A stretch of DNA of 64,000 nt from Ariolimax columbianus (taxonomy: Eukaryota > Mollusca > Gastropoda > Stylommatophora > Arionidae). The stretch lies in assembly GCA_036924085.1 (NCBI GenBank), contig JAVGWX010000002.1, positions 154,351,571-154,415,570 on the forward strand, given 5' to 3'. The notes under the pieces are model-generated. The model was not told where the DNA came from and did no database searches. It worked only from the letters and a program-made list of their open reading frames with translations. The translations under genes were made by a program, and so were the position numbers. This document shows, one piece after another, positions 1 through 64,000 of this stretch (the first letter of the stretch is position 1; each line of letters opens with the position of its first letter).

Positions 1-200
1 ATGCTTTGTTACAGCAATCTGGTCAACGAGGTGAGGGTCCACATTGTAATCCCAAAAGTGGTAAGCTTGCTAAGAAGTATCGCATTGCACTACAGCCACG
101 AGGACCTCAGTTCACATTCCCAAGTAAGCTTCAGGATGTAAGAAGAGCCACTATAACAGAAACTAAGATCTGCAGATTACACCGGTGTTCTTTCAAAGAA
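1..200 (+). repeat. Dispersed interspersed repeat, unclassified
   Basis: This stretch shares a recognisable block with 28100-28230 and 49080-49200. The common motif reads approximately TTGCACTACAGCCAVGAGGA and is preceded in each copy by a diverged TGTAATCCC / GTTAAGC-like stretch. No terminal repeats, tail or coding potential is visible. It may be a SINE body or part of an old DNA transposon. Confidence 0.4.
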
Positions 201-229
201 CGATGGAGTAGATCATTATGTCGGTTAAA

Positions 230-1500
230 CAACACAATCTCTACATAAACATCAACAAGATCAAGGACATGAGCACCGAAAACCAGACCTAAAGTTATCC
301 AAGACAAAATATACGCCGCACGTTTTGAACATTTCGGCTTGATTACAAGCGACAATGGAGGTTACAAGCGACAATGGAGGTTATAAGCGACAATGGAGGT
401 TACAAGCGACAATGGAGGTTACATGCGACAATGGAGATTACAAGCGACAATGGAGGTTACAAGCGACAATGGAGGTTACAAGCGACAATGGAGGTTACAT
501 GCGACAATGGAGATTACAAGCGACAATGGAGATTACAAGCGACAATGGAGGTTACAAGCGACAATGGAGATTACAAGCGACAATGGAGGTTACAAGCGAC
601 AATGGAGGTTACAAGCGACAATGGAGGTTACAAGCGACAATGAAGATTACAAGCGACAATGGAGATTACAAGCGACAATGGAGGTTACAAGCGACAATGG
701 AGATTACAAGCGACAATGGAGGTTACAAGCGACATTGGAGATTACAAGCGACAATGGAGATTACAAGCGACAATGGAGATTACAAGCGACAATGGAGATT
801 ACAAGCGACAATGGAGATTACAAGCGACAATGGAGATTACAAGCGACAATGGAGGTTACAAGCGACAATGGAGATTACAAGCGACAATGGAGATTACAAG
901 CGACAATGGAGATTACAAGCGACAATGGAGATTACAAGCGACAATGGGGGTTGCAAAAGAAATGAAAAGTAAGAATGGCCATGACATTGCAGATGTTAGC
1001 TAGAATGAAAAACCTAATAACAGAACACGAACAATGTGATAACACTAAAATTCCTGATAACTTGGATCTTCCCAGTGGCAACGTACGGATGTGAGACATG
1101 GCCAACCACGCAAACACTAAGGAAGAGGATTGAATCTTCCGAGCTAAAATGCTACATGAAATTGCTCAAAATACCAGGGATAACAAGAAAGAAAAACACA
1201 GAAATCCTAAAGATGCTGGATATAGAACACAATTGGCTAGCAAACAATTTTTCATCTAGGAAACGAAAATGCGTTGGTCACATCAAACGCCACAATGGTC
1301 TAGAAAAACTATACTGGAGGGTATGGTACCTGGCCGTAGAGGCATAGGCAGACCGGTGAGAAGATGGGCACATGACATTGAAGAGGGACTCAGAATGAAA
1401 GTGACTGAGCGGAAGAGCTGCCAAATATCGAATCATACAGATACAGTGCAACTTTCTGCAGAGGTGATGCTGCATGATGATGATGATACATACGAGCAAC
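230..1500 (+). pseudogene. RTE-type LINE reverse transcriptase C-terminal remnant, interrupted by a 19-bp array
   Basis: Degenerate reverse-transcriptase tail of an RTE-like non-LTR retrotransposon. Before the array the reading gives NINKIKDMST and RFEHFG-LITSDNG. After it come MKSK..ARMKNLI, then VATYGCETW, RKRIESSELKCYMKLLKI, GHIKRHNGLEK, and after a frame change near 1305, EGMVPGRRGIGRPVRRWAHD. These are the usual C-terminal landmarks of RTE-like ORFs (LYGCESW, GHI.RH..L, G.RGRGRPR..W.D). Several frameshifts and stops mean it is dead. The 3' end runs into a short GATGAT run near 1478, which resembles the simple-repeat tail of such elements. Family assignment is from motif order, not alignment. 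Confidence 0.72.
345..955 (+). repeat. 19-bp minisatellite, about 32 units, inside LINE coding sequence
   Basis: Tandem units of the form TTACAAGCGACAATGGAGR. Because 19 is not a multiple of 3, all three forward frames cycle through the same peptide and stay open, which explains the apparent 205-, 190- and 114-residue ORFs. The unit spells LINE codons ITSDNG, and the flanking LINE frame resumes on both sides, so the array grew in place. Confidence 0.95.
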
Positions 1501-1542
1501 ATACACAAATACATACATACATTCATATAAAGATATATATCA

Positions 1543-2112
1543 GCAGACCGTTGAAAATATGGCGGGTGTGATATGAAATCCGTCCAGAGTTGATCAGCGA
1601 GCGGTGATTGGGTTTCTAACATCTGAAGGATGTCGACCAGTTGACATTCATCGCAGAACGCAGGCAGTGCATGGGGACAAAAGTGTGCCGAAGACAACAG
1701 TGAAGAGCTGTACAACGATGTTTAACGAAGGACGTGAGTTAATGCAACAATATGCGCCTGGCCTGGTCTCAGTAGACCTTTCGTTAACTTTCGTCATTCT
1801 TTAGACTTCATTGTCCAGTTCTTCACTGTTGTCTTCGACATACTTTTGTCACCATACACTGCCTGCGTTCTGCGATGAATGTCAACTGGTCGACATCCTT
1901 CAGCTGTTAGAAACCGAATCACCTCTAGACGGATTCCGTATCACACCCGCGACGTTTTCAACGGTCTGCTGGGGAAACTATGTGTCGAACGATAATGAAA
2001 TTTTACAAACTTTACGGTTGGTATGTGCTGTTTACACCAGAAATTACGTCATCATGTGCATCGTGTGTATGTTCACTTGTAGTTTGATCCGGTTTAATTT
2101 AAACACGCCTCG
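1543..2112. mobile_element. Mariner-derived palindrome (two 5' ends in inverted orientation)
   Basis: Left arm about 1543-1727 reads on + as a mariner transposase N-terminus (DQRAVIGFLTSEGCRPVDIH, RRTQAVHG, TTVK.CTTMFNEGRE), the helix-turn-helix region of the family. Right arm about 1811-1970 is its diverged reverse complement. It continues to 2112 with a terminal-repeat-like sequence (minus strand CGTGTTTAAATTAAACCGG) that matches the + strand mariner end at 16788. The left arm lacks this terminal repeat. No catalytic domain is present, so the structure is non-autonomous. Confidence 0.72.
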
Positions 2113-2124
2113 TGCATGTATGTA

Positions 2125-2126
<2 letters not shown>

Positions 2127-2218
<92 letters not shown>

Positions 2219-2219
2219 A
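2127..2219. repeat. (AT)n followed by (CA)n microsatellite
   Basis: About 39 AT dinucleotides and then a short CA run. The long YIYIYI reading frame over it is an artefact. Confidence 0.98.
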
Positions 2220-3330
2220 TAACATGTATGAAAATCTACCGTAATCAATATGGAATGATAATCCAACAGGCTCACTTAATAAGGGGTAGTAATTATCGCA
2301 ATATGCATATTTTACCCACTCAAAACATTTCTGAATAAATTTAGGTCCCCTGAAAAATAAACAAAAAATATACTTTTTTAGAAAATCTTTTGGGAATGGA
2401 AAAGGAAATAGAATTGTGTAGCCCTGAAGAAGACTACACGTGTCTCTATTACATATACTCCGTTTGAACAGCTAGAGAAACTAAGAATCTGGGCGGTCAA
2501 GGTCATGTTAATATTTTTACCAAACCTCTGTTTTTGAAAAACGAAATTTCTTCAATGTTTGTAGGGACTGGTAGCACTTAGCCTTGCATAGGCAGCAAAG
2601 TAAGCTGACACCGGCAATGTACGGAGCACGGTCAAAGACAGTTGAGAAATAGTTCACAGCACATCAAGTTATAGAGATTATTATTGTTTTACGAATCGCG
2701 TTATGGCATATGCTGATTTTGGTGTTATCAATCATTTAAATCCAATAGATAAAACGATAATGCTAATACTTATCCAATGAACAAGAATACCACCTGGTGA
2801 TACGATAAATGTCGTCAAGATGGTTGTGCAAGGATTGCGTGAGGTTATCTCTGTAACCTCAGTCAGCGACCATGACCAAGGTTCATCACTCGTGTTTAGT
2901 TTGAGGGTTCCTAGTAAGTAAACCTAAACAACGATAGGGATTTCCCCCAAGCGTAACCAATCAACGCGTTAAGATAAATATACGCGTCTATTTTTAGTAA
3001 CCTCAGTGTCAGTACATGGTAAGTGGGCTGACGTCGGAAATAAGTTTTTGAATTCCCAGTTAGTTGATATAACTCAGGTTATGTGAGGAACTGCATGCAA
3101 TTGCCTTATGATATGTTGTGTTAAGTAGAATATATGTCGCGTCACTCTGGGCAGACTCATAAGTGTTCAGTCTCTAAATGTAAACAGCCAAAGGTACTGA
3201 TCTGTCTGTGAGCTGATATAACGGAAATAACACAGGTTTACAAATACAACACACTTGGTCCAATAAAGGCAACCTAAGCATTTGATAAAGTAATGTGACC
3301 GAATCAAGTTTCACTAGTGGCGTGCACAGA
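2220..3330. other. No gene recognised
   Basis: AT-rich sequence without a credible coding exon, tandem array or recognised transposon motif. A small inverted repeat (GAGGTTA .. TAACCTC, 2841-2860) is present but unremarkable. Confidence 0.6.
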
Positions 3331-3334
3331 CTGT

Positions 3335-3620
3335 CTATTCTTTGTTTGTTTGGCTTCTAAAGGACGTAATAACTGATAATGAATCTGTATGGACAACTAT
3401 ATTGCCTCTGGCATGGCCCTTGTTTTTTTCGATGACTATTACATCTTGTCTTAGTGTCTCAGCTCTGAAAATGTTTGAGAATTTTCCATTGGCAACTGAG
3501 AGTTGAAAGTCCTGTCCATTAATTAATGTTATGTAAACGCCCCCCCCCCCCCCCGCCCCTTCCATAGCTCTCATAACTGCAGGCCCATTTTGCGGCAGGT
3601 TATACCTTTTTGATACCTTC
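3335..3620 (-). pseudogene. LINE RNase H domain fragment
   Basis: The minus strand reads NGQDFQLSVANGKFSN, FRAETL, then GNIVVHTDSLSVITSF, matching the central part of the RNase H domain of I-like LINEs. The E of FRAE and the second D of HTDS are visible; the first D and the final H/D motifs are missing. A homopolymer run (C15 at about 3541-3555, read as Gly codons) sits where the GGAG core motif would be. Truncated on both sides. Confidence 0.65.
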
Positions 3621-4372
3621 CAGGACTATATATTTTGTGTGTGTTGTCTATGACTTATAGAAATCTCGTTCTCTTCCAAGTTGGAAAGGTGCTGCTTGTC
3701 ATTGTGAGATCTGACATGGAGCGGCTAGTTCTTTTGTTATTTGTGAGTAGTAGCTTTTCTGGAGTCTGTTTCGATCATACCCTTCCAGTTTCAATAAATG
3801 ATTTGATAGCAGTGTGAATGTTTCAACCACTTGAAGTAAAAATATACATCATGAGTTATTATTACTGGCCAAAGCACAACATATTTCATTCTTGTAAGCC
3901 TTGAATCCGTCAGGACTGAAAGTAAACAACACAGGTCCCTGAAGGTTAGATACCGGTATGTCTGCCATCCATTCATATCCCAGACGTCCTTTCTGGAACT
4001 CCAAAAGCTTGGTCTAAATGTCCAGCAAAGTAAGCTCCGAAACCAGTGCTGTCTTGGAAACCAGAAATATCGAATTCCAATGGCAACTCAAATACAAGAA
4101 CAGTTAAAATGAAGTTCATAAAAACAAACCTTAAACGTTGTCACTTCTTTGTCACCTTTGGAGTGTATGTTTTTAATTTCTGTTGTAGCTAATAGTTTCC
4201 ACAGATTGCGGTATTCTGCTTAAAGGACCAACCCACCTTCGTCGCCTTTTACGTTTGTTTGACAGGTTACATTGTTACTATTCGTTGTTCCAATTTCTGG
4301 CCTTGGGAAATCGCCCTAGAATATGCATAGAAAAAGTAGTGACATTGATTTCAGGTCAGTTCAGTTCATCCC
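3621..4372. other. No gene recognised
   Basis: Short random frames only. Nothing in this stretch could be tied to a known element. Confidence 0.5.
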
Positions 4373-4742
4373 GTAACCCATCAGGTCGTTGGGGCACACT
4401 TGAAGACACTCCCAAAATCCCACGCCATGTTTCTGTCTGTCGCCGCCTGTCGTATCCCACCGGGACGAAGGCTTGACCACTCAGTGATGTTGTCCACCCA
4501 CCACTTCCTTGGACGTCCTCGCCCTCTCTGTCCCGGTACGGAACCAAAGAGTATCGAGTTGGTAATTCCGTTGGACCTCGCGACGTGCCCGAATCAAATC
4601 ATCTTTCGTCTTTTGATTGTTGTGAACAGATCTTCAAAAGGACCAATAGCGCTTTCAACTCTCTGTCGTATTTCTACGTTCGTTACACGATCTTTATTTG
4701 TAACATTTAAGAGTTTTCTATAGCACCTCATATTTATTGCAT
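4373..4742 (-). pseudogene. RTE-type LINE C-terminus, distal half (split copy)
   Basis: Minus-strand reading RKLLNVTNKDRVTNVEIRQR, IKRRKM, FGHVARSNGI, then GQRGRGRPRKWWVDNITEWS and IRQAATDRNMAW. This is the canonical end of an RTE-like ORF, with one stop before FGHV. It is continuous in protein order with the fragment at 5228-5520. The two were separated by the I-like LINE insertion at 4743-5227. Confidence 0.78.
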
Positions 4743-5227
4743 CCCACTGTAACATCCAAGGCAACGAGGAGGCAGACAGACTGGCAAAAGAAGGTGCAAG
4801 ACTACCACAACCAGATTCTAGTGCGACCTACGAAGAGTCCAAAAAGTTTATTAGGGCCGGATACATGGCCAAATGGGAAACAGAACATACTGGCTACACA
4901 AAAAATGATACCTATTACCAGTTGAACAGAAGAGAGCAGGTCGTGGTCTTCAGACTCCGCACAGGCCACAACAGACTGAGGTACCATCTATTCAATAAAC
5001 TGAAGATAGGTGGCACTGACGAATGCACCTGTGGTACAGGGAAAATGGCCGCTGAACATCTGCTGCAAAATAGCCCGACATACGAGGACCAGAGAAAGCA
5101 CATGTGGCCATCACCAGTGGCAACACTAGACAAGCTCTATGGCAGTGTCGACAGCCTCATGATGACAGCTGCGTTCTTCGAACAAATTCAAGTTGACGTC
5201 TAACAGCGTACGAAGAAGAAGAAGAAG
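4743..5227 (+). mobile_element. 5'-truncated I/Nimb-like LINE insertion
   Basis: About 485 bp closely matching the 3' end of the LINE at 58581-60690. It starts inside the RNase H motif (SHCNIQGNEEADRLAKEG in the longer copy), continues through RAGYMAKWETEHTGYTKND and ECTCGTGKMAAEHLLQ, a C-terminal Cys-His motif, and ends at a (GAA)n tail. A 13-bp imperfect target-site duplication flanks it: ATATTTATTGCAT at 4730-4742 and ATATCCATTGCAT at 5228-5240. This defines a target-primed insertion with 5' truncation. Confidence 0.88.
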
Positions 5228-5520
5228 ATATCCATTGCATGTCTTCTGCTCTGGATATCTGCTGTAATGGTCCAGGTCTCGCAGGCATACAGAAATATAG
5301 ATATCACCAAAGAGCACATTAGTCTAACTTTTATGCTGAGGGCGAGCCGCTTGTCTTGCCATATAGGTTTCAACCGAGTAAGCATCGCTGTTGTTTGTGC
5401 TATTCTTGCAATTACCTCTGGCTGCGATCCCTCTTAACTGATCAATGATCCCAGATATTTGAAACGTTGTACCGCCTCAAGTTCCTGCCCTGTAATAGAG
5501 GCAAATGAGCAGGAAATGAA
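5228..5520 (-). pseudogene. RTE-type LINE C-terminus, proximal half (split copy)
   Basis: Minus-strand reading RLKPIWQDKRLALSIKVRLM, CSLVISIFLYACETWTITAD, IQSRRHAMDI, ending at the target-site duplication. It continues the same RTE-like protein that resumes at 4742. Further upstream (5400-5520) the homology decays into stops. Confidence 0.75.
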
Positions 5521-5599
5521 CATCGATTACTATGACATATTTTTATAAACACTAGGAAACAACTGTATTATTCATTACACTAAATATATCAAATCCCAC

Positions 5600-5960
5600 A
5601 CGAGTTACAATAGGAAATGAAGAGCTAGCTCAGATTTACACATTTACATACCTCGCAAGCACAGTTACACCGACAGAGAAATAGGTAAAGACACCAAAAA
5701 CAGAATGTACAAAGTCAACACAGCCTTTAACAGCTTAAACAGCATTTGGAAGTCTTCGCAATACAGTACAAACACCAGACAAGTATTAACAAGAGTGTTG
5801 TACTTTCTGTGCTACTGAATGGTAGGGAATCGTGGAATGTAACATAAAAAGAAACGTAGACAAATGTCACATTTTACACACAATTTGTCTGAGAATGGTT
5901 CATTTAATGTTTTGATGAATTGCCATTACCAACCGAGAATTGCTTGCCTGAAGCATTCAA
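5600..5960 (+). pseudogene. LINE reverse-transcriptase tail fragment
   Basis: Plus-strand reading FTYLASTVTPTEK, then after a shift KNRMYKVNTAFNSLNSIWKS, SQYSTNTRQVLTRVL and LLNGRESWNV. These match the YLGS.V, AF..L..IWKS..Y and LLYGSESW landmarks of non-LTR retrotransposon ORF2. Frameshifted and dead. Confidence 0.62.
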
Positions 5961-6079
5961 AACGATAAACACACCATAGGGTTGTCAGATGAACATTGTG
6001 AAAAGTTATCAGACGTTTCTTAAAAACTGCCAGAATGATGCCAAACCTATTAAGATATATGTTTCCTAATGCAAGCTAA

Positions 6080-6215
6080 TTATTTTTATACATATTTATG
6101 AATATATGACGCACATACACACTCCCATACACACTCCCATACACACACTTACATACACACACCCACACACATACTCACACACTCACACACCCACACACAC
6201 ACTGATACATATGCA
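6080..6215. repeat. CA-rich low-complexity tract
   Basis: Irregular ACACAC and CCCATACACAC runs. Confidence 0.85.
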
Positions 6216-6329
6216 TTTACATATAAGTATCCAAAGAATCTTTTAGGAAAACAGTCACTTATGGAAACAAATAAGCGGTAACTTCACTTATGGAAGCAAC
6301 AATTAAACGGTAACTTATCCTAACTTTAC

Positions 6330-7006
6330 GTCTTTATACTGGTTTAGAAGACTGCAGAGTCTGTCTACAACCAGTTTCATTTACATTACCTTGCTCTAAA
6401 AGCTATGCGCATCCAATGTATTCTTAAATGCACTAATTGTCCCTGCCTTCACTACATCTCGTGGCAATGCATTCCAAGCATTCACCACTCTCTGACTAAA
6501 AAAATATTTCCTAATATCTAATCTGGACCTCTCTTTAGTCAGCTTGTAGCTATGCTCTCATATTATTGTGGGTGGCTATATTTTTTAAAAACTTGTTACA
6601 GTCTAATTTATTAATTCCTCTGATCATCTTATAAACCTGTATTATGTCACCTCGAATTCTTCTCTACTCTAGACACTGTAGGCCGGTTTTTCTGAGTCTT
6701 TCCTCATAACTGTAATTCTGGAATCCAACTATCAGCTTTGTCGCTCTTTTTTGAATTCTTTCCAGCATGTTTATATCCCCTCTGTGAAAAGGACTCCACA
6801 CCTGTATACAATACTCGAATCTATGTCTAACTAATGCTTTATACAGTTTGACTATCACTTCCTTGTTCCTATGTTTGATATTTCTTTGTATCATACCTAA
6901 CATTGCATTTGCCTTTTTCACTGCTACCTTAACTTGTTCCCTTACCTTACCTGTATGATTTATTGTAACATATAGGTCCCTTTCCTTTTCTATCTTTCTA
7001 ACATTA
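6330..7006 (-). pseudogene. CR1-type LINE 3' part
   Basis: The minus strand encodes the C-terminal third of a CR1-clade ORF2: EKERDLYVTI, VKKANAMLGMIQRNIKHRNK, VIVKLYKALVRHRFEYCIQV, LERIQKRATKLI, SYEERLRKTGLQCLE, then with shifts RYFFSQRVVNAWNALPRDVV and a terminal NTLDAHSF. This order (Y..LVR...EYC.QVW, IQ+RATK, YE.RL+.LGL..L, FSQRV+..WN.LP) is diagnostic for CR1. The short 3' segment to about 6330 matches 27515-27597. Confidence 0.85.
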
Positions 7007-8205
7007 TTCGAAGAGAGACTAAATAGAAATGATACTAAAGGAGCATACAAGGTTGTCAAAGAACTGGTAACACCAAGACAAGGCAGGGACCTTATGATCC
7101 TTGATAAAAGCGGCAAGTGCCTTATTGAGGAAAATGACGTACTGGCAAGATGGACAGAATACTGTTCCGAGCTATATAACTATGAAGGGCGAAACGAACC
7201 TGAGAAAACAATCCCCCCCCCCTCCCCCCCCCCCCCAACACCATCAAATATAGAGGATAACCAACTGATAACGAAGGAAGAGGTAATTGCAGCGGTGAAG
7301 ACATTGAGAAGAGGGAAGGCGGCCGGCGTGGACAATATGCCAGCAGAGCTCTTACAAACAGGTGGAGAGGTAGTGGTGGAAGGCCTGACACACATCTGCA
7401 ATAAAATATGGGCGACAGGAAACTGGCCGGACATTTGGACGAAATCAATAGTTATACCGTTACATAAGTCTGGAAACCTAAAGCTGTGCCAAAATTACAG
7501 AACAATAAGCCTCATCAGCCACCCTAGCAAGGTCGTGCTTAGATTAATCCTCGACCGATTGAAACCCCAAGCAGAGAACATTATTGCTGGGGAGCAAGCA
7601 GGGTTCAGACAAGGAAGAAGCACTACAGAACAGATATTTAATTTAAGGCTGCTAAGCGAGAAATATCTAGAACAGCAGCAAACACTGTATCATGTGTTTG
7701 TGGATTTTAAAAAGGCGTTTGATAGGGTATGGCATAATGCGCTTTGGGCAACCATGAGAATGTATAATATCAACGGAAATATTATAACGGTCGTTGAACA
7801 CCTGTATGACAAGGCGTCTAGCGCAGCTCTTGTGAATGGGAGGCGAGGGGACTGGTTTCGCAGATCAGTTGGTGTGAGACAGGGGTGTACACTCTCTCCA
7901 ACTCTTTTCAATATATTCCTTGAATGAATTATGAGTGAGGCACTAGGAGGTTACGTTGGTTCTGTCAAGATAGGGGGCCGAACGATTACCAACCTTCATT
8001 TTGCAGATGATATCGACGGGTTGGCGGGTTCAGAAGCAGAACTCCAGGAATGGGTCAGAAGGCTCGATGAAACAGCTCTCGACTATGGTTTGGAGATAAA
8101 CGCTGGAAAGACCAAATTAATGACCAACAACGCCATGGGTTTCAACAGCAGGATAAAAGCTAACGGCCAGAAACTCGAAGTGGTTGACCGTTTTAAATAT
8201 CTTAA
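7007..8205 (+). pseudogene. RTE-type LINE reverse transcriptase, nearly intact but truncated
   Basis: Reverse transcriptase of an RTE-like non-LTR retrotransposon, 5'-truncated. In order: RNDTKGAYKVVKEL, ARWTEYCSELYN, a C/P-rich tract from a poly-C run at 7213-7235, KTLRRGKAAGVDNMPAELL, VIPLHKSGN..CQNYRTISL, GFRQGRSTTEQIF, FVDFKKAFDRVWH, GVRQGCTLSPTLFNIFLE, then a TGA at 7925-7927 where the family has Arg, and FADDIDGLAGSE (the FADD catalytic box). The frame is continuous through the stop. Homology ends abruptly after DRFKYL at about 8205, where an A11 run and purine-rich sequence begin. Confidence 0.9.
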
Positions 8206-8400
8206 AAAAAAAAAAGAGGAAGTAAAGAAGGGTGAAAAGGAAGAGGAAGAAGAAATTGAAAGAGAAAAAAGGAAGAAGAATTACATTCTCCGTCGTTCAT
8301 TGACGGGAAAACGTCATGCTGTGGTACAAGAGCAAACAACTCTTGGAAGTCACAACCATGTAATTGTTGGAGTTCCAGCCCTTGTGCAGACCAGAAGCCA
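8206..8400. other. Purine-rich tract and unassigned sequence
   Basis: A-tract followed by GA-rich sequence coding only for Lys/Glu runs, which ends the LINE homology. The junction could be an insertion or a slippage expansion. Confidence 0.55.
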
Positions 8401-9380
8401 TTGACGTTGAGTCGTGTTCCAGCTAATAATTAGTTAGGCTGTTTAATTGGCATAGGACCAGAATAAAATCAAACTCTTGGTCACACATCCTTGACTTTAA
8501 TTTTGTGCTGTTGTTAAACGGTCATTTCCATTTGTTGTAATAAGGTATTACTTAGTTACTCCTCTTCTACTCTGGTGTGTAGATGTTTGTCAGAAAGAAC
8601 GCCACATTATTATATCTGTTGTCTTTCACTTAGCCTGGTTTCAGTTCTCGGTCTCTTATAAACGCTTATACTGTTATTCTAGTGGATTTTAGGTTGTCCT
8701 GGAAGTCTGGACCCTTGGCTCTTTGCTTCCCCTGACTGCCGTGGTAGCTAATCTTCGTTTCATCTACAGACATGGCCAAACCACCGGAGTCGAGACTGAT
8801 CCTATAAAGTCTACAAGAGCTGGGTTTTCAGATCGTTCTGGATTGTTTGATTGCGGACCATGTCTTCTTGGGCCAGCCATCTTAGACATCTCATTCTATA
8901 GGCTTGTAACTGGCGTTTATGGGTAGTAGTCATTGCCTGTGAATCATTTCCGTAAAGTCTTAAGTGGTACCCAGGTGAAGCGCTACCAAGAAATCATACC
9001 TGTGTCGCATTTACTGAGTAATCCTCTACTTAGGGTATGGAGGAGTCTGCCAATTACTGCTTTCCGAGTAGTCAACTCTTCTTTGATGTCTCATCTGTTC
9101 TATTACAGCTCCAAAGCATATGAACTGCCTAACCTGTTCTATGGGCTGCTTACTCAGAATAATATGATAGATCTTCTCTTCTCTAGACCACTGCGGTTTT
9201 CGTGTTTCAGCTTCTACTTTGCAGATTTTAAGATTGTGCTGGGTGTACATCTGATTTGGTAACCAAGGCTCTGTCATCAGCAATCAGACGTCCCATTGGT
9301 ACGATTTGTTCAGTCGGCCAATCCTTTCACTACCAAATCACGGTAAACAGTACTTGCCTTACGCAAAATTGAAGTCCCTG
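8401..9380. other. No gene recognised; possible old retroelement
   Basis: Only short frames. The minus strand near 9300-9230 reads PMGRLIADDRALVTKSDV, which hints at a retrotransposon ORF but is too short to assign. Confidence 0.4.
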
Positions 9381-9389
9381 AATAGACTC

Positions 9390-9615
9390 CGAACTGCTGT
9401 ATGACGAAACAGGACGGATTCAAGGAGACGAGGATACGGGAATGATGAGACATGCGACACTGAAGCCACGCCACCTGATAATGTGCCTTTACCTTCTGGA
9501 AACATGCAATAGGGTTTGCTATTTGGAGGTGAGATGACAATGCAGTCCACGTGGCTGAGCGTTGGAAACATGTCTGACGTGATTTCCAGAACACCGAAAA
9601 CAAGACATTATCATA
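9390..9615 (+). pseudogene. LINE C-terminal fragment, same family as 41820-42935
   Basis: The plus strand near 9530-9610 reads DDNAVHVAERWKHV, then RDFQNTENKT. This corresponds to SDKAIHMAEYWKNEV, RSVWDTK at the end of the LINE at 41820-42935. The preceding 140 bp are weaker (PRHLIMCLYLLETC). Heavily mutated. Confidence 0.5.
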
Positions 9616-10790
9616 AGCAAACGCTAGCTCATCCTGCGCTACTCCAGTTAGCACCTGCTGATCTTCTGACAGAAAGTTTATTGATACCAGATGTGAGTTT
9701 TATGAAAACATTTGGGAGATATAATGTACTTGTGGCCTTGAACACCTCCGACTTACAGTTTTAAATTATAATATAGTTTTCATAGTTTTCGGCAAATCAT
9801 CTAGAAACTCTGTATGGCGCAGAACATGTGTGCTAGAATGTTTGTCCTTTCCATAGATTCAAAGAGCCTGCTCTATGGGACCTTGTCGAATGATTTTTCC
9901 ATGCCCAAAGAACAGGGTATGTTTCGTTATCGAACTTAAGAGCTTTCTCATAGCTGCCTGACCTATATACACGGGCGTCATGAAATACTTCCAAGGTGCA
10001 CGTAACAGTCATCGACTGCACTACATTACGGGGTGAAAGTCCCATGCTTTTTGTGTTCAAGGTCTCTCCCAATGGACTGTGGAATAACCTGGCCGGCAGG
10101 TGCGAACCAGCTAGACACTTGAAAATTGTCTTATCGGTTGGCTTCACGCTTTTGTTCTGGACGAGAAGTGTTAAGCCCACCGAGCTGAGACATGTTACGT
10201 CAGAGCAGGTAGACTGAGCGGACCCTGCAGGTGACGAATGAACACCAGCGGTCGAGTATTTGCATTTGCCCAAGGCAAGCAGCGACACTTCGCTAGCCAT
10301 GTTATAGTCAAACAGCAAACAGGGCGGAACCAGCAAAACATCAAGGACAATAGCAACGTGCCGCGAATTGTTTTGATCCAATCGGAGATGAGCGGGTACT
10401 CTGGCCAAGTTGCAGTAAATAGACTAGACATTCATGTGGGCACCTGTGAATTGATTGACAGGTGCCTTATTTTGAGGTTGGGAAATATCTAGAAGACCAA
10501 TTAGAATAAGCCGGACCCCACGTATTTAGGAAACTAGCTATAAACGAGAGGAACAAATCCATATGTACTGATTTGTTTTCTCACTCATAACCTCCGATGC
10601 ATTTAATGAAAGACCACAAGAGTTTTAGAGACCCCTACCTATTAATGTACCTACTCCACTGAGTCTCTCTCTCCGTTACTGTCCTTGTACACTCTGCCCA
10701 GCGCCAAGTCCTGAAAATGTTGTCCTGAGAGGGACAAAATATTGTCTTGAAAAGAACAGTGATGAAATATCAGATCTACAGAGAAGACAT
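9616..10790. other. No gene recognised
   Basis: A minus-strand open frame of 191 codons (10408-9833) exists, but it shows no family resemblance, splice structure or codon signature that would support a gene. Confidence 0.5.
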
Positions 10791-10794
10791 TTGA

Positions 10795-10900
10795 CATCGG
10801 AAGCACTACAGCTGGTACAAACACATACACACAAATATACACACACGCAGACACACACACAGATACACACGTAAACACAGATACACAACACAGATATACA
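10795..10900. repeat. (CA)n-rich microsatellite
   Basis: Interrupted ACACAC runs with CAGATACAC motifs. Confidence 0.9.
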
Positions 10901-11084
10901 TTCAATGATACGCTCTGAAGTTGAAAGGGCCGCACTTTCTTCAAAAAGAAAGGTAAACATTCAATGAACAGCGAGAAAGAACAAGAGAAGGAATGAGGAG
11001 GTGAGAATGAAAGGAACAAGAAGCGGAATGAACAAATTCTGAGAGGTCGAACAAATAAACGGACAACATTGAACAAAAAGACAA

Positions 11085-11525
11085 ACCTAAGTGAACAAAG
11101 ACACGGACCGCAGTGAACAAAGAGACGGATCATAGTAAACAAAGAGAAATAACTAAGGAACAAAGAGACAGACCTCGTGAAACAAAGAGACAGGCCTCAG
11201 TTAACAAAGAGACCAACCTCATGGAACAAAGAGACAGACCTCGTGGAACAAAGAGACAGACATAAGTGAGCAAAGAGAGAGACCTCAGTGAACTTAAGAG
11301 ACAGACCTAAGTGAACTAAAGACGTACATCAGGGAGCAAAGAGACGGACCTAAGTGAACCAAGAGACGGACCACAGTGAACAAAGAGACGGATCACATTG
11401 ATCAATGAGACAGATCACAGTGACCAAAGACATGGATCACAGTGAACAAAGAGACAGACCTCAGTGAACCAAGAGACGGACCACAGTGAACAAAGATACA
11501 GATCACATTGATCAAAGAGACCGGC
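11085..11525 (+). repeat. 22-bp degenerate minisatellite
   Basis: About 20 diverged copies of a unit close to GTGAACAAAGAGACAGACCT. Higher divergence than neighbouring arrays suggests an older array. Confidence 0.85.
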
Positions 11526-11599
11526 CACAGCTTCGACAGTCAGGAAGTTCGCTCCTTACACTGCACCCCTTATTTTGAGGGCTAACTGCTGTTTAAGGT

Positions 11600-12325
11600 G
11601 CACCAAGGTTTCGCGCCCATTGTTGTTTAGGGAGGCAGCTTGTTTAGGGCCCAGTGCTGTATAGGGTCTAATGCTGTTTAGGGCCCAGTGCTGTATAGGG
11701 TCTAATGCTGATTAGGGCCCAGTGCTGTATAGGGTATAATGCTGTTTAGGGCCCAGTGCTGTATAGGGTAAAATGCTATTTAGGGCCCAGTGCTGTATAG
11801 GGTATAATGCTGTTTAGGGCCCAGTGATGTATAGGGTATAATGCTGTTTAGGGCCCAGTGCTGTATAGGGTATAATGCTGTTTAGGGCCCAGTGCTGTAG
11901 GGAGTCTAATGTTGTTTAGGGCCCAGTGCTGTAGGGAGTCTAATGCTGTTTAGGGCACAGTGCTGTAGGGAGTCTAATGCTGTTTATTGCCCAGTCCTGT
12001 TTAGGGACGAAGCTTGTTTAGGGCCCAGTGCTGTATAGGGTATAATGCTGTTTATGGTCCAGTGCTGTAGGGAGTCTAATGCTGTTTAGGGCCCAGTGCT
12101 GTAGGGAGTCTAATGCTGTTTAGGGCCCAGTGCTGTAGGGAGTCTAATGCTGTTTATTGCCCAGTCCTGTTTAGGGACGAAGCTTGTTTAGGGTTCAGTG
12201 CTGTTTAGGATCTGATGCTGTTTAAGGCCCAGTGCTGTATATGGCCCAGTGCTGTTTAAGACCCAGTATTGTATAAGATCAAATGCTGTTTAAGACCCAC
12301 AGCTGTTTAAGGTCCGGCGCTGTTT
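11600..12325 (+). repeat. 34-bp minisatellite, about 21 units
   Basis: Units combine GTTTAGGGCCCAGTGCTGTA and TAGGGTATAATGCT with variants. A subarray with GTAGGGAGTCTAATGCT and the GACGAAGCTT unit occurs twice (about 11985-12020 and 12165-12200), indicating a secondary duplication of about 180 bp. Confidence 0.93.
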
Positions 12326-12714
12326 AGTAATGAGCCATAGTGTATACATGAATGCCGACTATTTGTACGTGATCTTATATATTCTATATTTGCAGAGATA
12401 TTCTGTAGGTGAAAATTGCGTATTTTCGCTTTATTACCAACACAGGGAATGGATAGAGAGGAGCAGAATAACATAGACATAGAAATACAGAACACTAAGA
12501 GAACACATAACGCAGGCCAGAGAAACAGAGAAAGCCCGTTAATTCAAACGGCGAAAAGATAGTGGGGACAAATTAAGAGTGCAAGTTTGCTTGTAGGACC
12601 AGAGGAACACTGACATTTGCAGACACGTTTTTGTTAGTCGAGGCTAATGAAACTAACCGTTTTGTGTCAGCTAGAGATACTTAAAGCACTTATCTGCACG
12701 CTAAAAAGTAGGTC

Positions 12715-13200
12715 TCTTTACCAGCCGTGCAGATAGAAGCAGGTAGGTATGTTTACCAGCCGTGCAGATAGAAGCAGGTGGGTCTGTTTACCAGCCATGC
12801 AGACAGAAGCAAGTAGGTATGTTTACCAGCAGTGCAGATATAAGCAAGTAGGTATGTTTACCAGCAGTGCAGATAGAAGGTACTAAGTCTGTTTACCAGC
12901 CGTGCAGATAGAAGCAAGTAGGTATGTTTACCAGCCGTTCAGATAGAATCAAGTAGGTCTGTTTACCAGCCGTGCAGATAGAAGCAAGTAGGTCTGTTTA
13001 CCAGCCGTTCAGATAGAATCAAGTAAGTCTGTTTACCAGCAGTGCAGATAGAAGCTACTAGGTCTGTTTACCAGCCGTTCAGATCGAAGCTACTAAGACT
13101 GTTTACCAGCCGTTCAGATAGAAGCTACTAAGTCTGTTTACCAGCCGTGCAGATAGAAGCTACTAGGTCTGTTTACCAGCCGTTCAGATAGAAGCTAATA
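12715..13200 (+). repeat. 35-bp minisatellite, about 14 units
   Basis: Units start GTTTACCAGCCGTGCAGATA and end GAAGCAAGTAGGTCT with point variants. Confidence 0.94.
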
Positions 13201-14040
13201 CGTGATACTGTTTATCGACAAAATTATAACAAACATGCGCTGGGGAGTACCGTAACATCTGTGCTTCATGCACGAAGTGTCCGATAGAAACAGTCCTACA
13301 GTCTAGCCATGCCACCCCCGTATTTGTGCGTAAATGGTTTGTGTTATTTTCGTTAACTCTGTTAGTTTTTTGTTCATTTCTTATTAATAGTTGATGTTCG
13401 TCCATCACGTGTGTTGAAGTCCACTCTCTATGTTCAGTCGTGTGTACAATGTTTTCCTTTTGTTCGGTCCGATGACATGGGTGATTTGCGTGGTGATTTG
13501 GATTACAGTGAGAAAGATTGCGCAATGTGTCAACCTCACAATCTCTCATTCTGAGATATTGGAGAAAGCACAAGATGCATAATTTTCCTCGGGGTTTACT
13601 CTCGAAGCCTATCCAGTAAACAGGTATTCCCTAAGGCAATTGGTGTGACATCCAATTGGTTGGGATTGTAGAATGACTAGGGACAAATCTCTATGTTCTC
13701 AGCAAATGAAACAGGAAACTATACGTACCAAATAATGTTCCAGATATTCACAAAGTGTTGTCACAGAATGAAGATCAAAGCCACCCACATATTGACATAC
13801 GCTCTGTGATTAATCCGACTTGCCTGGAACACATTTTACTATACTAACAAAGGAACTTAGAGGTAATATTTTTCATCATACAATTTTATTTTAATTATCC
13901 AAAAACAACAAAATTTAGGGAGAAGAAACGTTGTTCCATAGTTCGAAACTGAAACAACTAAACATCCATGTTCGTGTAATGTGTGATTGTATCCGCAGCG
14001 TCTGCGAGCATCGCGATAATTTTAATAATAACATGACAAC
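13201..14040. other. No gene recognised
   Basis: No coding exon or recognised element. A 129-codon minus frame at 13573-13184 overlaps the array edge and has no recognisable domain. Confidence 0.55.
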
Positions 14041-14044
14041 ATTC

Positions 14045-15035
14045 AGTATCCCTTGTATCTACCACGTGCATTGATCACTGCTTGACATCTGTGCCTCATG
14101 AACCGAATGCAGCGCCTCAGTAAATCGTGTAGAATGTTCTGCCACTCCTGCGTGACTTAATGACGTAGTTGGCCATAACAGTCTGTGGTGGATGCTATCA
14201 TTGAAGAAGACATTTCAGCTCGTCCCAGACATGCTCAATTGGTGACAGGTCATGGAAAATGGCTGGCCAGAGTCAGATTTCAATGTTTCTGGCTTGGACT
14301 TAATCATGCATGGCGCTGGCAACAGGAGGACGGGCATTGTTTTGCTGAAGCAAAATGGCTGTTGCATGGTTCGGAACAAAAATGCCGACGTGGTTCCTCG
14401 TGATCGCATCATGGTATCGCAAGCAGGTAGCAGCACCGTTTAAGACTACAAGGCCTGTCCAATAATTGGTACAGATCCCTCCCCAGACCATAATCCCTCC
14501 ACCACAACTACGAGTGCGCTCTTGAATGCAGTTGTTGGCGTAGCGCTCTTTATGTCGACGATACACTCTCTGACGAGCATCGTCTCTTGAGAGGTTGCTC
14601 CTGCGCTCGTCAGTAAACAGTAGTCTGTCATACATAGCGTTCCAACAGCGCAGATGTTGTTTGGCTCATGCTAGTCTTGCGGCACGATGTCGTGGCTGCA
14701 GAGTTAAATGAATAGCATGGCGTCTTGCACGTAGACCTTGCTCCCGCAAGCGGTTTCTGACAGTAGCTAATCCTATTCTTCTCAGTCCGGAGATGGTGCC
14801 AGCAGTGACTGTTGCTGAAATATGTTTCGCAGAGTCAGTCTCGAGCTTGCTGTCTGGTCACTAATTGAGAAAGTCTCCCGTTGGCATGTCAGTTCCAGTC
14901 CTCCAGTAGCGGTTTAGCCAAAGCCTAACAGTCTGTATTGACACATCAAATTGTCTTGCTGTTACAGACACAGCCATTCCTCCTTTCAACACACCAACAG
15001 CTCGTAACATCCTATTTAACGTCATGCGTCACATC
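14045..15035 (-). pseudogene. Tc1-like DDE transposase, inactivated
   Basis: Minus-strand Tc1/mariner superfamily transposase. N-terminal helix-turn-helix near 15025-14890: LRAVGVLKGGMAVSVTARQF, DVSIQTV, NRYWRTG. Catalytic core from 14635: LLFTDE (first Asp), RQRVYRRHKERYA, GGGIMVWGGI, then LLQQNNARPP, where the second catalytic Asp (family: QHDNARPH) is Asn at about 14339-14341. A stop follows, then LSPIEHVWDEL near 14230 with the third acidic residue. D to N(D) spacing is about 90 residues, as expected for Tc1-like enzymes. Several stops and the lost Asp make it dead. Terminal inverted repeats were not identified. Confidence 0.85.
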
Positions 15036-15708
15036 CTTCCAGTAGCTTGATTCTGAAGGAAATGAATGGGTAAAATAATCCCAGATCGCCAGTGAACACT
15101 TCTCATGTCAATTTTGTGATCAGCACGTGAATTGTGAGAAACTGTCCGGATAGTCGTTAATTTCATGAAATCAGATTTTGAAGGTCAATGAACGTTCATT
15201 TCACACTCAGACTTTACTAAGACAAGTATATGGCTTCCAGTAACGGCCAAAAATGCATCGGTATGAAATCACATTACAATTTTCAAACATAAAAACATAC
15301 ACAAAAACCGAAAAGTTACTTTTTTCGTTGAGTAAATTAATAGTAATTCCTATTCGAGCAACTCTTGTTTAGAATGGAATTTCTGAACGTGTGGTGTATT
15401 TGTCGCTTCATAGACAACGGTGGTCAATGGATGTAGTGATGTGTTTAGGATTTATATATATTATTACATAATGTTATGTGAAGTGCAAAGTGGGAGGTGT
15501 GTAACCTTTGCACACCTGTACACTCACGTGTGCCCAATATGAAATAACATTGAACATCTGACGCAATGTATGTAACATGACATGTCCATTTCAATACCAT
15601 TAATTGCACACACTTCACCCCGACCGTCATGACAGGCACAAAATAAATAATTGCAGGTTGTCTGTGTCAACGTGAAAGTGTATTGTCATATACCCTCCCT
15701 TACCCAAA
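15036..15708. other. No gene recognised
   Basis: May include the diverged 5' flank of the Tc1-like element; no inverted termini could be paired by eye. Confidence 0.5.
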
Positions 15709-15709
15709 T

Positions 15710-15770
15710 ACAGTGGCGTAGTTGGAGAAGGGCAATAAGGGCGACTGCCTGGGCGCTGCAGGAAGAGACG
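15710..15770 (+). mobile_element. Possible hAT-type MITE end
   Basis: CAGTGGCGTAG followed by GGGCGACTGCCTGGGCGC resembles the conserved end of widespread hAT-like non-autonomous elements in animals (from general knowledge). The opposite end was not found, so this is a fragment at best. Confidence 0.35.
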
Positions 15771-16239
15771 CCAGGTCAGTTCTTTTCTCTTCAAATATTG
15801 GTGTCATATTAACGCCTGTGGAGGGAGTGACAGTCAGTTGTATAGTTTTGCTTCGTCTGTTGATCCCTAATGATGCCCTTCTTTAACTGTATGATCGCTT
15901 CCTTACTTCATTTATCGCTCCTAGTTTACCATGGGATGTACATGTTTGCTAGAGCGAACGTTAGACTTCTATCTGCTGTCGTCCTCCTGGTCGGATTCAA
16001 GTCTAGTCTTCCGACTCTCAGAAGCTATCTTGTGTTGTCGATTTATCTCTCGTCGTATAGACCGAACTAAGGTTAATTATTTGCTCAACTGCATCCTACA
16101 ATCAGACAGTGTTTTAACTGTGAATAAATAAAACAAAAGCTTCGTAAAGCGATCGCTTTATTTCTTATGTTGTAGGTTGTCCTCACTCTTGGATTTTAGG
16201 GCCAATAATTCACATAGTTAATCTGATTACCATTCAGAA

Positions 16240-16600
16240 ACCTGGACATGTGTTCACACCGTTCGTCTCTGTAACATTATAAGATTGTGGCATGTGTGCA
16301 CGCCGTTCATCTCTGTAACATTCTAAGATTGTGGCATGTGTTCACACCGTTCATCTCTGTAACATTCTAAGATTGTGGCATGTGTTCACACCGTTCATCT
16401 CTGTAACATTCTAAGATTGTGGCATGTGTTCACGCCGTTCATCTCTGTAACATTCTAAGATTGTGGCATGTGTTCACACCGTTCATCTCTGTAACATTCT
16501 AAGATTGTGGCATGTGTTCACGCCGTTCATCTCTGTAACATTCTAAGAATGTGACTTGTGTTCACACCGTTATTCTCAGTATCATTCTAAGATTGTGGCT
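16240..16600 (+). repeat. 44-bp minisatellite, about 8 units
   Basis: Units include ATTGTGGCATGTGTTCACAC, CGTTCATCTCTGTAACATTC and TAAG; the last two units are diverged. Confidence 0.94.
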
Positions 16601-16782
16601 TGTGTTTCATTCTAAAATTTTGACAGGGGTCGATATAGCAAGAAAAAACACAAAAAGACGCTGCAGCAGTATGGAAGGTCAAATATCGTTTACAAACAAA
16701 AATTAGTATTTTTATACATTCCTTAATGTATCAATATATACGTGTATGTACATGTATGTTCACATATGTTTGTTTATACGAA

Positions 16783-17540
16783 GCGTGTTCAAATAAAACC
16801 GGACCAAACTGCAACAAGTGAACATATGTACGATGCGCATGATGACGTCACTTCTCATGTAAACAGTACATACCAACAGTGAAGTTTGCAAAATTCCATT
16901 ATCCTCCGACTCAAAGTTTCCACAGCAGACCACCGTTGAAAACATGACGGATGTAATATGGAATCCGTCCAGAGTTGATCAGCGAGCAGTGATTCGGTTA
17001 CTAACAGCTGAAGGATGTCGACCAGTTGGCTTGGCCTGACTTCGTTCATTCTCAATCTCCCACTACCAAACACTGAAAGGGCTTAAGTAGCAGAATATAG
17101 TCCAGAGAACGGAATGCGTTGTGTCGTAGTTTACAGCTTGACTGCGATATTTGCACCTTTCGGTCAACACATCCGACTTCAGCAAGCATTTTTTGAGTAT
17201 TGGGTTAGCATTTCCTCTTAGATCCCGTCTCCTTAGCCAGTCTGCCCTGCTGCAGTCTGTTATTCAGGATCATCGCGTGGAGGTGTAGAAGGGTCTTGGC
17301 AGCACTGCGCTACAACTCTATCGACCAGTTGACATTCATCGCAGAATGCAGGCAGTGTATGGTGACAAAAGTATGTCGAAGGCAACAGTGAAGAACTGGA
17401 CAACGATGTTTAAAGAAGGATGTGAGTTAACACACCAATATACGCCTGACCTGGTCTCGGACGTGAGTTAACACACCAATATACGCCTGACCTGGTCTCG
17501 GAAGATTTTTCGTTAACTCAAGACTATATAAAAGATGCAC
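16783..17540 (+). mobile_element. Mariner element 5' part, split by a SINE
   Basis: It starts with a terminal-repeat-like sequence (CGTGTTCAAATAAAACCGGA, 16787-16806), then a leader, and from about 16950 transposase N-terminal codons (NPSRVDQRAVIRLLTAEGCR, PV). A SINE interrupts at 17029-17320, and the frame resumes with IHRRMQAVYGDKS, NWTTMFKEG at 17332-17415. A 41-bp block is tandemly duplicated at 17422-17503. No catalytic core follows. The opposite mariner arms at 1543-2112 are from the same family. Confidence 0.75.
17029..17320 (-). mobile_element. SINE (core-domain family) inserted in mariner
   Basis: 292 bp inserted between an 11-bp direct repeat TCGACCAGTTG (17018-17028 and 17321-17331). 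Its reverse complement matches the SINEs at 18433-18792 and 51550-51900, including the core GCTGAAGTCGGATGTGTT, the GCAAATATCGCAG segment and the GGGAGATTGAGAA end. It lacks the first ~80 bp of the family. Confidence 0.87.
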
Positions 17541-17869
17541 GACACACTTGACGTCTTCCACAAACGTATCTACACTGAAGTTATCCATCCATACCTACGA
17601 CATTCAGTGGGTCGTCCATTGCTATAGTACCAACCCACCCACCCCTTTCTATTGATCTATATTTGATCGTATGGAACTTGTTCTTACTTTTCCTTCTCAC
17701 AGCGTTTCTGTACGTGAGATATTATTCCATCATCTTATCATGATCCATTCGAATGTTTCCAGATTTGGGAAATTTTCGGATCCTCCTTTGGTAGCCTGCA
17801 AAGATGATAGAACGTGAGTGATCTGCTGGTCGTAAGCCGACTGACTCAACACTCACGTCATGGAACTTT

Positions 17870-18228
17870 ACTGCATCCTGTCCTACAACAACAACCGTGG
17901 TTGCAATGTTAGACAGACACATTCGCTGGTATCCATCTTGTCCTACAACAACACGCGTGGTTGCATTGCTAGACAGGCACATTTGCTGGTATCCATCTTG
18001 TCCTACAACAACACGCGTGGTTGCAATGTTAGACAGACACATTTGCTGGTATCCATCTTGTCCTACAACAACACGCGTGGTTGCAGTGTTATACATGTAG
18101 ATTCGCTGGTATCCATCTTGTCCTACAACAATACGCGTGGTTGCATTGTTAGACAGGTAGATTCGCTGGTATCCATCTTGTCCTACAACAACACGCGTGG
18201 TCGCAGTGTTAGAAGACACGTTCACTGG
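17870..18228 (+). repeat. 60-bp minisatellite, 6 units
   Basis: Units start ATCTTGTCCTACAACAACAC and contain GCGTGGTTGCAATGTTAGAC. As 60 is a multiple of 3, both strands stay open (142 and 167 codons); these are not genes. Direct contiguity with no variable spacer rules out CRISPR. Confidence 0.95.
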
Positions 18229-18234
18229 TATTCA

Positions 18235-18432
18235 ATAAAGCAGTTTTTAAGATTAAAGAGCCGTTCAACTGCGAGTCACACAGCTTAGCCTACACTATTA
18301 TTTGTCCCTGCTGCAAATTGAAACATATTGGAGAGCTGGCCTTAAACTTCGTGCTCGCTTCCGCCAACATCTCAATGCTAGGGTCGCAGACACTCTGCTC
18401 GTCAAACACTTCAATGGTTCGTATCACCAACG
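18235..18432 (+). pseudogene. Penelope-like element GIY-YIG endonuclease remnant
   Basis: Plus-strand reading FKIKEPFNCESHSLAYTIIC, PCCKLKHIGEL, and after a one-base frame change GLKLRARFRQHLNARVADTL, LVKHFNGSYHQ. This follows the Penelope-type GIY-YIG pattern (F.C.S..VVY.I.C..C...YIGETG..LR.RF.QH, then HF...). YIG has become HIG, and the frameshift falls after the GE motif. A SINE with a 10-bp target duplication interrupts it at the right side. Confidence 0.68.
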
Positions 18433-18792
18433 GGGATCAAGATGATGAGCAGCATATGAGCTGCAGTGGTCAGCGACCCATAGCTGACTGCTAGCGTCAG
18501 GGCCAGCGAACCATGGCTGCCAAGACCCTTCTACACCTCCACGCGGTGATCCTGGATAACAGGCTGCATCAAGGCAGACTGGGTAAGGAGAAGGGATTGA
18601 AGAGGGAATGCTAACCCAGTACTCAAAAAATGATTGCTGAAGTCGGATTTGTTGGACCGAAAGGTGCAAATATCGCAGCCAAGCTGTAAACTACGACACA
18701 ACGCATTCCGTTTTCTGGACTACATTCTGCTACTTAAGCCCTTTCAGGGTTTGGTAGTGGGAGATTGAGAACGAAGAAGAAGAAGAAGAAGG
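18433..18792 (+). mobile_element. Full-length SINE (core-domain family)
   Basis: 360 bp from GGGATCAAGATGATGAGCAG to a (GAA)n tail, bounded by ATCACCAACG at 18423-18432 and 18793-18802. It has a head with CAGTGGTCAGCGACCC, a central core GCTGAAGTCGGATTTGTTGG, a GCAAATATCGCAGCCAAGC segment and the end GGGAGATTGAGAACGAAGAA. The head is only weakly tRNA-like. The GAA tail matches the tail of the I-like LINE in this window, its likely source of machinery. Confidence 0.88.
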
Positions 18793-19284
18793 ATCACCAA
18801 CGTAACGCTGTTATCAGGTCCACTGATATCGCCTCCCACTCTGATGATAACGTTCGATTTGAGCTCCAGAATAGCTTAAGCCTCCACACAGTATACTTTA
18901 AGCGTGATATCTTAAATATTACTATACTTTTGAGAGGCTCCAATTTGTAGCTCTCTTTTATTCTCTCCCCCTCCCCCCCCCCTACTTTCCATCCTCCACG
19001 TGCCTTCTCTCTCACCCGTTTTTCTCTTTAAGATATATATATATACACACACAAACATACAAACACTTAAAAACCATTTATTATTGCACTGTCATTGTCC
19101 ATTATCTCTCAGCATAATTTCCACAAACATTGATAGATGTGTCCCAGTGTACTAACACATGCAGCATGTCAGCCAAGGTGGGTTCATGCATTATGTCAGT
19201 GATTCATAAACGTGCTCGGTCCACGGCGCCCTTAGTGTACCATGGGAAAAAAACATGGAAAAAAAAACTAGTAAAAGTTACAGA

Positions 19285-19570
19285 AGTAAATTCAGATGGA
19301 GCTTTAGCCCTGAATTGGACTTAATCCATGCGAGCTTGTCGATTTTATCTTTGTGAAACCAGATGATACGCTGTGATAGGCGCTCTTCGTATACAGATTT
19401 TATTTTGCCAGAGAAATCAACGTCATTGGAAATCACAAACCGCTGCAACAAGGGGAAACGATCAATACCAACATCTTCATACATTTGCTTGTCCACAGCT
19501 AAAACCTTCCCTACCAATTTCAAAATGTGCATGTTGCCTTCCTGCAAGTGATATTCAAAGCATTTAACTT
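19285..19570 (-). pseudogene. hAT transposase fragment (second copy)
   Basis: Minus-strand reading EGNMHILKLVGKVLAVDKQM, FPLLQRFVISNDVDFSGKIK, SVYEERLSQRIIWF, DKIDKLAWIKS. It is homologous to FVASNEVDLSSNIKSVFEEH in the + strand hAT at 22515-22700. It is a short internal piece without the catalytic region. Confidence 0.7.
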
Positions 19571-19589
19571 TCCAAAGATGTTCATCGTT

Positions 19590-20520
19590 TCCGATAGGAC
19601 CACATTGTCATCTGTCAATCCTGGAGTGGGTTCGTAGGTGGCTGATCAAACCAATCCGATCTCGAAAGCGTTTGTCACACAGAGGGCAGACAAACACTGA
19701 CCGTCAGACGGATGCAACTCGTCTCGTGTCGCTCGTCTCCGTGCAGCTTCCTTTATTCTATTCTGCTCCATATGCGTCGTACCAGAAGAGATTTTACTAT
19801 GCCAGGCGGGGCGATCAGCAGCAATGTTCTCCCAATTATAAGGGTCAATGTCGCAGTTCTTCAGCGAGGCTTTCAGAGTGTCTTTGTAACGTTCTATCTG
19901 GCCACCGCGAGCTCGATTGCCTGACTCAATCTCGCCATAGAATATTTTCTTTGGAAGTTACTCATCTGACATGCGGACAACATGGCCAGTCCATCAAAGA
20001 TGTGATTTGCGAAGAGTTGTTTGAATGCTTGTCATGTTAGCCCATGAAAGAATTTCTACATCTGTTACCCTATCCTGCCATTTTATGTTCAGCCGTTTCC
20101 TTAAGCAACCCAGGTGGAAGTGGTCAAGCTTCTTCGCATGTCGACTGTTCCCAGTCCAGGTTTCACAGACGCATAGAAGACTCGGTCGGACGACTGTCAC
20201 ATAAACCTTAAATTAGGTTATAAGCTTAATTCCTCTCTGATTCCAAACTGAGGATCTTAGTTTTCCAAATGCTACACACTATTTTGCAATTCTCGAGTTT
20301 ACTTCATTATCAATAAGGACTGCTCTGGAGAGTGTGCTGCCATGGTATACAAAGCGTTCTACCGACTTTAGTTTCTGACCATTGATAGTGATAGATGGCC
20401 CACTATGCACAGTTCTTGTGGCTGCTTGGTGTATCACTTCAGTCTTACTGGTAGAAAGGGTGAGACCAAAGTTATCGAAAGCCGCTGCAAATAATTAACG
20501 AGTCTACGGCGAAACTGCTG
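19590..20520 (-). pseudogene. LINE ORF2 C-terminus with terminal C2H2 zinc finger
   Basis: Minus strand, in order: AFDNFGLTLSTSKTEVIHQA, GQKLKSVERFVYHGSTLS, FKVYVTVVRPSLLCVCETWT, HAKKLDHFHLGCLRKRLNIK, WQDRVTDVEILSWANMTSIQ, degenerate linker, and near 19690-19610 VCPLCDKRFRDRIGLISHLR, TH, a complete C-X2-C-X12-H-X3-H finger. Homologous to copies at 35145-35395 and 55145-55775. Multiple stops. The 5' side abuts the 45-bp array at 20524. Confidence 0.82.
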
Positions 20521-20523
20521 TCC

Positions 20524-21608
20524 AATGGTGCCTTTGTCTAACACTACTATCAGTCGCAGAGTCCAGCACATGGTGCCTTTGTCTAACACTACTATCAGTC
20601 GCAGAGTCCAGCACATGGTGCCTTTGTCTAACACTACTATCAGTCGCAGAGTCCAGCACATGGTGCCTTTGTCTAACACTACTATCAGTCGCAGAATCCA
20701 GCACATGGTGCCTTTGTCTAACACTACTATCAGTCGCAGAGTCCAGCACATAGTGCCTTTGTCTAACACTACTATCAGTCGCAGAGTCCAGCACATAGTG
20801 CCTTTGTCTAACACTACTATCAGTCGCAGAGTCCAGCACATGGTGCCTTTGTCTAACACTACTATCAGTCGCAGAATCCAGCACATGGTGCCTTTGTCTA
20901 ACACTACTATCAGTCGCAGAGTCCAGCACATAGTGCCTTTGTCTAACACTACTATCAGTCGCAGAGTCCAGCACATAGTGCCTTTGTCTAACACTACTAT
21001 CAGTCGCAGAGTCCAGCACATGGTGCCTTTGTCTAACACTACTATCAGTCGCAGAAACCAGCACATGGTGCCTTTGTCTAACACTACTATCAGTCGCAGA
21101 ATCCAGCACATGGTGCCTTTGTCTAACACTACTATCAGTCGCAGAGTCCAGCACATAGTGCCTTTGTCTAACACTACTATCAGTCGCAGAGTCCAGCACA
21201 TAGTGCCTTTGTCTAACACTACTATCAGTCGCAGAGTCCAGCACATGGTGCCTTTGTCTAACACTACTATCAGTCGCAGAATCCAGCACATGGTGCCTTT
21301 GTCTAACACTACTATCAGTCGCAGAGTCCAGCACATAGTGCCTTTGTCTAACACTACTATCAGTCGCAGAATCCAGCACATGGTGCCTTTGTCTAACACT
21401 ACTATCAGTCGCAGAGTCCAGCACATAGTGCCTTTGTCTAACACTACTATCAGTCGCAGAGTCCAGCACATAGCTCCTTTGTCTAACACTACTATCAGTC
21501 GCAGAGTCCAGCACATAGTTCCTTTGTCTAACACTACTATCAGTCGCAGAGTCCAGCACATGGTGCCTTTGTCTAACACTACTATCAGTCGCAGAGTCCA
21601 GCACATAG
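20524..21608 (+). repeat. 45-bp minisatellite, 24 units, from hAT codons
   Basis: Each unit spells VPLSNTTISRRVQHM (15 codons) and the last unit runs straight into hAT sequence AEDFNDQLIEQIK. The hAT family has this serine/arginine motif just before AED, so the array is an in-frame expansion of transposase codons. Because 45 is divisible by 3, frames of 395, 374 and 429 codons stay open on both strands. Confidence 0.95.
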
Positions 21609-23000
21609 CCGAGGATTTCAATGATCAATTAATTGAACAAATAAAAGGGAATAAATTTGGATTGCAGCAGGATGAGGTCATGGACAATAATAAAGATGCA
21701 CATTTGATTTGCTATGTACGGTTCATAGGTGGCTATCACATTGTGGAAGACCTTCTCTTTTGTAAAAGTATCACTGCAAGTACAGCGGCTCAAGATTTGC
21801 GAGAACCTGGATAAAAATTTGCGGTTGGAAATAATGTGGAGCGGACAAAGTGCATTTGTGGTTGGAAATAATGTGGAGCGGACAACGTGCATTTGTGCTG
21901 ATAGCGGTCGTTATGGAGGATTGCAGACACTTATTCGAAGCAAAGTTCCGGATTCACCATGGATATATTGCATTATTCACAAAGTAGCACTTGCATCAAA
22001 GTATCTGAGCCCTCCACTGAATCTGGTCTTAGAGAATGGTAAACTTGATAAAAACCCGCATTGACATTTAAAAAAAAATAGTGTGAGAAAATGGAGGCAG
22101 AATATGCCTCTTTGTTGTATTACTGCACTTGACGATGCAAGCACTCTCGTGACAATGTATTGCTCCGTTCGTTTGCATCTTGTTTTTCTTTTGTCATTCT
22201 GTCCTTCCCGTACGCGTCACAGAGAGGCAGGAGGCATAGATGTATTGTATCCCTTCGCGAAGTACGTTTGAATTACTACAAAGAATGTACATTATTCTTA
22301 ACGACGAAAAATACGAGAATGTAAAACACTTGGTAGAAACATATATATATATTGGTAAAACTAGCATACGTGTTTGATATCATTGAAAAGCTAAATGTCC
22401 TGAATCTCTCCCTGCAGGTAAGCGACGAGCATATCTTGACATTGGTCGAAGTTTTAGCTTTCAAATAAAAAGTACGCTATAGAGAAGAAAAAAGGATGAA
22501 GTTGATGGGGGAGATTGTTTTTCTTGTTCCAACAGTTTGTGGCCTCCAATGAAGTTGATTTATCTTCCAACATTAAATCTGTTTTCGAGGAGCACCTATC
22601 ACATTTTATCAACCGGTTTGAAAAATACATAGAAGAAAATAATATCGACAGGTTCTCATGGATTCAAGACATATTCAGGGCCGAAAATCCATCTTAATTC
22701 ACTTCTGTAGAACAAGAAAATCTTATTGAGTTGTCCTGTCACAATATACTAATTACGAAAATTTGGCAGCATGGAACTAATTAGCATTTGAATATAAAAA
22801 ATGATGAATATCGTCTGCTAGGTGGTAACACTTATTCCATTTACGACGTCATATTCGTGCGGGGCTGAGTTATCGGCAGTCGTTGTGATAAACCGCAGGT
22901 ATCGTGGGAACATCGATGTAGAACAGGATACGAGGGTGGCTGTATCCAGTTGGATTCCAAGATTTGAGAAGATGTGTAGTCAACAACAGGCTCCACCCGT
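21560..23000 (+). pseudogene. hAT-type transposase remnant (ZBED/SCAND3-like)
   Basis: Plus-strand order: NTTISRRVQHIAEDFNDQLI, NKDAHLICYVRFIGGYHIVE, DLLFCKSITAST, a 37-bp tandem duplication at 21824-21897, ADSGRYGGLQTLIRSKVPDS, WIYCIIHKVALASKYLSPPL, NLVLE, CEKMEAEYASLLYYC, EVRLNYYKECTLFLTTKN, LVKLAYVFDIIEKLNVLNLS, QFVASNEVDLSSNIKSVFEE, ENLIELSCHN, LIPFTTSYSCGAELSAVVVI and VSSWIPRFEKMCSQQQ. The C-terminal part is the hAT dimerisation region. Frameshifts and stops occur throughout and the N-terminal BED part is absent. The ADSGRYGG segment is shortened around the catalytic Asp. Confidence 0.85.
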
Positions 23001-24028
23001 CCCACTAGAAGATGTGTAGTCAAGAACAGGCCCACCCGTCCCACTAGAAGATGTGTAGTCAACAACAGGCTCCACCCGTCCCACTAGAAGATGTGTAGTC
23101 AAGAACAGGCCCACCCGTCCCACTAGAAGATGTGTAGTCAACAACAGGCTCCACCCGTCCCACTAGAAGATGTAAAATCAACAACAGGCCCACTCGTCCC
23201 ACTAGAAGATGTGTAGTCAACAACAGGCCCACCCGTCCCACTAGAATATGTGCAGTCAAGAACAGGCCCACCCATTCCACTAGAAAATGTGTAGTCAAAA
23301 ACAGGCCCACCCGTCCCACTAGGAGATGTATAGTCAACAACAGGCCCACCCGTCCCATTAGAAGATGTGTAGTCAACAACAGGCTCCACCCGCCCCACTA
23401 GAAGATGTGTAGTCAACAAAAGGCTCACCCGTCCCACTAGAAAATGTGTAGTCAAAAACAGGCCCATCCGTCCCACTAGGAGATGTATAGTCAACACCAG
23501 GCCCACCCGTCCCACTAGGAGATGTGTAGTCCACAATAGGCCCACCCGTCCCATTAGAAGATGTGTAGTCAACAACAGGCTCCACCCGCCCCACTAGAAG
23601 ATGTGTAGTCAACAACAGGCCCACCCGTCCAACTAGAAGATGTGTAGTCAACAACAGGCCCACCCGTCCCATTAGAAGATGTGTAGTCAACAACAGGCTC
23701 CACCCGCCCCACTAGAAGATGTATAGTCAACAAAAGGCTCACCCGTCCCACTAGAAAATGTGTAGTCAAAAACAGGCCCATCCGTCCCACTAGGAGATGT
23801 GTAGTCAACACCAGGCCCACCCGTCCCACTAGGAGATGTGTAGTCAACAATAGGCCCACCCGTCCCATTAGAAGATGTGTAGTCAACAACAGGCTCCACC
23901 CGCCCCACTAGAAGATGTGTAGTCAACAACAGGCCCACCCGTCCAACTAGAAGATGTGTAGTCAACAACAGGCCCACCTGTCCAACTAGAAGATGTGTAG
24001 TCAACAACAGGCCCACCCGTCCCACTAA
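22965..24028 (+). repeat. 39-bp minisatellite, about 27 units, from hAT C-terminal codons
   Basis: First unit is the transposase C-terminus itself (KMCSQQQAPPVPLED); later units are TGTGTAGTCAACAACAGGCC, CACCCGTCCCACTAGAAGA with variants. Blocks of several units are duplicated (variants with GGAGATG and AAAATGTG recur at about 23430-23620 and 23735-23935). The many overlapping minus-strand ORFs here are array artefacts. Confidence 0.95.
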
Positions 24029-24405
24029 TTACGATTACTTAATGATATGATCGTTTAAGATATTTGCTTTTAACATAAACGGTTTGTAAATTTGAAATAC
24101 TTGTTTCATTAATTTATTTCAGTTGAACACCCTAAACGCATCAATTCCGTACTGCAAATGTTAAGTAGGCCTATTTTCTGACGTGGGGTATACATTGACA
24201 AAATCTCGTACACTAACGGTGTGACATGGGCCCAAAAGGTTTGGGAACCACTAGTATAGTTTCTAACACTTCATCCCCAACAACAGAATCTATATCGAAC
24301 TCTAACATGCGACACTATGCAGATGGAGCATGGGGTTCTCATACACTTGTGAACATAATATATGGAAAGTATAGGCTTGTGGTATATGTGAAGGTATTAT
24401 TTTGT

Positions 24406-25652
24406 AGGTCAGTCAGTCTGGAGAAAGGTGTTGAAGTCTTCTGATCATGTCACACCACTGTCTTCTGCTTGTCAGTTCGGAGAATGGTGTTGAAGTCTTC
24501 TGATCATTTCACACCATTGTCCTCTGCTTGTCAGTTCGTAGAATGGTGTTGAAGTCTTCTGACCATGTCACACCCCTGTCCTCTGCTTGTCAGTTCGGAG
24601 CATGGTGTTGAAGTCTTCTGATCATTTCACACCATTGTCCTCTGCTTGTCAGTTCGTAGAATGGTGTTGAAATCTTCTGACCATGTCACACCCCTGTCCT
24701 CTGCTTGTCAGTTCGGAGAATGGTGTTGAAGTCTTCTGACCATGTCACACCCCTGTCCTCTGCTTGTCAGTTCGGAGAATGGTGTTGAAGTCTTCTGATC
24801 ATTTCACACCATTGTCCTCTGCTTGTCAGTTCGTAGAATGGTGTTGAAATCTTCTGACCATGTCACACCCCTGTCCTCTGCTTGTCAGTTCGGAGAATGG
24901 TGTTGAAGTCTTCTGACCATGTCACACCCCTGTCCTCTGCTTGTCAGTTCGGAGAATGGTGTTGAAGTCTTCTGATCATTTCACACCATTATCCTCTGCG
25001 TGTCAGTTCGTAGAATGGTGTTGAAATCTTCTGACCATGTCACACCCCTGTCCTCTGCTTGTCAGTTCGGAGAATGGTGTTGAAGTCTTCTGATCATTTC
25101 ACACCATTGTCCTCTGCTTGTCAGTTCGTAGAATGGTGTTGAAATCTTCTGACCATGTCACACCCCTGTCCTCTGCTTGTCAGTTCGGAGAATGGTGTTG
25201 AAGTCTTCTGACCATGTCACACCCCTGTCCTCTGCTTGTCAGTTCGGAGAATGGTGTTGAAGTCTTCTGATCATTTCACACCATTGTCCTCTGCTTGTCA
25301 GTTCGTAGAATGGTGTTGAAATCTTCTGACCATGTCACACCCCTGTCCTCTGCTTGTCAGTTCGGAGAATGGTGTTGAAGTCTTCTGACCATGTCACACC
25401 CCTGTCCTCTGCTTGTCAGTTCGGAGAATGGTGTTGAAGTCTTCTGATCATTTCACACCATTGTCCTCTGCTTGTCAGTTCGTAGAATGGTGTTGAAATC
25501 TTCTGACCATGTCACACCCCTGTCCTCTGCTTGTCAGTTCGGAGAATGGTGTTGAAGTCTTCTGATCATTTCACACCATTGTCCTCTGCTTGTCAGTTCG
25601 TAGAATGGTGTTGAAATCTTCTGACCATGTCACACCCCTGTCCTCTATTTCC
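24406..25652 (+). repeat. 59-bp minisatellite, about 21 units, with higher-order structure
   Basis: Three unit variants alternate: A (GATCATTTCACACCATTG), B (preceded by GTAGAATGGTGTTGAAATC, with GACCATGTCACACCCCTG) and C (GGAGAATGG with GACCATG). The order is mostly A-B-C or A-B, so larger blocks of 177 and 118 bp were amplified. Confidence 0.93.
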
Positions 25653-25890
25653 TTCTGATCTCTTCAGCTCAGTGCGAGTCACCATTTGCTCTTGCACGCT
25701 TGCGTGATGTCATTGTTTTTTGGATGTCCGCTTTTTCTTTTTCTCTGAATTCTGTTTTCTATTATTTTCAATATGTTTACGTATCTCTTGTGTAATATGA
25801 GAACGTATATTATGCACATATTGTACGTCATTCACATAAATTATAATGTAGTTTGAACATAATACTTGAATGTAAGTGTACTATGAGCTG

Positions 25891-26160
25891 TCCATTTCTT
25901 CTTAACCTAGCCAGTATTTCTGACACTATCAACCTTATTCCTCTCTATTTCTTATTATCTTAGCAAGTATTTCTGACAATATCAACCTTGTGCATCTCTA
26001 TTTCTTCTTATCCTAGCCAGTATTTCTGACACTATCAACCTTATTCCTCTCTATTTCTTATTATCTTAGCAAGTATTTCTGACAATATCAACCTTGTTCC
26101 TCTCTATTTCTTCTTATCCTAGCCAGTATTTCTGACACTATCAACCTTGTTCCTTTCTTT
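25891..26160 (+). repeat. 53-bp minisatellite, dimeric organisation
   Basis: About 5 units of CTAGCCAGTATTTCTGACAC then TATCAACCTTATTCCTCTCT; CCTAGCCAG and CTTAGCAAG variants alternate, giving a 106-bp period. Confidence 0.9.
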
Positions 26161-26174
26161 ATTATGTGCTGGAT

Positions 26175-26340
26175 TATTGGGATTCCGTGACGAAGTGGTT
26201 AGGCCGTCGGCCTCGTGATCAGGTTGTGTGGGTTCGACTCCGGACTCCGTCGTCTTTTTCACGGGTGCTTGATGCGGAGTCCCCTGCGTCTCATAGTCGC
26301 CCCCTAGTTGTCTTGTCCTTGACTTACCACTTTACCACTG
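26175..26340 (+). mobile_element. tRNA-derived SINE head and body
   Basis: GACGAAGTGGTTAGGCCGTC contains an A-box-like stretch and GTGGGTTCGACTCCGGACTC a good B box (GGTTCGACTCC), with tRNA-like spacing. The body continues for about 90 bp. The cloverleaf is imperfect and no mature 3' end is seen, so it is a SINE head, not a tRNA gene. Confidence 0.65.
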
Positions 26341-26374
26341 GGGGGGGGGGGGGGGGATTGGGGGGGGGGGGGGG
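26341..26374. repeat. Poly-G tract
   Basis: Two G runs separated by ATT; assembly length here is likely unreliable. Confidence 0.95.
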
Positions 26375-26659
26375 CGCTCGAGACGAGAGAGTGACGATAA
26401 AAAGTAGCGCAGTTAATCCTTACTAAAAATATCGCTAGCAAAACTAATTATACCATCATCGTCTACGATGGACGGCGGCTTTGCCTTTTTTAAAAATGAT
26501 GGCCAGGTCACGCCCGTTATTGTTGTTATGTTTCTGATCCAGCAGCATTCTGGATCGTGTCCTTTGATCCAGTGCCATGCAATAGTACCTGTTTGTATTT
26601 GTTAGTTGCTGTTAGCCATTCAAACTGTTCAATTTATTGGGGAAAGCAGCATTGTCCTA

Positions 26660-27010
26660 ACATCGTTGAACGCAGAGAACTCCCAGAGATTACGATCGGT
26701 AGTTTCCTATGGGTGTGAACGCCGAGAACTCCCAGAGATTACGATCGGTAGTTTCCTATGGGTGTGAACGCCGAGAACTCCCAGAGATTACGATCGGTAG
26801 TTTCCTATGGGTGTGAACGCCGAGAACTCCCAGAGATTACGATCGGTAGTTTCCTATGGGTGTGAACGCCGAGAACTACCAGAGATTACGATCGGTAGTT
26901 TCCTATGGGTGTGAACGCCGAGAACTCCCAGAGATTACGATCGGTAGTTTCCTATGGGTGTGAACGCCGAGAACTCCCAGAGATTACGATCGGCGGTTTC
27001 CTATTGGTGT
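26660..27010 (+). repeat. 49-bp minisatellite, 7 units, highly homogeneous
   Basis: Units GAACGCCGAGAACTCCCAGA, GATTACGATCGGTAGTTTCC, TATGGGTGT are almost identical, pointing to recent expansion or homogenisation. Confidence 0.95.
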
Positions 27011-27139
27011 GTACACAGCTGACTCTCTGAAGTATAGTTGTGGTCTGATCCTATTCAAGTGCTTGCTAAGTGGAGTTTGTTTGGTTCTTAGCTGAAAAAT
27101 GATGCTCCTGTTTCTCCTTGTGAGTTGACTGATTATGTC

Positions 27140-27290
27140 ATTTGGATTGGGACTTGCTACATGTGCGTAGGCCTCTCACCTTGGGACTTCCTACATGTAC
27201 GTAGGCATCTCACTTGGGACTTCCTACATGTACGTAGGCCTCACATCTTGGGACTTCCTACATATACGTAGGCCTCTCACCCTGTGTTTA
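27140..27290 (+). repeat. 33-36-bp short tandem array, 4 units
   Basis: Units of TTGGGACTTCCTACATGTAC, GTAGGCCTCTCACC with small length changes. Confidence 0.88.
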
Positions 27291-27514
27291 TCATTGGCCA
27301 CTCTTTCAGCCAAGCTTCATTCTTTGCTGTTTGTATGCGTTGTCTGGATGTTTGTAGAGTTTGTGGTATGGGAAGGTGTTCTGATCTTTATCCTGTCTTT
27401 GATAATCTGTCTGTCTTGTGGTTCATCTTGGTTATTTATGGCATGTTAGTTATATTAGCTCGTGACTTCCATTTCTTGTGTTTTTTCATTTTTCTTGTAC
27501 ATTGTATGTTGTTT

Positions 27515-27597
27515 TAACTTTACTTAATGCCTGTTTGCTGGCTTAGAAGACTCTGTTGAGTAAGTATACAACCAGTTTTTGTCTTGTCTTTCATGTA
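27515..27597 (-). mobile_element. CR1-type LINE 3' terminal fragment
   Basis: Matches the CR1 3' region at about 6326-6400 (shared TTAGAAGACT and TACAACCAGTTT in the same order). A solo LINE tail produced by extreme 5' truncation is the likely origin. Confidence 0.55.
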
Positions 27598-27792
27598 ACA
27601 GCAAAAGGTAGGAAGGGACATCACTCAACGTGTGAATGATGTGTCTTGGGCATCTTGAAAACCGGACTGGGCCCGATCTCTTCCGGGCGATGTGTTTTAG
27701 TTAATTATTGTGCCGTGTATACACTTCACACCCACACCAAAATAGACAATATCTGCAACTAAGGTGAAAGGTGTTAATCTTATGTTCAGCGT

Positions 27793-27985
27793 TTGATTAA
27801 TGTACTGGAAGAGTACTCGCTTCTCACAGTAAAGGTACGGATTCGGCTCCTGATACCGACACACTCCAGTCGAACCAGCTGTAAATGGGCTCATTTGAAA
27901 ATGGATCCTGGCCTAGGATTCGAGGACAGACAGCGCGTAAGGAGACTGTCCACTCCATCTCATACAAGGTGTGGTTTTGTGCAAT
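27793..27985 (+). mobile_element. Possible tRNA-derived SINE
   Basis: CTTCTCACAGTAAAGG looks like an anticodon stem-loop (CAC), and GGTACGGATTCGGCTCCTGA like a mutated B box, followed by about 120 bp of body. No tail or target duplication was identified. Confidence 0.42.
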
Positions 27986-28099
27986 GACGTCTATAACACT
28001 TTATCCCTGTCGGCAGTTTACTGCATCCTCTCCTTGTTTGGACCAAGACTTTCGTTAAGGTCTGGTGAAACATACTGACCATGACTCCACCTCAGGTCC

Positions 28100-28235
28100 T
28101 CGCCGTACTCCTGGAAACAGGTGGTTACTGCAGCCTAACCAACGAGGATACCCATAGTTGTAAGCCTACTGAGAAACCTTACATTGCACTACAGCTAGGA
28201 GGACCCATGTTCATGTTATTCTGTACGCTCAGACT
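28100..28235 (+). repeat. Dispersed interspersed repeat, unclassified
   Basis: Second copy of the repeat at 1-200, sharing TTGCACTACAGCTAGGAGGA and the preceding AACGAGGAT / TGTAAGCCTACTGA stretch. Confidence 0.4.
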
Positions 28236-29150
28236 ATGGATACGAGAAGGGACACTAGCCTGCTATAACCGTCAAGACTGAACGACTCATCGCTAGGGAT
28301 GGAACAGTTCTCTATGTTCCTGGACTGGTCGTGCGTAATGACGACCGCAAATGACGGAAAACCTAATGTTGCACGCTTAAACTAAACCGCATTAAAACAA
28401 CAAACGCACGCCGGCATGACAGAGCGCACGTAGACTCGCTTGTCAACGTGGAAAACAGGGTCATCCCAGGACTCGGTAGCGTGTCACACCCTTACTGAAA
28501 TATATAGGTCAGTTAACCGGAAATAGAAAGAATTGAAAATAGCGTGAATTGCACAGCTCCTGTCGCCAACGGCAGTCCAAACAACATCATCATGTTATGC
28601 TCACACTATCTGCACTTCCCTTCGCATCGTCCCTTGACGTCTCGTTGTGTCAAGGCCGACTGTGACGCCAGCTTACTCCACGGGTTTGACCTAGACGGCT
28701 GACAAGTAGAAAGTGCTATGACCTTATGGTTAAGTGTTGTTTATTAAATGCATATCTTCCTTATAATCTGAGTGTATCTAGGATGACAAGAATAGAACCA
28801 CTGTCACCTTCATATGTCGTAATTGGTGACTTAAGAGGGTTATGTTAGGAACTTTCAATCTCATGTTGTTATATTGTGTTGGGTTAACTATTGGTGACGC
28901 TTCTTTGGTAGCGGGTTCCAAGGACTCTCTTACATCACGAGACGAACTTGATCAGGTGTTCTCCTGGCTGTAGTGCAATATGATGCTTCTCAATACTGTT
29001 ACCATTGCGAAAATTACAGATGTGTATCACCACCGTCAATTGTAACCTCAACTCGGTACTATAAGCTACGAACAAACAGCACAAGGGACCAGATCTGGCC
29101 ATGCACGTCCTTCAAATGTGAGCCAACATGTTTCCTTAAATGTGTGTCCT
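28236..29150. other. No gene recognised
   Basis: No supported exon. The long + frames crossing 28973-29150 only enter here from the adjacent array. Confidence 0.55.
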
Positions 29151-29154
29151 ATCC

Positions 29155-32152
29155 AAAGCCACCGGCCCCTCTTCACATCTTGTTCCACCGGCCCCTCTTC
29201 ACATCTTGTTCCACTGGCCCCTCTTCACACCTTGTTCCACCGGCCCTTCTTCACATCTTGTTCCACCGGCCCCTCTTCACATCTTGTTCCACCGGCCCCT
29301 CTTCACATCTTGTTCCACCGGCCCCTCTTCACATCTTGTTCCACCGGCCCTTCTTCACATCTTGTTCCACTGGCCCCTCTTCACACCTTGTTCCCCCGAC
29401 TTCACTTCACATCTTGTTCCACCGGCCCTTCTTCACATCTTGTTCCACCGGCCCCTCTTCACATCTTGTTCCACCGGCCCCTCTTCACATCTTGTTCCAC
29501 CGGCCCCTCTTCACATCTTGTTCCCCCGGCTTTTCTTCACACCTTGTTCCCCCGGCCCTTCTTCACATCTTGTTCCACCGGCCCCTCTTCACATCTTGTT
29601 CCACCGGCCCCTCTTCACATCTTGTTCCACCGGCCCCTCTTCACATCTTGTTCCACCGGCCCTTCTTCACATCTTGTTCCACCGGCCCCTCTTCACATCT
29701 TGTTCCACCGGCCCCTCTTCACACCTTGTTCCCCCGGCCCTTCTTCACATCTTGTTCCACCGGCCCCTCTTCACATCTTGTTCCACCGGCCCCTCTTCAC
29801 ATCTTGTTCCACCGGCCCCTCTTCACATCTTGTTCCACCGGCCCTTCTTCACATCTTGTTCCACTGGCCCCTCTTCACACCTTGTTCCCCCGACTTCACT
29901 TCACATCTTGTTCCACCGGCCCCTCTTCACATCTTGTTCCCCCGGCTTTTCTTCACACCTTGTTCCCCCGACTTCACTTCACATCTTGTTCCACCGGCCC
30001 TTCTTCACACCTTGTTCCACCGGCCCTTCTTCACACCTTGTTCCACCGGCCCCTCTTCACACCTTGTTCCACCGGCCCTTCTTCACACCTTGTTCCACCG
30101 GCCCCTCTTCACACCTTGTTCCACCGGCCCTTCTTCACACCTTGTTCCACCGGCCCTTCTTCACACCTTGTTCCACCGGCCCCTCTTCACATCTTGTTCC
30201 ACCGGCCCTTCTTCACACCTTGTTCCACCGGCCCCTCTTCACATCTTGTTCCCCCGGCTTTTCTTCACACCTTGTTCCACCGGCCCTTCTTCACACCTTG
30301 TTCCACCAGCCCCTCTTCACACCTTGTTCCACCGGCTTTTCTTCACACCTTGTTCCACCGGCCCCTCTTCACATCTTGTTCCACCGGCCCTTCTTCACAC
30401 CTTGTTCCACCGGCCCCTCTTCACATCTTGTTCCCCCGGCTTTTCTTCACACCTTGTTCCACCGGCCCTTCTTCACACCTTGTTCCACCGGCCCCTCTTC
30501 ACACCTTGTTCCACCGGCCCTTCTTCACACCTTGTTCCACCGGCCCCTCTTCACACCTTGTTCCCCCGGCTTTTCTTCACACCTTGTTCCACCGGCTTTT
30601 CTTCACATCTTGTTCCCCCGGCTTTTCTTCACACCTTGTTCCACCGGCTTTTCTTCACACCTTGTTCCACCGGCCCTTCTTCACATCTTGTTCCCCCGGC
30701 TTTTCTTCACACCTTGTTCCACCGGCCCCTCTTCACATCTTGTTCCCCCGGCTTTTCTTCACACCTTGTTCCACCGGCCCTTCTTCACACCTTGTTCCAC
30801 CGGCCCCTCTTCACACCTTGTTCCACCGGCTTTTCTTCACACCTTGTTCCACCGGCCCCTCTTCACATCTTGTTCCACCGGCCCTTCTTCACATCTTGTT
30901 CCACTGGCCCCTCTTCACACCTTGTTCCCCCGACTTCACTTCACATCTTGTTCCACCGGCCCCTCTTCACATCTTGTTCCCCCGGCTTTTCTTCACACCT
31001 TGTTCCCCCGACTTCACTTCACATCTTGTTCCACCGGCCCTTCTTCACACCTTGTTCCACCGGCCCTTCTTCACACCTTGTTCCACCGGCCCCTCTTCAC
31101 ACCTTGTTCCACCGGCCCTTCTTCACACCTTGTTCCACCGGCCCCTCTTCACACCTTGTTCCACCGGCCCTTCTTCACACCTTGTTCCACCGGCCCTTCT
31201 TCACACCTTGTTCCACCGGCCCCTCTTCACATCTTGTTCCACCGGCCCTTCTTCACACCTTGTTCCACCGGCCCCTCTTCACATCTTGTTCCCCCGGCTT
31301 TTCTTCACACCTTGTTCCACCGGCCCTTCTTCACACCTTGTTCCACCGGCCCCTCTTCACACCTTGTTCCACCGGCTTTTCTTCACACCTTGTTCCACCG
31401 GCCCCTCTTCACATCTTGTTCCACCGGCCCTTCTTCACACCTTGTTCCACCGGCCCCTCTTCACATCTTGTTCCCCCGGCTTTTCTTCACACCTTGTTCC
31501 ACCGGCCCTTCTTCACACCTTGTTCCACCGGCCCCTCTTCACACCTTGTTCCACCGGCCCTTCTTCACACCTTGTTCCACCGGCCCCTCTTCACACCTTG
31601 TTCCCCCGGCTTTTCTTCACACCTTGTTCCACCGGCTTTTCTTCACACCTTGTTCCACCGGCCCCTCTTCACATCTTGTTCCCCCGGCCCTTCTTCACAC
31701 CTTGTTCCACCGGCCCCTCTTCACATCTTGTTCCCCCGGCTTTTCTTCACACCTTGTTCCACCGGCCCTTCTTCACACCTTGTTCCACCGGCCCCTCTTC
31801 ACACCTTGTTCCACCGGCTTTTCTTCACACCTTGTTCCACCGGCCCCTCTTCACACCTTGTTCCACCGGCTTTTCTTCACACCTTGTTCCACCGGCCCCT
31901 CTTCACACCTTGTTCCACCGGCCCTTCTTCACACCTTGTTCCACCGGCCCCTCTTCACACCTTGTTCCACCGGCTTTTCTTCACACCTTGTTCCACCGGC
32001 CCCTCTTCACATCTTGTTCCCCCGGCTTTTCTTCACACCTTGTTCCACCGGCCCCTCTTCACACCTTGTTCCCCCGGCCCCTCTTCACACCTTGTTCCAC
32101 CGGCCCTTCTTCACACCTTGTTCCACCGGCCCCTCTTCACATCTTGTTCCCC
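29155..32152 (+). repeat. 26-bp minisatellite, about 115 units (3 kb)
   Basis: Units TTCCACCGGCCCCTCTTCAC, ATCTTG with few variant types (CCCCTC/CCCTTC/CTTTTC, ATCTTG/ACCTTG, CACCG/CCCCG). As 26 leaves remainder 2 on division by 3, all three forward frames read the same 26-residue cycle and stay open for more than 1000 codons. A block near 29830-30607 recurs almost exactly 1040 bp (40 units) later. Confidence 0.97.
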
Positions 32153-32459
32153 CTGTATCTGACGTATACAGATCCACATCACTGATTGTTGAAGCCTCTT
32201 CAATTCATCTATTCTGCCTAGGCATCCAATTATGTTAGTCTGCGCCTTTGTCGTTATGTTTTTTATTGTGATTCTCTATATTTCAGAACCATACAACAGA
32301 GCGGGTTTTACACTGAAGTTGAATGTTCACATTTAATTTATCTCGATTCCCAAGTGTCAAAGTTTCCGTTTCTAGATATGCATGAATGAGACGACATGCT
32401 TTCCTGCAATTGTCCGGGAGAAATGTATTAGGTCCTGGTGTTGTTCGTCCATTTTAATC

Positions 32460-32645
32460 GATGAGGACGACTTTGTCAGTATTCACTGTAAACTGTTCTC
32501 GTGTCAGTATTCACTGTAAACTGTTCTCATGTCATTATTCACTGTAAACTGTTCTCATGTCATTATTCACTGTAAACTGTTCTCATGTCAGTATTCACTG
32601 TAAACTGTTCTCGTGTCAGTATTCACTGTAAACTGTTCTCATGAG
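32460..32645 (+). repeat. 31-bp short tandem array, 6 units
   Basis: Units GTCAGTATTCACTGTAAACT, GTTCTCATGTC/GTTCTCGTGTC. Confidence 0.9.
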
Positions 32646-34093
32646 ATGGCTAAATAATCCAATCTGAGCCTTGAATTGTATGTTGCACTTTGTACAAGGA
32701 AACAAGACACCTCCTTCCACCAAGGTTGAAGAAGGGTTGATGTGAGTTGACTTGTGGACTAGAACACATTCAACGACATGCTTTCATATCATTGTCCGGG
32801 AGAAAGTTATTAGGCCCTGTACAGAGCACACCCGAAAAGCATACAGCCTTAATTAAGAGATATACACTTATAGAGAATATGTAAAAGAAACGGTTTTACT
32901 TATTCATGTTGTGAAGACGAGATGAGGATAGCGCTCAGCAGTCATACACCAACGGGGATAAACTCATATCCAAATCATCGCCAACCCCCCCCCCCCCCCC
33001 CTCCTCCGTTTTTGTTATCCCCTCCCCACACCCCGCCCTACCAACATTTCTTCTACTCTATGAAATCAATTTTATATATAAAGATTCCTTAAAGACCGCC
33101 TGGCTACAATGTTCTAGGAAGGAAATCACTGTAGCAGACACATAACATGACTGAGAGCTTAGCACGACTGACGTAATACACAAGGATTATAAAAGGCAAC
33201 GTAAGCTTCACACACCGCTTAACAGCACGGCTGGATGAAAAATAAGCTAAAAATAATAAAGCACTACAGTGTTTATTGTCATCTTCAGATCTGGTTGGAG
33301 AATGTGCAGGGTTGAGGAATAAAGACTGCTTACTCTTGCAGTCGCCAAGTACTGTATAGGCTAGGTTTTTCTTTAAATTTCACCTCCGATTGAAAAGAAA
33401 CATCAACGTCTTACCGATGTTTTGGGGAGGGGCACTAACGTCTGGTCAGGCCAACATACTGGTCAGACATGTTAGGGTCAGTCATAATATACTGGCCAAT
33501 ACCCACCACCTCGATTTCCACGTAGTACTCCATGGAAACAGATTGTTCTTCTTGGCAGTCTGGCTAACGAAGTGTGGGATCGACGTGATCCCCGTAGTAG
33601 TGAGTGACATGCAAATGAAGCCAAGCATAGCACAGCCGCCTGGAGGACCTCGGTCTACCCTCATCAGCACGCTCTGGATTTGAGGAAAGCTACTGCAACC
33701 ACTAAACGTATTTTTTAGAGCGCACAAAAGAGTAGACCTACTCATTATTGGCGTTGATAACAGCAACAACCGTGGTTTTGATCGCACGTCCTTGTGGTCA
33801 GAAGGCAGACAGCTAAACCACTTCTCAAGTAAGGAAGTCCATCAGTGTTGGCATTTTGTTGATAGTATGTCTATGGATTTTCTACCCACCCAGGTCTGAA
33901 GCAAGGAGGGACTGTCGCATCAGTGAGGGACATACGTAAGTGACTATGCTCTGCTCTGAGATCATGAAGCCAAGATAGGGTTCTACGTGTTCATTCCCCG
34001 CCAACAATTGTCTGCAGCTAATACCAAACTCCTCTGAGGTTCTAGGCACACACAAAGTGTTACACATACAAAGTGATACAACAAAATATTACG
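32646..34093. other. No gene recognised
   Basis: Contains a poly-C run (about 32985-33002) and only short frames. A GCCTGGAGGACCTCGGTCTA stretch at 33640 weakly recalls the dispersed repeat at 1-200. Confidence 0.5.
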
Positions 34094-34334
34094 GTAATGG
34101 TTCAGTGACCGCACGCAGACAATACAAAATACGTTATGGTCACGCGCTTTCATCAGCGACACAGAACGAACGAAAACTGTAAGAAATCACAACAAAAATG
34201 AAAAATAGGCGGTTTATCAATTTCGTTTAAAAAAAAAATTGTGATTTTTTAGTTGTTGCCACGTGAGTGAATATGGGTCACGTAATCCAAATGTAGGTGT
34301 TGTATTTGTCCTGGTGCGGTCACTGACCCATTAC
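34094..34334. mobile_element. MITE, about 241 bp
   Basis: Ends are inverted: the left GTAATGGTTCAGTGACCGCA (34094-34113) pairs with the right TGCGGTCACTGACCCATTAC (34315-34334), and pairing extends inward to the ACAATACAAAATAC / GTATTTGTC region, about 35-40 bp in all with a few mismatches. The interior is AT-rich and non-coding. No clear target duplication. Superfamily not determined. Confidence 0.72.
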
Positions 34335-34714
34335 TAATATATTTGTTTATAAACTTTTAACATTTCAGCTGATATCACAATCAAAACCATGTGAAGTATA
34401 CTTCCACAACGGAGGAGTCAATCAAAGATGGACAGAGATGGACACATGAGAGGAAGGTTAAACAAATAGCTGAGTTTTGTGGCCGTCGTTTATGGATGCC
34501 CGCCCCTTGTGAAGACAGATAAGAGGAAAGTTCGTTCGCAGGTCGATTGGACAAACCATGCTAGGGCTGTCACGTGACTCGACCTGGCTGTTTCCACTTT
34601 CCATACAATGATAGCTAGTTTTAAAACCAGCGGGTTCTCATTGCAAAGCGAGACGTTCAATTGGAGTGACGCAACGGCAGGTTATTTTGGTGCATAGGAA
34701 CTTATTTCCCAGTC

Positions 34715-35032
34715 CAGCATTGTGGTATGTTGGTAAATAGTACTGTTAGAACTTAGTACATCATTATGGTATGTTGGTAAATAGTACTGTTATAACTTAG
34801 TACACCATTATGGTATGTTGGTAAATAGTACTGTTAGAACTTAGTACACCATTATGGTATGTTGGTAAATGGTACTGTAAGAACTTAGTACATCATTGTG
34901 GTATGTTGGTAAATAGTACTGTAAGAACTTAGTGCACCATTATGGTATGTTGGTAAATAGTACTGTTAGAACTTAGTAGACCATTGTAGTATATTGGTAA
35001 ATAGTACTGTTAGAACATAATACATTATGGTG
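34715..35032 (+). repeat. 44-bp minisatellite, about 7 units
   Basis: Units GGTATGTTGGTAAATAGTAC, TGTTAGAACTTAGTACACCA, TTAT. Confidence 0.93.
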
Positions 35033-35144
35033 TTAGTAGATTAAGGTATTACACACAGAGAACATGATGTGTTATGATGTGTAGTAAGTGTACAACATTC
35101 CGCGGGTATGAATAGTCTAAAAGTGTGCAACGCAATTTATAATA

Positions 35145-35395
35145 ATAGCTGTCCATCGTTGTCGATGAGGACCGCCGACATCATCCTTATCACAGATTTC
35201 CCTGTTGGGTGTGGGTGCGCATGTAGGTTTTAAGGTTTATTTCTGTGGGTGCGCATGTGGCTGAACAGGCCAATGCGAGCACGAAAACATCTGCTACATA
35301 TCGGGCACACGAGGTTTGTAGAAGGGAATGGTGTTCCCGCTGCTCGGGATTTCCGCGTCTCGCGTCTGTTCTGGGCTTTCACAACAAATAAATAC
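35145..35395 (-). mobile_element. LINE 3' end with intact C2H2 finger
   Basis: 5'-truncated copy of the LINE at 19590-20520 and 55145-55775. The minus strand reads NRRETRKSRAAGTPFPSTNL then VCPICSRCFRARIGLFSHMR, TH, a full C2H2 finger, followed by the shared 3' UTR (CCTCATCGACAACGATGGAC). A short internal duplication of the GGGTGCGCATGT segment occurs at 35212-35262. Confidence 0.8.
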
Positions 35396-35934
35396 ACTAG
35401 ATCTATATAGTTTTGCAGAGTACAATAATTTGGGGTTGTAAGTTTAACAGAAACACCATTGTGGTATTTATAAAATTCAACGGAGAACACCATTGTGGTA
35501 TGAAGTAAGTAAACTACAATATATTGACGTATCTGACGTAGTATTCTAAATAACATTGTGACATTCAGTAAGTCGAGAACAACATCATTGTATCTAGCAT
35601 GTCTTACAGATTACAACATGGCTGTATCTCACAAGTCTTGCAGATTACATTATTATTTTATTTAGTATATCTACAACATTCTTGTATATATCAACATGTT
35701 TTAATGTAGTAAGTCTTACAACGAACACCATTATTGCATGTAGCAAGTTTTTGTCTATAAAAAAGTTGAGACCTATAAAAATGCAGTTTGCCGTGAATGA
35801 CAGGTGTAATTCACAATTTTCTACTTTGCCAACCAGTACCGTTTAACGCCAGATCAACGAATTCTTTATACTTATCACAAAATGGTTGTTTATTTTGTCT
35901 TTGCATTCGCCTTATTTCTTTGTTCCCCAAGGCG
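35396..35934. other. No gene recognised
   Basis: Contains scattered ACACCATTGTGGTAT and AGTAAGTCTTACA motifs that suggest a decayed tandem repeat. Confidence 0.45.
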
Positions 35935-36125
35935 GTGTGGGTTGTACTATGTTTTTATTTTGCTCCTGTCGGCCCAGTGCATCCGACTTCGGCATGCATT
36001 TTATGTAATGGTCTCCTCCATTTTCTAAGGGTTAGCTTCCCCGGAGAAATGGCAGGTGCTGTGATGCGGAACGAACCCAGCACCTTCGGATTGTGAACCA
36101 AGTCACTTAACCACTAGCCCATGCC
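35935..36125 (-). mobile_element. SINE with tRNA-Val-like head and core domain
   Basis: The minus strand starts near 36125 with GCATGGGCTAGTGGTTAAGT (A-box region), TTCACAA (anticodon CAC) and GCTGGGTTCGTTCC (B box). The body carries GCCGAAGTCGGATGCACTGG, the same core found in the other SINE family here. The cloverleaf has mismatches, so it is not a functional tRNA. Confidence 0.65.
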
Positions 36126-36753
36126 GTCCTCGTTGAGTTTATATGAAGGTACATATCCACATCTTTCAGCCAGCTTATTTTTTAAGCCGGAGTGCATGTG
36201 TTGTGTTTTGTGTCGAACGGTTGAATGCACACATTTTAAAATGGGTTTACTTGCCATTTGAGTGGTATCATATGTAACATTGAACACATGCTTTGACCTG
36301 TTTAAATACTGAAAATATCCGCTCTATTGTTTAAGGTGGTGCTCTTAATTTGTCTTATTTCCCAATTCTGACACATCCAACCTCCAACTTGTACCAAAAC
36401 AAGCCACTGTTTGAAGGTCATACTTTATGAGTGTCCAATCTTTTATAGTCGTCGGCTATATTGTCAAAGTTGTCAATCTATGAAGACAGAACATTCAATA
36501 CAAATTGTCAATATCGTACACCAAACAAGAAGATACGTGTATCAAATATGAATGTTAGTGTGTAACACGCCTTCATTCTACCCAACACAAAAAGCAAGAA
36601 TCTCATTTGTATAGCTTGTAAAAGGTATATAAAGAGGCTTGTCCATGGGATTGGCAACCTTATCATGTACAGTTGCATGAAATTGTCATTATAATTCGTT
36701 GCATACATGCTTCCAATTTATGGATTGGAAACTAGGAGTAACATCAGGGTCGA
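36126..36753. other. No gene recognised
   Basis: AT-rich sequence without supported features. Confidence 0.5.
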
Positions 36754-36947
36754 GTGAGTACCGGGTTAGCATTCCCTCTTCGACCCATTCTCCTTAGCCA
36801 GTCTGCCCTGCTGCAGCCTGTTATCCAGGATCACCGCGTGGAGGTGTAGAACGGTCTTGTCAGCTCTGGTTTGCTGGCCCTAACGCTAGCAGTCAGCTAT
36901 GGGTCGCTGACCACTGCAGCTCATGCGCTGCTCAGCGTCTTGATCCC
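36754..36947 (-). mobile_element. SINE (core-domain family), 3'-truncated
   Basis: Reverse complement of the family's first ~200 bp, from GGGATCAAGACGCTGAGCAG at 36947 to GCTAACCCGGTACTCA. Its 5' end touches the first unit of the 56-bp array. Confidence 0.8.
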
Positions 36948-37728
36948 GTCCGGATAATCCAACCCAAACTATAGGCTGTCAGGAAGTGAGCCAAGGTGAG
37001 ATAGTCCGGACCATCCAAACCACACTATAGGCTGTTAGGAAGTGAGCCAAGGTGAGATAGTCCTGACCATCCAACCTACACTATAGGCTGTTAGGAAGTG
37101 AGCCAAGGTGAGATAGTCTGGACCATCCAACCCACACTATAGGCTGTCAGGAAGTGAGCCAAGGTGAGATAGTCTGGACCATCCAACCCACATTATATGC
37201 TGTCAGGAAGTGAGCCAAGGTGAGATAGTCCGGACCATCCAACCCTCACTATAGGCTGTCAGGAAGTGAGCCAAGGTGAGATAGTCTGGACCATCCAACC
37301 CACACTATAGGCTGTCAGGAAGTGAGCCAAGGTGAGATAGTCTGGACCATCCAACCCACACTATAGGCTGTCAGGAAGTGAGCCAAGGTGAGATAGTCCG
37401 GACCATCCAACCCACTCTATAGGCTGTCAGGAAGTGAGCCAAGGTGAGATAGTCTGGACCATCCAACCCACACTATAGGCTGTCAGAAAGTGAGCCAAGG
37501 TGAGATAGTCTGGACCATCCAACCCACACTATAGGCTGTCAGAAAGTGAGCCAAGGTGGGATAGTCTGGACCATCCAACCCACACTATAGGCTGTCAGGA
37601 AGTGAGCCAAGGTGAGATAGTCTGGACCATCCAACCCACACTATAGGCTGTCAGAAAGTGAGACAAGGTGAGATATACTGGACCATCCAACCCACACTAT
37701 AGGCTGTCAGAAAGTGAGCCAAGGTGCA
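36948..37728 (+). repeat. 56-bp minisatellite, about 14 units
   Basis: Units GTCTGGACCATCCAACCCAC, ACTATAGGCTGTCAGGAAGT, GAGCCAAGGTGAGATA. Confidence 0.95.
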
Positions 37729-38104
37729 GGAACGCCTGTGAAACTCTTAAACTGAACAAAGAAATCTGTGAGATTTATGATGTCCTGCTTTGTTAAGATG
37801 GGAACATTTGAGGATGTCCAATTACTACTGTGCAAATGGAGACAAACTGTAGCACATATTATTTTATCATGAAGGGTGTCGCTTGGACACAGACGATACA
37901 CATGGAGTCACAAAAGAATAGACAAGGCGAGGATAAAGGAAAATAACAAGACATCCCAGAATTGTAAACATCAAAGCAGACACATCAGCACACACCAAAC
38001 CCACTAACCCTGACTTGCCAACAGCTTTGGTAGTGCTGATGACTAGAATGACGTCTGTTAAAAAAGTATCCAACCGTGGGTCGGAAAAATAAAATGACAC
38101 AACT
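37729..38104. other. No gene recognised
   Basis: No coding or repeat signal beyond short frames. Confidence 0.5.
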
Positions 38105-38424
38105 GGAGGTTTGAAACCCTAATCCCCTTCAAAGTACTCTCCTTGGAACTCTATAAACTTCTTCCAGTAGTCCCGTCATTGTTAGAAACATTTCAGGAAG
38201 GCCTCTTTGGAAACGGAGTACAGCTGATTCGTCTCATGTCTTCTCGTGACTCAAATCGGGTCCCTTTCAACGAAATTTTCAGCTTAGGGAACAGCCAAAC
38301 ATGACAAGGAGCCATGTCTGGAGAATAGAGAGCCTGGCAAACTAGTGGAATGTTGGGCTGGGCAAAGAAAGTCTGACTCAGATGCGAAGAATTAACGGGC
38401 GCTTTGTCATGATGGAACTGCCAA
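38105..38424 (-). pseudogene. Mariner transposase C-terminal part
   Basis: Minus-strand reading GTWQFHHDKAPVNSSHLSQT, FFAQPNIPLVCQALYSPDMA, PCHVWLFPKLKISLKGTRFE, SREDMRR. HHD holds the second catalytic Asp. In YSPDMAPCHVWLFPKLK the D of SPD is the family's DLAP motif, whereas the third catalytic Asp normally sits in PC(D)xxLFP and is His here. It continues the protein encoded at 40850-40619. Confidence 0.86.
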
Positions 38425-40618
38425 GTTCCTGTTGTCATGATGGAGCTGCCAAGTTCCTGTCGTCATGATGGAGCTGCCAAGTTACTGTCGTCATGATGGA
38501 TCTGCCAAGTTCCTGTTGTCATGATGGAGCTGCCAAGTTCCTGTTGTCATGATGGAGCTGCCATGTTCCTGTCGTCATGATGGAGCTGCCATGTTCCTGT
38601 CGTCATGATGGAGCTGCCAAGTTCCTGTTGTCCACAGATCCGGTCGTCATGATGGAGCTGCCAAGTTCCCGTTGTCTACAGATCCGGTCGTCATGATGGA
38701 GCTGCCAAGTTCCCGTTGTCCACAGATCCGGTCGTCATGATGGAGCTGCCAAATTCCCGTTGTCATGATGGAACTGCCAAGTTCCTGTTGTCATGATGGA
38801 GCTGCCTAGTTCCTGTCGTCATGATGGAGCTGCCAAGTTCCTGTCGTCATGATGGAGCTGCCAAGTTCATGTTGTCATGATGGAGCTGCCAAGTTCCTGT
38901 TGTCATGATGGAGCTGCCAAGTTCCTGTTGTCATGATGGAGCTGCCTAGTTCCTGTCGTCATGATGGAGCTGCCAAGTTCCTGTCGTCATGATGGAGCTG
39001 CCAAGTTCATGTTGTCATGATGGAGCTGCCAAGTTCATGTTGTCATGATGGAGCTGCCATGTTCCTGTTGTCATGATGGAGCTGCCATGTTCCTGTTGTC
39101 ATGATGCAGCTGCCATGTTCCTGTTGTCATGATGGAGCTGCCAAGTTCCTGTTGTCCACAGATCCGGTCGTCATGATGGAGCTGCCAAGTTCCCGTTGTC
39201 CACAGATCCTGTCGTCATGATGGAGCTGCCAAGTTCCTGTTGTCATGATGGAGCTGCCTAGTTCCTGTCGTCATGATGGAGCTGCCAAGTTCCTGTCGTC
39301 ATGATGGAGCTGCCAAGTTCATGTTGTCATGATGGAGCTGCCATGTTCCTGTTGTCATGATGGAGCTGCCATGTTCCTGTTGTCATGATGCAGCTGCCAT
39401 GTTCCTGTTGTCATGATGGAGCTGCCAAGTTCCTGTTGTCCACAGATCCGGTCGTCATGATGGAGCTGCCAAGTTCCCGTTGTCTACAGATCCGGTCGTC
39501 ATGATGGAGCTGCCAAGTTCCCGTTGTCCACAGATCCGGTCGTCATGATGGAGCTGCCAAATTCCCGTTGTCATGATGGAACTGCCAAGTTCCTGTTGTC
39601 ATGATGGAGCTGCCAAGTTCCTGTTGTCATGATGGAGCTGCCAAGTTCCCGTTGTCCACAGATCCTGTCGTCATGATGAAGCTGCCAAGTTCCTGTTGTC
39701 ATGATGGAGCTGCCAAGTTCCTGTTGTCCACAGATCCGGTCGTCATGATGTAGCTGCCAAGTTCCTGTTGTCATGATGGAGCTGCCTAGTTCCTGTCGTC
39801 ATGATGGAGCTGCCAAGTTGCTGTCGTCACGATGGAGCTGCCAAGTTCCTGTCGTCATGATGGAGCTGCCAAGTTCCTGTCGTCATGATGGAGCTGCCAA
39901 GTTCATGTTGTCATGATGGAGCTGCCATGTTCCTGTTGTCATGATGGAGCTGCCATGTTCCTGTTGTCATGATGCAGCTGCCATGTTCCTGTTGTCTTGA
40001 TGGAGCTGCCAAGTTCCTGTTGTCCACAGATCCGGTCGTCATGATGGAGCTGCCAAGTTCATGTTGTCATGATGGAGCTGCCAAGTTGCTATCGTCATGA
40101 TGTAGATGCCAAGTTCCTGTCGTCATGATGGAGCTGCCAAGTTGCTATCGTCATGATGGAGCTGCCAAGTTCCTGTCGTCATGATGGAGCTGCCAAGTTC
40201 CTGTCGTCATGATGGAGCTGCCAAGTTCCTGTCGTCATGATGGAGCTGCCAATTTCCTGTCGTCATGATGGAGCTGCCAAGTTCCTGTTGTCCTGATGGA
40301 GCTGCCAAGTTCCTGTTGTCCACAGATCCGGTCGTCATGATGTAGCTGCCAAGTTCCTGTTGTCATGATGGAGCTGCCTAGTTCCTGTTGTCATGATGGA
40401 GCTGCCATGTTCCTGTTGTCATGATGCAGCTGCCATGTTCCTGTTGTCATGATGGAGCTGCCAAGTTCCTGTTGTCCACAGATCCGGTCGTCATGATGGA
40501 GCTGCCAAGTTCCTGTCGTCATGATGGAGCTGCCAAGTTCCTGTCGTCATGATGGAGCTGCCAAGTTCCTGTTGTCATGATGGAGCTGCCAAGTTCTTGT
40601 TGTCCACAGATCCTGTCG
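38407..40618 (-). repeat. 28/44-bp minisatellite from mariner catalytic codons (2.2 kb)
   Basis: About 70 units. The short unit, on minus, is ACTTGGCAGCTCCATCATGA, CRACAGGA and spells TWQLHHD plus a frame-shifting remainder. The long unit adds GGATCTGTGGACAACA (DLWTT). Both are consecutive codons of the flanking mariner transposase, which reads RRKRQDLWTTRTWQLHHD on the right edge and GTWQFHHDKAPVN on the left edge. Larger blocks of mixed units recur (about 38760-39000 and 39220-39420). Confidence 0.93.
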
Positions 40619-40850
40619 TTTGCGCCGAACAGCATCATGAAGGCGACGGATGACCTCCAGGTAGTACTCATTGGTCATGTTTTGATATTGTGGTACATTC
40701 TCGTGATACACAACCCCAAGTGAGTCAAATGAAACGGTCAACATAACTTCGACATTGTTGCGCATCTGCCTCGCTTTTTTTTTCAACCCCTGGGATGAAG
40801 AATATCTCCATGACGGCTGCAGTTTGTGTTTCGCTGCTCAATTCTTTCTG
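40619..40850 (-). pseudogene. Mariner transposase central part
   Basis: Minus-strand reading KKKARQMRNNVEVMLTVSFD, SLGVVYHENVPQYQNMTNEY, YLEVIRRLHDAVRRKRQDLW, TT. The Asp of TVSFD is the first catalytic residue of the mariner DD34D triad. The frame leads directly into the minisatellite. Confidence 0.86.
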
Positions 40851-40974
40851 TCATTTTGTGGTGGATGACAATCCGGCGTGACTCAATACACTTAACACTG
40901 AAATGCTGGCTGCCAGCGACTCACGCAATCTGCGGGCGGGAAACAAATCGTGCGTGCGTATGAATGTCCCAAAT

Positions 40975-41358
40975 ACCTGCCTGCCCAAGGACAACTCATA
41001 TGACAGTCCCCAATACCTGCTTGCCCAAGGACAACTCATATGACAGTCCCCAATACCTGCTTGCCCAAGGACAACTCATATGACAGTCCCCAATACCTGC
41101 CTGCCCAAGGACAACTCATATGACAGTCCCCAATACCTGCTTGCCCAAGGACAACTCATATGACAGTCCCCAATACCTGCCTGCCCAAGGACAACTCATA
41201 TGACAGTCCCCAATACCTGCCTGCCCAAGGACAACTCATATGACAGTCCCCAATACCTGCCTGCCCAAGGACAACTCATATGACAGTCCCCAATACCTGC
41301 TTGCCCAAGGACAACTCATATGACAGTCCCCAATACCTGCTTGCCCAAGGACAACACC
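40975..41358 (+). repeat. 40-bp minisatellite, about 9.5 units, homogeneous
   Basis: Units CCTGCYTGCCCAAGGACAAC, TCATATGACAGTCCCCAATA; nearly identical copies. Confidence 0.96.
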
Positions 41359-41509
41359 CATACTTAATATGTTTCCACGGAAAAAAAATCTAATTAAAGT
41401 CAGATACTTTTTGAACATCTTGTAGATTACAGTGAATATAGCAGGAAAGAGGTGTTGTCATGATGTCATTAAGATGTCTCAGAGGTGACCAGATACAGTG
41501 CTGTACGCA

Positions 41510-41692
41510 CCATCCTGATCGAGCTAACTGTACTGCACATACCATCATCGTACCCTGATCGAGCTAACTGTACTGCACACACCATCATCGTACCCTGATC
41601 GAGCTAACTGTACTGCACACACCATCATCCGTACCCTGATCGAGCTAACTGTACTGCACACACCATCATCGCACCCTGATCGAGCTAACTGT
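41510..41692 (+). repeat. About 41-bp short tandem array, 4-5 units
   Basis: Units ACCCTGATCGAGCTAACTGT, ACTGCACACACCATCATCG. Confidence 0.92.
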
Positions 41693-41819
41693 CACTAAAA
41701 TCTAGCTTAGATGAACATTGCGAATCTTATATTGCAAAATTACCTGGTTACAAACACGCGACATCCCTGGATGCTATGGAGTGAGCACAATATGTTTACT
41801 GACTGCATCTGAAAACGAC

Positions 41820-42935
41820 CGGCTTGAAACAATTAGGCACGAAAGGACAGCCAAGAATTCTAGCAATGAAAAACCTGCTGAAACAGTTGAGCCCGAAATT
41901 ACAGCCGATATGCCGATGGTACAGCAGTAGCTGTCCAGGGAATGGGCTTCGAAGAAGTCGAACAGAAACTGACACACGCCTTTGCTGTACATTACCCAAA
42001 AAATCACCTAAAACCAAACCCCAGCAAAATTTAAATATATGGATACCATCTCAGAAATAGAGGGGCGAACAGAAAGTTGCAGATCACATGGCAAGAACAT
42101 GATCTAGAACACAGCACTGCCCCCCTCCCCAAACACTTGGGAGTAAAGTTGGACCACACGCTGTCATATGCCGCATATTGTCAGGAGACAAAACAGAAAA
42201 TACTTGCGAGAAATAGTATCATACGAAAACTGACTGGCACAACATGGGGAGCAAAAACAGATGTCCTCAGAACATCAGCAGTGGCTCTGTGTTTCTTTGT
42301 AGCTGAGTACGCGCACTAGTTTGGAAGAACTCTACACATGTCAAACATATAGATACAACAATAAATGAGACAGCTGTATAGTTACTAGATGTCTAAAACA
42401 TACACAGACTGAAAAAATATACCCCATAATCGGCATAGAACCACCAGAGCTAGGGATAAACTGTCGCGTCACAGATAGAAAAAGAGAAACAGGTAAATAA
42501 CCCAAGACAGTCTATGTTCGGACATCAGGCGCAGCGCCAAAGATTAAAGTCAAGACGAATTTTCTTACAGTCAACCCAGCCGCTTCAGACTAGTCCAGGA
42601 GATCGACACATCGAAAGTTGGAAACAGCTGACACAGGTTCCCTTCACCGAGCTACGTGAGGAACCTGCGTCTGGACATCTCCTGCAACATGGAAGTCACT
42701 AAATAAACTTGGAACTGGGGTATCACGATGCAGGAAAACCCTGAAAAGACGGGGATACAGGGAGGACGAAACATGCCAATGTGGAGCAACACAAGACCAG
42801 GACCATCTGATGATCTGCCCAAATCACCCGGAGACTTGTAGCATGGATGGATGAACTGCTGAGTGACAGTGACAAGGCAATCCACATGGCTGAATACTGG
42901 AAGAATGAAGTGTGACGTAGTGTCTGGGACACGAA
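41820..42935 (+). pseudogene. LINE ORF2 C-terminal half, degenerate
   Basis: Plus strand, with frameshifts: TAVAVQGMGFEEVEQKLTHA, KNHLKPNPSKI, RKLQITWQEHDLEHSTAPLP, KHLGVKLDHTLSYAAYCQET, KILARNSIIRKLTGTTWGAK, VLRTSAVALCFFVAEYA, FGHQAQRQRLKSRRIFLQST, KSLNKLGTGVSRCRKTLKRR, GYREDETCQCGATQDQDHLM, ICPNHPETC, and SDKAIHMAEYWKNEV. The order is the LINE reverse-transcriptase thumb and a C-terminal C-x-C-G...H..IC zinc-like motif. Same family as 9390-9615. Confidence 0.82.
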
Positions 42936-43165
42936 AGTAAGTAGACAGTAAAAAATAATAGCAATGAAAGATATGCTGAAACAGGTAGGCTTGAAATGAC
43001 AGCCAAGAATGCAAGTAATGAAAGACCTGCTGAAACAACAAAAGAGACATCATGCTGACAATGCAACAACCACGTGGACAATAGAATGTAAGACAGTAAG
43101 TTCATGTACAACAAAAATACTAATATCATCACCAAAATAAATAACAAGAAGAAGAAGATGGCACT
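42936..43165 (+). mobile_element. LINE 3' flank with GAA-rich tail
   Basis: Contains two diverged copies of GAAAGAYMTGCTGAAACA-like sequence, which also occurs at 41865-41885, and ends at AACAAGAAGAAGAAGATGG. Confidence 0.45.
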
Positions 43166-43289
43166 TGGGAGTCATTGATCCGACCCACTTCTAGTGTCGA
43201 AAGATGTTGAAACACTTGTCCGGCCTGATTGTTTCATGGTCATTGATGCAGCACATCCAGAAATATTTGTACGACGCGCACCTAAGGTA

Positions 43290-43515
43290 GCTGGTTAGAA
43301 TCCAAGACCCTATTCCGCCTCCGATCGGCGGCTGTGGAAATAGGCTGTGCTAGTGTAGTCTGGCTAAGAATATAAGGATCGCAGTGGGGAGGCAAATCCA
43401 GTACTCAACAAGCTAAAACCGGATGTGGTGGCCAAAAGACGCAGATCCCGCAGAAACTGTCACATAACCTCCTTTTCAGGACGGTCGAGGAAGAAGAAGA
43501 GAAAAAAACACTTGC
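43290..43515 (+). mobile_element. Diverged SINE (core-domain family)
   Basis: Shares GTGTAGTCTGGCTAAGAATA with the copy at 46150-46445, the core AAAACCGGATGTGGTGGCCA and a GAAGAAGAAGAG tail. Confidence 0.65.
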
Positions 43516-43734
43516 TCGAAAAGGGAAGGACTCCTCTTACGATCATCTTACCACTTGTTGCGTTGCTGTGTGTAGTTTCGTGTTATTATTGTGCAACTAA
43601 TTGTTGTGTGTGGCAAATGTTAGTAGTGGATGTTGTGTTGTTTTACTATTGCAATCGCCAGTACAAATGTTTGGATACATGCCTCCTGTAGCTTTATGCT
43701 TTATTTGGAGCCATTATACGAATGCATAATATCA

Positions 43735-43945
43735 GTCAAATACCTCTTTGCTCCATGAGGAGCATAGACCTTCAATCAACCTTCCAGTTGTCAAACTATC
43801 CAGTGTCATCTTCTCGAGATCCGACCATAAAAGCCCTGTTTCTTTGACGTTCCGAACTAGTTCTCTTTTCCAAGAGAATCTCAGTCTGCCTCTGCATCTC
43901 TTGCCCTTGTGTCCAAAAAAGGGATTGTCTTGTACTGCTATCATG
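43735..43945 (-). pseudogene. LINE C-terminal fragment
   Basis: Minus strand reads VQDNPFFGHKGKRCRGRLRF, SWKRELVRNVKETGLLWSDL, EKMTLDSLTTGRLIEGLCSS, WSKE. It matches the RGRP...W...E....G..W.....A.DR..WR.L+..LC end of RTE-like ORFs. Confidence 0.68.
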
Positions 43946-45288
43946 TGACCTCCCTAATGTATCGTCTTCATCGTTTCGACATGATGCCCCTGATCGACAT
44001 AAATGTAGTCTTTTAATATATTATTGACAATATAAACAATAATATTTCTCGCCATTTCTATGTCCGTCATAGTAACAGTATTTTCAAAATATATTCAAGT
44101 TTATGACTTACTTCCGTCGTTATTACGGGTTATTGCTAGTAATAAATAAAACAAGAACGACTGTTATCTGTGGAACAATTAAGTGATTTTTTTTTCCGGC
44201 AGGTATATAGCAAAATACTGATGGAGAAGAATTGGTTACCAATTAACATGGCATTGGAAAGTAGAGATGAAAACGTAATTACTTTGATCAGGGGCCGAAG
44301 ATGTAGCAGTGAAAGAGCTGGGAGCAGACATCGACTTAAAGCAGGATGCATGCTTCAGGATAATCAAATCATTGATGACCAAGACTTTAATCCGCCTCCT
44401 TCGCTGTAAACTAAGACAACACGTCATTTTCAGCAATGCCTGCTATTGAACTACCTTTACCTATTAAGGTACACACGTATTTAGTAAAGTTTATATTAAA
44501 ATATCGTTGGCGAGGATCCGGGATAGCAAAGGAGAGCACATTGTATTTAACTTCCAGTCGTGTTGCGAAAAACAACTGAAAAGGGGGGGGGGGAGATAGG
44601 TGCTGTTCGCGGTGCTAGCAACCTCATCATGTTAAACTAATTACTAGAGACACCATAACTGTAATGGCACACGGAGTGCTTTGATTTAAGCAGAGTTCCG
44701 TTTGAGACCATCTGCAGTGGTGATCCAATGTTTGGTTATGAAATAAAATTGAGATAAGCATTAAAATATCCCATTCAGCGTTTACTTTATTGACATAAGT
44801 ATTTTATGAATAGAATTACATTTCAGGGTGTTCACACATACACATACAAACGGTTCGCATACCAATGGTCTAGACACATGTGTTCATGTTTTACTACAGT
44901 GTAGAAAACTACACGTACACACAGGCTCGCTGTATAGTCTGATTGTTTCCCGCCACACGCAGAGAACGTGACATACTGTGTGGAGTCCTTGATAGTTCAG
45001 TTGTATCGTACGTAAGGGTGTACCGGTCTCTGAATCGCACAGAAAGAATTTTGTGTGATACGTATTCGCGTGCGTGTTCAAGTTTGAGCATGTGTTTTGT
45101 GTTGTGTGCGTGTGTATATTTGAGCCCGTGTCATCCAGTGCCAGGCTTAGGTTACGGAGTGCCCGAGGCGAGGTTGACTGCTTGCCAAACCCTACTCCTA
45201 GTGTCGTAGTGACGACATGAGTCACGTGACATAAACATATGACAACAAATAAAAATAAGGGATCTTTGCGTTACCAAAACTATCATAA
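43946..45288. other. No gene recognised
   Basis: A G-run at 44584-44594 and short frames. CGCTGTAAACTAAGACAACA at 44401-44420 recalls the SINE 3' half but is too short to call. Confidence 0.5.
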
Positions 45289-45289
45289 A

Positions 45290-45290
45290 A

Positions 45291-45322
<32 letters not shown>

Positions 45323-45466
45323 TCTCTCTCTCTCTCTCATACACACACACATATATATTGATATATATATATATATTTATATATATTTATATATATATAT
45401 ATTATATAAATATATTATATATATATATATTATATAAATATATTATATATATATATTATATAAATA

Positions 45467-45527
<61 letters not shown>

Positions 45528-45528
45528 G
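45290..45528. repeat. Compound (TC)n/(AC)n/(AT)n microsatellite
   Basis: Two TC-AC blocks followed by about 170 bp of AT repeat with ATTATATAAATAT interruptions of about 30-bp period. Confidence 0.97.
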
Positions 45529-46149
45529 AGACAAACTAGAAACAAAATACACATTTCAAAAGCCCTTATATTCCTTCCCAAATGGTTCGTGATATAACAT
45601 ATAAAAAAAATAATATAACATGAGGCGGTGTACAGTCCCGTGAAATGAGAAAAAATATTTTTTTAACTTATTTCTTCTGTACACATTTAATATTTAAACT
45701 AAGACAAAGATTTGCTGTTGTTGGGACTACAAGAGTGTACTTTTTTATTTTGATGTTTCTCTGGTGAATTGGCGTTCATAGTTTTGTTTGTTTGTTAAAT
45801 TCGAGGATCCGTGAAAATTTGATAGATCAGAACATGTAGTAGAGGTTGTGTAGACCATTTCAGCTTTCTAGATATGGGTACGTTGGTTGAAATATATGTC
45901 TACGGGCAATAGTTATGTTAAGAAATCCACACAAGCGAACACAAACTTGTAAAAATGAAGATGGTAGATGTTACAAATTATCCCCACCTCTAAAGCCGCC
46001 CCACTCGTATTGTGAGAGAAGACGGGGTTACCTTTCAGATGTTCCCACTCATATATGGTGAATATCTTGCGCTTAATTCGCATATAACTTTATAATTAAT
46101 AATATTTCGAATCACTATTGTGATACATATTTTGAAATACTAAATATGA

Positions 46150-46445
46150 GGCCGAAGCTGCAGCACAGTTAATGAGCTGACAGTCACTCCTGGCTGTTTG
46201 CGTCAGGGTCAGCGAACCAGAGCTGACCAAGACCATATTCCACTTCCAACCTGCGGCCCTGGAAAAAGACTGCACTAATGTAGTCTGGCTAAGAGAATAG
46301 GAATGTAGTGGAAAATCATACTGGGTAACCAACCAAAGGACAGCAGAAATCGGATGTGATGGTCGGAAAGGCGCAGTTATCTCCAACCTCGCTGTAAACG
46401 AGAACACAACATTGCCAAGACGAACGCCGAAGAAAAAGAAAAAAT
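46150..46445 (+). mobile_element. SINE (core-domain family), diverged
   Basis: Head GAGCTGACAGTCACTCCTGG, GTCAGGGTCAGCGAACCAGA, then GTAGTCTGGCTAAGAGAATA, the core GCAGAAATCGGATGTGATGG, CTGTAAACGAGAACACAACA and a GAAGAAAAAGAAAAAA tail. Confidence 0.75.
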
Positions 46446-47430
46446 ACAAAATATAGTTTGTTGCATTCTTTTACAAATTATTTCCCAAAGTGAAACAACA
46501 CATAACAGGTATACATAAAAACAATGTATGAATACTTCATAAGAAAGAATAATTAATAATTGTCCATGTTTATCTTCTTGTGATCGCATCGTTTTATATT
46601 CATACCACCAGAAGTGGTAACTCGACCAATGTTTGGAATTCCTCTTGAACTATTTACAGTTTTGTGTTGAATCGTTAGTCCAGTCTTCTTTACAACTATG
46701 GACAATCCTGAAATACAAGCTCATCAGTTTGTTTGGTTAGGTCACGTGTGCCCAATGGTGAAGCAGACAGTCTAAACTTGGACATGTGTTTATTCAGTCT
46801 GTTGTGCTTTGTCCCGGGGCGAAGAATGGTGATCTGCTCCTGTCGGATTAGAGTGTTCTAGTCCTCGGCAGGTTGGTTCTCAGAAAGGGTTAAAACCTTT
46901 CACACACACACTAACACGCATCCTCAGGGCGAGGCCCTTCTATTGCACTTTACTTGGGACCACTGAGATCGCCCTAACTAGCATAGGCACATACAGACGC
47001 AACCATGCATCCAATTACATGCATACGTCCTGATATCGCCTAATAGACTACGGTCCGGGGTGGAAAGCGGCGAGCCTCCGCCAGTAGAATACAGAGAGGC
47101 AAACCTTTTACACACACACACACAAAAGGTTGATTCTGATCTCTTCTAACACCATGAACAGCTCTGTCTTCCTCTAAGTATGTGATTTCATCGTCGTCTT
47201 GTTCACAATCTTATCCCGTTTTGCAAGATTATCTACCTCCTCATTCCTTGTACGTCGCGTCTAGTAGTTCCCCCTCCCTCCCATCCTTATGATACATTGT
47301 AGAACAGAAAGTGCATCTGTAACGATGACTGACTACCTGGTAATAGTCAGGAGTGTTGTTATGAATGATGAAGTAACCAGGTTACGTCAAGTCAATTAAT
47401 TTTACATTGCAATGGAAGCCAGCAAGACAT
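46446..47430. other. No gene recognised; possible short insertion between CA runs
   Basis: The segment about 46905-47105 lies between two AAACCTTTTACACACAC-like stretches (46891-46910 and 47101-47122), so it could be an insertion with a target duplication. The segment itself was not classified. Confidence 0.4.
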
Positions 47431-47439
47431 TTTGTTGTG

Positions 47440-48490
47440 GCCCTATGTTCACTCAACTGTCCTTCGTGTGGTCCTTTGTTCACTCAACTGTCCTTCATGT
47501 TTCTCTGTTCCCTCAACTGTCCTTCATGTGACTTCATGTGGCCCTTTGTTTACTCAACTGTCCTTCATGTGGCCCTTTGTTTACTCAACTGTCCTTCATG
47601 TGTCTCTCTGTTTACTCAACTGTCCTTCATGTGGCCCTTTGTTCACTCAACTGTCCGTGTGGCCCTTTGTTCACTCAACTGTCCTTCATGTGTCTCTCTG
47701 TTCACTCAACTGTCCTTCGTGTGTCTCTCTGTTCACTCAACTGTCCTTCATGTGTTTCTCTGTTCACTCAACTGTCCTTCATGTGTCTCTCTTTTCACTC
47801 AACTATCCTTCATGTGGCCCTTTGTTCACTCAACTGTCCTTTATGTGACTTCATGTGACGTTCTGTTCACTCAACTGTCCTTCATGTGGCTCTTTGTTCA
47901 CTCAATTGTCCTTCGTGTGGCCCTTTGTTCACCCAACTGTCCTTCGTGTGGCCCTTTGTTCACCCAGCTGTCCTTCGTGTGGCCCTTTGTTCACTCAACT
48001 GTCCTCATGTGGCCCTTTGTTCACCCAACTGTCCTTCGTGTGGCCCTTTGTTCACTCAACTGTCCTTCATGTGGCCCTTTGTTCACTCAACTGTCCTTCG
48101 TGTGGCCCTTTGTTCACTTAACTGTCATTCATGTGGCCCTTTGTTCACTCAATTGTCCTTCGTGTGGCCCTTTGTTCACTCAACTGTCCTTCATGTGACT
48201 TCATGTGACCCCTTGTTCACTCAACTGTCCTCCATTTGGCCCTTTGTTCACTCAACTGTCCTTCGTGTGGCCCTTTGTTCACTCAACTGTCCTTCATGTG
48301 ACCCTTTGTTCACTCAACTGTCCTTTATGTGGCCCATTGTTCACTCAACTGTCCTTCGTGTGGCCCTTTGTTCACTCAACTGTCCTTCGTGTGACCCTTT
48401 GTTCACTCAACTGTCCTTCATGTGACCCTTTGTTCACTCAACTGTCCTTCATGTGACCATTTGTTCACTCAATTGTCCTTTATGTGGTCA
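47440..48490 (+). repeat. 31-bp minisatellite, about 33 units
   Basis: Units GTTCACTCAACTGTCCTTCA, TGTGGCCCTTT with variants and occasional GACTTCATGTG insertions. The overlapping + frames of up to 263 codons (Cys/Pro-rich) are artefacts of a 31-bp period. Confidence 0.96.
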
Positions 48491-48574
48491 ACAGTTGTCA
48501 TTGTTTATGACCTCTGATCTAGATTATGTTTGTAGGCGTATATGTTTTTATGGAATACTTCTGCAAATGAATGG

Positions 48575-48800
48575 GGACTTACTTAATGATAAAACTGGTA
48601 CCGTGGCTTGGTATAGGGGCTCACTTAATGACAAAACTGGTACACATGGCTTGGTATAGGGGCTCACTTAATGACAGCACTGGTACCCTGACTTGGTATA
48701 GGGGCTCACTTAGTAACAGAACTGCCACTCTGGCTTAGTATGGGGCTCACTTAATGACAGCACTGTTATTCTGACTTGGTGTGACGTAATGATTGAACTG
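48575..48800 (+). repeat. About 43-bp short tandem array, 5 units
   Basis: Units GGGGCTCACTTAATGACAAA, ACTGGTACACTGGCTTGGTA, TA. Confidence 0.9.
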
Positions 48801-49660
48801 TTAGCCTGGTTTAGAACGCACCAGTTATGAATTATCATTTAATACGGGTATGGAGTAAATACTGTGACCAATCAATAACCACCTGTTGAATGAAGATACC
48901 GTGAATGATAAATCAACAATGAACAAGAGTTTTAAATGAAACATGAGCTGAATCAGATAAGCGGGAGCGAAGAGTAATCATGGTTAGGTGAAACATATTA
49001 ATTGTGACCCCTGTCTCATGTTCTGGTTTTCTGCTTCTAAAAATGGGAACGACACAGTAGTCTTGCAAATGTCTCGAGGATTGACATTGTAATCCCTATA
49101 GTGTTAAGCGTACTGATGAATCTCACTTTGCACTACAGCCAAGAGGACCATGGATCGCCTTCTCAAGTACCCCTCCTAATGTAAAAAAAAGCAACTGTAA
49201 GTCGCTACCAAAGAAATGTCAATAGTTAGCTGAAACTCAGAATGAATAACTTCGAACGCGAGTTTGGTACCGGAGAGTACTGTGTAGGATTGTGTACAAT
49301 CAGCGAGCTACAGTATTTCTAATTTTCCATTCCTTTCAGTATTTGCTGATATTGACTGCATGTCTGCGGTTACAGCGATGTTGATTGTGCATAAAGAAGT
49401 AAAAGTAGTCCCATAGCAGATACTGCCATCAGTGATAAAGTGTTTCGACTTCATTGTACTATTATTCCGTCGTTTTAGAGGCGGAGAACTCAATTTATTT
49501 TCCCACCTCATTGTCTTTCCTAATTTTGGGCTAGGTCATGTACCAATTTACTAGTGGGTAGACTGAAAGATTCCAATACCAGGGAGAGAACCCAGTTCCT
49601 TTGCCATATGAGTCAAGGGCTCTAGCTGCTTACGTACTCTACCACTCTGAAACTTCTTGT
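48801..49660. other. No gene recognised; one dispersed repeat copy
   Basis: Bases 49080-49200 carry the third copy of the repeat at 1-200 (TTGCACTACAGCCAAGAGGA). The rest has no recognised content. Confidence 0.45.
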
Positions 49661-49667
49661 CCCTTAT

Positions 49668-49935
49668 GTTCTTCTTCTTCTTCTTCTTCATCGTACGCTG
49701 TTTACAGCGATATTTACGTTGCACTGATTTAATTTGTTAGCCAGTGGCTCAGTGCATCCGATTTCAACAGGCGTTTCTGTAGGGTTGCCCTCCTTAGCCT
49801 TTGGCTGTCCCCAGCCTAACTGCAAGGCAGCAGTTGTTTTTGGTCAGAGTTGTCTCTCTTAGGAAGTTGTCTTGCAGGACTATCGAGTCTTCCCTACTCG
49901 TGTCTATAGCGTTTGGCAATGATATGATGGACTCC
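49668..49935 (-). mobile_element. SINE (core-domain family) with LINE-like 3' end
   Basis: The minus-strand 3' end reads GCTGTAAACAGCGTACGATG followed by (AAG)n, matching the end of the I-like LINE (CTGCGTACGATGAAGAAGAA, 60668-60687). The core TGAAATCGGATGCACTGAGC is present. The 5' boundary is uncertain. Confidence 0.68.
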
Positions 49936-50292
49936 TTATGTTCATTTCAGCCTGTGTATAGGGCCACTGTTACTGTTGCTAACTTTTAGGAAGCCTGCAC
50001 CAAAGCACAATGTGTGCTTTTGCATTGGTGGTTTTATGTACCAATTTATTTACCTTGAGGTTGCTAGCCCCAATCACAACTTTCTTTAATAGCCTTTTAT
50101 GATATTTATATGGGTGCAATGTTCCTATTCTTTGCTCCACAATAAGGAACCACAGGATCAACTCGGGAATCTCTAAAGGTTTTGCCTAACAGAAACTAAC
50201 AAAATAACTATTTATACTGATGTAGGCGAACTAACAGCCAAATTGATTACTAATTTTTGTCTCCTTACGTTTGACAGAATATCTTTACAAGA

Positions 50293-50471
50293 ATGAATCA
50301 GTGCCCAACTATCATCTCTTTGCTAGTGCTTGGACTGGCTTATGTCATGCATGCAGCAGCTGGTTCAGGACTGACAATAGACATTCCACGATTTGGACTG
50401 ATACAGAACTTGAAAGAGAGAGTGGATCTACACATGGAACCAGATTACTTATTAATGCCACATATCTACAG
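50293..50471 (+). CDS. NRF-6-like acyltransferase, coding exon 1 (signal peptide)
   Basis: First coding exon of a nose-resistant-to-fluoxetine-like gene. These are multipass membrane proteins with an extracellular cysteine-rich NRF domain and an acyltransferase-3 domain; in worms they act in lipid and drug transport (family knowledge). The ATG at 50293 opens MNQCPTIISLLVLGLAYVMH, a classic signal peptide, with AAAGS as a plausible cleavage region. The exon ends CCACATATCTACAG with GTAAAT as 5' splice site, leaving phase 2 (AG). Reading through meets TAA at once. A pyrimidine-rich stretch and AG at 50276-50277, just before the ATG, suggest an upstream 5' UTR exon. The end of this exon is copied many times in the intron. 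Confidence 0.78.
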
Positions 50472-51200
50472 GTAAATATAATTAATGAACAGGTAAAAGC
50501 CAGTGAATGCCACATATCTACCGGTAAATATAACATAAGTAGAAATAAATGCTGCACATCTCCAGGTAAACAACACACATCCACAGATGAATGCCACAAA
50601 TCTACAGGTAAATTCACAAATCTACAGGTAAATAACATACATCTGATCTTTGCAGAATGTCGCTGCCATGACAGCCCACCTTAAAGAAACTCAATCTCTA
50701 GCCAGATTTCCGGCCTGCTCTAGAGTCAGGCCAAAGCATTCCTTGACATCTTGGCGCTGTTGCCTTCTTGGTCTGCTCTCTCTTGCCCGGCACCATACCT
50801 TTCATTACCATTCTCTCCTGACCATTATGTCTTTTGATGTGGCCAGAGTATTACAATTTTCTGTTCCTGGTGGAATTAATGAACCAGTTTTCCATTATAC
50901 TCATATCTTGTCAAATTTTTGTTTGTTCAGTCCATGTTATTCTGAGGACCTTTCCATAACATTTCGACTTGTGCTCGGTTCTCTTCCTTGAGGTTTGGGT
51001 AACTGTCCAGGCACTGCAACCACAAGTAACCACAAATCTACAGGTAAATAACACATATCAACAAATGAATGCCAAAAATCTACAGATAAATAACACACAT
51101 CTATAAATGAATGCCACAAATCTACATATAAATAACATACATCAATAAATGAATGCCACAAATGTACAGGTAAATGCCACAAATCTACAGGTAAATGCCA
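50452..51200 (+). repeat. Array of duplicated 5' splice sites
   Basis: The exon 1/intron 1 junction (AATGCCACATATCTACAGGT, AAATA) recurs imperfectly downstream. Donor-like GT positions after CAG or a close match occur at 50472 (real), 50493, 50524, 50566, 50608, 50628, 51044, 51170 and 51191. Copies are separated by AACACACATCAAYARATGAA-like spacers. A LINE fragment at 50650-51025 splits the array. Confidence 0.85.
50650..51025 (-). pseudogene. RTE-type LINE C-terminal fragment in intron 1
   Basis: Minus strand reads ENRAQVEMLWKG, YSGHIKRHNGQERMVMKGMV, PGKR, and in another frame QQRQDVKECFGLTLEQAGNL, ARD, LRWAVMAATFCK. It shares GHIKRHNG and KGMVPG with the LINE at 1036-1420. It sits inside the splice-site array and must have inserted after the array began to grow. 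Confidence 0.68.
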
Positions 51201-51539
51201 CACTTATGTTCTCCTCTTGTCACTTTTCCCCACCAGTTGGAGCATATCTATGAGTAAATGGAGCACATCTATAAGTATTTGCTGTTGTAGTGTCTGTTAT
51301 GTTCTGTTCCTAAAATTTGACTTCACTGCAAGCCTGACATACCCGCAGGTGCTCAGTCTCTATCAGGAAATAACTAAGGATCTGGATACTTATGGTCCTT
51401 ACAACTCATTGGTTCTACACATTCTTGCTCTGTTTTCTCACAAGCTCCACTCTGATTAAACCTCATTTGATTGCAAAGTGCTGGAGTCCTTTCTTTATTA
51501 GATATTAGCAATGCCCATGCAGAGACAGAAGGTAACTGG
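51201..51539. other. Intron 1, no element recognised
   Basis: Starts with decayed array units (GAGCATATCTATGAGTAAAT); otherwise unassigned. Confidence 0.5.
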
Positions 51540-51549
51540 TTTGATCATC

Positions 51550-51900
51550 AAATGCTGAGCAGTGCATGAGCTGCAGCGGTCAGCGACCCAAAGCTGACCG
51601 TTAGCATCAAGGCCAGCAAACCAGAGCTTCCAAGACCCTTCTACACCTCCACTCGGTGATTCTGGATAACAGGCTGCAACAGAACAGACTGGCTAAACAG
51701 AAGGGATCGAAGAAGGAAGGTTAACCCAGTACTCAAAAATGCCTGCTGAAGTTAGATGTGTTGGACCAAAAGGTGCAAATATCACAGTCAAGCTGTAAAC
51801 TACAACACAATACATTACAATCTCTAGACAACATTCTGCAACTTGCAAAGTGCTTTTCATGACTTGATAGTGGAAGATTGAGAATGAATGAAGAAGAAAT
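51550..51900 (+). mobile_element. Full-length SINE (core-domain family) in intron 1
   Basis: Flanked by TTTGATCATC at 51540-51549 and 51901-51910. Head ATGCTGAGCAGTGCATGAGC, GCTGAAGTTAGATGTGTTGG core, GCAAATATCACAGTCAAGC, and end GGAAGATTGAGAATGAATGA, AGAAGAAA. Confidence 0.88.
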
Positions 51901-51910
51901 TTTGATCATC

Positions 51911-54900
51911 TCAGGAAAATGAAACCAGATCGGCTGCCTTTAGAATTTTACACCAGTAGAAGATTGGGGTTTCGAGCCAAAGGAAGACCATGAGGCAAAT
52001 GGATATACAAAATCAAAGATATCCTATGCCAGCTTGGGGTCACAACAACCACAGCAACACATCTAGCCCAAGAGCGAGACCTACAGCTCCCTACAATACT
52101 TCACAGTCTGAGTGGAAGGTTAAGGTAAGTAAGCAATGCTCATGTCGAGGATCTGCCCCAGGTAGGAAAGTGCAGTATGGAAGAAACAACAGCAGTTTAG
52201 CAATTAAAGGGTTTCTTCTATCTCAAACCACTCACCCACCTCGCATCCCCCACCAACCTGACATTCCTCACCCACCTCACATTTGCGCCCACCTCACATC
52301 CCCAAACCATCTGTCTTTCCCTTTCTCTCTCTATTCTTCCTCAACTCAAACTTCCATGGTAAAGTCCAATATTGTCTAGAAGATAAATTTAAACAGTTAA
52401 CTGAAGCTGCAATTGAAAACTTAGATTCTAATTTCAATGTTCCATGGATAACGGTCCAAAGACAGAAGCTCTGTTTGCATTATTGAGGTTTGAAAAAAGA
52501 AGATTCACTAAATATTAAATGTCCAGTGGAATCAGATCAGCTGACAAGTGAAATCTCAAATGTTCTATTGAGACTATGCATTAGTAAGTGACATTAGGCA
52601 AAGATGGCGCCATAACTGGCTGCGAGTCTACATTTCTCTGCTGTTTTGGATCATTATGGATGCCGCCAGACCATGGATTTGCCTGGAATTCACACTAGTC
52701 GACGACTTACACTTGTGTTCACGGAAACATGGTGTTGTTTCCCGTCTGGACTTGTTATTTCGTTCTTTTTTTGTGATTTCTTCCATCCGTTAATCCTGGT
52801 CTGGACGCCGGCGGAATGGCACTACGCTTATACCTGTGTCGTATTTCACGGGTTAGTTCTGCCGGTTCACCTTCACGAATTTGGCGTGTGGGAATTTTAG
52901 ATGCTACTATGATGAGCTGAATACAGCTGGGGAGAGATGCCAGACTCACTCACACGCTGAGTGTTGTCCATACGACCTCTTGTGGTTATCGAAAAGGCAC
53001 GACAAACTGCGTTAGATGCGATCCCACCTTTCTACCCTGCGGGTTACATGTTTACGGAAAAGCTTCGGTGGTAACCCTGAGGCAAAATCTGCATCCTATG
53101 CTATCTCCAGTCGTCTCGATGAATGTCTTGTCACTGGACAAAGGTAGCTTAGGCTCTGTGAGTGAGGTTGACAAAAGGCGCAGTTTCTTCCTCACTTCAA
53201 TCCAAATCACCGCGCAAGTCACCCATTTCAGCGGACACAGCAAGAGATACGACTGTCCACACGGCTGAACAAAGAGTGGTCTTCATCACTTGTGATGGAC
53301 AACTATTATAATTGATAACATATTTAGCACTTCATCATCATCATTAAGTGCCCAGCCCATTGGCATAGGCGATCATGTTTGTTTCGTTTATCAGTTTGTT
53401 TCTAACCCCCATTAACACCATTGGGAATTAATTTTAGGTTTTGTTGACCCAAAATGAAGATAGGGATATTCAATACGGCTGTTGTTTTCCGATGCCTTTA
53501 CAGACCTTCTGACTCACGGAGAAACATTACATTCCACAGCTGACTAACTAACGAAACTTGTGTGTGTCAACTATCAGTGCAACTATAATAGCATGCTTGG
53601 GAAACAAAGATGCATATGTAGTTGGTTTCAGGGTAGGAATCTGTGAAAGGATTTCTTTCAGCAGTGATTATTTTTTGTTATGTACCATGAATTTATTTAT
53701 TTCTCTGTATGGAGCAAGGATTGATTATACACTTTGACACAATATGAGTTACGTTATTTAGTTATGGTCCATGTTAAAAAACAAGATGGCCCTGCCTTAG
53801 TGGCTTTGCTCCCAACTCGCTCCGGTGTTTGTGTTGAGTTTTCCAATGTTTGGTAGTTCCTGTTCGGATTATATTTCACAACTCCTTCACCAAATGGTAT
53901 CAAGGACTTTATTCTGTGGAATTGATGTGCTTTCGATCGGTTATCCTGTTTGTTATGCTGCATTTCGTTGTGTTTCATGCCTGGCTCAAGCTGTGGCAGA
54001 CCAGTCCATGACGAAGTTCAACGTTCCGCTTATCTGCACACCAGAATTCAGCCCAGATTATCACTACTCAAAGACATTTCTGCTTTGGATTGAATCTGAC
54101 TTCTTCCTGCTTGTTCCTCTCTCCACTGAAGGTTACACGATACCTCTTGATACGATACCCAATACAGAGAGGATCACGCAGGCCAAAAGGTGGACACAAT
54201 CAGAAGCCTTGGCGACGGGACACGCAAAGACATGGAGTTTGACACGGACAGACACAGAGCTTGACACAAACATTGGTCTAACATATTCCTTGCCGCCCTC
54301 ATCCCAAGGCTGCGGAGTACACGATTCACCTGGGGAGTCTAGGCATTTCGGTCAACACGCTACGCATGAACACAGCTTCAGCAGTTGGACACGGTAGTGG
54401 TCGATCGACGCAACGGGCCTCTGATGCCTTCGGGAACATTGTTATTTAGTCCATGGTGGAATGTGATATTTCAAGGGGTTTTCCATGGTGAGTTAGATGG
54501 CCTATCTAAAGTAGGCCATGAATTATATCTGATATTTGTCGATCTATTCTACGGTGTTGCAGATGATGTAATGGTGGTCAATTTGAACACCTTGAAGGTA
54601 TGGGACATAACAAAAGTTCATGCTTTTTGTTATTTATGTTAGAGTAATTTTCGTTCAAAAAGTGTAAACATTATTTTTGGACACTTTATATATACATACA
54701 AACATTGAAAAAAAAGTGGTAAAATAGCTAGATAGAATATGCAAAAGCCAGCTGTGTATTAATATTCCAAGTGCAGAAGCAAGAACAGAAATATCTGATT
54801 GAATACCCCTAGGGGGCACTGTAAGTAGTCCAGTCATTTTGTGATGATGTGTGTGAACCAAAGCCACAAGACATACCTTTTCATCATGATACTGACAACC

Positions 54901-55144
54901 ACATAACTCGTTTAATACATGACTCCTGGTTTACAAATTATATTTCCGTAACACACCGCCATCCATGATGAAATGACAGATACAATTTAGCACTTATCAG
55001 TCAACAAAGTTATATACGGAACAAAACCTAAAGAATAATAAAAATAAATAATGGTGGAGAGAGTGTATGGCTTTCCTACAATGCCCCGAGTAGAAACCAG
55101 AACAATCTCCTGGCTATTTCCCAACCACAGTGAGTTATTTTACA
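51911..55144. other. Intron 1 interior, unassigned
   Basis: Two stretches (about 52595-53280 and 53755-54470) are more GC-rich than the surrounding sequence. The second holds a 190-codon + frame (53825-54397) with no family resemblance. Each starts near AAGATGGC, a YY1-like motif found at some LINE 5' ends. They could be LINE 5' regions, but no ORF1 or endonuclease was recognised. Confidence 0.4.
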
Positions 55145-55780
55145 CTCAGTGTAATAGCTGTTCATCGTTGTCGATGAGGACAGCCGACATCATCCTTGTC
55201 ACAGATTCCCCTGTTGGGTGTGGGTGCGCATGTGGCTGAACAAGCCAATGTGGGCACGAAAACATCTGCACACGAGGTTTGTAGAAGGTGATGGTGTTCC
55301 CACTGTTCGGGATTTCCGGGTCTCGCGTCTGCTCTGGACATTCACAACACGGTCGTCTTCGCCGGTAGCTACACCCGCTTTGACTGCGCTTCTCCAGTCA
55401 GATCTGTTTTGCGCAAGACATTCCCAGGTGTAGATGTCTATCTGGCAACTTTTCAGTGATTCCTTCAGACCGTCTTTAAAACGTTTCTTTGGGTGCCCTC
55501 TCTCGCGCCATCCCTCTCAGCTTGCTGTAGAGAAGCTTCTTTGGGAGCCGCTCGTCTGACATACGGACGAGGTGTCCGGCCCATCCTAGTCGTGCTTCTT
55601 CTAACAGTGCATGGATGCTGGGCATGTTAGCCCTCAAGAGAACCTCGATGTCAGTGACACGATCTTGCCATCGGATGTGGAATATTCGCCTCAGGCAACC
55701 TGTGTGGAAGTGATTTAACCTCCTTGAGTATAATGTCCAGAGTATACAGTCCAGCTTTCGCAATGTTATAGTAGTGATAT
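55145..55780 (-). pseudogene. LINE ORF2 C-terminus with zinc-finger remnant, in intron 1
   Basis: Minus strand: LNHFHTGCLRRIFHIRWQDR, VTDIEVLLRANMPSIHALLE, EARLGWAGHLVRMSDERLPK, KLLYSKL, then after shifts KESLKSCQIDIYTWECLAQN, RSDWRSAVKAGVATGEDD, RRETRKSRTVGTPSPSTNLV and RAHIGLFSHMRTH. Compared with 35145-35395, the CPIC-to-CF part of the finger is deleted. The 3' UTR CCTCATCGACAACGATGAAC is shared. Confidence 0.83.
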
Positions 55781-56334
55781 ACAAAAAGTAGAATCAATTA
55801 TGCTTTGCTGATCCACTACTTTTCCCATTGTTGGGCTCACTAAACCTGAGTTGCTAAACTGTTATTTGACAACTGAAACAACTGGAACAATGTTGCCTCA
55901 TTGAGCTGAGAGGACTGCTGTCTGGGGTTTACCTCAAGCAGCCCTGCATGCATTTAACTGCATCTGTGGTTTTAGTTTGAGAGGTGTAAATTGTATTATC
56001 TGTGAGGTCAGTAAATAAATCTGTGATGAAACTCAGATTGTGTTTGATGGACTCAATTATTTCTTGACCATTGACTACATATTGTTTGTGTTCTGGAGGT
56101 CTGGAACCTCTTTGCCTTCTCTATCGTGTCAACATTTGTTTGCGTTAATTTACATTCCGAATCTGGTTCAGTGTGATTTAGACAGTTGTCCTACTGTTAG
56201 TAGTTTTTCTCCATTTTATCTATTTAACAGATATTTTTTCTGTTTGATGGGTTAGATTTATATTTACTCTGTCTCGCATATCTTTTTACAGATCTGTTTT
56301 CTGTTCTACGGGTTAGATTTCCTTCCCCTATCAT
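55781..56334. other. Intron 1, no element recognised
   Basis: T-rich towards the right, grading into the 34-bp array. Confidence 0.5.
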
Positions 56335-56822
56335 ACAGATCATTCATCAGATCTATTTCTCCTGTCTCACAGAACATTTATTAGATCTATTTCTCCTGTC
56401 TCACAGAACATTCATCAGATCTATTTCTTCTATCTCACAGAACATTTATTAGATCTGTTTCCTCTATCTAGCAGAACTTCTATCAGATTAATGTTCTCTA
56501 TCTAGTAGAATATTTATCCGATCTATTTCTCCTGTCTCACAGACCATTTATCAGTTCTATTTCTTCTATCTCACAGAACATTAATCAGATCTATTTCTTC
56601 TATCTCACAGAACATTTATCAGATCTATTTCTCCTGTCTCACAGTACATTTATCAAATCTATTTCTCCTGTCTCACAGAACATTTATCAGTTCTATTTCT
56701 TCTATCTCACAGAACATTTATCAGATCTATTTCTCCTGTCTCAGAGCATTTATCCGATCTGTTTCTCCTTTCTCACAGAACGTTCATCAGATCTAACAGT
56801 TTTCTATTTTTCTATCTCACAG
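56335..56822 (+). repeat. 34-bp array of duplicated 3' splice sites
   Basis: About 14 units of CTATTTCTCCTGTCTCACAG, AACATTTATCAGAT. Each carries a pyrimidine tract and CAG, and several continue with ATCATTCATCA, which is the first 11 bases of exon 2. The last unit ends in the CTCACAG used as acceptor of exon 2. Confidence 0.88.
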
Positions 56823-56947
56823 ATCATTCATCAATGCCGGAGCCAACCCAGAGATCCTCTCTAATGCTAGTGTATCCAGTTCCTGTCGTAGTGGCTTGGA
56901 GCAGTACTACAACGGACTTATCAACAAGAAATCTTGGGCATGGAAAA
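56823..56947 (+). CDS. NRF-6-like acyltransferase, coding exon 2 (NRF domain start)
   Basis: Acceptor TATCTCACAG ends at 56822. Joining the leftover AG of exon 1 to the first A restores Arg, then SFINAGANPEILSNASVSSS, CRSGLEQYYNGLINKKSWAW, K. The Cys followed by the L...Y..L.....WAW pattern is the start of the extracellular NRF domain (family: C...L..Y...L.....WALKM.DASGK). NAS is a possible N-glycosylation site. The donor is GTAGGT at 56948, leaving phase 1 (A). The phase fit on both sides makes this exon secure. Confidence 0.85.
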
Positions 56948-57054
56948 GTAGGTCAAACTAGAATTAAAGTTGTGTTGTAATACAGAAAATTGATGCTTTA
57001 AGATAATGATTGAATATAAACTGGAATCTAATGACTCAATAAGAACAAAAACAA

Positions 57055-57335
57055 ATCAAATATACCATCATCCGGAAAAAACAATGGACATACATCGGAC
57101 ATGTCCTTAAAATGAACAACAACCATCCGTCTTTCATTGCAAGCACTCGAATGGGCACGAAGAGGCTTTCAAAAAAAGAGGGAGACCCAAGGAAACACCC
57201 AGAAGAACAATCATCCGAGAGGTCTGAGCTATGGGCCTCAGCACCATACAAGACCTAAAAACAGTGGCGTCACACCGCTCCAACTGGAGATCATCTGTTT
57301 CTGCCTCATGCACAGTATTTGTCGCTCAAAGAACA
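57055..57335 (+). pseudogene. LINE C-terminal fragment in intron 2
   Basis: Plus strand with frameshifts: IRKKQWTYIGHVLKMNNNHP, then RTIIREV, AMGLSTIQDLKTVASHRSNW, RSSVSASC. This follows I..R+W.W+GHV+RM, GRP..TW+RT+..E, W......A.DR..WR..V of RTE-like elements. It ends at a GATAGATAG run. Confidence 0.65.
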
Positions 57336-58314
57336 TAGATAGATAGTAATACAAATCTGTACCCGTGTAGTGTTTGGGTTGAAAAGACTAGAACCCTTTA
57401 AGCATATTGCAAAAGATGTCTAAAGAAGGTTGTGCATAGGGTTAGCCATCTATCATGTAAAATCACAGCTATTGAAACTGCCACTGCACATACTCAGATA
57501 CTAACCTCCTGCGAAGGGAACAGCTGTAATGGTGGTCCTGTGATTCACCTGGAGTGAAAAAGAAAATTAATCAATCAATCAAAATCTTAAACCAGAGCAA
57601 TATGAAATGTATGGAGTGTAGTACTATATGAAGAATAGCCACAGTCAATCAATATGGGTGGAGTTTGTTTATGTCTTGAAAGATACAGTCATGTGTAATG
57701 GTCAATGAATGTTCTGTCAGCCAGCTGCCAAATATCAAAAGAAATGAAGTCATTATTGATATTACCACCAGTATTTTCAAAGGCCCATCATGTAGACACA
57801 GAAACAACAAAAGATATGGACAGCTCAACATGTGGCATGTATTTGTTGAAGACCTATGCTCCACAAGGAGCTGATGAAGTTTTGATGATTATTCAGGTCA
57901 GATTTGCTTTCAACTCATCCTCCAATATGGAACTCATCAACATTTGCTAGGAAAATAAAATTAAACTGTTCAAAACTGATTAAATATTGTTCTACCATAT
58001 GGTGGAACAACCACGATGAAGTGTAGAGTAATCAGTTTATGCGCATCTAAAATGTATAATAGGTCATACATTAAGGAAACCAGTTGACAGCATTACAAAG
58101 CAGTCTCTGTTCTGGAATTTCAGAGGCAAGAGAAGTAGGGACAGGATTATTCATGGTTCATGGCGGAGAGAGATTGAGACAAATATGAAGGGTCTGGGAA
58201 GACATTGATTGACCTGTGGTCCATGGTAGGAAGACTTGGCGTGCCTTTTTTTAAGACCTATATTCCACAGTGATCGGTAAAGGTTTTGTTTCTTTGATAA
58301 ATCACTTAACCTAC
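57336..58314. other. Intron 2, no exon or element supported
   Basis: An 81-codon + frame (57705-57950) lies here. Splicing exon 2 directly to exon 3 gives the conserved domain without it, so it is not needed. Confidence 0.5.
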
Positions 58315-58500
58315 ATCAATCCTCTGCCGAAGACGGATGTGTCGGACTAAAAGGTGCAAATATTGCAGCCAAGCTTGTAAACTAGCGAAACAGTGCATTC
58401 CGTTCTCCGGACTACATCCTGCTACTTGCAAAACCCTGTTCATGGCTTGGTAGGTGGAGATTGAGAACGAACCCTGAAGAAGAAGAAGAACTGATATCTA
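58315..58500 (+). mobile_element. 5'-truncated SINE (core-domain family) in intron 2
   Basis: Starts at the core (CTGCCGAAGACGGATGTGTC), continues GCAAATATTGCAGCCAAGC, TGTAAACTAGCGAAACAGTG and ends GGAGATTGAGAACGAACCCT, then (GAA)n. Confidence 0.8.
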
Positions 58501-58510
58501 TAATATCAGT

Positions 58511-58583
58511 GTCATAAGCTGGCTAAATGGATAAGATGCAGGCCTGTTAGCCAGAAGGTTGTTGAGTTGAATACCCTAGTTTG
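58511..58583 (+). mobile_element. tRNA-Asn-like SINE head
   Basis: GCTGGCTAAATGGATAAGAT (A-box region), CCTGTTAGCC (anticodon GTT), GTTGAGTTGAATACCC (degenerate B box) at tRNA-like spacing. Stems are imperfect. It abuts the I-like LINE. Confidence 0.5.
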
Positions 58584-60690
58584 ATGGAACGTATGATAAA
58601 CATCAGACTGATGTGGCATCTGGAAGAAAAACGGATACTAATTCCACAGCAAGCAGGCTTTAGACAGCACAGATCCACTGAGGACCAGGTCATCCTCATA
58701 GCCCAGGAAATAGAAGATGCCTACCAGGAGCAAAAGCATACAGTAGTGGTTTGGGTGGACCTGGAAAAGGCATTTGACAAAGTCTGGAAAGATGGACTTA
58801 CAGTCAAGCTAAGAAGAAGTGAAGTTTGTGGGAAAATGTACAAGTGGATCAACCACTACCTCAAAAACAGAACGGCCAGAGTCCAAATACAAGGGCAGAT
58901 GAGCAAAAAGGTGACACTTGAGCAGGGAGTACCCCAAGTAGGAGTACTGTCACCCATACTCTTCCTGGTGTATATAAATGACATTATTGAGAATATACCA
59001 AGAAGAGTCCATAGCTCAATGTTTGCAGACGATCTGGCTATGTGGACCTCTGAAAAGAATCTCACCATAGCAAGAAATCGGATGCAGCAGGCCCTAACAT
59101 CGCTGGAAGAGTGGGCGAACTCATGGCTGGTCAAAATAAACGAATACAAAACCACATGTACAATATTCTCGCTATCAATCAAATCCCAAAACACCAAATT
59201 AAGTCTAAACGGCAAATACCTTCAGCCAAACGACAACCCAAACTATCTGGGAGTCAAATTTGATCGGCACATGACATGGAAAAGTCAGATCGAGAAAAAC
59301 CGAATGAGAGCCAGAGAAAGAATGGCAATCATGAGGAAACTTGCTGGAACAAGCTGGGGAGCAGACGAAATCATACTAAAGAAACTGTACACTGGAAGAG
59401 TGAGACCAGTTCTCGAGTATGGCATTGGGGCATGGACAACAGCAGCAAAGGCGAACTTCGATAAAGTTAGCAAACTCCAAAACCAAGCCATGAGAGTTAT
59501 AACAGGAGGCATGAAGTTAACGCCAATTGTAGAACTTGAAAAGATTACAAAACTGCAATCCATGACCGATAGAAGAGACTGCAGAGCCCAGCTGCAGTCA
59601 GAGAAACTCCGAAGACTGACTGACCATATAATGCACCAGAGACTAAACAATTTGGGAAATGGGAAACTAAAGCGGAGAAACTTTGCAGAAAAAGCCAAAG
59701 CAAAGATGCACGAAGATCCCATAAACGCACTAACAACACCAAAGCCCATCACTACTGTACGAAAACCTACCTGGAGGCAGGATATATTTCCAGAGGTGGT
59801 AGAAAATATACCAGGTATTGGAAACAAAAATTGCCAGACTGAAAAAGAAAGGAGAGATACTACCCTAAGCTTTACATCGAAAAACTACCCAAGTATGGAC
59901 TGGACCCATGCATACACCGACGGTTCTGTAACAAACACTACACAGAACGGAGGGGCAGGAGCATTCCTGAACCTACAAAATGGCAGAAAAATAATTCGCT
60001 ACTGGTAAGTACACAAGCAATTTCAGAGCAGAGGCAGAGGCACTGAGGGCGGCAGTGGAAGAAATGGTGACACATAAAGAAAATGAAAGCCATACAGTCC
60101 TGCTTACAGATGTACTGGCCGTAGTCACAGCGCTAAAAAGCCAGAAAAACACTGAGCTTAATGACTTAAGAACAGCACTCTGTCAACTATGCCAGCAGTC
60201 CGCACCAAAAAGGGTAGTGGTACAGTGGGTTCCATCTCACTGCAACATCCAAGGCAACGAGGAGGCAGACAGACTGGCAAAAGAAGGTGCAAAACTACCA
60301 CAACCTGATACTAGTATGACATACGAAGAGTTAAAACGGCTTATTAGAGCCAGATACATGACCAAATGGGAAACCGAACATACTGGCTATACCAAAAACG
60401 ATGCCTATTACCAGTTGAACAGAAAAGAGCAGGTCGTGGTCTTCAGACTTCGCACTGGCCACAATAGACTGAGGTAACACCTATTCAACAAATTGAAGAT
60501 AGGTGGCACCGACGAATGCCCGTGTGGTACCGACAAAATGACCGCTGAGCATCTACTGGAAAACTGCCCGACATCCGAGGATCAGAGAGAGCAGATGTGG
60601 CCATCACCAGTGGCAACACTAGACAGGCTCTATGGCATTTCGAAAAAATAATGGTTACTGCCTGACTGCGTACGATGAAGAAGAAGAAGA
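58581..60690 (+). pseudogene. I/Nimb-like LINE ORF2: reverse transcriptase and RNase H
   Basis: 5'-truncated LINE in intron 2. Reverse transcriptase: QQAGFRQHRSTEDQVILIAQ, VVWVDLEKAFDKVWKDGL, QGVPQVGVLSPILFLVYIND, MFADDLAMW (FADD), YLGVKFDRHMTWKSQIE, AIMRKLAGTSWGADE, LEYGIGAWTTA. RNase H: WTHAYTDGSV (first Asp), frame change near 60000, NFRAEAEAL (Glu), VLLTDVLAVVTAL (Asp) and WVPSHCNIQGNEEADRLAKE (final Asp). C-terminus: KWETEHTGYTKND, TGHNRLR, a TAA at 60475-60477 where the sibling copy has Tyr, then DECPCGTDKMTAEHLLENCP. Ends at (GAA)n. Only one frameshift and one stop were noticed, so this is a fairly young copy. I/Nimb placement rests on the RNase H plus Cys-His tail. Confidence 0.9.
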
Positions 60691-61085
60691 AACCCCTTTC
60701 ATAGATGACATTTTCTAATTGGGCTTTGTTGCCTTAGCCTTTGTTTATTCTGGAACTACCACAAGGTAGCGGTGGTTTTGTGTAGCCTTCACATAGATGG
60801 ATAGAGGACAAAGGCAAGGAATGAGACAAGAAATGCATTTAACCCATGAAGTGGGGATGGATTGGTGCGGACCAGAGCATGTACCACTTGCCGGTGGGTT
60901 CTGCATCCACACCTAAAGGGTTCCATCTACTCCTCAGCCCGTTGGTCTGGCTCCTCTCTCAGGACATGTCTGGCTTGGGTAAACTCCCGCTGGCATAGCT
61001 CCTGAGATCACTGGGGCACACAAGCTCTCCAACCACGTCAAGGTGGGCCTACTTTAGGAGAGATATTTGCAGCATATGGTTCTCA
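60691..61085. other. Intron 2, unassigned
   Basis: TTGCCTTAGCCTTTGTTTAT weakly resembles CTCCTTAGCCTTTGGCTGTC in the SINE at 49668-49935. Otherwise nothing recognised. Confidence 0.4.
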
Positions 61086-61119
61086 AAATGACATTTGTAT
61101 CACCATTGTGATGTTGCAG

Positions 61120-61325
61120 TGTATGATTCTACTGGCAAGCAGACAGCCGGGGTCTTTCTAGGAGCCACTACTTGGGCAGGAAACTTTGACGAGTGTCTGA
61201 ATATCCCAACTTCCCCGTGTGCTGCAGGAGAGGGAGCATGTGATGAGTATGACCAGTCCATGCCTCAGTTCTGTAGCGTCCACATGACACATGCTCCATG
61301 GAGGCCTATGATGATTCAGAACATT
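61120..61325 (+). CDS. NRF-6-like acyltransferase, coding exon 3 (NRF domain core)
   Basis: Acceptor GATGTTGCAG ends at 61119. The leftover A of exon 2 plus TG makes Met, giving ...SWAWK-MYDSTGKQTAGVFLG, ATTWAGNFDECLNI, then a cysteine-rich loop (CAAGEGACDEYD), QFCSVHMTHAPW and MMIQNI. The family pattern WALKM.DASGK...G...G....LG.YDEC and the Y/FC.V motif is matched closely. Cysteines here are expected to form disulfides in the extracellular domain. The donor is GTGAGT at 61326, phase 0. Confidence 0.9.
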
Positions 61326-62010
61326 GTGAGTAGTTCTCTGTCCCTTTGTGTTTTGTGTAACTTCTGCCACTTCCATCTCTTTCACTCTCTCATTCTGTTT
61401 CTCTGTGTTTTGAGTAAGTTTTTCTTCTTACTATTTCTTTGTATTAAAGAATCACTATCATCTTCATTTTTTAATAAATGTTCACTCTCACTCTCTCTCT
61501 CTCTCTCTGTTTCTATGTGTATGTTCGTTCTAAGCACCCATTGCCTTAAAACACACTCTCATGTCCTGTATGGTTTTTACTAACAAAATGTACAGAATTT
61601 GACTACACTCAATATTTTATGTAAGGGCATATCCGAATATTAAGAAATGTTCTAAACCATTGTTAAGCAAATGATGTCAGACTGCGAAACACTGCCTTTC
61701 AGTCACTTATTGACTCATGTACTCAACTGACATCATCACATACATGCAAAACTGGTGTAAAAGAAGCATTTATAGCTAAAATAAGCATTGTACACATTCA
61801 ATTTCACCATCCTTTCAAATTATTTTGCAAAACTTTAATCTTGTTTTATGAAATGGGCAAGCATGCGATTAATGCAAATTACTCAGCAAATAACTATTTA
61901 TACTGTAATTTAAAATAAATACATTGGACTTTGGTTACCTTTAATTCTTGCAAGCATGACATGTCAAGCAGAAAATGAAAATCTTAGGCACCTGGGTTAT
62001 GTTTGATCAG
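61326..62010. other. Intron 3, no element recognised
   Basis: Includes a (CT)n run near 61488-61508 and AT-rich unique sequence. Confidence 0.55.
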
Positions 62011-62014
62011 TTAT

Positions 62015-62150
62015 GGACTGCAACCTACCACTGCAAATCACAATGAGAATAACAACTCAGAAGAAATTAGATCAAATCCAAAAGCGAGCTCTCAGGTTTT
62101 TGTACAGGGGCAGGAGAACCCCAGAGTGTGATGAAATTTAGAAACAATTG
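62015..62150 (+). pseudogene. LINE fragment left of 50-bp array
   Basis: Plus strand reads PLQITMRITTQKKLDQIQKR, ALRFLYRGRRTPECDE, resembling the KI+..Q+RA.RF region of LINE thumbs. Confidence 0.5.
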
Positions 62151-62470
62151 AATATTCACTAAATCACAGAGTGTGATACAAAGAGATTTAGAAACAATTG
62201 AATATTCACTTAATCACAGAGTCTGATACAAAGAGATTTAGAAACAATTGAATATTCACTTAATCACAGAGTCTGATACAAAGAGATTTAGAAACAATTG
62301 AATATTCACTTAATCACAGAGTCTGATACAAAGAGATTTAGAAACAATTGAATATTCACTTAATCACAGAGTGTGATACAAAGAGATTTAGAAACAATTG
62401 AATATTCACTTAATCACAGAGTCTGATACAAAGAGATTTAGAAACAGTTTAATATTCACTTAATCACAGA
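62145..62470 (+). repeat. 50-bp minisatellite, about 6.5 units, in intron 3
   Basis: Units GTCTGATACAAAGAGATTTA, GAAACAATTGAATATTCACT, TAATCACAGA; very uniform. It lies between two LINE fragments. Confidence 0.95.
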
Positions 62471-62479
62471 AAAAAAACC

Positions 62480-62690
62480 CGTCAACGTAGCTAGGAGAGA
62501 CAGAATACGCAATGAAGAGATGCAAAACACCATTGAAGAAAACTCTGCACTGAATATATTGGCGAGGAGAGAGTAAAGTGGTTTGGCCACTTAAAGAAAA
62601 TGCAACCTGACCAACTATCCCTGTGTGCCTATAACGCGCAGCGATCAGGTTTTTGCAACCATGGCAGACTAAGAAAGAGATGAATATTAA
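62480..62690 (+). pseudogene. RTE-type LINE fragment right of 50-bp array
   Basis: Plus strand reads VNVARRDRIRNEEMQNTIEE, NSALNILARRE, then in another frame KWFGHLKKMQPDQLSLCAYN, AQRSG, GRLRKR. It matches RRDRIRNEEIR and RWFGHL+RM, GRPRKR of RTE-like C-termini. Confidence 0.68.
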
Positions 62691-62926
62691 GAAAGAGATG
62701 AATATAAAATGTGGATATCCTAAATCTAAAGTGTTAGAGACTTCATTGTGCTAGTTCACAGCTTGTTTATAAGGTGGAGTGGCCAGTTACCTTCTATGCT
62801 GCCTTTCCTTCCCCAACAGTAAGTCAGGTTCTAATATACAGCTTGGTCGATTGTAATGAGCTGGCAACGTGAGATGAACCTTGAACCTCTACTATGAAAT
62901 GCCAGTTCTCTATCCTTACATCAATC

Positions 62927-62992
62927 AGACGCACAGCTAGGTTGACGTCTGACAGCGTACGACGAAGAAGAAGAAGAAGACGCACAGCTAGG
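62927..62992 (+). mobile_element. 36-bp LINE/SINE tail insertion with 15-bp target duplication
   Basis: AGACGCACAGCTAGG occurs at 62927-62941 and 62978-62992. Between them lie 36 bp starting TTGACGTCTGACAGCGTACG and ending in (GAA)n, nearly identical to the 3' end of the LINE copy at 4743-5227 (TTGACGTCTAACAGCGTACG plus GAA tail). Confidence 0.93.
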
Positions 62993-63133
62993 TATATCTG
63001 TAGTTCTAGCACTGTCTCTGCCCATGGCTGTATTAATATGTTGGAGCAGATGACAAATATAAAATGTAGTAGCTGTAACTGTTTTGAGTGTTCACATTTG
63101 TGAAGTGAATTTGTGCTTTCATTTTATCAACAG

Positions 63134-63230
63134 AAGCTCCCATTTCCGGTGCCATACAGCCCATTCATTGTTGACGTCTGTGTCCCAATGAACTGCTCAG
63201 AGGAGGATGTCTTTGGTGTTGTGGATGCTT
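63134..63230 (+). CDS. NRF-6-like acyltransferase, coding exon 4
   Basis: Acceptor TTTATCAACAG ends at 63133, phase 0 as required by exon 3. The exon reads KLPFPVPYSPFIVDVCVPMN, CSEEDVFGVVDA. DVCVP..CSEEDV is the hallmark end of the NRF domain (family: .C+PS.CS..DV). Two donors are possible: GTAAGG at 63231 (chosen, phase 1) or GTGGGA at 63236 after CysLys. The rest of the NRF domain's link, the transmembrane helices and the acyltransferase core lie outside the window. Confidence 0.87.
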
Positions 63231-63236
63231 GTAAGG

Positions 63237-64000
63237 TGGGAGGGAGAGTGGGTCACTGGATATAAATCTTGTTATTCATTGTTCATTTGTTTTTTCTGTT
63301 TGTTTTTCTATTGTTAGATACGGTATGCAACATTTTATTTGGAATTATCTCTCTCTCGACTTTGATTGTTCCAAGACTACCCACTAAGGGTAGGTGGTTT
63401 TAAAGTCAGTTGTTCTTTTCCTTGATGAATTGCTATTTACTCAGAACATTCTTACTTTAGGGTAGCAGATACTCGTACCTACCTTGCCCTTTCTCCTGTT
63501 TGTAGAATCAGATTCATTGAGCGAAGGACAGAAAATAGGCTATGTTTTGTACATGCCTTGAAAACTAATCCTCAATTTCACTTCTGTCTATGACAGCATG
63601 TGGGATTACTGGATATGGATAATTTATGAGGTATAGGTGCGTCTGACTTGTGAGAGTTGGGGATACAAAATTAGTTGTCTATCTTAAGCAATGATGGTGA
63701 CAGCATCAGGATAAAGAGAGATTTTTTAAACAAATTTTCTAAGGTCTGCAACTGTGATGTTGTGCTTGAAATGGATTTAAGTGAGGAAGATTTGCACTAT
63801 CATCAACTCTCTCATCCTGAGCTACCGTGGTCCAGTGGTATGACATCTTAGTAGAGATTCTTCCTTTTTCTCAGATTTACTCCTGAACTCGTGACTTGGG
63901 TAGGAATTTAATTACTTTCCTGTTTTTGTTGTTGCCCGGACAGTGGCTCTAAAGTCTGCTCTTTTCAAGTTTCAACCACAAAGAACTCTTTTACATGCAC
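63237..64000. other. Intron 4 (partial), no exon recognised
   Basis: GCTACCGTGGTCCAGTGGTA at 63820 has an A-box-like look but no matching B box, so it is left uncalled. Confidence 0.5.

What the first reader, a model, noticed from the sequence alone, without database searches (positions are those of the whole stretch)
38105..40850. A 2.2-kb minisatellite grown from the catalytic codons of a mariner transposase
Minus-strand transposase codons flank both sides of the array. The right edge ends RRKRQDLWTTRTWQLHHD and the left edge resumes TWQFHHDKAPVN. Both array unit types (28 and 44 bp) are exactly these codons, including the second catalytic Asp. The unexpanded junction sequence contains GACAA twice, 28 bp apart (GACAACAAGAACTTGG...CATCATGACAA), which equals the short unit length. 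This fits slippage or unequal exchange between tiny direct repeats.
Basis: seen in the sequence. Interest (0 to 1): 0.78.

Follow-up and report, generated by a model that had tools for sequence, protein, structure and literature searches.

The report
Minisatellite reborn repeatedly inside one transposon
A dead mariner jumping gene in this genome contains a 2.2-kb stretch of short tandem repeats, and the same repeat has grown at the same spot in dozens of other copies of that jumping gene, apparently because a chance seven-letter repeat sits there twice, 28 letters apart.

Summary
Window 38404-40604 is a tandem array (57 spacings of 28 bp, 13 of 44 bp) inside a decayed mariner copy (about 38050-41425), at the codons for the Asp aligned with Mos1 D249. 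Other copies in the genome extend the finding. 28-bp arrays are listed at 52 loci on 18 contigs. In the 19 loci compared end by end, the 3' boundary is the same in 19 and the 5' boundary in 17. Unit numbers run from 2 to about 70. Array copies share no diagnostic flank site, are scattered on a poorly resolved flank tree, and some copies expanded with other units (36, 42 bp). The reciprocal 28-bp deletion matches at 5 places. Best reading: repeated birth in place by slippage or microhomology repair at a chance 7-bp repeat, then growth. A few seeds spread by transposition are not excluded. The mechanism is known (Haber and Louis; Taylor and Breden; TE-derived minisatellites); the number of replicates at one site is what is unusual. 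The catalytic Asp is incidental.

The parts
38404..40604 (-). 28/44-bp minisatellite array (about 70 units) at the second-Asp codons of the mariner transposase remnant
   Evidence: TRF; boundaries; 57 spacings of 28 bp and 13 of 44 bp
38050..38403 (-). 3' part of the mariner copy (HHDKAPVN..., decayed, with stops/frameshifts) and its terminal-repeat region
   Evidence: translation; 80-85% identical to the 39 other best-scored genomic copies; end aligned to reference copy
40605..40958 (-). 5'/middle part of the mariner copy (Pfam Transposase_1 match up to ...LHHD), with reference 236-710 missing
40959..41355 (-). Second minisatellite in the same mariner copy: 40-bp unit, 9.9 copies, from reference 68-110
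   Evidence: TRF; mapping
41356..41425 (-). 5' terminal-repeat region of the mariner copy (TGTTCAAAAAGTATC...)
   Evidence: weak alignment to reference copy; terminal repeats of the reference copy

Best explanation
The array is a minisatellite that grew in place inside a dead mariner copy. The family sequence happens to hold GACAACG twice, 28 bp apart. Replication slippage, or microhomology repair of a break, between the two 7-mers duplicated the 28-bp stretch. Once two full units existed, slippage, unequal exchange or gene conversion enlarged the array, and in this copy a further exchange with the 5' flank (family CGACCGGA) gave the 44-bp variant. The same first step happened separately in many other copies of the family, because all started with the same 7-bp pair. 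Shown: position, shared boundaries, ancestral repeat pair, two-unit and longer stages, deletion products. Inferred: that most births were independent, and the enzymology.
For: 40 copies without the array give the ancestral site with GACAACG 28 bp apart. In the family majority (1378 bp) only two direct-repeat pairs of 7 bp or more lie 12-60 bp apart; this is one, and two is no more than 200 shuffles give (mean 3.1), so the pair is a chance feature. 52 distinct 28-bp loci are listed (tally typed from those lists); junction pattern 1017 matches, reversed control 0. Boundaries CTGTG|GACAAC and CATCATGACAAC|GCACC: 3' boundary in 13 of 13 and 5' boundary in 11 of 13 loci (not L064, L067), and both in 6 of 6 loci (L073-L078), allowing single-base changes. 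Graded sizes: 2 units in L073, then 5, 6-7, 7, 9, 12, 12-64, about 70 in the window. No diagnostic flank site: 24 array copies (one of them, L079, with 36-bp units) versus 40 plain copies, 479 sites, no site with excess of 0.4 or more; random sets reach the top value (0.37) in 8%. Array copies share derived bases with each other no more than with plain copies (0.57 versus 0.68 of expectation). In the tree's distances the nearest copy is plain for 11 of 12 array copies (40 of the 51 others are plain). Other registers in the same region: 36 bp in L079, about 42 bp in L080 and L087. Matches to the reciprocal 28-bp deletion at 5 places, control 0. A second pair, AGTCGT 39 bp apart, matches the 39-bp array of L015.
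Against: The flank tree is nearly a star: 9 label changes against 10.9 for shuffled labels (38 of 500 as low), and one clade of array copies is not rejected (AU p 0.26). One flank base (T108G) is in 7 of 19 array copies and 0 of 39 plain ones, so some array copies may share a lineage. Array consensus units differ little from the family unit (12 differences over 19 loci x 28 positions), and units differ within loci (0.094) nearly as much as between loci (0.118), as births soon after insertion, or an inherited seed, would both give. The full 7-bp pair is intact in 0 of 40 copies without the array, so no live precursor was seen. The other 7-bp pair (GCTGAAA, 12 bp apart) and a 9-bp pair 80 bp apart showed no array in the copies scanned. 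Most arrays elsewhere in the element show no clear pair. L080 and L087 may share one origin of their 42-bp unit (similar junctions).
Confidence: 0.77

Rival explanations
1. One or a few births: a source mariner already carrying two or more units was mobilised by transposase in trans, and its descendants each grew or shrank the inherited array.
For: One-clade tree not rejected (AU p 0.26). T108G in 7 of 19 array copies and 0 of 39 plain ones, and 1264 C->T in 6 of 15 against 4 of 40, in an overlapping set of copies. Array consensus units near the family unit. Pairs among L062, L063 and L067 share derived bases at or above expectation (ratios 1.0-1.53).
Against: Of 22 copies picked only by the T108G haplotype, 2 have 28-bp arrays and 1 a 42-bp array, 12 are single-unit, 5 carry deletions and 2 cannot be read (one status). 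No diagnostic site across 24 array copies. Nearest copy plain for 11 of 12 array copies. Other registers nearby.
Confidence: 0.16
2. The 28-bp repeat is a mobile or converting satellite that moved between mariner copies by ectopic gene conversion or extrachromosomal circles.
For: Unit consensus is nearly the same at the 19 loci compared. L064 and L081 lack a recognisable mariner 5' flank and L072 a 3' flank.
Against: Array ends sit at the ancestral repeat pair in 17 (5') and 19 (3') of 19 loci compared; locus-own majority variants mark L028, L059, L063, L064, L071, L074, L076 and the window; the single unit is present in the plain copies.
Confidence: 0.04
3. Assembly or chance artefact.
For: Tandem arrays are prone to misassembly.
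Against: 52 loci, reversed-pattern control 0; short arrays of 2-12 units read through into mariner flank on both sides.
Confidence: 0.02

Closest known systems
Minisatellite birth at short direct repeats (Haber and Louis 1998; Taylor and Breden 2000), known here only through passages in PMC3389668 and PMC6947457
   Same: Unit bounded in the unexpanded sequence by a short direct repeat (5-10 bp in that model, 7 bp here), with a partial terminal repeat left at the array end.
   Different: Here the same birth is seen at many paralogous copies of one transposon, so unexpanded, two-unit, grown and deleted states can be compared side by side.
TE-derived minisatellites in human, e.g. from Alu (Jurka and Gentles 2006, cited there; PMC3389668, passages)
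   Same: Tandem repeats grown from inside a transposable element; among the human arrays with flanking direct repeats 7 bp is given as the main length (PMC3389668, passage).
   Different: A DNA transposon of the mariner group; one site reused in dozens of copies. That paper attributes only 6% of its TE-derived repeats to the two established models (passage).
Mariner Mos1 transposase (PDB 3hos, 4mda, 2f7t)
   Same: Flanks joined across one unit align over 107 residues across the second Asp; Pfam Transposase_1 for the 5' flank.
   Different: Window copy is dead: internal deletion, stops/frameshifts, His where Mos1 has residue 284, and two minisatellites.

Membership tests
Minisatellite born at a short direct repeat | Unexpanded homologues have a short direct repeat at unit-length spacing | tested here: met
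   GACAACG 28 bp apart in the local majority of 40 copies; in single copies the pair has decayed (GACAACG 0, GACAAC 3, GACAA 9 of 40)
Minisatellite born at a short direct repeat | Array equals n units plus the short terminal repeat | tested here: met
   3' boundary in 19 of 19, 5' boundary in 17 of 19 loci compared
Minisatellite born at a short direct repeat | Intermediate (two-unit) state exists | tested here: met
   L073 has exactly two units
Minisatellite born at a short direct repeat | Reciprocal deletion product exists | tested here: met
   5 places within 3 mismatches of 32, reversed control 0; their surroundings were not fetched
Minisatellite born at a short direct repeat | Length polymorphism between individuals | not testable with these tools
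   one assembly only
mariner (Mos1-like transposon) | DDE/D transposase homology over the catalytic region | tested here: met
   Pfam PF01359 E 5.6e-6 for the 5' flank; no Pfam family for the 3' flank alone; Mos1 chains E 1e-6 to 2.5e-5 for the joined piece; the other four sequences listed, lipid-transfer protein CERT at E 0.005-0.006, I take as chance
mariner (Mos1-like transposon) | Terminal inverted repeats | tested here: met
   reference copy L010: ends match at 22 of 27 bp; window ends align to it, the 5' end weakly
mariner (Mos1-like transposon) | TA target-site duplication | not tested
   element ends not placed to the base
mariner (Mos1-like transposon) | Third catalytic Asp in the window copy | tested here: not met
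   His aligned with Mos1 residue 284 (SPDMAPCH; catalytic role recalled): a dead copy
Array-bearing mariner subfamily (single origin) | Array copies share flank markers absent from plain copies | tested here: not met
   no such site in 479; partial marker T108G in 7 of 19, but 17 of 20 readable T108G copies picked genome-wide carry no array

The most novel reading that the evidence does not exclude
A transposon family acts as a replicated natural experiment on minisatellite birth: many copies of one starting sequence were inserted, and a chance 7-bp repeat 28 bp apart made one site a reproducible birthplace, used independently in at least several tens of copies, with 1-, 2-, few- and many-unit stages and the reciprocal deletion all present in one genome.
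Probability: 0.7. Interest if true: 0.62.

Novelty: new member of a known kind. Interest (0 to 1): 0.5.

Why it matters
How minisatellites start is mostly inferred from single loci whose unexpanded ancestor is gone (own knowledge). Here the ancestor is known from many sister copies, so birth rate can be related to repeat length, spacing, copy age and chromosomal place, and duplications can be weighed against deletions at the same microhomology. The genome also looks minisatellite-dense (about a quarter of this window; 9% of 39 pieces around mariner copies), so the process may be general here.

Tried and rejected
Hairpin as cause: the single-unit site is not unusually stable as a strand (58% of 80-base windows of the element are as stable or more); rejected. 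Selection or function of the catalytic codons: units are not multiples of 3 and the copy is dead; rejected. Array-bearing subfamily: tested by tree, shared derived bases, diagnostic sites and T108G sampling; not supported as a single origin, kept as a rival. A flank query with L062 joined around one unit gave full-span matches at all 39 other places scored, but split matches of array copies would rank lower, so I do not use it as a frequency. Remainder test on 22 other window arrays: 17 of 22 lengths lie within -4..+10 of a whole number of units (9.0 expected if uniform), suggestive only. Frequency: of the 100 places listed for the 3'-boundary pattern (561 matches, control 0), 5 lie at known array loci, most others unchecked. 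Of 39 copies chosen by similarity to the window's 3' flank, 1 (L028) has the 28-bp array and at least 5 carry other arrays. Rfam (gathering scores) and tRNA scans of the window: nothing. Species: not identified. Literature searches showed, in the titles and abstract starts listed, no paper on repeated minisatellite birth at one site of a mariner family; the library lacks most subscription papers, and I saw passages of three papers only.

Full report
What is there. On the minus strand of the window a mariner remnant runs from about 41425 to about 38050. It is interrupted at the codons of the second catalytic Asp by a tandem array, 38404-40604, of about 70 units: 57 spacings of 28 bp and 13 of 44 bp. 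A second array, 40-bp units at 40959-41355, comes from the 5' part of the same element (reference 68-110). The element lacks reference 236-710. The flanks joined across one unit align to Mos1 chains (best E 1e-6); the Asp of HHD falls on Mos1 residue 249, and a His on residue 284 (the catalytic roles are recalled). The 5' flank alone matches Pfam Transposase_1 and the 3' flank alone no Pfam family. The copy is dead.

The ancestor. The window lies in a 2.29-Gb genome. I fetched the 39 other best-scored copies by similarity to the window's 3' flank and hold two further copies found by the 5' flank (L011, L012). Of these 41, one (L028) has the array. In the other 40 the local majority is CTGTG-GACAACGGGAACTTGGCAGCTCCATCAT-GACAACG-CACC: GACAACG twice, start to start 28 bp; some of the 40 carry small indels there, and in two (L021, L042) the 5' side is replaced. 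Both 7-mers hold a CpG; its state in the 40 is CG 12, TG 9, CA 8, other 11 for the first and CG 14, CA 11, TG 8, other 7 for the second, as CpG decay would give (inference). Of the 40, none keeps the whole 7-bp pair, 3 keep GACAAC and 9 keep GACAA at exactly 28 bp. Over the 1378-bp majority only two pairs of 7 bp or more lie 12-60 bp apart, this one and GCTGAAA 12 bp apart; one longer pair (9 bp) lies 80 bp apart. Shuffled sequence gives 3.1 pairs on average.

Many loci. Searching with the array itself, a junction pattern (1017 matches, reversed control 0) and a two-unit query, plus one locus met, gave 52 distinct loci with 28-bp units on 18 contigs (tally, typed from the lists). Each search lists only part of its matches, so 52 is a lower bound; 27 of the 52 are known by match coordinates only. 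I read DNA of 25: 19 have recognisable mariner on both sides (L078 weakly on the 5' side), 3 (L082, L084, L094) have one side outside the fetched piece, and 3 have one side that is not recognisable mariner (L064 and L081 on the 5' side, L072 on the 3' side). Unit numbers: 2 (L073), 5 (L075), 6-7 (L076), 7 (L074), 9 (L077), 12 (L078), 12 to 64, about 70 in the window. L073 is the predicted first stage: CTGTG, two identical units, the terminal repeat with one base changed, and the 3' flank. Neighbouring registers also exist: 36-bp units in L079 and mixed into L070, 42-43-bp in L080 and L087, 22-bp units mixed into L061, L066, L067, L082 and L084.

One birth or many. Tree of 12 array and 40 plain copies on 550 flank columns: nearly a star, 9 label changes against 10.9 for shuffled labels (38 of 500 as low); one clade not rejected, p 0.26; the nearest copy is plain for 11 of the 12. 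L064 was left out for lack of flank. Derived bases shared, relative to expectation: array-array 0.57, array-plain 0.68, plain-plain 1.05; all of 2000 random 12-sets shared more than the array set. The plain set was chosen by similarity to the window copy, which raises its own sharing. Diagnostic sites: with 24 array copies (L079, of 36-bp units, among them) and 40 plain copies over 479 sites, the largest excess is 0.37 (T108G, 7 of 19 versus 0 of 39), reached by 8% of random sets. I followed T108G: 22 exact-haplotype copies genome-wide; 2 have 28-bp arrays, 1 a 42-bp array, 12 are single-unit, 5 have deletions, 2 cannot be read (one status taken). So the haplotype is not an array lineage, although arrays may be commoner in it (2 of 20) than among relatives of the window copy (1 of 39). 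I conclude that most births were separate; a few may be inherited.

Age and growth. Across 19 loci, array consensus units differ from the family unit at 12 of 532 positions, whereas flanks of 12 array copies differ from the flank majority by 11-36%. Units differ by 0.094 within and 0.118 between loci. The simplest reading is birth soon after insertion, while the 7-bp pair was intact, followed by slow turnover; an inherited seed would look similar.

Mechanism. Slippage, microhomology-mediated repair and unequal exchange all predict duplication and deletion between the two 7-mers. The deletion product matches at 5 places, against 561 matches to the intact 3' boundary with the same number of mismatches (its bases are partly better conserved, so the ratio is rough); 5 of the 100 places listed there are at known array loci. 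The tools cannot tell the three pathways apart. The 44-bp units of the window fit a second exchange between array units (CGACAGGA) and the 5' flank (family CGACCGGA). Elsewhere in the family a 39-bp array (L015) starts and ends at another predicted pair, AGTCGT 39 bp apart; for the other arrays in the element (L014, the 48-bp array of L015, L022, L039, L041, L067, L069, L070, the window's 40-bp array) I found no clean pair of 6 bp or more in the majority, though L070 has GTCAAA near both ends.

Known background. The birth model with 5-10 bp direct repeats is Haber and Louis 1998, and that with an incomplete terminal unit Taylor and Breden 2000; Alu-derived cases are Jurka and Gentles 2006. I know these here through passages of PMC3389668, PMC6947457 and PMC9659126, not from the papers themselves. 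This locus is therefore a new member of a known kind, notable for replication at one site.

Noticed in passing
window, whole: 23 minisatellites (period 19-60 bp) make up about 25% of the window; 39 pieces around mariner copies elsewhere hold about 9% in arrays, so the genome looks minisatellite-dense.
   Followed up: partly
window 40959-41355: The 40-bp array just right of the finding belongs to the same mariner copy (reference 68-110).
   Followed up: yes
L041:2309-2790, L015:1-631 and 723-1120, L022, L014, L039, L067, L069, L070: Other copies of the same mariner family carry different tandem arrays (31-91 bp units) at other places of the element.
   Followed up: partly
G000 C8:70448833-70453905: A roughly 5-kb stretch of matches to the same 28-bp array, the longest among the listed loci by coordinates (not fetched).
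   Followed up: no
window 29159-32150: 3-kb array of a 26-bp unit with very few stops: all three forward frames are open for over 1000 codons; probably a consequence of the repeat, not a gene.
   Followed up: no
window 58566-60477, 6959-8404 and 14300-14665 (minus): ORFs that by eye look like non-LTR reverse transcriptase/RNase H pieces and a Tc1-like transposase (no family search run).
   Followed up: no
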